From positions 1 to 37,735 of the forward strand of contig JAATGL010000088.1 in the NCBI GenBank assembly GCA_015654705.1: 37,735 nt of DNA, read 5' to 3'. Of the stretch, positions 1 through 37,735 are shown piece by piece. The stretch is from Alphaproteobacteria bacterium (GTDB taxonomy: Bacteria > Pseudomonadota > Alphaproteobacteria > Micropepsales > Micropepsaceae). The position numbers and the translations under genes were made by a program. Under the pieces are notes generated by a model that searched no databases, was not told where the DNA came from, and saw only the letters and a list, made by a program, of their open reading frames with translations. Every line of letters begins with the position of its first letter. Positions within the stretch are counted from its first letter, which is position 1.

Positions 1-126
1 AGATCGGCGCCCCGCAGATAGGCGCCCTGCAGATTGGCGTCCCACAGATTGGCGCCCTGCAGATCGGCGTCCCGCAGATAGGCGCCCTGCAGATTGGCGC
101 CCCGCAGATTGGCGCCCTGCAGATCG
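1..126 (-). repeat. 15-nt tandem repeat encoding the pentapeptide repeats
   Basis: Repeating unit (ctgcagattggcgcc / ctgcagataggcgcc and similar), nearly identical at the DNA level. Confidence 0.85.
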
Positions 127-254
127 GCGCGCGCTTCGAATGCCCTTTGCACTGCCAGCCCGAGCTTGATGCTCAGCGGAGTCTCGTCACTTGCTTCGAT
201 CTCGGCGGTAAAAATCACCGATGCGGTGAAGCTATTCTTGATCTCGAATTTCAT
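1..254 (-). CDS. pentapeptide-repeat protein (C-terminus runs off the window edge)
   Basis: Reverse complement from the ATG at 254 reads [85 protein letters not shown]..., tandem A(D/N/Y)LxG pentapeptides. Absent from the ORF track because it has no stop inside the window. Confidence 0.85.
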
Positions 255-432
255 GTGCTCTCCTCTGTGCGCTGCCGCTCCCTTGATCTTCCTACGTGGC
301 TTGTGAAGCCCCCAATCGACACCGAAACGGTGTCCAAGCTTTTCGGCGTAACAAAAATCGCAGCCCGGTCCAACGGGCGTGCAACCTCACCAGAAGTTCA
401 CCGTCGCATCGGTCCATTCGATTCCGGTCTTG

Positions 433-702
433 TCACCCATCCTCGTCTCCAAACAGGTCGCGCGCAGCGGCATTGTCGTCGCGCGGGGCGGTGAAGCCGC
501 ATTCGTCGGCCTTCCATTCGACGACGCGCAGCGTCATTTCCTCGCCCGCGAACTTGCCGTTCAGCGCGATGTCGTCGGCGCCGTGGATCAGCGAACGCGG
601 CAGCCATGCGGCGCGCTCGACGCCGGCGCCGACGGCGAACAGCACGCTGGCCGGCCGTATCTCCTTGATGCGTCCGCGCACGCGCACGTAATCGTCGCTC
701 AC
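433..702 (-). CDS. hypothetical protein (about 89 aa, GTG start)
   Basis: Reads VSDDYVRVRGRIKEIRPASVLFAVGAGVERAAWLPRSLIHGADDIALNGKFAGEEMTLRVVEWKADECGF...; GTG start overlaps the stop of the upstream DnaA-domain gene (GTGA-type coupling). Confidence 0.6.
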   Translation of the reverse strand: MSDDYVRVRGRIKEIRPASVLFAVGAGVERAAWLPRSLIHGADDIALNGKFAGEEMTLRVVEWKADECGFTAPRDDNAAARDLFGDEDG

Positions 703-1094
703 GGCGCCGCTCCGGCAGAAAAGGCGCCGGGAGCGGAGCGCTGCGAGGGGAGCGCGGCCCCTCCGCTCCCGGCAAGGTGCGGGCACGGCCGTTCCGGCGT
801 GGTGAGGAGGATGATCCCGATGGCCACGACGTCGTGGCAGGTCTGCGCATCCTCGCGCATCAGACGCTCGACGGCGCGGATCGCAACCAGCACCGTCGTA
901 TGATCGCGGCCGCCGAATCTGGCGCCGATCACGGGCAACGAGCGCGTCGTCATGGTGCGCGAAAAATACATCGCGATCTGGCGCGGCCGCGCAAAGCGCC
1001 GCGCCTTCTCCCGGCCGCACATCGATTGCGGATCGAGCTCGAAGAACGCGGCCACGATCCGCTGGATGTCGACGATGCGCAGCGGGCTTGTCAT
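699..1094 (-). CDS. stand-alone DnaA domain IV (helix-turn-helix) protein
   Basis: MTSPLRIVDIQRIVAAFFELDPQSMCGREKARRFARPRQIAMYFSRTMTTRSLPVIGARFGGRDHTTVLVAIRAVERL; the GGRDHTTV DnaA signature is intact and no AAA+ domain precedes it. Confidence 0.88.
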   Translation of the reverse strand: MTSPLRIVDIQRIVAAFFELDPQSMCGREKARRFARPRQIAMYFSRTMTTRSLPVIGARFGGRDHTTVLVAIRAVERLMREDAQTCHDVVAIGIILLTTPERPCPHLAGSGGAALPSQRSAPGAFSAGAAP

Positions 1095-1618
1095 CCGCAC
1101 CCCCGGCCGATGCGGCCGCGGTCGGCGCCACTGACGAATTGCCGCCACGGCCGCCACGCGGCGGGGCAATGGAAGCCCCAGTCGCGGATTACCGGGCCGG
1201 TGAGGAAAAGCGTCCAGCACGGCGCGGTGACCTCGATGCGATGCGCCTGGCGCGCAAAGCGGAACTTGATAGCGCCCTCCAGGAAAAGTTCGTGATGGTT
1301 GACACCGCCGGCGGCGATCGTGTGCTCGATGTAGAAGCCGCGCAGCAGGATCGAGAGGTTGATCCAGGGATGGTCATGCAGCGCGCGATCATCATCCGAA
1401 TGCAGGAAGTGATGTAGGTATATGGATGGCAGCCGGCGCCGGATCCTGTCGAGCAGCGAAGTCGGCGCGCTGCCGCGCTCGTAGCGGCTCCATGGCGTCA
1501 GATACCAGCGTTCCAAATAGTGATCGCCGATAACGAAGTCCGGCGGCCGATGCGCCGCAATGGCGCAGAGCTTCGGCGCGATCGCGCGCACGAAAGACAG
1601 GGGAAGCGCGGCCTTCAT
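1091..1618 (-). CDS. hypothetical phage protein, possibly cupin-like
   Basis: ORF of 175 aa, overlaps the downstream gene by 4 nt (ATGA); HHFLHSDDDRALHDHPWINLSILLRGFYIEHT resembles a His-rich cupin strand. Confidence 0.65.
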   Translation of the reverse strand: MKAALPLSFVRAIAPKLCAIAAHRPPDFVIGDHYLERWYLTPWSRYERGSAPTSLLDRIRRRLPSIYLHHFLHSDDDRALHDHPWINLSILLRGFYIEHTIAAGGVNHHELFLEGAIKFRFARQAHRIEVTAPCWTLFLTGPVIRDWGFHCPAAWRPWRQFVSGADRGRIGRGCG

Positions 1619-1722
1619 CCGATCACCCTGGCGAGCGCACAGCCGGCGGCGATCCAGAAGGCGATCGAGGCAAGGAAAATCCAGCCCCAGGGCGAGATGA
1701 CGGTGCCGGCGCGTTTCTTCAT
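1615..1722 (-). CDS. small membrane peptide (about 35 aa)
   Basis: MKKRAGTVISPWGWIFLASIAFWIAAGCALARVIG, one TM helix; 4-nt overlap with 1091..1618. Another hydrophobic ORF upstream ends at 1719 (...EWKATVAFILVLTILCLVATGGQP) but has no clear start. Confidence 0.45.
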   Translation of the reverse strand: MKKRAGTVISPWGWIFLASIAFWIAAGCALARVIG

Positions 1723-1880
1723 GGCTGGCCTCCCGTCGCGACCAGGCAGAGGATCGTCAGCACAAGGATGAAAGCGACGGTCGCCTTCCATTCGCTGCGA
1801 AGCGCGGAGACGTCCGAGGATTTGATCAGCGCCCAGCTGAAGCGGTAGAGTTCTCGCCGCCATCTCGAAGAAAGACAGCC

Positions 1881-2141
1881 ATGACTGAGCGAAACCCCGT
1901 CGGCATCCAGGTCGAAGAGATCACGCGCATCAGAGCCGCGCCTGACGTCTATGTGGGAACAATCACCTTCAACTTCGCCGAGATCATCGACGGCGGGGAT
2001 TATGGCCACACCATTTCCGTGAAGCTGCGCATCAAGCATAGTCGCGCCTCCAGCGTCGAAGCTCTTGAGGTGAGATTTCGCGAAGAAGCGCTGGGTCTTC
2101 TAACCCTTGCACTCCAGAGTGATTGGCCAGAAATCGTCTGA
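1881..2141 (+). CDS. hypothetical protein (86 aa)
   Basis: MTERNPVGIQVEEITRIRAAPDVYVGTITFNFAEIIDGGDYGHTISVKLRIKHSRASSVEALEVRF...; reasonable composition, opposite strand to the surrounding operon. Confidence 0.5.
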   Translation: MTERNPVGIQVEEITRIRAAPDVYVGTITFNFAEIIDGGDYGHTISVKLRIKHSRASSVEALEVRFREEALGLLTLALQSDWPEIV

Positions 2142-2198
2142 CGATGCGGTCGACGTCGGCGATCGGCCGGTTGCGTTCTTCTGGCGGCGCGATCCGGT

Positions 2199-2489
2199 TC
2201 ACGCCGCAATTCCCATCAGTGCGGGCTCGATCGTGCGGGCGTGGGCGAGGGCCGGATCGTAGAGCCGCTTGGCCTCGGCCTCGGCGAAGCCGGCCTGGGT
2301 CAGGTCGAGCAGCGAGACCGTGCCGCGCTGGACATAGGCCGTCGCGATGGCGAGGCCGAGCAACTGGACCTTGACGTCCTCCGACATGCCGCGGATACGC
2401 CTGGCGGCGCCACGCGCGCGCGAAGCCTGACGCTCGCGGCGCTCGGCCTTGGTTTCGATTGCGGAGTAGGACGCTGGACTGAAGGTCAT
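2199..2489 (-). CDS. hypothetical protein (96 aa)
   Basis: MTFSPASYSAIETKAERRERQASRARGAARRIRGMSEDVKVQLLGLAIATAYVQRGTVSLLDLTQAGFAEAEAKRLYDPAL...; AAGGAG Shine-Dalgarno just upstream of this internal ATG. Confidence 0.6.
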   Translation of the reverse strand: MTFSPASYSAIETKAERRERQASRARGAARRIRGMSEDVKVQLLGLAIATAYVQRGTVSLLDLTQAGFAEAEAKRLYDPALAHARTIEPALMGIAA

Positions 2490-2519
2490 GCTAATCTCCT
2501 TGGACAAAGGGGAGGAACG

Positions 2520-2774
2520 ATGCGGCGATACGAATTCGCCACGCGGATCGGTCTTTTCGCGATCGAGGAGCGTCGCGACGGCGAAACCGGAAATGGCTAT
2601 TTCGTCCTGTTGTTCGGGACGCAGCCCATCGGCGACGCCGAAAGCGTCGGCGAGGCCCTGGATATGATTTGCAACGGCGATCATCTCGGCCTGCGCAATT
2701 TTCCCGGCGTGACCGGGCGGACCTTGGGCCTGCCGAACCAGCGCAGCCGCTGGAAATCGGTCAGCAACATGTAG
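2520..2774 (+). CDS. hypothetical protein (84 aa)
   Basis: MRRYEFATRIGLFAIEERRDGETGNGYFVLLFGTQPIGDAESVGEALDMICNGDHLGL...; preceded by GGGGAGG. Confidence 0.5.
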   Translation: MRRYEFATRIGLFAIEERRDGETGNGYFVLLFGTQPIGDAESVGEALDMICNGDHLGLRNFPGVTGRTLGLPNQRSRWKSVSNM

Positions 2775-2986
2775 AAAAGATCGGTGATGCGGAAGGAAAG
2801 CCTGGCGGCATCGTCCGTCGTGATCCGGATGCGCGTGCGGTTCCCGGCCGCATCCATGAATTCAATGCCGAAGCTCAGCTCATCGTCGAGCGCCAGGACG
2901 GATTTCACATGGACGAGGCGGCCGAAGCTGCTCTCGTAGTCATCCGGTGTGGAGCGGCGTTTCGAGGTCGGATGATGCGATGCCAT
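2681..2986 (-). CDS. hypothetical protein, first gene after putative PL
   Basis: MASHHPTSKRRSTPDDYESSFGRLVHVKSVLALDDELSFGIEFMDAAGNRTRIRITTDDAARLSFRITDLFYMLL...; AGGGAT RBS; directly downstream of the TTGACA promoter on the minus strand. Confidence 0.6.
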   Translation of the reverse strand: MASHHPTSKRRSTPDDYESSFGRLVHVKSVLALDDELSFGIEFMDAAGNRTRIRITTDDAARLSFRITDLFYMLLTDFQRLRWFGRPKVRPVTPGKLRRPR

Positions 2987-3011
2987 ATCCCTGCGTCCAA
3001 CGTGCAGGCCG

Positions 3012-3041
3012 ACCGTATTCGCATCAAAATGCGATTGTCAA
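3012..3041 (-). promoter_or_regulatory. putative leftward early promoter PL with repressor operator in the spacer
   Basis: Minus strand TTGACA-ATCGCATTTTGATGCGA-ATACGG; operator TCGCAT-N4-ATGCGA lies between -35 and -10. Confidence 0.75.
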
Positions 3042-3069
3042 GCGGTATCGCATCACAATGCGATACCGC
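3042..3069. promoter_or_regulatory. perfect inverted-repeat operator
   Basis: GCGGTATCGCAT-CACA-ATGCGATACCGC: 12-bp perfect arms, 4-nt spacer, same TCGCAT-N4-ATGCGA core as the other operators. Confidence 0.75.
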
Positions 3070-3122
3070 CAAATGCACTTTCGACTTAGAGTCGAAGGAC
3101 AACGGGGTTAGGGGAAATTATT

Positions 3123-3479
3123 ATGCGCGTTAGCTTCTATGACATCATCGTCGCCGGAATTTTCCTTTGGACCTTATATTGCTTCGGTGATGCGTTTTGG
3201 ATCACTTATCAAGTCAACTCCGATCCGACAGGCGCAAATCTGCAGACCATTCTCAGTGGAGCGTTGGGGAGCAGTGCCGCGCAAAGCTTAGTGGGAACAT
3301 CTGGTGCGCCTGGAAATTATGACGTGGTGCGCGCGGGATTTTTGAACGGTTTCTGGATTTCGCGGCTTATTTTTTGGTTCCTACCAACGGCGGGATTCGG
3401 CATTTTCGGGTTGCTGATTCGGCCTCAGAGGGAAACGCGTAATATTGGATATGAGCATATTGATGGCGAAACGTCTTAG
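3123..3479 (+). CDS. small membrane protein, convergent with the repressor
   Basis: MRVSFYDIIVAGIFLWTLYCFGDAFWITYQV...NGFWISRLIFWFLPTAGFGIFGLLIRPQ; two TM segments; GGGGA RBS. Confidence 0.65.
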   Translation: MRVSFYDIIVAGIFLWTLYCFGDAFWITYQVNSDPTGANLQTILSGALGSSAAQSLVGTSGAPGNYDVVRAGFLNGFWISRLIFWFLPTAGFGIFGLLIRPQRETRNIGYEHIDGETS

Positions 3480-4123
3480 ACCAATCCACCACGCCAAATT
3501 AGCCTCGCTATGATCGTGACCTCATCGACGTCCACCTCGTAAGTTGGATAGAGCTCGCTATTATCGCTGATGATTCTGAGTCTCGGCCGCGCGCCGATTA
3601 CGGTGTCAAGTCGTTTAACGATGAGTCCGCGGCCATCCCAAATTGCGTAGAAGCGGCCCGGTTCGAATTTGGGTTTCAGGCGGAATAGGCCTATGTCACC
3701 ATCGCTCAAGGTCGGAAAATTTGAATCACCTTCGAGGTCAAGTGCTCTTAATTGCCCAGTTTCTTTGCGCATGATGGAATCAATCCAATCACGCCGAAAA
3801 TAGATGGGCTCGATTTCCCCCTCATCCAAAACTTCATAGCCGCCGCCCATCGAGGCTCTGACGTTCAATCGCTTTACGGATATGACATCTTTGCCAGAGC
3901 GTGGCCGCAATATTTGCGCGCCAAGTAGTTCATCGACAGAAACGTCGGCCGCCGCCGCTAGCTTTTCATATGTTGTTGCTGTCATGGTAGAACTTCTACC
4001 GGCGAGGAAATTTCGCACCGCCGATTCAGGAACACCGGCCTTTTTTGACCATGGAGCGACCTTCAGACCTCGCGATGCCATAAATGCCGTTAGGGCCTTC
4101 CGATTAGAATCGGTGATTTTCAT
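3476..4123 (-). CDS. CI-like phage repressor (HTH plus S24/LexA-like C-terminal domain)
   Basis: N-terminal HTH (WSKKAGVPESAVRNFLAGRSSTMTATTYEKLAAAADVSVDELL) and S24-like C-terminus (GDSNFPTLSDGDIGLFRLKPKFEPGRFYAIWDGRGLIVKRL). Confidence 0.88.
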   Translation of the reverse strand: MKITDSNRKALTAFMASRGLKVAPWSKKAGVPESAVRNFLAGRSSTMTATTYEKLAAAADVSVDELLGAQILRPRSGKDVISVKRLNVRASMGGGYEVLDEGEIEPIYFRRDWIDSIMRKETGQLRALDLEGDSNFPTLSDGDIGLFRLKPKFEPGRFYAIWDGRGLIVKRLDTVIGARPRLRIISDNSELYPTYEVDVDEVTIIARLIWRGGLV

Positions 4124-4143
4124 GTTCAGGACTAAGCCGTAAG

Positions 4144-4159
4144 TCGCATTTTATTGCGA
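4144..4159. promoter_or_regulatory. repressor operator near the cI start
   Basis: TCGCAT-TTTA-TTGCGA, one mismatch to TCGCAT-N4-ATGCGA; 20 bp upstream of the cI ATG. Confidence 0.6.
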
Positions 4160-4192
4160 CAACATCATTATGCGGAAATATCGCATCATGAT

Positions 4193-4222
4193 TTGACAAT
4201 CGCATTTGAATGCGAATACGAT
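4193..4222 (+). promoter_or_regulatory. putative rightward early promoter PR with repressor operator in the spacer
   Basis: TTGACA-ATCGCATTTGAATGCGA-ATACGAT; 27/30 identical to the PL cassette. Confidence 0.78.
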
Positions 4223-4490
4223 GGCGACCATGACCTATGTCGATATCGCCATCGAACGCGTCCGCAAGGTGGTCCGCCGGATCGTCAAGAAGCCGTTCGC
4301 CGATCGGGTCGGCGTCGGCGACACGCTGCTGCGTGGCGCGGAAAGCCCCGGCTGGAATCCGACGGCATCGACCCTTCGCTCCTTTGAGGCGGCAATTCTT
4401 CCCGGCGAAGATGGCGACGCCGCGGCATCCGCGCACGCGGAACACACCGCCGCAAATCCGCGCCGCGCCGCGAAGGCGGTGCGGGCATGA
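4221..4490 (+). CDS. Cro-like HTH protein
   Basis: RRIVKKPFADRVGVGDTLLRGAESPGWNPTASTLRSFEAAIL looks like an HTH; first rightward gene opposite cI. True start may be the ATG at 4230 (see findings). Confidence 0.65.
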   Translation: MATMTYVDIAIERVRKVVRRIVKKPFADRVGVGDTLLRGAESPGWNPTASTLRSFEAAILPGEDGDAAASAHAEHTAANPRRAAKAVRA

Positions 4491-5014
4491 GCGGCGACGT
4501 CAACAACGCGGGCTGTGTCAACCGCAAACTCGATTCCGATACGCAGGTCTTCTTTTATGAGCAGGACTTCTATGTCCTCTCAAATTTTTCAGCATTCACA
4601 TTGCAATGGAAGGGTATTCGCTTCGATACGTCCGAGGCGGCCTACCATTGGGAAAAATTCGATCCTGAGCGCTGCTACATTTCATCTTTTGCGCGCCAGG
4701 TTCAGACCGCTATCCGGTCCGCTCCCTCCGCACATGACGCATTCAAGATCGCGGAGCAGAACTGCTGCTTCCGCCGTTCAGACTGGGATCGGGTCAAGGT
4801 GGATGTCATGCGGGACATCCTGCGGGCAAAAGCAGCCCAGCACGAGTACGTTCGCCACAAACTGCTGGCGACGGGAGACCGTCAACTGATTGAGGACAGT
4901 TGGCGCGATGACTTCTGGGGTTGGGGTCCGAATCGTGACGGCAAGAATGTCCTCGGCGCCCTCTGGATGGAAATCCGATCCGAATTGCGCGCTCAACGGG
5001 GTGCCGCGCCATGA
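4487..5014 (+). CDS. NADAR-family (YbiA/DUF1768-like) protein
   Basis: Motifs YVLSNFSAFTLQWKG, SEAAYHWEKF, DWDRVKVDVMRDILRAKAAQH, LIEDSWRDDFWGWGPNRDGKNVLGALWMEIR match the NADAR pattern. Confidence 0.88.
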   Translation: MSGDVNNAGCVNRKLDSDTQVFFYEQDFYVLSNFSAFTLQWKGIRFDTSEAAYHWEKFDPERCYISSFARQVQTAIRSAPSAHDAFKIAEQNCCFRRSDWDRVKVDVMRDILRAKAAQHEYVRHKLLATGDRQLIEDSWRDDFWGWGPNRDGKNVLGALWMEIRSELRAQRGAAP

Positions 5015-5475
5015 GCCGCGGCTTCTACAAGGCGCGGGTGCACGGCACGCTGAAGGCGGCGGAGGCGGCGCTGGTCGATGCCTGCGGCGGCGTGACGACG
5101 AAGGCTTCGCGCGTCGGCAAGAGCGTGCTGCAGCAGGCGACCGATCCGGATGCGCCGCAGCGTCACCTGGCGCTGGACGTCGTCGCCGATCTGGAGCGCG
5201 CCTGCGGCAAGCCGATCGTGACGCAGTTCCTCGCCCAGGAACTGGGCTGCATCGTCGAGCCGCTGCCGCGCACGTCGGCGGAGCCGGTCGCCGTCGTCGT
5301 CGGGCGCATCACCGAGGAGACCGGCCAGCTGCTCGGCGCCGCCGCGCATGACGTGCGCGAAGGCACGCTCACCAGGGCCAATGCCTCGGCCATCCTGCGC
5401 GAGACCGACGATCTGCTGGCGGCGATGATCGAACTGCGCGCGGCGGCGCGCGCGGTGCTGGAGGCGCGGCCATGA
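5011..5475 (+). CDS. phage CII-like regulatory protein
   Basis: MSRGFYKARVHGTLKAAEAALVDACGGVTTKASRVGKSVLQQATDPDAPQRHLALDVVADLERACGKPIVTQFLAQELG...; position after the cro-like gene. Confidence 0.55.
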   Translation: MSRGFYKARVHGTLKAAEAALVDACGGVTTKASRVGKSVLQQATDPDAPQRHLALDVVADLERACGKPIVTQFLAQELGCIVEPLPRTSAEPVAVVVGRITEETGQLLGAAAHDVREGTLTRANASAILRETDDLLAAMIELRAAARAVLEARP

Positions 5476-5819
5476 AGCGCTGGGCGCCCAATCATTCGCT
5501 GCGCAAGCTGATCGCGGAAATCCGCTATGCCGCCGCCAATATCGAGAGCGCCCAGTTCCGCGCCGTCGCGGCGCGCGAGGCCGGCCGCATTCCCGAGACG
5601 CTGGTCGAGAAATCGCGCGCCAAGAAGGGCGAGATCGCCAGGCTGGCGCGCCAGATCATGCGGCGGCTTCCCGAACTGGACGGCGTCAACGAGTTGATGG
5701 AGGCGCAGATCGTGCTGCGCAACTGTGCCGACGCGCTCGACGCGCCGTTCGAGAAGACCAGCGAGACATGGCCCGGCCGGCGCCAGCCGGCGCGCGCCGG
5801 TGCCGGAGAGATTTTTTGA
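5472..5819 (+). CDS. hypothetical protein
   Basis: 115 aa, ATGA overlap with the upstream gene. Confidence 0.65.
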   Translation: MKRWAPNHSLRKLIAEIRYAAANIESAQFRAVAAREAGRIPETLVEKSRAKKGEIARLARQIMRRLPELDGVNELMEAQIVLRNCADALDAPFEKTSETWPGRRQPARAGAGEIF

Positions 5820-5830
5820 GGAGCGAGGAG

Positions 5831-6214
5831 ATGAGGGCGATGGAAGCCGAACGACCTGACATGGAAATCGAACCGCCGCACACCAATGTGCCGAAGAGTT
5901 TTCTCAGCTTCATGGCCGAGCAGGGCCAGGGCGCCGTGGTCAGCGAACTCAGCGAGAAGCTGCGCGACCTGACGGAAGCGATCGAAATGCACTTCGAGCA
6001 TTTCCGCGGCAAGGTCAGCGGCGAGATCAATCTCAAATTCAAGATTACACTCGAAGGCGGCGCCTACAAGGTGACGACGGAATATGTCGTCAAGCCGCCG
6101 CGCGCGCCCGCCAGCGGAACGATCATGTGGCTGGGCGGCGACGGCAATCTCGCCACCACGAATCCCCGACAGCTCGCCATGCCGTTCTGGCAGCGGCCGC
6201 ACGCGGCCGCCTGA
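5831..6214 (+). CDS. hypothetical phage early protein
   Basis: MRAMEAERPDMEIEPPHTNVPKSFLSFMAEQGQGAVVSELSEKLRDLTEAIEMHFEHFRGKVSGEINLKFKITLEGGAYKVTTEYVVKPPRAPAS...; GAGGAG RBS. Confidence 0.7.
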   Translation: MRAMEAERPDMEIEPPHTNVPKSFLSFMAEQGQGAVVSELSEKLRDLTEAIEMHFEHFRGKVSGEINLKFKITLEGGAYKVTTEYVVKPPRAPASGTIMWLGGDGNLATTNPRQLAMPFWQRPHAAA

Positions 6215-6342
6215 CGCGCGAATCCGGCGGCGACACCTGCCGGACCTGTGATGGCACTGGGAGCGTGGTGTGACGGGCGGAGAGCGTGCCGCAAATCGAC
6301 GCCGCTGCATGAGGCAGCGGGTCAAACCGAGAGGGTCTGAAG

Positions 6343-7275
6343 ATGGATGGATTGAAGGAATTTCTCGACCGCGTCTCGCGCGAGGCCGGGACCGAAGTGA
6401 AGGCGATCGAGCACAGGCGCGATGGCGATGTGCCGTTTGTCGTGATCGACAACACGCGCAAATTGATGAGCGCTGCCGGCATCGTGCAGGAATTCGAGAA
6501 GACGCAGCCCGCGCCCTATCGGCGCCGCGGCACCTACAAGGCTGCCGACGTCGCAAGCCTTCTGGCCTGGATGAACTGGCATTGCAATCAAATGGCGCCG
6601 GTGTTCGGCGAAGGCGCGGAGAATTTGGCGGCCGAATGGAAGAAGCCCAAGCTGGCGCTGATCGGGATCGGCAATTATTCCTTGATGGATGCGCCGGCCT
6701 GGCATGACTTCAACGTCCGCTACGATTTCCCGGTGACGCGGGCCTGGACCGAGTGGTGCAATCTGAGCGGCGAATTCCTCAAGCAGGGCGAGTTCGCCGA
6801 ATTCGTCGAGAAGCATCTCTATGAATTCTCCGAGCCTTTGCGCGACGAGGTTCTGAGCGAGGCTGTGACCCGCATGATCGAGGCGCTGGGCGGCGCCAAG
6901 CAGGTAGCCACGCCGCAGAAGATGTACGAGATGGCGCGCGGCGTGCGCCTGACGGTCGAGGAGAAGGTCGAGGTCACGCTCGACCGCTCGACCGGCGAGG
7001 CCTCGCTGAAGTTCAGCGAAGAGCATACCGGTGCCGGCGGCCGGCCGGTGGCGATCCCGAAATTCTTCTACATCCGCGTGCCGATCTTCTTCGGCGAGGA
7101 GCCGGCGCTGGTCGGCGCGCTGCTGCGCTACCGCAATGGCGGCGGCGGCAACGTGCTGTGGTCCTACGAGCTGTTCGCGCCCGACCTGGTGGTCAAGGCC
7201 GCCTTCGAGAAGGCCTGCAGCGTCGTCACCAAGGACAACCGCACGCTCTATCTCGGGACGCCGGACCTGCCCTGA
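6343..7275 (+). CDS. DUF2303 (YfdQ-like) family protein
   Basis: 310 aa with FVVIDNTRKLMSAAGIVQEFEKTQPAPYRRRGTYKAADVASLLAWMNWHC... and C-terminal FFYIRVPIFFGEEPALVGALLRYR. Confidence 0.75.
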   Translation: MDGLKEFLDRVSREAGTEVKAIEHRRDGDVPFVVIDNTRKLMSAAGIVQEFEKTQPAPYRRRGTYKAADVASLLAWMNWHCNQMAPVFGEGAENLAAEWKKPKLALIGIGNYSLMDAPAWHDFNVRYDFPVTRAWTEWCNLSGEFLKQGEFAEFVEKHLYEFSEPLRDEVLSEAVTRMIEALGGAKQVATPQKMYEMARGVRLTVEEKVEVTLDRSTGEASLKFSEEHTGAGGRPVAIPKFFYIRVPIFFGEEPALVGALLRYRNGGGGNVLWSYELFAPDLVVKAAFEKACSVVTKDNRTLYLGTPDLP

Positions 7276-7339
7276 CGGCGGATGGAAGACGGGCGGCCGC
7301 ATAGTGGGCGCCCCGGAGGGATGTCGAAGGTGGACTTGC

Positions 7340-8026
7340 ATGGGTTGGACGCAAGACAGACTGGAAATCCTGCTGCGCGGGCAGGCCGACGGATTGAGCG
7401 GGGTGCAGATCGCGGCCGTCCTGGGCGGAGTTTCCCGCCAGGCGGTAATCGCCAAGCTCAACCGGCTCGGCCTGTCGCCGCAGGGCGGCCGCGGAAATGG
7501 GTTGGCGAAGGCTAAAGCCAATCCCGTGCCGAGCGCGGCGCTCGGCTTTCGCTCGACCTTCGGGCCGCGCGACCGCGCCCTGTTCAGCCCCGATGAGGAT
7601 CGCGCGATCGTGCAGGCGATCGCCGCCGGCGTGGCGTTCCGCGATATCGCCAGGCGCATCGGGCGCCAGCCGGGCGAGACCATGACGCGGATCGAGGCGC
7701 TGCGCCGCAAAGGTCTGATCCAGAGGCCCGCCAAATCGGGCCTATCCCAACAGCGCCTATGGCAGATACGGCAACAATCTCGGCTGGCGGCACCCGACAA
7801 GCCGCGGCCGCAGTTTCGCGACGGCGACGCGCCGGCGGCGGCGCAGGCTCCGGAAGGCCGGCCGATCACGATGTGCAATGTGCGCGACGGGCAATGCCGT
7901 TGGCCGATCGGCGATGTCGGCACGCCCGGCTTCCATCTCTGCGGCCAGGATGCGGCCGGATCCTACTGCGCCTATCACGCCGGACGCGCCGTGCAGCGCG
8001 TGCCGCCGGCCGAGGTCGTGGCGTGA
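7340..8026 (+). CDS. GcrA-like cell-cycle regulator with an additional internal HTH/SANT-like segment
   Basis: N-terminus MGWTQDRLEILLRGQADGLSGVQIAAVLGGVSRQAVIAKLNRLGLS and C-terminus CRWPIGDVGTPGFHLCGQDAAGSYCAYHAGRAVQ match GcrA; middle FSPDEDRAIVQAIAAGVAFRDIARRIGRQPGETMTRIEALRRKGLI is extra. Confidence 0.85.
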   Translation: MGWTQDRLEILLRGQADGLSGVQIAAVLGGVSRQAVIAKLNRLGLSPQGGRGNGLAKAKANPVPSAALGFRSTFGPRDRALFSPDEDRAIVQAIAAGVAFRDIARRIGRQPGETMTRIEALRRKGLIQRPAKSGLSQQRLWQIRQQSRLAAPDKPRPQFRDGDAPAAAQAPEGRPITMCNVRDGQCRWPIGDVGTPGFHLCGQDAAGSYCAYHAGRAVQRVPPAEVVA

Positions 8027-8220
8027 GAGGCGTGCGCGCCCATCCCGAGAGGTTCTACACGACCATCAAGGACGTGACGCGCGCCTATGGCCACGCGCTG
8101 GAGCGCTACACCAGCGCCATGCGCTTCGGCGAGGTCGACAAGGCCGACGAAGCGCTGGCCCGCATGCAGGAAATCGAGAACGGCGTAACGCTCATCGTGC
8201 GGCCGGAGGCGCGGATATGA
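8023..8220 (+). CDS. hypothetical protein (65 aa, GTG start)
   Basis: VRGVRAHPERFYTTIKDVTRAYGHALERYTSAMRFGEVDKADEALARMQEIENGVTLIVRPEARI; GTGA and ATGA overlaps on both sides. Confidence 0.65.
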   Translation: MRGVRAHPERFYTTIKDVTRAYGHALERYTSAMRFGEVDKADEALARMQEIENGVTLIVRPEARI

Positions 8221-9452
8221 ATGGCCGCGCCTATTACAACGAGTTCGACCCTTTCGCCGCCGACTGGCTCGAAGAACTCATCCGCGCCGGTCTCATTGCA
8301 CCGGGCGAAGTCGACAGGCGCAGCATCGTCGACGTCCTGGCCAGCGACCTGCGCGGATTTGTTCAATGCCACTTTTATGCCGGCATTGGACTCTGGAGCC
8401 TCGCCTTCCGCCTCGCCGGAATCCGCGACGACGAGCCCGCCTGGAGCATGTCCTGTCCCTGTCCGCCGTTCAGCGTCGCCGGCAGGAAGAAATTCTGCCC
8501 AGAGTGCCAGGGCGGCGACCTTATCGCGTGCCCTCGGCGAACTGGCTTCTTCCTATGCTGCGGATGCGGCCATGCATGGCTGGCCGATCCGCGACATCTC
8601 TGGCCGGAATCATGGCGCCTTATTCGAGACGCCAGACCCGATTGTCCAATCTATGGAGAACAGGTTGCGAGCCCGGATGGCCGCCTATGGCTCTCCGGTG
8701 TTCGCGCTTCGCTGGACCTCATGGCCTATGATGTATGGGCCGCCGATCTCTGCTCTGCGGGCGTCGGAAAAGACCATGTCCGGCAGCGTCTCGGCTGGGT
8801 GGCCTACCCCGATGGCTGGCTCACCGGGAACAGAGGATTACAACCCGGCCTGCAACACGGATTCATCGCGCAGGACGGAAGTTCTGCTCACAGGCTGGAA
8901 CACGCCGCGAGCAACCGACGGCAGCAACGGCGGTCCGCGCCAAGCAAACGGAGCATTGTCAGCGGATGCGGCGTTGGCCGGATGGATATCGCCGCAGATG
9001 GGCGATGCGATGCGCGGCGGCCAAGCGAAGCGATATCTGCACAGCAACCATGCAGTTCGGTTGAACGATCAGGTGATGATCCTGTCGCCATGGGCGGCGC
9101 CGACGACGCGGGACTGGAAGGACGGCGCCTCGTCTCTGGACAACACGCCGATCAATTCTCTGCTAGGGCATCAAGTGTCGCTATCCCGTGCAGCGACGGA
9201 AAATGGCGACGCGTCCCAGCCAACGCGCAAGGAGAGCCTGAATCCGCTCTTTTCCCTCTGGTTGATGGTCGGACCTTTCGCAATCGCGTGGGGATGCTGC
9301 GCGGAAGCGGTAACGCGATCGACCCGTTCGTCTGGGCGGAATTCATCCAGGCCTTCAGAGAAGGCCGCGCCATGAGCCCGATGGAATATCCGCTCTGGGC
9401 GGAGGACACAGCGATTTCAACCGATGTCGAGGGGAGAACAGCCGAACTATGA
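8217..9452 (+). CDS. phage DNA (cytosine-5) methyltransferase with a zinc-ribbon-like insertion
   Basis: HFYAGIGLWSLAFRLAGI (SAM motif), SCPCPPFS (PC motif), GEQVAS (ENV-like), DHVRQRLGWVA (QRxRW-like), RGSGNAIDPFV (motif X). ATGA overlaps with the genes on both sides. Confidence 0.85.
   Translation: MNGRAYYNEFDPFAADWLEELIRAGLIAPGEVDRRSIVDVLASDLRGFVQCHFYAGIGLWSLAFRLAGIRDDEPAWSMSCPCPPFSVAGRKKFCPECQGGDLIACPRRTGFFLCCGCGHAWLADPRHLWPESWRLIRDARPDCPIYGEQVASPDGRLWLSGVRASLDLMAYDVWAADLCSAGVGKDHVRQRLGWVAYPDGWLTGNRGLQPGLQHGFIAQDGSSAHRLEHAASNRRQQRRSAPSKRSIVSGCGVGRMDIAADGRCDARRPSEAISAQQPCSSVERSGDDPVAMGGADDAGLEGRRLVSGQHADQFSARASSVAIPCSDGKWRRVPANAQGEPESALFPLVDGRTFRNRVGMLRGSGNAIDPFVWAEFIQAFREGRAMSPMEYPLWAEDTAISTDVEGRTAEL
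8572..9375 (+). CDS. candidate overprinted ORF in the +1 frame of the methyltransferase gene
   Basis: ENRLRARMAAYGSPVFALRWTSW...GPPISALRASEKTMSGSVSAGWPTPMAGSPGTEDYNPACNTDSSRRTEVLLTGWNTPRATDGSNGG...SPWAAPTTRDWKDGASSLDNTPINSLLGHQVSLS...SLNPLFSLWLM; open to 9375 and protein-like. Translation unproven. Confidence 0.4.
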   Translation: MHGWPIRDISGRNHGALFETPDPIVQSMENRLRARMAAYGSPVFALRWTSWPMMYGPPISALRASEKTMSGSVSAGWPTPMAGSPGTEDYNPACNTDSSRRTEVLLTGWNTPRATDGSNGGPRQANGALSADAALAGWISPQMGDAMRGGQAKRYLHSNHAVRLNDQVMILSPWAAPTTRDWKDGASSLDNTPINSLLGHQVSLSRAATENGDASQPTRKESLNPLFSLWLMVGPFAIAWGCCAEAVTRSTRSSGRNSSRPSEKAAP

Positions 9453-11164
9453 CCGGACCAAGAACCGAAGCCGCGGACCGGCTGCATGCGATGAAGTACC
9501 GCGCGCCGGGCGAGGATTTCCGCGAGGCGATGAACCGGGTGGCCTGCGGGCTCAAGGACAGCGACGCGCATTTCCATGCGCTGCGCGAGATCCTGCTGGA
9601 CCAGCGCTTCCTGCCCGGCGGCCGCATCCAGCTCTCCATCGGCTCGCAATACGCCACCACGGCCTACAATTGCTTCGTCAGCGGCACCTTCGCCGATTCC
9701 ATGGTGACGGGGCATGGCAACATCATGCAGCGCCAGACGGAAGCCGTGGCGACGCTGCGGCTGGGCCGCGGGATCGGCTTCGATTTCTCGACGCTGCGGC
9801 CGCATGGCGATCCGATCAATGAGCTTGGCACCTTCACGGAAGGGCCGATCAGCTTCATGCACGGCTTCGACGCCTACAGCGCCTGCATCGCCGGCGCCGG
9901 GCTGCGCCGCGGCGCGATGATGGCGGTGCTGCGGATCGACCATCCGGATATCGAACTTTTCGTGCGCGCCAAGCAGAACCGCGACAAGCTCACCCGGTTC
10001 AACATCTCCATCGCCGTGACCGACGAATTCATGGAAGCGGTGGCGCGCGACAGGCCGTTCGCCCTGCGCTTCGGCGGCCGCAAGCGGCGCGACATCTCCG
10101 CCGTCGATCTGTGGGAAAAAATCATGCGCTCGACGCATGACTGGGCCGAACCGGGTGTGATCTTCATCGACCGCATCAACGAGATGAACAATCTTTGGTA
10201 TTGCGAGACGATCGCCGCCTGCAATCCCTGTTCCGAGCAATCGCTGCCACCCTACGGCGCCTGCCTGCTCGGCTCGTTCAACCTGGTGCGCTATCTGGTT
10301 CGGACTGCAGGCGAAGTACACGACGGCACCGCGATCTGGTATTTCGATTGGGATCAATTCCGGGCAGATATCCCGATCATCGTGCGCGCGATTGACAATG
10401 TGGTCGACCGCGCGCGCTATCCGCTGCCGCAACAGAAGGCGGAGGCGCTGAGCAAGCGGCGCATGGGGCTCGGCATCACGGGCCTTGCCAATGCCTGCGA
10501 GGCGCAAGGACATTCCTACGGTTCGCTCGGCTTCCTGAGGCTGGAGGAACGCATTCTGGCGATGCTGCGCGACGAGGCCTATCGCGCCAGCGCGCAGCTG
10601 GCGGCGGAGAAGGGCGCCTTTACCCTCTATGACGACGAGAAATACCTGCAGGGCCGCTACGTCACGGCGCTGCCGGACGATGTGAAGGCGCTGATCCGGA
10701 AGCACGGCATCCGCAACTCGCACCTCACCTCGATCGCGCCGACGGGAACGATCTCGATGTGCGCCGACAATGTCAGCGGCGGCATCGAGCCGGTGTTCTC
10801 CCATGCGATGGAGCGGCCGATCACGACGCCGGCCGGCGTGGTGATGGAGCGCATCGAGGATTACGGCGCCGCGTTCCTCGGCGTGCGCGGCCGCCTGGCG
10901 CATGAGGTCGGGGTGGACGATCACGTCGACGTGCTGTGCAGCGCGCAGAAATACATCGATTCCGCGATCTCCAAGACCATCAACATGGACGAGAAGGTCA
11001 CGCCGTTCGACGCCTTCAAGGCGATCTACACGAAGGTCTGGGAGCGCGGCGGCAAGGGCTGCTCCACCTTCAACGCCAGCGGCAAGCGCACGGCCCTGCT
11101 GGTCGCCGACGACGGCGGCGCCTGCGCCATCGACCCGGCCAGCGGACGGAGGGAATGCGCGTAA
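9449..11164 (+). CDS. ribonucleoside-diphosphate reductase, probably class II (B12-dependent, NrdJ-like)
   Basis: LDQRFLPGGRIQ, YNCFVSGTFADSM, NPCSEQSLPPYGACLLGSFNL, APTGTISM, GKGCSTFNASGKR; no separate small-subunit gene in the window. Confidence 0.88.
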   Translation: MTGPRTEAADRLHAMKYRAPGEDFREAMNRVACGLKDSDAHFHALREILLDQRFLPGGRIQLSIGSQYATTAYNCFVSGTFADSMVTGHGNIMQRQTEAVATLRLGRGIGFDFSTLRPHGDPINELGTFTEGPISFMHGFDAYSACIAGAGLRRGAMMAVLRIDHPDIELFVRAKQNRDKLTRFNISIAVTDEFMEAVARDRPFALRFGGRKRRDISAVDLWEKIMRSTHDWAEPGVIFIDRINEMNNLWYCETIAACNPCSEQSLPPYGACLLGSFNLVRYLVRTAGEVHDGTAIWYFDWDQFRADIPIIVRAIDNVVDRARYPLPQQKAEALSKRRMGLGITGLANACEAQGHSYGSLGFLRLEERILAMLRDEAYRASAQLAAEKGAFTLYDDEKYLQGRYVTALPDDVKALIRKHGIRNSHLTSIAPTGTISMCADNVSGGIEPVFSHAMERPITTPAGVVMERIEDYGAAFLGVRGRLAHEVGVDDHVDVLCSAQKYIDSAISKTINMDEKVTPFDAFKAIYTKVWERGGKGCSTFNASGKRTALLVADDGGACAIDPASGRRECA

Positions 11165-13747
11165 ATGGTGCCGGGGGGGCGCATCGATCAGCCGTCTGAG
11201 AGCGGCGCCGATCCGTATCTGGAATTCCTCAAGGGGAAGATGAAGCTGGCCGGCGACAGCGGCTTTGTCATCGATCCCGCGGAAATCCATCCCTGGTGCC
11301 GCCCGCATGTGCGCGCGCTGATTCCATGGATGATCCGCGGCGGCCGCCGCGCGCTGTTCGCGGCGTTCGGGCTGCACAAGACCTCGGCGCAGCTGGAAGC
11401 GCTGCGGCTGATCAGGAAGCACCAGGGAGGCCATGCGCTGAACGTGATCCCCTTGGGCGTGCGCGCCGATTTCCGGCGCGAGGCCGCCAATCTTGATCTG
11501 ACGGTGAAGTTCATCCGTTCGCCGGCGGAGATTGACCCTGCGGTCGACGTGCACCTGACCAATTACGAGACGGTGCGCGACGGCAAACTCGATCCGAACC
11601 TGTTCACTGCCGTCAGTCTGGACGAGGCGTCCGTGCTGCGCAGCTACGGCAGCAAGACCTATCAGGAATTCCTGCCGCTGTTCGACAAGGTGCGGTTCCG
11701 GTTCGTGGCGACCGCGACGCCGAGCCCGAACCGCTACAAGGAACTGATCCACTATGCCGGCTTCCTCGGCATCATGGACACCGGGCAGGCGCTGACGCGG
11801 TTTTTCCAGCGCAACAGCGAGAAGGCCAACGAGCTGACGCTCTATCCCCACAAGGAAGACGAATTCTGGTGCTGGATGCACTCGTGGGCGCTCTTCATCC
11901 AGAAGCCAAGCGACCTCGGCTTTTCCGACGAAGGCTACATCCTGCCGCCGCTCAAGGTGAGATGGCACGAGGTCCAGACCGACCATGCTGCCGCCGGCAC
12001 CGATCGCGACGGCCAGGGCCTGATGTTCCGCAACACGGCACTCGGCGTCACCTCGGCGGCTGCGGAGAAGCGCGACAGCCTCGGCGCGCGCATCGCCAAG
12101 ATGACCGAGATCATCGCCGCCGATCCGGAACCGCACAGGCTGCTCTGGCACGACCTAGAATCCGAACGCCACGCCATCGAAAAGTCGGTGCCTGGCGTGC
12201 GCTGCATCTTCGGATCGCAGGACATCGACATCAACGAGCGCCATGTGGTCGATTTCCAGGACGGCAAGTTCCGCCATCTGGCGACCAAGCCCGAGATGTC
12301 CGGCAGCGGCTGCAATTTCCAGCGCCATTGCCACAAGGCGATCTTCCTGGGCATCGGCTTCAAGTTCAACGATTTCATCCAGGCGGTCTACCGCATCCAG
12401 CGCTTCGGCCAGACGCTGGAATGCGAGATCGACATCATCTATTCCGAGGCCGAACGCGATGTGCGGCGCAGCCTTGAGGACAAGTGGGCGCAGGACGATG
12501 CGCTGCGCCAGCGCATGTCTGAGATCATCCGTCGCTACGGGCTCGACCAGTTGCCGATCGCGGAAATTCTCAAACGCAGCATCGGTATCGAACGGCTCGA
12601 AGCGCGCGGCGAGAATTTCTGCGTCGTCAACAATGATTGCGTCGACGAGGCGCGCCGGCAGGCGGACGAATCAGTTGACCAGATCGTGACCTCGATCCCC
12701 TTCGCCAACCACTACGAATACACCGCCAGCTACAACGATTTCGGCCACACCGACGACAACGCCCATTTCTGGGCGCAGATGGATCACCTGACGCCGCAAC
12801 TGCTGCGCATCCTCAAGCCAGGGCGGCTCGCCTGCATCCACGTCAAGGATCGGATCCTGTTCGGCAGTGTCACCGGCGCCGGCGTGCCGACGGTGAGCCC
12901 GTTCCATGCCGAGGCGATCTTCCATTATCGCCGCCATGGCTTCGCCTATATGGGGATGATCCACATCAACACCGATGTTGTCCGGGAGAACAACCAGACT
13001 TACCGCCTCGGCTATGACGAGATGTGCAAGGACAGCACCAAGATGGGCGTCGGCTGCCCGGAATATGTGCTGCTGATGCGCAAGCCGCAGAGCGACCGCT
13101 CGCGCAACTATGCCGATTTGCCTGTGACAAAGTGGAACGAGATGGATAACGGGGCGCCGCCGGATGGCGTGGACCGATACAGCCTCGCGCGCTGGCAGGT
13201 CGACGCGCATGCGTTCTGGCGCTCCAGCGGCGATCGCCTGCTGACGGCCGACGAGCTGGCGCAGATGAAGCCCAACGCGCTGGTGAAGGCCTTCACCGAG
13301 CGGAGTTTGAAGACGGTCTACGACTATCACGAGCACTATCGCATCGGCGAGCAGATCGAGGCGCGCCGGCCGGGCGCGCTGCCGCGCATCTTCATGGCGC
13401 TGGCGCCTGGAGCACACGATCCGGAGACCTGGCACGACGTCAACCGGATGCGCACGCTGAACGGCGCGCAGGCGGCGGCAGGGCGCGAACAGCATGTCTG
13501 CCCGTTCCAGCTCGACATCGTCGAGCGGCTGATCGCGCGCTACAGCAACAAGGGAGACCTAATCTACGATCCGTTCGGCGGCATCATGAGCGTGCCCTAT
13601 TGCGCCATCTTGGCGGGTCGGCGCGGCTATGCCAGTGAGTTGCACACGCCGTATTTCCATGACGGCGTGCGCTATCTGGAGCAGGCCGAGCGCAAGATGG
13701 CGGTTCCGTCGCTGTTCGCGATGCTCGATTCGGAGCATGCGGCGTGA
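11165..13747 (+). CDS. fusion protein: SNF2-like helicase plus DNA methyltransferase
   Basis: Helicase motifs FGLHKTSAQLE, LDEAS, VATATPSPNRY, QAVYRIQRFGQT; methyltransferase DQIVTSIPFANHYEYTASYNDFGHTDDNAHFW and DPFGGIMSVPYCAILAGRRGYASEL. Confidence 0.85.
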   Translation: MVPGGRIDQPSESGADPYLEFLKGKMKLAGDSGFVIDPAEIHPWCRPHVRALIPWMIRGGRRALFAAFGLHKTSAQLEALRLIRKHQGGHALNVIPLGVRADFRREAANLDLTVKFIRSPAEIDPAVDVHLTNYETVRDGKLDPNLFTAVSLDEASVLRSYGSKTYQEFLPLFDKVRFRFVATATPSPNRYKELIHYAGFLGIMDTGQALTRFFQRNSEKANELTLYPHKEDEFWCWMHSWALFIQKPSDLGFSDEGYILPPLKVRWHEVQTDHAAAGTDRDGQGLMFRNTALGVTSAAAEKRDSLGARIAKMTEIIAADPEPHRLLWHDLESERHAIEKSVPGVRCIFGSQDIDINERHVVDFQDGKFRHLATKPEMSGSGCNFQRHCHKAIFLGIGFKFNDFIQAVYRIQRFGQTLECEIDIIYSEAERDVRRSLEDKWAQDDALRQRMSEIIRRYGLDQLPIAEILKRSIGIERLEARGENFCVVNNDCVDEARRQADESVDQIVTSIPFANHYEYTASYNDFGHTDDNAHFWAQMDHLTPQLLRILKPGRLACIHVKDRILFGSVTGAGVPTVSPFHAEAIFHYRRHGFAYMGMIHINTDVVRENNQTYRLGYDEMCKDSTKMGVGCPEYVLLMRKPQSDRSRNYADLPVTKWNEMDNGAPPDGVDRYSLARWQVDAHAFWRSSGDRLLTADELAQMKPNALVKAFTERSLKTVYDYHEHYRIGEQIEARRPGALPRIFMALAPGAHDPETWHDVNRMRTLNGAQAAAGREQHVCPFQLDIVERLIARYSNKGDLIYDPFGGIMSVPYCAILAGRRGYASELHTPYFHDGVRYLEQAERKMAVPSLFAMLDSEHAA

Positions 13748-14247
13748 GCACGATTGATGGACGATCGCGCCTGACCCATTTTCCGATTTCGCTTGGCGAA
13801 GCGAACGCGTTCGTAGTGCGCCATCACCGGCACCATGGGCGCACCACTGGCCATAAGTTTTCGCTCTGCGCTGTTTTCGATGGCGACGTCATCGGCGTTG
13901 CCATCGTCGGCCGTCCAGTGTCGCGCGTGCGCGATGACGGCCTGACGTTGGAGGTGACACGCCTGTGCACGGACCAGGTCGCGCGCATCGTCACATCCAG
14001 GCGCGGCACGCAGCATTCTCTGGGTGTTTGTTCCTTCCTGTATGGAGCCTCGCTGCGTGCCGCGTTGGCGCTCGGATATAAGAGGCTCGGCACATATATC
14101 CTCGCCAGCGAGAGTGGTGTTTCGCTGAAGGCTGCCAATTGGCGCGTGATCGGTGAAGTCCGAGGGCGATCCTGGTCCTGCAAATCGCGGCCGCGCATCG
14201 ATAGCCATCCGCTGCTGGATAAGCTGCTGATCGAGGCGCCGGTATGA
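13744..14247 (+). CDS. XF1762-like / GNAT-fold protein (GTG start)
   Basis: ANAFVVRHHRHHGRTTGHKFSLCAVFDGDVIGVAIVGRPVSRVRDDGLTLEVTRLCTD...CSFLYGASLRAALALGYKRLGTYILASESGVSLKAANWRVIGEV. Confidence 0.75.
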   Translation: MSTIDGRSRLTHFPISLGEANAFVVRHHRHHGRTTGHKFSLCAVFDGDVIGVAIVGRPVSRVRDDGLTLEVTRLCTDQVARIVTSRRGTQHSLGVCSFLYGASLRAALALGYKRLGTYILASESGVSLKAANWRVIGEVRGRSWSCKSRPRIDSHPLLDKLLIEAPV

Positions 14248-15269
14248 GCGCGCCGCTTCCCGCCGACGTCGATCTCTCCGGCATGGAGCATATGCCGCTG
14301 TTCGATGCGCGGCTGATGCGCTCGCGGGCGTGGCTGACGGCGAAGAACTGGCGCGGTGAGGGGCCCGGTCTGGCCTTCGTGCTGATCAACCTGTGGTGCG
14401 CCGCGTTCCGCGCGGTGCCGGCCGGCTCGCTGGAAGACGATGACGACGTGCTGTCCGACCTGGCGCGCTGCGACATCGCCCATTGGCGCACGATGAAGGC
14501 GCAGGCGCTGGCCGGCTGGTTTCGCGGCGGCGGCCGCGTGCATCATCCGGTGATCGGCGAGATCGCGCTGGGGCTGTGGCTGGCGCGGCTCAACAAGCGT
14601 TACGAGAACACGGTGCTGTCGTGGCGCGCGGCCTGCAAACGCGCGGCGGACAAGGGGATCGAGCCGCCTTTGGCGCCCGGCCGGTTCGAGGAATGGCTGG
14701 CGCGCGTTTATCCACAGACGGCCAATTTCCTGCGACACGCGCATCCGCAGGGTGGTTCGCAGGCGCCTGTCCAAGACCCACACGGTGCTGATGTCATGAT
14801 GACAGACGGATCGGACGGGACCATCCGTCATACCGACACGGATGAAAATCACTGTGACAAAAGACCTAAGCGAAGGGAAGGTAATATCTCCCCCCTAAAT
14901 CCCCCCGCCGTGCCGGACCCGGGCGGTGGCGAAACGGGCTTTGGAAAGGGAAAAAGCAGCAAAAGTGCCGGCAAACTCTGGTACGGCGCCGAATTGGCGC
15001 GGCTGCGGGCCAGCTTCGCCCAGATGGTGCCGACGATGATCTCGCATTTCCAGAAACCCATGGTTTCCGGTGAATTCGCCTTCGTCGTGGCGATGAAGGG
15101 ATCGTGGCTCGATCCGGGCGGGCGCTGCATCGTGATGCCCAGCAAGCGGCGCGCCGATGCGCTTCTGGCCGATCACGGTGTCTGGATCAGGGCCTGCTGG
15201 CCGGACCTGGCAATCCGCCACGCGACGGTTGACGAGTTGAGGGCGTTCAAGGCGAGGAACGAGATATGA
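14244..15269 (+). CDS. DUF1376-like putative replication protein
   Basis: MPLFDARLMRSRAWLTAKNWRGEGPGLAFVLINLWCAAFRAVPAGSLEDDDDVLSDLARC...; long low-complexity linker, then a second C-terminal domain. Confidence 0.7.
   Translation: MSAPLPADVDLSGMEHMPLFDARLMRSRAWLTAKNWRGEGPGLAFVLINLWCAAFRAVPAGSLEDDDDVLSDLARCDIAHWRTMKAQALAGWFRGGGRVHHPVIGEIALGLWLARLNKRYENTVLSWRAACKRAADKGIEPPLAPGRFEEWLARVYPQTANFLRHAHPQGGSQAPVQDPHGADVMMTDGSDGTIRHTDTDENHCDKRPKRREGNISPLNPPAVPDPGGGETGFGKGKSSKSAGKLWYGAELARLRASFAQMVPTMISHFQKPMVSGEFAFVVAMKGSWLDPGGRCIVMPSKRRADALLADHGVWIRACWPDLAIRHATVDELRAFKARNEI
14708..14716 (+). promoter_or_regulatory. consensus DnaA box TTATCCACA inside the putative replication gene
   Basis: Exact match to TTATCCACA. 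Confidence 0.5.
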
Positions 15270-15685
15270 CGGGTAACGACTTGAAGGCGGCGATGGCCGA
15301 GATTGGCGCGCGCATCGAGGAAGCTGCCGATGTGCTCAAGCGGCTGCCGGACCGCGAGCGCGCCTATCTTCACGACCGTGGCCAGCAATGGCCGTTGATG
15401 CTGCGGCGTGTGTGGGAAGACGCGCCGAAAGAAAAGGTGACGCTGCGGCGTCCGCCGCCGACGGCCAAGCAGATCGACCGCATGAACGAGGTGCTCGATT
15501 GGCTGCTGGCGTTGGCGAAGCAGCAGCGGGATTATTTCAGGGCGGTCTGGCTCTGTTGTGCGGAACGAAAGAAGCCGGCCGAGGTCGCGCGCATCATCGG
15601 CATTCATCGCGCAACAGTCTACGTTTGGCGCGACAATGGACTCAGAAGGATCGTAGAGCACATGTCACACCGACGTGCGGCGTAA
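15266..15685 (+). CDS. DUF6362-like HTH protein (possible late-gene regulator)
   Basis: RAVWLCCAERKKPAEVARIIGIHRATVYVWRDNGLRRIVEHM is an HTH; last gene before the late-region gap. Confidence 0.65.
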   Translation: MTGNDLKAAMAEIGARIEEAADVLKRLPDRERAYLHDRGQQWPLMLRRVWEDAPKEKVTLRRPPPTAKQIDRMNEVLDWLLALAKQQRDYFRAVWLCCAERKKPAEVARIIGIHRATVYVWRDNGLRRIVEHMSHRRAA

Positions 15686-15814
15686 TTCCATCCACAGGAA
15701 TGCGCTTGACACATTCCGACGATTACGACAACTTCCGACACATCAATCATCCACGGTGAATCATTGCGTCCAGCGCGCTCCAACGTGCGCTGACGCCCGT
15801 TCAGCAGGCGATCA

Positions 15815-16183
15815 TTGCCGACCGCACCGCCGACATTCAGGCCTCACGGGCGCTCGGAGGCAGACAGGCGGCGCGCATATGATCAGGACCGCGGCACGCC
15901 GAGCGAGCGTCTCTACACCGCGCGCTGGCGCAAGGCCGCAAAGCATCACCTGCGCGGCCATCCGCTCTGCGCCTATTGCGCGCTCGAAGGACGTGTCGGC
16001 GCCGCAACGCTGGTCGACCACCTCTATCCGCATCGCGGCGACGTTGCGTTGTTCTGGAACGCGCACTACTGGATCAGCGCCTGCAAGCGCTGCCACGATG
16101 GCTTCAAGCAATCCCTCGAACACCAGGGTGCTCCTGCTCTCAACGCCCTGGCACTCCGCCTAAACCTACCTCTGCTCGCCTGA
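15815..16183 (+). CDS. HNH endonuclease
   Basis: LYTARWRKAAKHHLRGHPLCAYCALEGRVGAATLVDHLYPHRGDVALFWNAHYWISACKRCHDGFKQ; directly before the terminase. Confidence 0.88.
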   Translation: MPTAPPTFRPHGRSEADRRRAYDQDRGTPSERLYTARWRKAAKHHLRGHPLCAYCALEGRVGAATLVDHLYPHRGDVALFWNAHYWISACKRCHDGFKQSLEHQGAPALNALALRLNLPLLA

Positions 16184-16322
16184 CCCCACCCCCATCAAAA
16201 GTCCGGCGCCTCACACCCGGATACCGGCGTCAAACAGCGAGTTTTTGTCCGGAAAATTCCGGCAAACTTTTTTTTGAAACAACATCTTACGATGGAGGGC
16301 CGATAGCTTCGGCTTGTCACCC

Positions 16323-16943
16323 ATGCGCGGCCGAAAAGGCGACAGCCCGAAGGCGAAGAAAGCCAAGCAAAGCGCGTTTCGTGCGCCAGACAAGGCCAAG
16401 CGGCCGAAGATCAAGCTGCGCTCGGCCGAGGAACGCGCCGCGCTTCTCGCCTCGATTGGCGGCACCGACAGCCTGGCGCCGCCCGAGTTCATGGCGGAGA
16501 GCACCGGCTTCGATGGCGCTGTCGAGGTCTGGCGCGATCTCGCGCCCGACCTTCAGCGCATTGCCGCTCTCACCAATCTGGACCGGTTCACGCTGGCCAT
16601 CTATTGCGTCCACGTCGCCGACTGGATCGACGCGACGCGCGACATCAAGGCCAACGGATCCTGGTATTTCGCCAAGACCGTGAGCGGCGACCGTATGGAG
16701 CGCCTGCGGCCCGCCGTGAAAATCCGCGAGCTGGCGGAGAAGCACATCGTTGATATCGGCGAGAAGTTCGGTCTCAACCCGTCTGCCCGCTACAAGATGC
16801 TGCGCGACGAGGCGATCGTTGCCAGCCAGGGCAATCTGTTCCCGTCCGCCGCCGCGTCCGCGCCGTCCACCTCTGCGGCAATCGAGAAGCCGACCGCGAT
16901 GATGGCGCGCAACAGCACGATGCCGCCGCCGCTGCCCAACTGA
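16323..16943 (+). CDS. terS: terminase small subunit (P27-like)
   Basis: MRGRKGDSPKAKKAKQ...LAPDLQRIAALTNLDRFTLAIYCVHVADWIDATRDI...; position before TerL. Confidence 0.82.
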   Translation: MRGRKGDSPKAKKAKQSAFRAPDKAKRPKIKLRSAEERAALLASIGGTDSLAPPEFMAESTGFDGAVEVWRDLAPDLQRIAALTNLDRFTLAIYCVHVADWIDATRDIKANGSWYFAKTVSGDRMERLRPAVKIRELAEKHIVDIGEKFGLNPSARYKMLRDEAIVASQGNLFPSAAASAPSTSAAIEKPTAMMARNSTMPPPLPN

Positions 16944-16946
16944 TGC

Positions 16947-18596
16947 ATGGAGCGCCCTGGCTGGCTTGAGGCCGTCGCGCAGGATGCGCGCTTCGATTGG
17001 GCGCGCCGGAGCTGGGACGTCGCCGCCGTCGTCCCGGGCAACTGGTTCGATGCGGTGCTGGCCGACCGCGTCGTCGAGCTTTGGCCGGTCTATTTCCGCC
17101 ACACCGAGGGCCGCTGGGCGGGCAAGCCGTTCATCCTGGCCAAGTGGCAGGAAATCATCGTCCGCCTGCTGGTCGGCTGGAAGACGGCGGAAGGCTTCCG
17201 CCACTTCCGCCGCATGCTGCTCTGGGTCGCGCGCAAGAACGGCAAGAGCGAGTTCATGGCGGCGCTGGCGCTGCTGTTCTGGATCTGCGACGGCGAGCAG
17301 GGCGGCCAGGCCTATTGCTTCGCGCGCAACGAGAAGCAGGCCAAGGTCGTTTTCGACAAGGCCAAGACGATGGTCCGCAAATCGGCGGACCTTGTCGCCG
17401 CCGTCACGCTCAAGAAGCGCGAGATGTGGCATGCCGAACTCGGCGCCAAGTTCGAGCTTCTCTCCGGCACCGCGGAAGGCAAGCACGGCCTGTCGGCCTC
17501 TGTGATCGTGGGCGACGAGGCCCATGAGATCCTGACCGATGCGATGTACGTCACGCTGCATCAGTCGACGCCGGCGCGCGACCAGCCCATCGAACTGATC
17601 GGCTCGACGGCCGGCCACAAGAACCGTGGCTGGGGTTGGGCGCTGTGGGAGGAATGCCGCGCCATCCTCGATGGGCGTCTCAACCAGCCCGATACGCTAG
17701 TCGTGATCTTCTCCGTCGCCGAGGGCGCCGATTGGACCGATGAGGCGATCTGGCCGCTCGCCAATCCCAATCTCGGCATCTCGCCGAAGATCGAATATCT
17801 GCGCGCCGAATGTGCCAAGGCCAAGGAAAACCCGCGGCTCGAAAACGATTTCCGCCGTTACCATCTCAACCAGTGGACCGAGCAGAACGTCCGTTGGATA
17901 CCGCTGGCGAAATGGGATGCCTGCAGCGTCGGCGGCGACAGCTGGAAGCGCTTCCACAACCGGCTGAAGGGCCGCGCCTGTTTCGGCGGTCTCGACCTGT
18001 CGAGCACGCGCGACGTCACGGCCCTGGTCTGGCTCTTTCCGCCGATCGAGGACGATCCGCAATGGATCATCGTGCCGCGCTTCTTCGTGCCGAAGGACAC
18101 GATCGAGGAACGCTCGCGCGCCGACCGTGTCGGCTATGACGACTGGCTGCGCATCGGCGCGCTCGAGGCGACCGAGGGCAACGTGGTCGACCAGGATGCG
18201 ATCTTCAACGCCATCCTGGAAGACGGCAAGCTCTTCAAGGTCGAGAAGCTCGGCTACGATCCGTGGAACGCGACGCAACTGGCGCTCAGGCTTCAGGACG
18301 AGAATGTGCCAGTCGTTGCGATGCGACAGGGCGTGCACACGCTGGGCGAACCGTCCAAGGAGTTCGAGCGGCTGATCTATTCCGGCCAGATCGACCATGG
18401 CGGCCATCCGGTGCTGCGCTGGATGGTCGGCAACGTGGCGATCCGCATGGATTCCAACGGCAATTTCAAGCCCGACAAGCAGAAATCGAGCGAGAAGATC
18501 GACGGCGTGATCGGCTGCATCGAGGCCCTGGGCCTCGCGATCGCCACCGACAATGAGAAATCGGTCTACGAAAAGCGCGGCATCAGGCGCGTCTAG
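16947..18596 (+). CDS. terL: terminase large subunit
   Basis: LLWVARKNGKSEFMAALAL (Walker A), VGDEAHEI (Walker B), GGLDLSSTRDVTALVWL (nuclease). Confidence 0.93.
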   Translation: MERPGWLEAVAQDARFDWARRSWDVAAVVPGNWFDAVLADRVVELWPVYFRHTEGRWAGKPFILAKWQEIIVRLLVGWKTAEGFRHFRRMLLWVARKNGKSEFMAALALLFWICDGEQGGQAYCFARNEKQAKVVFDKAKTMVRKSADLVAAVTLKKREMWHAELGAKFELLSGTAEGKHGLSASVIVGDEAHEILTDAMYVTLHQSTPARDQPIELIGSTAGHKNRGWGWALWEECRAILDGRLNQPDTLVVIFSVAEGADWTDEAIWPLANPNLGISPKIEYLRAECAKAKENPRLENDFRRYHLNQWTEQNVRWIPLAKWDACSVGGDSWKRFHNRLKGRACFGGLDLSSTRDVTALVWLFPPIEDDPQWIIVPRFFVPKDTIEERSRADRVGYDDWLRIGALEATEGNVVDQDAIFNAILEDGKLFKVEKLGYDPWNATQLALRLQDENVPVVAMRQGVHTLGEPSKEFERLIYSGQIDHGGHPVLRWMVGNVAIRMDSNGNFKPDKQKSSEKIDGVIGCIEALGLAIATDNEKSVYEKRGIRRV

Positions 18597-18605
18597 GGGA
18601 ATTGG

Positions 18606-19925
18606 ATGAGCGTCTGGGACCGTTTTTTCGCCGCCGCACGTCCCGCGCCGCGCGCCGAACCGCGCTTCGGATCGGTGTGCGCGGATGGTGGCAGTATCGT
18701 GGTCGACAGCCTGACGGACGGCAGGCTGCAGGAATATCTGCGCGGCGGTACGGTGACGAATTCCGGCGCCTTTATCACCGAGCGCTCGGCGCTGGGCGTC
18801 GCCGTGGCCTGGCGCTGCGCCAGCATCATCTGCGGCGTGATGGCGACGCTGCCCTGCGATCTGATGCTTCGGGAAGACGAGACGTCGCGCGCGCCGGCGG
18901 TCAACCATCCGTTCCGCGAGGTCCTGACCGTCAGGCCCAACAACCGCCAGACGCCCGGCGAGTTCAAATCGATGTTGCAGCTTCACAAGCTGCAGGCGGG
19001 CGATGGCTTCGCGATGAAGATCGCCAGTCGCGGCCGCATCATCGCGCTGTGGCCGCTCGATCCCAAGCGCATGGAGGTGATCGAAAACCCGGATCTGTCG
19101 CTGACCTATCGCTATTCGCGCAGGGACGGTCATCAGATCGATTTCGCCGCATCGCAGATTTTCCATCTGCGCGGCCTGTCGTGGGACGGCATCCGCGGCC
19201 TGCCGGTGATCCGCTACATGGCGGAGGCGTGCGGCCTCAGCATCCAGACCCAGAAGGCGGCGGCCAAGCTCTTCAAGAACGGGCAGTTCCGGCCCGGCTG
19301 GATCAAGGGCCCGACGGCAATGTCGGAGCAGGCCTATACGCGGCTCAAGGAAAGTCTCGACGAAGGCGCCGGCGTCGATGCCGAGGCCGCCGGGAAGACC
19401 GGCATCTTGGAAGAGGGCTTCGAATTCCAGACGGGATCGATGACCGCCGTCGAAACGGAACTCATCGAGATCATGGGGTTCACGCGCACGGATATCGGCA
19501 TGTTCTACGGCGTGCCGCCGCATCTTTACGGCGATACCGAAAAATCGACCAGCTGGGGAACCGGCATCGAACAGCAGAACCTCGGATTTCTGCAATATAC
19601 CATCCAGGGGCATCTGACGGGGTTCGCCGAGACCACGAAGCGCGATTGTCTGAACAACCGCGACGACGATCCGCGCCTCTATGTCCATTTCGACCTTAAA
19701 GGATTTCTGAAATCGGACGCGGCAGGCCGCAGCGCCTATCTGGCGCGCTCCTTGGGCGGCGGCGGCCAGCGTCCATGGATGACCCAGAACGAAGCCCGCG
19801 CTGCGGAAGACCTGCCGCGCCGGCCCGAGCCATGGGCGGATCAACTGCCGGAAATCGGCGCCTCGCGTTTGACGGAGACCGTAGCCAATGACAATCCGGA
19901 CCCTGCCGCAGATAAGAGCCTTTGA
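18606..19925 (+). CDS. portal protein (HK97-type)
   Basis: ALGVAVAWRCASIICGVMATLPCDLMLR...GFTRTDIGMFYGVPPHLYGDTEKSTSWGTGIEQQNLGFLQYTIQ. Confidence 0.93.
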   Translation: MSVWDRFFAAARPAPRAEPRFGSVCADGGSIVVDSLTDGRLQEYLRGGTVTNSGAFITERSALGVAVAWRCASIICGVMATLPCDLMLREDETSRAPAVNHPFREVLTVRPNNRQTPGEFKSMLQLHKLQAGDGFAMKIASRGRIIALWPLDPKRMEVIENPDLSLTYRYSRRDGHQIDFAASQIFHLRGLSWDGIRGLPVIRYMAEACGLSIQTQKAAAKLFKNGQFRPGWIKGPTAMSEQAYTRLKESLDEGAGVDAEAAGKTGILEEGFEFQTGSMTAVETELIEIMGFTRTDIGMFYGVPPHLYGDTEKSTSWGTGIEQQNLGFLQYTIQGHLTGFAETTKRDCLNNRDDDPRLYVHFDLKGFLKSDAAGRSAYLARSLGGGGQRPWMTQNEARAAEDLPRRPEPWADQLPEIGASRLTETVANDNPDPAADKSL

Positions 19926-20739
19926 ACGGCCCGATGGGCTCGAATTCGCGCCAGGGCCTGGCGCATTGGCGCGCTGGAACGGCGCCTTGCGGGTCCAAGC
20001 CGCCCAGTCCGGCACCGTGATCGATATTCTCGACATCATCGGCGAGGATTGGTGGACCGGCGATGGCGTGACGGCGAAATCCGTCTCGGCCGCGCTGAAG
20101 AGCGCCGGCGATGTGACCGTCAACATCAATTCGCCAGGCGGCGACGTCTTCGAGGGCATCGCGATCTATAATCTGCTGCAGATGCATGCGGGCCGCGTCG
20201 CTGTGAACGTCCTGGGCATGGCGGCGTCCGCCGCATCGGTGATCGCGATGGCCGGCGACACGATCTCGGTCGGAACCGCCTCGTTCCTGATGATTCACAA
20301 CACCTGGATGCTGGCCGCTGGCGACCGCCACGATTTTTCGGACGCTGCGGCGTTCCTGGAGCCGTTCGACGCGGCGCTGGCCGATGTCTACGCGGCGCGG
20401 TCCGGCCAGAAGTCCGGCGATATCGCCGCGATGATGGACAACGAGACCTGGATGTCCGGCAGCGACGCCATCGCAAAGGGCTTCGCCGAAACGCTGCTGG
20501 CGTCCGACCAGGTCGATGAGGATCCGGCTGCGAGAGCATCGCGCGAACTGCGCGGCAAGAGCGCGCTAAGCAAGGTCGATGCCATCCTGGCGCACCATCT
20601 GCCGCGCAGCGAGCGGCGCGCGCTGATCAGGAATTTGACGGGGATCACGCCGCGCGCTGAGCCCCGTTCCGCCATGCCGAGCGCTGGCCTCGCCGGCGTC
20701 GCAGACGATCTGCGCCGCCTCGTCACCAACCTTCGATAG
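19888..20739 (+). CDS. ClpP-like head maturation protease
   Basis: VTVNINSPGGDVFEGIAIYNLLQMHAGRVAVNVLGMAASAASVIAMAGDTISVGTASFLMIHNTW. Confidence 0.92.
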   Translation: MTIRTLPQIRAFERPDGLEFAPGPGALARWNGALRVQAAQSGTVIDILDIIGEDWWTGDGVTAKSVSAALKSAGDVTVNINSPGGDVFEGIAIYNLLQMHAGRVAVNVLGMAASAASVIAMAGDTISVGTASFLMIHNTWMLAAGDRHDFSDAAAFLEPFDAALADVYAARSGQKSGDIAAMMDNETWMSGSDAIAKGFAETLLASDQVDEDPAARASRELRGKSALSKVDAILAHHLPRSERRALIRNLTGITPRAEPRSAMPSAGLAGVADDLRRLVTNLR

Positions 20740-20748
20740 GAAAAATCC

Positions 20749-22062
20749 ATGAGCATTGAGAACATCCGCGCCTCGCTGCGCGGGTCCACGAGCCTGCGCG
20801 GCATCCGCCGCATGACCGCCGAGGCCGATTCGGCCGCGGAAATCCGCGCGCTGATCGCCGAGGTCACCCGAAAGATCGACGCCCAGAATGCGGCGTTCGA
20901 TACCTTCAAGGCTGCCAACGACGCCAAGATCAAGGATTTGGTGCACACCGAGAAGGTCGATCGCATCAACGCCGATATCACCAAGCTCGGCGCCGATATC
21001 GACGCGCTGAACACCACGCTCGCCGCCCTCCAGTTGAACGGCACTGCGGTGCCCGGCACGGCACGCCGCACGCCCGAACAGGTGGCCCATGCCAAGGCCT
21101 TCGGCGCCTATTTCCGCCGCGGCGTCGATGACAATCTGGGCGACCTGCAGGTCAAGGCCGCCCTGACCACCAGCTCCGATCCGGATGGCGGCTACACCGT
21201 TCCGGTCGAGATCGATTACAACATCACCCGCATCCTGCAGAAGATCAGCGCCATGCGCTCGATCGCGCAGGTGATGACCATCTCGGGCGTCGCCTACCGG
21301 AAATTCATCAGCCAGGGCGGCGCGACGGCGGGTTGGGTCGGCGAGCAGTCGGCGCGTCCCGGCACCAATACGCCCGCCCTGGTCGGCAAGGACTTCACGA
21401 CGCACGAATTGTACGCGATGCCCGCCGCATCGCAGACCTTGCTGGACGATTCCACGGTCGACATCGGACAGTGGCTCTCGGACGAGGTTTCCATCACCTT
21501 CGCTGAGACCGAGGGTCTCGCATTCATCTCCGGCGACGGCGCGACCCAGCCTTTCGGGCTGCTGTCCTATCCGCAGCTGATCGACAATGGCGCCGGCGTG
21601 AAATGGGGCAATCTCGGCTATGTGAAAACCGGCGCCGCGGCCGATTTCAATACGGCGGCCAATCCCGCCAACTGCATGATCGACCTGATGGCGACGCTGA
21701 AGACCGGCTATCAGACCAATGCGAACTATCTGATGAACCGCTTCGTGCAGGCGGAAATCCGCAAATTCGTGGACGGCCAGGGCCGCTATCTCTGGGAGCC
21801 CTCGATGCAGGTCGGCGCGCCGCCGACCATTTTCGGAAAGCCGATCGTCACCGACGACAACATGCCGAACGCCGGCGGCGGCAATATCATCATGGCCTAT
21901 GGCGATTTCCGCCGCGGCTATCTGATCGTTGACCGCATCTGCGTGCGCGTCCTGCGCGATCCCTACACCTCGAAGCCGAACATCCTGTTTTACACCACCA
22001 AGCGGGTCGGCGGCGGCGTGCAGAACTTCGAGGCCATCAAGCTGCTGAAGTGCTCGGCATAA
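20749..22062 (+). CDS. major capsid protein (HK97 family)
   Basis: N-terminal coiled-coil delta domain, then SDPDGGYTVPVEIDYNITRILQKISAMRSIAQVMTISG...; AGGAAAAATCC upstream. Confidence 0.92.
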   Translation: MSIENIRASLRGSTSLRGIRRMTAEADSAAEIRALIAEVTRKIDAQNAAFDTFKAANDAKIKDLVHTEKVDRINADITKLGADIDALNTTLAALQLNGTAVPGTARRTPEQVAHAKAFGAYFRRGVDDNLGDLQVKAALTTSSDPDGGYTVPVEIDYNITRILQKISAMRSIAQVMTISGVAYRKFISQGGATAGWVGEQSARPGTNTPALVGKDFTTHELYAMPAASQTLLDDSTVDIGQWLSDEVSITFAETEGLAFISGDGATQPFGLLSYPQLIDNGAGVKWGNLGYVKTGAAADFNTAANPANCMIDLMATLKTGYQTNANYLMNRFVQAEIRKFVDGQGRYLWEPSMQVGAPPTIFGKPIVTDDNMPNAGGGNIIMAYGDFRRGYLIVDRICVRVLRDPYTSKPNILFYTTKRVGGGVQNFEAIKLLKCSA

Positions 22063-22086
22063 TCCCATAACCCCCGCGGCGAGAGA

Positions 22087-22121
22087 CCCTCGGCGGCGCG
22101 GCCGATCTGCGCCGCCGGGGG
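22087..22121 (+). terminator. strong stem-loop after the capsid gene (no T-tract; processing or attenuation element)
   Basis: CCCTCGGCGGCGC - 9-nt loop - GCGCCGCCGGGGG, 13-bp stem with one G-T pair. Confidence 0.5.
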
Positions 22122-22156
22122 ACCGGCCACCAACTTCCCACGAAAGGACAATCGCC

Positions 22157-22576
22157 ATGCGCGATCTGCTGAACCGCCTGCATTTCCGGCAGGCCTTTTT
22201 CACGGCCGCGGCCGATAACACGGTCTCCAGCGGCACCTGTGACCTGCAGGGTTACGATTCCGTGATGCTGCTGGTCAACACGGGGTCGCTGGCCGACGCC
22301 GATGCCACCTTCGCCGTGACCATGAAGGAAAGCGCGACGGGCGCCTGGGGAGGCGAGGAGACCGACGTCGCGGCGGCCGATATTCTCGGCAGCCTGGCGC
22401 TGGCGAGCTTTCTCTTCAGCGACGACAACAAGTGTTTCAAGGTCGGCTATCGCGGCGCAAAGCGCTATATCAAGGCGCTCGTGACGCCGTCGAACAATGC
22501 CTCCGCCGCGAATATCTGCGGCACCTGGGTGCTTGGCGCGCCTCACGATTCCCCCACGCCGAACCCGCCGCAATAG
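22157..22576 (+). CDS. hypothetical virion-region protein
   Basis: MRDLLNRLHFRQAFFTAAADNTVSSGTCDLQGYDSVMLLVNTGSLADADATFAVTMKES...; GAAAGGA RBS. Confidence 0.75.
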   Translation: MRDLLNRLHFRQAFFTAAADNTVSSGTCDLQGYDSVMLLVNTGSLADADATFAVTMKESATGAWGGEETDVAAADILGSLALASFLFSDDNKCFKVGYRGAKRYIKALVTPSNNASAANICGTWVLGAPHDSPTPNPPQ

Positions 22577-22586
22577 GAGGCTGTCG

Positions 22587-23234
22587 ATGTCGCAGCATGC
22601 GCCTTCGCGGACGGCCCTGATCTGTCTCGAAAAGGGCGACGCGATCCTGTCGCTGGAAGTCGCGAAGGCGCATCTGCGGGTGGATTTCGGCGACGATGAT
22701 GATCTCATCGGATCGCTCTGCGCCACCGCCTCCGGCGCTTTTGACGGCGCCGATGGTTGGCTCAAGCGGGCGCTCCTGAGGCAGCAATGGCGGCTCGTCC
22801 TGCCGCAATTCCGGCATCTCTGCCGCCCGCGCTCGGCCCGCGGCGTTGACGGCATGCGCATCGATTTTCCGCTGCCGCCGCTCATTTCTGTCGATGCGGT
22901 CAGATATTCCGATCTCGCCGGCGCCGAACAGACGCTCGATCCGTCAGCATACAGACTTGTCGGATGCGGAACCGAGGAATCCTTCCTCGTTCCGGTATCC
23001 GGTACGTCATGGCCCGCGCCGGCGTGCGAGGCCGATGCCGTGCGGATCGATTTCACCGCCGGCTATGGCGATGCTGCAGATGACGTCCCGTCCGCCATTG
23101 TCTCCGCGGCGAAGCTTCTGGTTGGGCAGCTTTACGAGCAGCGCGGCGCCGTCGTGACGGGGTCAGGCGTGCCGCAGGAACCGCCCAACAGCATCAAGGA
23201 CCTGATCGCCAATTACCGCATCGTGCGCACCTGA
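22587..23234 (+). CDS. head-tail connector (gp6-like)
   Basis: LSLEVAKAHLRVDFGDDDDLIGSLCATASGAFDGADGWLKRALLRQQWRLVLP...VPSAIVSAAKLLVGQLYEQRGAVV; ATAGGAGG RBS. Confidence 0.82.
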   Translation: MSQHAPSRTALICLEKGDAILSLEVAKAHLRVDFGDDDDLIGSLCATASGAFDGADGWLKRALLRQQWRLVLPQFRHLCRPRSARGVDGMRIDFPLPPLISVDAVRYSDLAGAEQTLDPSAYRLVGCGTEESFLVPVSGTSWPAPACEADAVRIDFTAGYGDAADDVPSAIVSAAKLLVGQLYEQRGAVVTGSGVPQEPPNSIKDLIANYRIVRT

Positions 23235-23267
23235 CGGTGCACCTCCAACCTCAGAAGGAAACCGAAG

Positions 23268-23780
23268 ATGGCCAAGAAACTCTCCGCCGAAGTTTTCGCC
23301 GCCGTGCATTGGGTCTTGTCCCAGACCAACAGCCTGGGCGGCGGAACCCAGCAGAATTACAATCCGAAACTCGTTCCTTACGAATTCACCAACGGCTTCC
23401 AGAACGGCCAATTGCAGGAGATCTTCGTCGATCGACGCACCATCGCGCCGTCGGCGACGGATACGCTCGATCTCTACGGCACCCTGAACGATCCGCTAAA
23501 CCGGGTGGTCAATTTCAACAGCCTCAAGGTGATCCTGGTCCAGGCCGATCCCGCCAACGTCAACAACATCATGATCGGCGGCAATGCGGCCGGACCGTCC
23601 GGCATTTTCGCCAATCTGAACGACAAGATCGTGCTGAGCCCCGGCGGCGTCTTCCTCTGGATGGTGCCCAATATCGGCGCCAGCGTGGTCGACAGCACGG
23701 GCGACAAGCTCGACATCGCCAATGCGGCGCCCAATTTTTCCGTCAATTACAACATCATCCTGGCCGGCACGGCCGCCTGA
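23268..23780 (+). CDS. hypothetical virion-region protein
   Basis: 170 aa between connector genes; AGGAAACCGAAG upstream. Confidence 0.75.
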   Translation: MAKKLSAEVFAAVHWVLSQTNSLGGGTQQNYNPKLVPYEFTNGFQNGQLQEIFVDRRTIAPSATDTLDLYGTLNDPLNRVVNFNSLKVILVQADPANVNNIMIGGNAAGPSGIFANLNDKIVLSPGGVFLWMVPNIGASVVDSTGDKLDIANAAPNFSVNYNIILAGTAA

Positions 23781-24118
23781 TGTCCGGCGCCGGCGAGCTC
23801 CGCAGCCGGTTTGCCTTTCTCTCGGTCGAGACCGTCACGGACGATCTCGGAACGCGGCGCGGCGCGCCGGCCGTGCAGTTCACGGTCTGGGGCAGGCTCA
23901 CGGCGCTGCGCGGCACGGAAGAGGTCATGGCGTCGCGGCTGCAGTCGCGGCAACCCTGCATCCTGCGCGTCCGCCAGAGCGACCAGACGCGCGCCGTGAC
24001 CGCCGATTGGCAGGTGCGGGACGACGCCGGCACGCTCTATGCCATCCGCACGGTCACCGATCCGGACCAGCGCCGCGCCTGGTTCGATATCCTGGTCGAA
24101 TCCGGCGTGGCCGCCTGA
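23780..24118 (+). CDS. head closure / head-tail adaptor protein
   Basis: MSGAGELRSRFAFLSVETVTDDLGTRRGAPAVQFTVWGRLTALRGTEEVMASRLQSRQPCILRVRQSDQTRAVTADWQVRDDAGTLYAIRTVTDPDQRRAWFDILVESGVAA. Confidence 0.82.
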   Translation: MSGAGELRSRFAFLSVETVTDDLGTRRGAPAVQFTVWGRLTALRGTEEVMASRLQSRQPCILRVRQSDQTRAVTADWQVRDDAGTLYAIRTVTDPDQRRAWFDILVESGVAA

Positions 24119-24119
24119 G

Positions 24120-24623
24120 ATGGCAAAGGCCGTCCTCGGCGTCGACAGGCTGCGCGCCCGCCTGCGGGCGCTGCCGGAGGCCATCAAGGCCGACATGCGC
24201 GCCGCCGTGGTCGACGGCGCCACCGAGATCACCGGCCAGATGAAACGACTGCTCGACGACGACAAGGACCTGCAGCACGATACCGGCTGGGCGTTCGGCC
24301 AGGCGCGCAACCTGCCAAGCGGCGCATTGACGAGCGGTGCCGGGTCCAGCAGCGATTCCAGCGGCGATCTCATCGTCACGATCTTTTCCGGCAGCTTCAA
24401 GGCCTTCTGGGCGCGCTGGCGCGAGTTCGGCACCCACGCGCATTCGCTCGCCAAGGGCGCGGACCGTTCGCGCGGCAAGCTGCAGGACAAGGGTCCGCAC
24501 AGTCCCGGCGAGCGCGCCAGTCCCTACTTCTTTCCGATCTGGCGGGCCAACAAGGCGGCCGTGAAAAGGAAGATCGCCGCCGCGGTGAACGCGACGATGC
24601 GCAGGATCGCGGCCTCGAAATGA
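24120..24623 (+). CDS. HK97 gp10-like protein
   Basis: LRARLRALPEAIKADMRAAVVDGATEITGQMKRLLDDD...WREFGTHAHSL...ASPYFFPIWRANKAAVKRKI. Confidence 0.8.
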   Translation: MAKAVLGVDRLRARLRALPEAIKADMRAAVVDGATEITGQMKRLLDDDKDLQHDTGWAFGQARNLPSGALTSGAGSSSDSSGDLIVTIFSGSFKAFWARWREFGTHAHSLAKGADRSRGKLQDKGPHSPGERASPYFFPIWRANKAAVKRKIAAAVNATMRRIAASK

Positions 24624-25036
24624 CCCGCATCGGCGTCCTCGCGCAATTGCAGGCGGCCTATGTCGCGCGCCTGCTGGCCGACGAGACGGTGCAGGCTTTC
24701 TTCGGCAATCCGGTGCGGCTCTTCGAGGACGTTCCGGACAACCCGGTCTTTCCCTACATCGCGCTCGGCGAGGATCAGGAAATCCCCTGGCTCGCGGACT
24801 GCATCGACGGCTCGGAAGTCTACATCACGCTGCATGTCTGGGCCCGCGACGGCGGCTTCGGCACGGTCAAGGAGGGCAGCGCCGTCGTCACGGCCGCGCT
24901 GCACGATGCGCCACTGGCGCTCGCCGGCTACCGCGTCGTCGTCTTCAGCCGGGGCGGCATGCGCGTGATGAAGGATCCGGACGGTCTTACGACCCACGGC
25001 GTCCTGACCTTCCGGGCGCTCGTCAACCCGGCTTAG
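24620..25036 (+). CDS. DUF3168-type tail completion protein
   Basis: PVRLFEDVPDNPVFPYIALGEDQEIPWLADCIDGSEVYITLHVWARDGGFGTVKEGSAVVTAALHDAPLAL. Confidence 0.85.
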   Translation: MTRIGVLAQLQAAYVARLLADETVQAFFGNPVRLFEDVPDNPVFPYIALGEDQEIPWLADCIDGSEVYITLHVWARDGGFGTVKEGSAVVTAALHDAPLALAGYRVVVFSRGGMRVMKDPDGLTTHGVLTFRALVNPA

Positions 25037-25068
25037 CCGGCCCTTCCACTCCAACCTTCGAGGACACA

Positions 25069-25521
25069 ATGGCTCTTCCTGAAACGGTCAGTTGGGACGA
25101 ATTCGTGGTGATGCTGGGCGACGGCGCGACGCCGGAGAACTTCACCGCCCCGTGCGGCATGACCTCGCGCGGCTTCAACCGCACGGCCTCCACCGGCGAG
25201 ACCGAGGTTCCGGATTGCGACGACGAAACACTGCCCTCCGTCACCTTCCGCACCTTGAATGCGCTGTCCGCCGAGATCAGCGGCTCCGGCGTGCTGGCGC
25301 TCGGCTCGCTGCCGCTGTGGGAGAATTTTTACAACGCCGGTGTGGCCGTCAACGCCAAGGTCATTCTGGACAAGACGCTGGCCGAGGGCGGCGGCTACTG
25401 GATCCTGCCGATGCTGCTCACCACCTTCAACATCACCGGCAAGAAGGGCGAACAGGCATTGCTGGACATCACCCTGACAAGCGCCGGCGCCATTCCGCCG
25501 ATGACGCCGGCCGCCGCGTGA
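25069..25521 (+). CDS. tail tube protein
   Basis: RGFNRTASTGETEVPDCDDETLPSVTFRTLNALSAEISGSGVLALGSLPLWENFYNAG...; position between tail completion and chaperone genes. Confidence 0.82.
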   Translation: MALPETVSWDEFVVMLGDGATPENFTAPCGMTSRGFNRTASTGETEVPDCDDETLPSVTFRTLNALSAEISGSGVLALGSLPLWENFYNAGVAVNAKVILDKTLAEGGGYWILPMLLTTFNITGKKGEQALLDITLTSAGAIPPMTPAAA

Positions 25522-25937
25522 GTGCGGACGCCAGCGTCACCCTGGAATGGGCCGACGGCGAGCACACCTTCCGCCTGGCGTTCGGCCAGATTCGCGAACT
25601 TCAGGAGAAGACCGGCGTCGGGCCGGCCCGTCTGCTGGCGCGTCTCATGGACGAGACCTGGCTGCTCGACGACGTCGTCGAGACGCTTCGCCTCGGCCTG
25701 ATCGGCGGCGGCATGCGGCCGCCGGAGGCCAGGCGCCTGGTCGATCGCTACGTCGCGGCGCGGCCGCTGGTCGAAAGCGTCTGGCCTGCGGTGCGCATCG
25801 TCTTCGAGCTGCTGCACTTCCCGAACGACGATCCGCTCCCAAAACCGCAGGCGGCGAAGACGACGACGGAAACGACGACGGCACCGGCCGCTTCCGCTTC
25901 AGCCGCCTCTACGGAACCGGTGCCGCCATCGGCATGA
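25518..25937 (+). CDS. tail assembly chaperone, frame-0 product (GTA gp10-like)
   Basis: VSADASVTLEWADGEHTFRLAFGQIRELQEKTGVGPARLLARLMDETWLLDDVVETLRLGLIGGG...; GTG start coupled to the tail tube gene. Confidence 0.82.
   Translation: MSADASVTLEWADGEHTFRLAFGQIRELQEKTGVGPARLLARLMDETWLLDDVVETLRLGLIGGGMRPPEARRLVDRYVAARPLVESVWPAVRIVFELLHFPNDDPLPKPQAAKTTTETTTAPAASASAASTEPVPPSA
25838..25844 (+). promoter_or_regulatory. -1 ribosomal frameshift slippery heptamer CCCAAAA
   Basis: C CCA AAA in the zero frame of 25518..25937, the canonical X XXY YYZ phase. Confidence 0.72.
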
Positions 25938-26080
25938 CGCCTGCCCAAGTGGACGACTGCTCGCCGTTCCAGTTCGCCGCCGCCATCGCCGGATGGAATG
26001 CCTGCCACGGCGCCAAGCCGAAGAATCCGCCGCCCATGAGCCGGGACCGGTTCCGGGAACTCGTCGACAAATACGGATAG
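25844..26080 (+). CDS. tail assembly chaperone, -1 frame extension
   Basis: TAGGEDDDGNDDGTGRFRFSRLYGTGAAIGMTPAQVDDCSPFQFAAAIAGWNACHGAKPKNPPPMSRDRFRELVDKYG; conserved-looking residues begin upstream of the only ATG (25934). Confidence 0.7.
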   Translation, partial: TAGGEDDDGNDDGTGRFRFSRLYGTGAAIGMTPAQVDDCSPFQFAAAIAGWNACHGAKPKNPPPMSRDRFRELVDKYG

Positions 26081-26084
26081 GACC

Positions 26085-29081
26085 ATGAGCGAAGCCATCG
26101 ATCTCGAACGCCTGATGGTCCAGCTGGAAGCCAACTCGGCCAAGCTCAAGGCCGATTTCGAGCGCGCCGAAAGCGTCATCAGCACGTCCAGCGACCGCTG
26201 GGAAAAGCGCCTCCAGGAATCGCGCAAGCGCATGGAGGACAGCTACGCCGCGATGGGCACCAACATGGCGAAGAAGTTCAGCGCGAACCTCGCCGCCGGC
26301 CTGTCGCTTGTTGCGCTCGAACAGTTTTTCAGCAGTACAACGGAAATCGCCAAGACGATCGACACGCAATCTAAGGCGCTCGAAATTTCGACCGACAAGT
26401 ATCAGGAGATCAGCCTTGCCGCGCGCAAGGCCCGCGTCGATCAGGGTGAATTCAACACGGCGCTTGACCATTTCTCGAAGACAATCGGCGATGCGCAACT
26501 AAAAACGTCACCATTGGCAAAGCAGCTCAAGACGTTAGGCGTCGACGTCCGTTCCGGAACTGTGCCTGCTTTCCTTCAGTTTGCAGACGGTATCGGACGC
26601 ATCGCAAACGCCGGTCAGCGCGCAAAGATCGTCACAGATGTCATGGGAAGATCGTCGCAAGAGTTGACTGGATTCATGCTCCAAGGCGCTGCCTCCATCA
26701 CCGCGCAAATGAATGCTTTCAAAGCCAATGGAGAAGTCATCGAGAAAGATCAACTCGACAAGCTAATTCGGCTTGATAAAGCTTGGGTCGATCTTAAGGC
26801 TCACCTGTCTGTTGCGAGTGTCAATGTTCTGGCTGGATTTGAAGATGGCTTCGACAAATTCGCCAAGGACATGGGAAGCCAGAGCTTCCAGTCAGCGCTC
26901 AACAATTTCGGCAAAATCATGGGCGATGTCGCTGGCCACCTCGTTAAAATGGGGCCGTATCTGCCGTCGTTGGCGGCTGCGATCGCTGGCCGTGCTGCGC
27001 TTGGTCCTGCAGGATTGGCGGTCGGTGCTGGAACCTATGTTGCGCAACACGGGAATGACATTCGCGCAACGGCGTTGGAAGACGTCTTCATACCTGGCCT
27101 GCAAGATAAAGTGGAGTCTGCTCAAGGACGACTTCAGAACGCCATATCGGCTGGAGATTCGAAGGAGACTATTGACCGTTACAGGAATGCATTGGAAGTA
27201 GAACAAGCCGAGCTAGAAAAACTTCAGGCTGAATATAAACGCCTGAGGCCGCCGCCAAATGTGTCCGAAGAGTCGGCGCCGAACGGCGCTGTTACTTATG
27301 ATCCAGCCGACATTCTCGGACAGGAGAAACTCGCAAAAATTCGCGGACCTCTCGATATGTCCGGCACCGGCGAGGACAAACACGCCTTCTCTGATGCCGT
27401 GCGCGACCTGATCACGAAGACCAGGGAGTTGTCGGCGGCCGAGGACGAAAGCACGCTGGCGACGACGAAGGCGGAGGCCGCAACCAAGCTGCTCAACGCG
27501 GCGCAGGAGGATGGCCGCAAGATCACGCCGGCGCTGCGCAGCCAGGTCGAGGCGCTGGCCGGCGCCTACGCCAAGGTTGCGGCCGCGCGCGCGTTCGACA
27601 AGGACCTCGCCGCCGAAGACAAGCAGATTGCCAAACTGGCCGACGAGGCGCGTCAGGCCGATATGACTAAGGCCGCGCTGGCATCGTTGGCGGAAAGGCA
27701 AAAGCTCACCGAAGCTTTCCATAAGGAATTCGGCGATACGGCGGTCCCGAATGCCGCTCAGCAGGCAGAGATTGACAGTCGCGCATCTGCTTTCGGTGCC
27801 GTGACGGGTGAAGACGAGTTCTCGAAGTCGATCAAATCCGCCCAGGATCAGGATGAATCGCTGAAGGACAGCGTCGCGACCATCGGCCTTTACGACGGCG
27901 CCCTGGCCGCCGCGCAGATGCGGCTCCAATTGCTGGACGAAGCCGCCAAGGCCTTCGACCTGACGACGGAGAAGGGCCGCGCGGATTATGCCGCGGCGGT
28001 GACGGCCATCACGGCGCTCGCCGCCGCGCACGGCAAGCTCACCCAGGCCGAGATCGACGGGCAGAAAGCCGAACAGAACCGCGTGGCGGTCGCCGACGAG
28101 CTGCGCACCGGCCTGGAGAACGTCGCCGCCTCCGGCCTGAAGGGCTTCAAGAGCATGCGCGACGCGGCGGCGTCCTTCGTGGAGGAACTCGCGGAGCTGA
28201 TTCTCAAACTCTACGTGATCGAGCCGCTGCTGGATTCGCTGCTGGGCAAGCCCGGCACCACGGGCGGCGGCATTCTTGGCCCGTTTCTCAGCAGCCTCTT
28301 CGGCAGCGCGGTCCAGACCTTCGGCACGGGCCCCGGCACGCCGGGATTTTCCCACGGTCCCGATCCCGTGATCGCCGACGTTCCCGGCCTGGACGGCAAG
28401 CCCGACGGCAGCAGCGCGATCAATGCGCTCTGGACGCGCTCCGCCGATCCCCAGCTCCCGGGCATTGGCGCGACGGGCGGCATGTTCGGCACCGGCTTTG
28501 GGACCGCAGGGTTCACGCCGGGCCCGGATCCTGTTCTCGCGTCGCTCGATGATAGCGGCGGCGGTGGAGATTTGTTCTCCTGGCTTGGAAACCTGCTCGG
28601 CCTCGCGCAGGGCGGCCGGGTCTCCGGTCCCGGCGGCTCGACCGCCGATGCGATCCCGGCGATGCTGTCGGACGGCGAATACGTCATCAATGCGAAGCAG
28701 ACCCGCAAGCACCATAGGCTGCTCGACGCGATCAACGCCGACCGGCTGGAAGCGCCGCGGTCGGACGATCCGAAGCGCCACCAGCAGCCGCGCAACATGA
28801 AGGACCTGGTCGCGCATTTTGCGCAGGGCGGATATGTCGGCCGCTTCGCGGCGGGCGGCGATATCACCCTGCCGACCATTCCAAAAGCGGCGCAGGCAAG
28901 CAAAAATCTGGTGATCCACGCACCTGTCACAATCCATCAGAATCTTGATGGTGCAGTAAGCCCCGAGGGGATAGCGAAGATTGCGCAATCCCAGGCTGTC
29001 ATGGTCGGAACGCAGTTCTCGAAGCAGATTCGCAAAGACTTTCCAAGCTTGATGTCGACCGCGCTGCGGGACAAGTTCTGA
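26085..29081 (+). CDS. tail tape measure protein
   Basis: 998 aa, long helical protein before the tail tip genes; GGRVSGPGGSTADAIPAMLSDGEYVINAKQTRKH near the C-terminus. Confidence 0.9.
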   Translation: MSEAIDLERLMVQLEANSAKLKADFERAESVISTSSDRWEKRLQESRKRMEDSYAAMGTNMAKKFSANLAAGLSLVALEQFFSSTTEIAKTIDTQSKALEISTDKYQEISLAARKARVDQGEFNTALDHFSKTIGDAQLKTSPLAKQLKTLGVDVRSGTVPAFLQFADGIGRIANAGQRAKIVTDVMGRSSQELTGFMLQGAASITAQMNAFKANGEVIEKDQLDKLIRLDKAWVDLKAHLSVASVNVLAGFEDGFDKFAKDMGSQSFQSALNNFGKIMGDVAGHLVKMGPYLPSLAAAIAGRAALGPAGLAVGAGTYVAQHGNDIRATALEDVFIPGLQDKVESAQGRLQNAISAGDSKETIDRYRNALEVEQAELEKLQAEYKRLRPPPNVSEESAPNGAVTYDPADILGQEKLAKIRGPLDMSGTGEDKHAFSDAVRDLITKTRELSAAEDESTLATTKAEAATKLLNAAQEDGRKITPALRSQVEALAGAYAKVAAARAFDKDLAAEDKQIAKLADEARQADMTKAALASLAERQKLTEAFHKEFGDTAVPNAAQQAEIDSRASAFGAVTGEDEFSKSIKSAQDQDESLKDSVATIGLYDGALAAAQMRLQLLDEAAKAFDLTTEKGRADYAAAVTAITALAAAHGKLTQAEIDGQKAEQNRVAVADELRTGLENVAASGLKGFKSMRDAAASFVEELAELILKLYVIEPLLDSLLGKPGTTGGGILGPFLSSLFGSAVQTFGTGPGTPGFSHGPDPVIADVPGLDGKPDGSSAINALWTRSADPQLPGIGATGGMFGTGFGTAGFTPGPDPVLASLDDSGGGGDLFSWLGNLLGLAQGGRVSGPGGSTADAIPAMLSDGEYVINAKQTRKHHRLLDAINADRLEAPRSDDPKRHQQPRNMKDLVAHFAQGGYVGRFAAGGDITLPTIPKAAQASKNLVIHAPVTIHQNLDGAVSPEGIAKIAQSQAVMVGTQFSKQIRKDFPSLMSTALRDKF

Positions 29082-29103
29082 TAGAAACTCGGAATGGTGT
29101 GCC

Positions 29104-29331
29104 ATGACGCTGGAAGAAAGAGTTATCTCCATAGAGGTAGCATTGAAGTCATTGTCTTTGCTTGTCTCCATTATGGAGCGTGAAGGACACGCCAGTATGC
29201 TATCGACAATTAGAGAGATGAATGAATCCTTCAAAGATATCGCATGCCTTCCAAGCATGAAGATATTGACGCCGGAGCAGGCCGATTTGGTGGCTTCGAT
29301 CCTCGATCCGCACGTGCGCGCAAAATCCTGA
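29104..29331 (+). CDS. hypothetical small protein in a lower-GC patch
   Basis: MTLEERVISIEVALKSLSLLVSIMEREGHASMLSTIREMNESFKDIACLPSMKILTPEQADLVASILDPHVRAKS. Confidence 0.65.
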   Translation: MTLEERVISIEVALKSLSLLVSIMEREGHASMLSTIREMNESFKDIACLPSMKILTPEQADLVASILDPHVRAKS

Positions 29332-29334
29332 GCC

Positions 29335-29958
29335 ATGACCGTTCCCGTCTGGCCCCGCACGGTTCTCGTTCCGACCGAGGCCGGGCCGCCGAACGTCGCG
29401 CCCAACAACACCAGCGGCGGCGTCGGCTTCGACGGCTCGGAACAGATCATCGGCAACAGCCCCGGCCGCTGGACGATGTCCTACAAGAATATCGCGGTCC
29501 GCACGGCCGCGCATGTGCTGGCCTGGAACGGCCTCGCCGCGCAACTGCAGGGGCGACTGAACCCGGTCCAGATTCCGCTCTACGACCGCCAGCGCGAGCC
29601 GCAGGCCGGCGTCACGGCATCGGCGCATGGCGCGATCGCGGTCGGCGCAGTGACCGGCACCATTCAGGTCAATGCCGGCGGCGACGTGCTGCAGGCGGGC
29701 CAGCATTTCAGCATGGACCAGGTCAATCTCTACCGCATCGCCCAGATCACCGGCATCACGACGGATGGCGACCACAACCATTTCTATGCCGTCGTCTTCT
29801 GGCCGCCGGCGCGCCGCGCCATCCCGGATGGCCACGCGCTGATCTTCAACGACGTCTATTTCCAGGTCCGGCTGGCGACCGACGCCGCGATGTCGGCCAT
29901 GAGCCTGGCGCTGCTGAAAACCGCCGCACCGTCGATCGATTTCGTGGAGGCCCTGTGA
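29335..29958 (+). CDS. distal tail region protein
   Basis: 207 aa, position between tape measure and tail tip proteins. Confidence 0.72.
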   Translation: MTVPVWPRTVLVPTEAGPPNVAPNNTSGGVGFDGSEQIIGNSPGRWTMSYKNIAVRTAAHVLAWNGLAAQLQGRLNPVQIPLYDRQREPQAGVTASAHGAIAVGAVTGTIQVNAGGDVLQAGQHFSMDQVNLYRIAQITGITTDGDHNHFYAVVFWPPARRAIPDGHALIFNDVYFQVRLATDAAMSAMSLALLKTAAPSIDFVEAL

Positions 29959-30566
29959 GCATCCCGATCTTTCCCGGAACCGATTTCGACCCCGTGATCG
30001 AGACCTATGCCAAGGGAAACGCCCTCAATCTTCCCGCGCTGTGCTATTTCGATTTCCGCGACGCGCCGCAGGCGCTGTGGGGCGGCGGCTTCAATCTTGT
30101 GTCCGGCGGCGTGACCTGGACCGGCCTCGGCAAGGCCGGCGTGATCTGCGGCATCGACGGCCTGGAGGATTCCTCCAACCTCGAAGCCTCCGACATGACC
30201 TTCACGCTGTCCGGCGTCGACGCCTCGATCATGACCGTCTTCAAGGATGAGGACCGCGCCGACTATGTCGGCCGCATGGTCTGCGTCTACGGCCAGTTCT
30301 GCGATGTCAACTGGCAGCCGCTCTGCCCGCCCTTCGCCTACCGCGCCGGGATCATGGGGACGGCGACCGTCGACAAGACGCCGGACGGCAATGGCGGCTT
30401 CACCCGCACCATCACGCTGCCGGCGTCGAATCTGTTTGCTGGACGCAACAATGCGCCGGCCTCGTTCTTCACCGACCGCGACCAGAAGGTCCGCTATCCG
30501 GGCGACCGCTTCTTCGAATTCGTCGCCTCGATCCAGGAAGTCTCGATCGACCAGCCATGGCGCTGA
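29955..30566 (+). CDS. tail/baseplate protein (possibly DUF2163-like)
   Basis: GTG start coupled to the upstream gene; LPALCYFDFRDAPQALWGGGFNLVSGGVTWTGLGKAGVICGIDGLEDSSNLEASDMTFTLSGVD. Confidence 0.72.
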   Translation: MSIPIFPGTDFDPVIETYAKGNALNLPALCYFDFRDAPQALWGGGFNLVSGGVTWTGLGKAGVICGIDGLEDSSNLEASDMTFTLSGVDASIMTVFKDEDRADYVGRMVCVYGQFCDVNWQPLCPPFAYRAGIMGTATVDKTPDGNGGFTRTITLPASNLFAGRNNAPASFFTDRDQKVRYPGDRFFEFVASIQEVSIDQPWR

Positions 30567-30994
30567 GCGAAATGCTGCGCAGCTTTCTGGCGCGCGAAGC
30601 CGCACGGCCCTGGGAGATGGGCGAGCATGATTGCGGCCTCTGGCTGGCGGATTGGTATGTCTTTGCCACCGGCGCTCCGGACCCGGCGGCGCATCTGCGC
30701 GGCTGGCATCGCGGCCCGGGCGCGCGGCGCGCCGGCGATGCCATCGTGCTGCGTCATCTGCGCGTGGTCGCGCGCACGCTTGGACTGCTTCGAACCACTA
30801 TGCCGCTGCCCGGCGACATCGCGGCGCTGTGCCTGTGCGAACCGCGCGCCCGGATCGCGGTCGGCGCCATTCGTGTCGAACGCGGCTGGATCGTGCCGGC
30901 CGGCGAACCGGCGACCTTCGGATTGACCAAAGTTCCTGACGATCTCGATCGGGCACGCGTGGTCGCCGCCTGGAGCATCGAATGCCCTTCGTGA
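30557..30994 (+). CDS. DUF6950-like (NlpC/P60-type tail) protein
   Basis: RPWEMGEHDCGLWLADWYVFATG; position before the tail tip protein. Confidence 0.7.
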   Translation: MALSEMLRSFLAREAARPWEMGEHDCGLWLADWYVFATGAPDPAAHLRGWHRGPGARRAGDAIVLRHLRVVARTLGLLRTTMPLPGDIAALCLCEPRARIAVGAIRVERGWIVPAGEPATFGLTKVPDDLDRARVVAAWSIECPS

Positions 30995-33699
30995 TCCCCG
31001 CCGTCGTGGCTCTCTGGGCGACATTATCCACGACCACGATCCTCGGGATTACGCTTTCGAGCCTTGTTGTGAACATTGCGATCGGTGTCGGGCTGAGCCT
31101 GATATCGTCGCTGATCGCGGGCGGACCGAAGAAGCCGAACCTGCATGCCTCGCGCGAGAACATCCGCAACCCCGTTGCGTCGGCGCGGAAATATTACGGG
31201 CGGGTGAAGCCGGGCGGTGTCATCACCTTCCTGAAGATCGCGCCCGGCTATTTCGACGGCTCGACGGTCAACGCGCTGTACATCATCGTCACCATGTCGC
31301 GCGGCCGCTTCGACGCGTTCGAGGAGCACTGGCTCAGCGACGGGCCGGCGATCCTGGCGGACGATCATGTCGTCCTGTCGCCCAAGAATTTCTACTGGAG
31401 CCAATTGCCGTTCGTGCGCCTCTATTTCCATGTCGGTTCCGAAACGCAGAGCGCCGACGTGCTCATGCAGGAAGGCTTTCCCGGCATCTGGACGACGGAT
31501 TTTCACGGCTACGGCATCGCCTATGCGGTGCTGCGGATGTTCAGCCCGAAGTTGGAGAACTTCAACGACGTCTTTCCGTCCGGTCTGCCGGTCTACAGCG
31601 CCGTGGTGCGCGCGGCGATCCTGTGGGACCCGCGCGACCCGAACCAGTCGCATACCTCGCCGGCGTCCTGGAAATGGAAAAGCAACGGTGTTCTCTGCGT
31701 CCTGGACGCGCTGTGGAACGAGAACGGCGTGCGCCTGCCGATCGCCATGCTGGTGGCCGGCATCGACGTCTGGAAAGCGGAGGCCGATTACGCCGATACC
31801 TGGCGGTCGCTGAACAATGGCGGCTCGGAGCCGTGGTTTCGTCTGGCGGGCGGCTACGAGCTGACCGATCCGCCGAAGGTCTGGCTGCCCAAGATGCTGG
31901 ACCCGATGGACGCGCGCCTGTCGCTGCGCGGCGACGGGGCCGTCGTGATCGACACCGGGCGCTGGCGCGATCCGGAACTGACGATCCCGAACGACCAGAT
32001 CCTGTCCTTCACCGGCTTCAGCCGCGGCAAGCAGAAGGCGGACATCCGCAACGTGATCGACGCGACCTTCATCGCGCCCGAATACGACTATGTGCAGCAG
32101 CAGGCCGATACCTGGCTCAACGAGGCCAGCATCGATGTCGACGGCGAACAGCAGGTCACGCTCGATCTCGACTTCGCGCCCAGCCACGCGCAGGCGCGCG
32201 TGCGCCAGAAGATCGAGGCCTACCGGCAGGATCCGAACGGCTGGTGCGGCACGATCATCACCAAAGCCTACGGCCTGAAATTCCTGACGCCGAACGCCGA
32301 CGGCTCGCGCAAGCGCTTCGTCTACTTCCTGATCGACGAGCTTGGCATCGACAATACGATCGCCTTCGAGGTCCAGCGTTTCGCCTTCGCCCATCTGAGC
32401 GGCCAATGCACCTTCACCGTGAGCGCGATGAGCGCGGATGCCTTCGCCTGGAACCCGGCGACGGACGAGGGGACGCCGCCGGCGTTTCCGCGCACCACTG
32501 CCGCCAACGATGTCGAGAACCCGTTCAACCTGGCCGTCTCGGTCGCAGGCAATGTGATCAGCGCGACCCTCGACGCGCCGCTGCAGACGGGGCTGAACCT
32601 TGATCTCGCGGTGCGCACGACCTTCGACGGCCAGGGCGATGGCGACGTAACATGGGTGCCGTTGAGCCATAGCGGCTGGGGCGGCAGCACGGGCTCGCTG
32701 GCCGATGGCCGCTACGATATCCGGGCCCGCTTCTACAACACGGAATCGCCGCCCGATTACAGCGATCCGCGCGTGATCCGCGGCATCAGGATCGGGACCG
32801 GGACGCCGGGCGGATTTCCCGCGCCGCCTCCCGCTTTCAACGTCACGAATTGCGGCGGCAACACGGTCGAGATCACGCTGACCGCGATCACGGCGATGGA
32901 AGCGGTCTCGGTCAATATCTACATGGCCCCGAGTTTCTCCTCGACGTTCGCGGCCGCGGCGCTCATCGCATCCTTTCCCTGTATCTCGGGCGCCAACCTG
33001 GACCAGTTCTTCGATACGGGCGCGGCCGGACATCAGAATTTCTGGGCGACGACGGTCGATATCTTCGGCAACGAATCCGCGACCCAGATCGGTCCGGTGC
33101 CGGTCAACATCACGGCCGGAACCTTCGCGCCGCCCCATCCTGTGCCCTCGGCTCCCGCGGGACTGTCCGCCGTGCCCAGCTCATCGAATATCGCGCTGTC
33201 GTGGACCGCCAATCCGTTGGGCGATGCGGTTACGGCCTATCAGGTCTGGGGCAGCGAGGGCGATTTCGGATTTTCCGCGACGTCGCTCCTCGCCACGACG
33301 GCGGCAACGACGGCCACGCTCACCGGCCTCGATCCCGAGAGCGGCTACAGTCTTTACCTGGTGGCCGTCAACGCCAACGGGGCGTCCGATCCGTCCGATG
33401 TCCTGAAGGTGACGACGGCATCCCTCGGCGCCTATCGGGCCATCACGGCCGTGGAGAGCCCGCTTTTTCTGCTCGACACCGACACATGGGTCGATGTGAC
33501 GAATGCCACCGGCACGCCCCTGGAAATCCGCATGCCGCCGCATCCCGTTGTCGGTCAATCGATGAAGATCACGGATGCGGGCGCCACGTTCGATTTCACG
33601 ATCAAGGACCATGCCGGCACCGCCGTGATCGATACGATGCAGACGGCGGGCGGCTTTCATCGCTCCGGCTGGACAGGCGCGCTGTGGAAACTGGGGTGA
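30982..33699 (+). CDS. tail tip / host specificity protein with C-terminal fibronectin type III-like domain
   Basis: N-terminal hydrophobic segment, NPVASARKYYGRVKPGGVITFLKIAPGYFDG..., and FN3-like PSAPAGLSAVPSSSNIALSWTANPLGDAVTAYQVW...LTGLDPESGYSLYLVAVNANGASDPSDVLKVTT. Confidence 0.82.
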   Translation: MPFVIPAVVALWATLSTTTILGITLSSLVVNIAIGVGLSLISSLIAGGPKKPNLHASRENIRNPVASARKYYGRVKPGGVITFLKIAPGYFDGSTVNALYIIVTMSRGRFDAFEEHWLSDGPAILADDHVVLSPKNFYWSQLPFVRLYFHVGSETQSADVLMQEGFPGIWTTDFHGYGIAYAVLRMFSPKLENFNDVFPSGLPVYSAVVRAAILWDPRDPNQSHTSPASWKWKSNGVLCVLDALWNENGVRLPIAMLVAGIDVWKAEADYADTWRSLNNGGSEPWFRLAGGYELTDPPKVWLPKMLDPMDARLSLRGDGAVVIDTGRWRDPELTIPNDQILSFTGFSRGKQKADIRNVIDATFIAPEYDYVQQQADTWLNEASIDVDGEQQVTLDLDFAPSHAQARVRQKIEAYRQDPNGWCGTIITKAYGLKFLTPNADGSRKRFVYFLIDELGIDNTIAFEVQRFAFAHLSGQCTFTVSAMSADAFAWNPATDEGTPPAFPRTTAANDVENPFNLAVSVAGNVISATLDAPLQTGLNLDLAVRTTFDGQGDGDVTWVPLSHSGWGGSTGSLADGRYDIRARFYNTESPPDYSDPRVIRGIRIGTGTPGGFPAPPPAFNVTNCGGNTVEITLTAITAMEAVSVNIYMAPSFSSTFAAAALIASFPCISGANLDQFFDTGAAGHQNFWATTVDIFGNESATQIGPVPVNITAGTFAPPHPVPSAPAGLSAVPSSSNIALSWTANPLGDAVTAYQVWGSEGDFGFSATSLLATTAATTATLTGLDPESGYSLYLVAVNANGASDPSDVLKVTTASLGAYRAITAVESPLFLLDTDTWVDVTNATGTPLEIRMPPHPVVGQSMKITDAGATFDFTIKDHAGTAVIDTMQTAGGFHRSGWTGALWKLG

Positions 33700-33701
33700 C
33701 G

Positions 33702-35504
33702 ATGATGAAACGTCTTTTTGTGTTCCTGGCCGGCGTGCTGCTGGCATGGCCGGCATCGGCTGGACAAGTGCCCAATCCGGTCAATGCCGATACCACGCTC
33801 GTCAGCGGCCATTTCGTTGTCGGCAACACCATACAGGGCGTGCGCGATTCCGGCTTCGCGACGGTGCCCTGTTCCTGGATGCCGTCCATGACCGGCGACG
33901 TGACGACGCCAGGCGCGAGTTGTTCAACGACGATCACGGGTATCGCCGGCGCGACGTCGATCATCCGCAGCACATCGACAAATCCGCAATATACGATCGA
34001 CACTGCGGCGGGGATGAGCCGGTCCTTCGCGTTCCGTACCGGCGCCCTCAACCGCTTCCAGCTGCGGACCAACAACGCGACCGAGACCGGTTCGAACGCC
34101 GGTTCGAATTTCGAACTGCGCGTCTACAATGATGCGGGGAGCTTTGTGGGCGATGCCTTCTCGGTCAATCGCGCCACGATGCTGATGTCGATTGCCAGTC
34201 TCGATCCGTCAAGCCTGCCCAACCCATCGGCTTCCAAGGGCGGCGTAATGGCCGGAGACTGCGCCAGTCATCAATTCGCCAGGGGCATCAACACCGGCGC
34301 CGGGCTCGATTGCGCGCAGCCGGCGTTCTCCGATCTCTCCGGACTGATTGCGCCGTCCCAGATTCCGCCGGCCGGTCCCGGAGGATTGCTGGGCGGCGTC
34401 AGCCAGGCGATTTGCCCGGTCCATCGGGTGGCAAATCAGATCGACGGCACCGGGTCCGTGGGATGCGTGCAACTCGACGCCGTCGACATCACGAGCCTCG
34501 GCAGTGCCGCAACGAAGAATATCGGGACGTCCGGCGCGGTCGTGCCGCTGCTGAACGCGGCCAACCAATGGTCGGCCGCGCAGGTCTTCACGGCGGGATC
34601 GTTTTCGGCGCCCGGCGCGGCGGTCGGCACGGCGGCCGACAGCGGGATGTACCAGGACGGCGCGGACGATCCCTGTTTCACCTCTGCCGGCAAAATCCGC
34701 CTGTGCCTTTTCAATGTATCCGGCGCCGGCGCCGTGTTCTCGGCCACGGGTGCCAACATGATGCAGGCGAGCATCGGCGGTTCCACGGCCGGCGTCGAAA
34801 GCATCGGCAACGGCGCCACCTTCGGCGATTTCCGCGCGCTCTACACCAGCAATGGCGGCATGGGCTCGCACCTTGCCCTGGCGCATACGCGTGCGACATC
34901 CGCAGGATCCTTCTCCGCACTCCTCTCGGGAGACGTTCTCGGCGAGATCGATTTTGCTGGCGACGACGGCGCGAGCGACAACACGATCGGCGCCGCCTTC
35001 AAGGTCGTTGCCAAGGCCAACTGGACGACGGGGAACGGCCAGTCGGACGCGCTGCTCAATCTGATGAACAGCGCCGGCGCGCTGAAAAACGTTCTCTGTG
35101 CCGATGCCGATACCGGGTTGTGGCTGGCGCAGACCGGAACCGGAGCATCATGCGGAACGGGTGCCAATTTTCTCGACATGGCGAACAATGGTTCGTTCGC
35201 AAGTCTGCGCGTTGCCGGAGATTATCATGTCGCCGGGTCCGCGCCTGGCGTGTCCGGCTGCGGAATATCGCCCCTTGTTCGCAGCGGAAGCACGGATACG
35301 GCGGGAGAGGTTTTCGAGGGCGCATCGGCGACCGGCTGCACGATCACCTTTGCCGCGAGCAAGGCGATTGCGCCGTTCTGCACGATGTCTACGCAGACCC
35401 AGCTGGCGGCGTTTTCCTATTCCGTCAGTTCGGTGTCCCTGACCGCCACGCATTCGAGCGCGACCGGCGGCGTGCTCGATTATCACTGCTTTCAGCACGG
35501 TTGA
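33702..35504 (+). CDS. tail-fibre-like protein with an N-terminal signal peptide
   Basis: MMKRLFVFLAGVLLAWPASAGQ leader; Gly/Ser/Ala/Thr-rich fibre-like body; multiple cysteines. Confidence 0.7.
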   Translation: MMKRLFVFLAGVLLAWPASAGQVPNPVNADTTLVSGHFVVGNTIQGVRDSGFATVPCSWMPSMTGDVTTPGASCSTTITGIAGATSIIRSTSTNPQYTIDTAAGMSRSFAFRTGALNRFQLRTNNATETGSNAGSNFELRVYNDAGSFVGDAFSVNRATMLMSIASLDPSSLPNPSASKGGVMAGDCASHQFARGINTGAGLDCAQPAFSDLSGLIAPSQIPPAGPGGLLGGVSQAICPVHRVANQIDGTGSVGCVQLDAVDITSLGSAATKNIGTSGAVVPLLNAANQWSAAQVFTAGSFSAPGAAVGTAADSGMYQDGADDPCFTSAGKIRLCLFNVSGAGAVFSATGANMMQASIGGSTAGVESIGNGATFGDFRALYTSNGGMGSHLALAHTRATSAGSFSALLSGDVLGEIDFAGDDGASDNTIGAAFKVVAKANWTTGNGQSDALLNLMNSAGALKNVLCADADTGLWLAQTGTGASCGTGANFLDMANNGSFASLRVAGDYHVAGSAPGVSGCGISPLVRSGSTDTAGEVFEGASATGCTITFAASKAIAPFCTMSTQTQLAAFSYSVSSVSLTATHSSATGGVLDYHCFQHG

Positions 35505-35542
35505 CGGCTGCCGATCACTTTTCCAAAAGCAAGGAGAGATCA

Positions 35543-35728
35543 ATGAGGTTCAACATTCATTTCGTGCCGCGCGACAACACGCCCGGGACGACTCCGGCGA
35601 CGATTTCCTACAGCAGCGACGATGAAGCGGATTGCTACCGCACCTTTATCCAGTTCTCCGGGAAAAACCCCGACGAAAAGCATCGCTATGTGATGACGGA
35701 CGGGACGAAAATTCTTTTCGCTGGCTAG
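35543..35728 (+). CDS. hypothetical small protein (61 aa)
   Basis: MRFNIHFVPRDNTPGTTPATISYSSDDEADCYRTFIQFSGKNPDEKHRYVMTDGTKILFAG; AAGGAGAG RBS. Confidence 0.7.
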   Translation: MRFNIHFVPRDNTPGTTPATISYSSDDEADCYRTFIQFSGKNPDEKHRYVMTDGTKILFAG

Positions 35729-35751
35729 ATAGAAGCCATCGGGTCGAGACA

Positions 35752-36297
35752 ATGACCCAACCATCCGGCGCCGCCTGGTGCTCTCGCTACCCCACCAGCA
35801 CGGCCACTGAAGATCTGATCGAGCCGTTCCGTTCGAACACCAGGCGCTTCATCGGGGCGCTGCGCGAGGCAGGTGCGCGTGTTGTCATCGACGCCACGCT
35901 CCGTCCCAAAGAGCGCGGCTATCTGATGAACGGGGCATGGAGGATCGCACGGGAGCATGTCGATCCGGTATCGATCGAGGCTTTTCCGGGTGTCGATATC
36001 GACTGGACATGCGGCGGCGATCCGGTCAAGGCGCGCGCCGCGACCGCCGCCATGGTCGAGACCTACGGCATTGCGTTCAAACCATCGCTGACCAGCTGGC
36101 ACTACGAGGGCCGCGCCATCGACATGACCATCGTCTGGTCCGGCACGCTGAAAATTCGCCTGGCGACGGGCGCCCGGACCGGAATCTCAGCCGAGCCGCA
36201 CTCCGGGATGAACCGAGAGCTATGGGCGGCCGGCGCTGGCTACGGCGTGCACAAGCTGCCGAGCGACGCGCCCCACTGGTCCGATGACGGACACTGA
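35752..36297 (+). CDS. putative endolysin, M15-peptidase-like
   Basis: SLTSWHYEGRAIDMTIVW and DAPHWSDDGH match the H-x(6)-D and HW metal-site pattern; position in the tail fibre/lysis area. Confidence 0.75.
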   Translation: MTQPSGAAWCSRYPTSTATEDLIEPFRSNTRRFIGALREAGARVVIDATLRPKERGYLMNGAWRIAREHVDPVSIEAFPGVDIDWTCGGDPVKARAATAAMVETYGIAFKPSLTSWHYEGRAIDMTIVWSGTLKIRLATGARTGISAEPHSGMNRELWAAGAGYGVHKLPSDAPHWSDDGH

Positions 36298-36318
36298 ATT
36301 CCCTTCCAGGAGATCGAG

Positions 36319-37635
36319 ATGACGCAATTCACCGGCAACACGACGGGCACGGACACTGCCGCCATTCTGGCGGAACTGGATGCGATCCGCTCCGCGGGTG
36401 GAAACTCCTACGCCTCTCCGAATGGCAAGAACATCCTGACCGGCACGACACTCGACAGCCTGTTCTCCGACGATTTCGGCGGAAGCGCGATAAACGCCGC
36501 AAACTGGGATGTCCTCGACGGCGGTCTCGGCGCCAACGCCAATCTCGGCTTTGGCGCTTTGGTGCAGGCCGCGATTGGTAGTGGCATAACCGGTATGACC
36601 GATGCGGTCGCGGCGTCCGGGCTCACCGTCTCGATGGGAACGATCAGCGGTGCGGAGCGCTGGTACCTCTCCAAACAGGCCTTTGCCGGCAAGGAAGACA
36701 TTCTGGTCCTGCTGTCGAAGTCGCAGGCGCTCGCCGCGAACTCGATATTCATTGGCCTTTGCGAGGTCGATCCGGTCACGCTTGTGCCGTTGCTCAATCC
36801 GAACTTCGCGGGCGAGTTCACCAATAGGGGTGGATGCGAGTTCGGACTCACAGCTATAACCACGACATTCGTCGCAGAGGCGATAGGCGACAGCAGTGCG
36901 GCGAAAGCGTCTGGCAATGCCGGCGTCTCGACCGTGACGACGGCGGCCGCGCAAGAGTATCTGATCGAGATCGACAGTCGCGACATCATCGTGTCGAACG
37001 CGGCAGTCGACAGCACGGCGGCGAAAGCAGCGGGAGCGTCGCGCGTCTCGACTCAATGCCCCAACGACAAAAAGCTCTATAAGCTGGTTATGCGCTTCCG
37101 GAACGTCGCGGCGCCGGGTTCGAACACCAACGTCGTGATACAGCGCGTCCTCGTGGTCGACAATTACGAGCAGCGCGTGCAGGTATCGTCAGGCGAGGGC
37201 GACCAGATCGGCGCCAAGTCGATTGGTGTCAACGTGGTAACGCTGCCCACGCCGGTTCAGATGTATCTCATGCCGCAGTCCGGCGCTGGCGGCGCGAACC
37301 TGACGCATAAGCTGACGGCGGCCGCCAGCACGAATGCCACCAGCGTTTCGGGCTCGCCGCGCACGGTGACCGGTGGTTATCTGCGCAACCGCGCCGCCTA
37401 CGAAGTGTTCTTCAAATTCTACAACAAGGCGACGGCACCGACGGTCGGCACGGACACCCCGGTCCTGACCATCGGCATCCCGGCCAGCGGCCTAGTGGGT
37501 GTCGCGGACGTTGTCGGCGCGGCCGGGCTGCACCTGACAACCGGCCTGGCCTACGCCATCACCAAATTGGAAGCGGACAACGATACGACCGTCCTCGTGG
37601 CGGGCGACGCGTCCGTCAATTTGATCTACGCGTAA
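36319..37635 (+). CDS. putative virion/fibre structural protein
   Basis: 438 aa Ala/Gly/Thr/Ser-rich protein; CAGGAGATCGAG RBS. Confidence 0.65.
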   Translation: MTQFTGNTTGTDTAAILAELDAIRSAGGNSYASPNGKNILTGTTLDSLFSDDFGGSAINAANWDVLDGGLGANANLGFGALVQAAIGSGITGMTDAVAASGLTVSMGTISGAERWYLSKQAFAGKEDILVLLSKSQALAANSIFIGLCEVDPVTLVPLLNPNFAGEFTNRGGCEFGLTAITTTFVAEAIGDSSAAKASGNAGVSTVTTAAAQEYLIEIDSRDIIVSNAAVDSTAAKAAGASRVSTQCPNDKKLYKLVMRFRNVAAPGSNTNVVIQRVLVVDNYEQRVQVSSGEGDQIGAKSIGVNVVTLPTPVQMYLMPQSGAGGANLTHKLTAAASTNATSVSGSPRTVTGGYLRNRAAYEVFFKFYNKATAPTVGTDTPVLTIGIPASGLVGVADVVGAAGLHLTTGLAYAITKLEADNDTTVLVAGDASVNLIYA

Positions 37636-37648
37636 AGGAGATCCCCCC

Positions 37649-37735
37649 ATGGCACGTTGGCAAATCATGAAGGATGGCAATCCCACCACTGATCTCCTGT
37701 TCGAAGCCGGTAACACCGCTACGCACGGCGATGAC
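37649..37735 (+). CDS. truncated CDS at window edge
   Basis: MARWQIMKDGNPTTDLLFEAGNTATHGDD...; AAAGGAG upstream, continues past the window. Confidence 0.6.
   Translation, partial: MARWQIMKDGNPTTDLLFEAGNTATHGDD

Follow-up and report, generated by a model that had tools for sequence, protein, structure and literature searches.

A probable split C5 methyltransferase with its recognition subunit encoded in a nested +1 reading frame

The C5 methyltransferase (C5-MTase) gene in the 37,735-nucleotide stretch of alphaproteobacterial DNA analysed here (the window) carries a second open reading frame, shifted by +1; this frame is a genuine overlapping gene and is strongly conserved. With a probability of roughly 0.86, the two frames together encode a naturally split C5-MTase, in which the +1 ORF is the TRD/motif IX subunit nested in the gene of the catalytic subunit. 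Alpha, the catalytic subunit with motifs I-VIII and X, would come from frame 0, and a second subunit, beta, consisting of tandem WPTP-type recognition cassettes and motif IX, from a separate start in the +1 frame; alpha and beta would combine into a single enzyme methylating phage or prophage DNA, with the beta cassettes as its putative DNA-reading parts. An earlier sequence-only reading of the window had drawn attention to the +1 frame, and the identity of its product, most likely the subunit that bears the TRD and motif IX of this MTase, is added here.

The two frames and their relatives

The features of both frames are collected in Table 1. Alpha contains motifs I, IV (PC), VI, VIII and X in order, and its stretch between VIII and X is Gly/Arg/Gln-rich and poorly conserved; across the aligned relatives, no conserved TRD and no motif IX were found there in frame 0, the cassettes and the motif IX-like LNP...WLMG lying in the +1 frame. 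The +1 peptides quoted in the sequence-only reading are all present in the window sequence. Its placement of the frame at 8572-9375 holds as regards the reality of the frame but not its start, since 8572 is a later ATG in a longer ORF that opens at 8221; the conserved part of beta begins at about 8572 and takes in the WPTP-type cassettes as well as a C-terminus resembling motif IX.

Table 1. Positions of the features of alpha and beta in the window
Feature	Position	Strand	Remark
GGAGG, possible shared RBS	8205..8209	+	7 nt before alpha ATG (8217), 11 nt before beta ATG (8221); putative function
Alpha, C5-MTase catalytic ORF, frame 0	8217..9452	+	411 aa; motifs I-VIII and X; phrog_363, 2.9e-43
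Beta, nested +1 ORF	8221..9375	+	384 aa; ATG 8221 to stop ending at 9375
Candidate beta start ATG	8221..8223	+	four bases after alpha ATG; predicted
ACG at the site of the internal beta ATG of relatives	8332..8334	+	window sequence
Alpha motif I, HFYAGIG	8370..8390	+	sequence
Alpha motif IV, SCPCPPFS, catalytic-type Cys	8451..8474	+	sequence and alignment of relatives
Alpha motif VI, GEQV	8655..8666	+	sequence and alignment of relatives
Beta conserved segment, GSPVFALRWTSW	8689..8724	+	GSTLYTLTWK in relatives; beta-hairpin in low-confidence model
Alpha motif VIII, VRQRL	8778..8792	+	sequence and alignment of relatives
Beta tandem cassettes and following linker	8797..9237	+	TRD position of C5-MTase; putative TRD role
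Cassettes GWPTPMAGS, GWNTPRATDG, GWISPQMGD, PWAAPTTRDWKDG	8797, 8893, 8980, 9088	+	beta frame
Beta motif IX-like, LNPLFSLWLMVGPFAIAW	9238..9291	+	sequence comparison
Alpha motif X, GSGNAI	9303..9320	+	frame 0, crossing beta C-terminus

Two particulars of alpha concern the window itself. In motif IV, PCP replaces the usual PCQ with the Cys retained, and after this motif lies a Cys-rich, zinc-ribbon-like insertion (FCPECQ...CCGCGHAW, 8493-8576), which is missing from the 15 other aligned relatives and gives only a weak Pfam match. Within the 3.0 Mb draft assembly, the sole match to this protein is on the window's own contig.

Relatives are numerous and widely distributed. At least 580 viral contigs and 199 loci in species-representative genomes match one and the same strict +1 pattern, and all 323 loci of the first scans have two ORFs in one register, including 158 fetched by MTase-frame queries; the same register recurs in nine phage records and in phage contigs down to 32-38% GC. 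Loci found with the window MTase are 32-56% identical to it (best segments), and 15 of 16 alpha relatives match PF00145, the sole family match of the window's own alpha being phrog_363 (DNA methyltransferase). The +1 frame matches phrog_27243 (1.5e-15) and phrog_31772, and its trimmed conserved part phrog_1008 (3.8e-9), so that the +1 frame belongs to a known, annotated phage family. The PHROG catalogue already holds both frames, as 363 (alpha) and 1008, 31772 and 27243 (beta), mostly labelled DNA methyltransferase; neither the catalogue labels nor the papers searched connect 363 with the other three as subunits encoded in overlap. Two further C-terminal patterns were used to look for WPTP genes standing alone, without an MTase; almost every gene retrieved overlaps an MTase, and the exceptions checked turned out to be split variants, loci with swapped frames, or contig edges.

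Several loci depart from the common layout. Komagataeibacter phage phiKX1 (L001, 3293-3690) carries an HNH-like +1 insert between motifs IX and X with the MTase frame open, resembling the hidden HNH of ShiLan (PMC11855218). In Edwardsiella phage eiAU (L451, 710-2131) the +1 ORF lacks its own stop and continues, in frame, into a downstream N6-adenine methyltransferase gene. An E. coli prophage locus (L656, 741-1952) is given in RefSeq as two incomplete pseudogene pieces, the MTase ORF being intact at 404 codons and the +1 ORF at 343, and one viral contig (L383, 133-1952) bears a tandem pair of dual-coded MTase genes.

Constraint on both frames and the start of beta

Long shadow ORFs are frequent in GC-rich genes, and the window itself has an antisense ORF of 999 aa; the +1 ORF could accordingly be a by-product of GC-rich DNA under MTase constraint, with mis-called ORFs as its database relatives. 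This null was confronted with synonymous-codon shuffles within each gene, which preserve the MTase protein and its codon usage, in 61 non-redundant relatives fetched with MTase-frame queries alone. From codon 100 to motif X, the +1 frame contains 7 stops against 214.5 expected, whereas the +2 control frame is undepleted (661 against 618); +1 is fully open in 57 of the 61 genes, as compared with 196 of 6100 shuffled ones (3%), and four nested genes have +1 stops. Relatives with an intact MTase and a +1 frame full of stops, which would have spoken for a spurious ORF, are therefore not what selection by the MTase frame retrieves. In the window alone, none of 20,000 shuffles leaves +1 open across the whole overlap, and 177 of 20,000 leave it open from aa 118 onwards. 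A profile over a wider set of 123 genes, which mixed in loci picked by the +1 pattern and was repeated with MTase-selected loci only, places the stop depletion from about codon 45 to motif X.

Synonymous sites follow the same boundaries, as conservation is present inside the overlap and near expectation outside it. The ratio of observed to expected synonymous codon identity is 1.03-1.15 over codons 1-50, 1.4-2.1 over codons 100-165 and up to 2.4 at the C-terminus, falling to 1.03 past motif X. Mismatch rates at frame-0 positions 1/2/3 run from 0.19/0.14/0.54 (codons 1-45) and 0.14/0.13/0.45 (codons 45-100) through 0.23/0.17/0.31 (codon 100 to motif VIII), 0.24/0.14/0.18 (middle) and 0.18/0.10/0.20 (around IX/X) to 0.23/0.20/0.40 in the tail. 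In codons 45-100 the constraint is mainly that of frame 0, which accounts for most of the +1 conservation there and is in keeping with the null. In the middle of the gene, also within the MTase-selected subset, the highest mismatch rate falls on the +1 wobble position, and the impression that the MTase frame is degenerate there and the +1 frame conserved is borne out by the three-decimal rates (0.237/0.144/0.184, set against those of codons 1-45). Frame 0 in turn has zero stops in the middle against 553 predicted by +1-preserving shuffles, a count that shows only an open frame as far as motif X because the genes were chosen for a frame-0 motif X. GC3 is 0.73-0.87 in the other genes of the window and 0.69 before and 0.59 after motif VIII in the MTase gene, where, past motif VIII, position 1 (the +1 wobble base) has the highest GC, 0.70.

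The second frame is thus open beyond shuffles with an undepleted control, and the synonymous reduction is confined to the overlap; at the level of sequence, these patterns show both frames to be under purifying selection. The null is further contradicted by relatives on contigs of 32-38% GC, which keep the overlap with a gene GC of 0.43-0.48, above that of their own contig, and by split variants in which beta exists without overlap in its second half. Stop depletion, frozen synonymous codons, the internal start considered below and the better +1 conservation in the middle together support the true overprinting that the sequence-only reading had envisaged, and leave the null with a negligible share of the probability.

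In most relatives beta likely begins at an internal ATG marked by Shine-Dalgarno enrichment. Upstream of motif I, 87 of 138 genes have a +1 ATG at one particular Asp codon, formed where GAT precedes a G; the GAT share at this Asp is 77%, compared with 20-60% at the other nine Asp columns examined. In 52 of the 87 cases the internal ATG is preceded by a Shine-Dalgarno match of at least 4 nt, against a background of 13%, and AGG is used at the upstream Arg in 39 of 136 genes (29%) against 9% gene-wide. Because some relatives, like the window (Table 1), lack the internal ATG, beta starts would differ among lineages.

This internal start also bears on a ribosomal frameshift within alpha, which would join motifs I-VIII, cassettes and IX in a single chain. 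Such a product finds precedent in one-frame actinophage ORFs and in three loci (L077, L565, L507) where a single frame contains I-VIII together with cassettes and IX. However, the +1 constraint starts upstream of motif VIII, which a shift after VIII leaves unexplained, a shift before VIII would drop catalytic motifs, and the enrichment of an internal ATG with a Shine-Dalgarno sequence argues for separate initiation. The frameshift product proposed alongside overprinting in the sequence-only reading is consequently not required, and appears very improbable.

Natural variants and the identity of beta

The +1 proteins share a segment of the form GSTLYTLTWK..TP.GR, followed by one to several W.TP cassettes and then by LNP....WLMG.P..W, the cassettes and the latter element occupying the TRD and motif IX positions of a C5-MTase. 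The motif IX resemblance of the beta C-terminus was tested on three sets of natural variants.

In split variants (L461/L562, L584, L576, L609), alpha ends soon after motif VIII, and beta has not only cassettes and IX but also its own motif X (RLKAIGNG or RIKCIGNG); in two loci of the L461/L562 type (L573/L574) the alpha frame is interrupted by 15-19 stops past motif VIII. The split form is also present in sequenced isolates, namely mycobacteriophage Wile (gp75/gp74) and Gordonia phage Float294 (gp62/gp61). In the one-frame form, represented by Seagreen gp68 and at least 24 related actinophage ORFs, motifs I-VIII are followed in the same frame by LPTP cassettes, IX and X. Profile comparisons connect these forms: the nested family A1 matches the split beta with an hhalign probability of 97.6 (E 2.8e-12), A1 and A4 match Seagreen gp68 with E values of 6e-6 and 5e-8, and phrog_1008, which matches the window beta, also matches gp68 in its C-terminal half (6e-79). 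As judged by sequence comparison, the cassettes and IX of beta are shown to be homologous to TRD-IX-X segments that other phages carry either within a stand-alone beta gene or within a continuous MTase frame, and motif IX falls on a second predicted polypeptide, as in a split C5-MTase.

Frame-swapped metagenome loci (L077, L369, L457, L565, L507), in which cassettes or IX follow I-VIII without a change of frame and motif X is read in the other one, were set aside as possible assembly indels, though they may be real variants. In one-frame actinophages (L657-L714), a +1 ORF with cassettes persists upstream and, at most loci, stops just short of the first in-frame cassette; at many loci the distance to the first in-frame LPTP is about three codons, despite differing cassettes, and a -1 frameshift junction joining this +1 ORF to the in-frame LPTP cassettes is possible.

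The model of one one-frame ORF (L696) is that of an M.HhaI-like C5-MTase; it reached a pTM of 0.75 and matched M.HhaI at E 2.4e-15 over 384 columns, judged by score and span, with pLDDT 84-96 in the IX/X part and 33-58 in the cassette region; owing to this low cassette pLDDT, the TRD role of the cassettes rests on position and architecture. The beta-alone model (pLDDT 63, pTM 0.25) gave no PDB match and no meaningful Foldseek matches and was dropped as too weak to assign a fold. Pfam, NCBIfam and PDB sequence searches with beta returned no identity, and the C-terminal part of the one-frame ORFs is likewise unrecognised in Pfam and PDB sequence searches.

With no match for the beta-alone fold, and an N-terminal region of about 60-100 residues that resembles nothing known, beta might be an independent protein outside the MTase, such as a regulator, an anti-restriction protein or a mobile element. 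Against this, the split and one-frame variants put the same cassettes and IX directly before MTase motif X, and an independent role is therefore considered unlikely. The assignment of beta as the TRD/IX subunit follows from this same ordering of cassettes, IX and X as in one MTase. A further proposal, to which about even odds are given, is that the tandem cassettes of the nested subunit are exchangeable, so that swaps would change the methylation target while the catalytic frame is kept open, and specificity would evolve by dual-coding module exchange.

Relation to known systems

The nested MTase is a long dual-coding gene and a very widespread one, and its functional subunit has been missed because annotation usually gives one frame, the other, or broken pieces. 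If the split-enzyme reading is true, many phage MTases assayed as a single ORF would seem inactive or wrong in specificity, and the nested, split and one-frame forms offer a natural series for studying the origin and separation of overlapping genes. No paper describing the MTase/+1 overlap was found in the open-access literature, most subscription papers lying outside this scope, where an earlier description is possible. What appears to be new is the breadth of the arrangement, the quantified constraint on both frames, the occurrence of tandem cassettes in a nested frame and the series from nested through split to one-frame forms; two-polypeptide C5-MTases as such are already known from M.AquI and M.EcoHK31I.

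The small polypeptide of M.EcoHK31I is encoded within the large gene in another frame. In the multi-specific C5-MTases of Bacillus phages (SPR, phi3T type), the region between motifs VIII and IX contains recognition modules of about 40 aa that are arranged in tandem and can be exchanged; these enzymes would share such modules with beta, but are single chains in one frame. As described in PMC3404938 (citing Lee et al., 1995), M.EcoHK31I has motifs I-VIII and X on its large and IX on its small polypeptide, both of which are needed. Compared by that description, it is like the nested form in the division of motifs between polypeptides, while its TRD has been placed in the large subunit, in contrast to the TRD-position cassettes, often in tandem, of the nested frame here. 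M.AquI, with I-VIII on the large subunit and the distal variable region, IX and X on the small one (PMC3404938), resembles the split variants and differs from the fully nested form, in which motif X lies in the catalytic frame. The ShiLan domain, a hidden out-of-frame HNH in a phage methylase whose own frame is kept open (PMC11855218), likewise combines out-of-frame coding with a phage DNA methylase; ShiLan, however, is a mobile HNH insert, whereas beta would be part of the enzyme itself.
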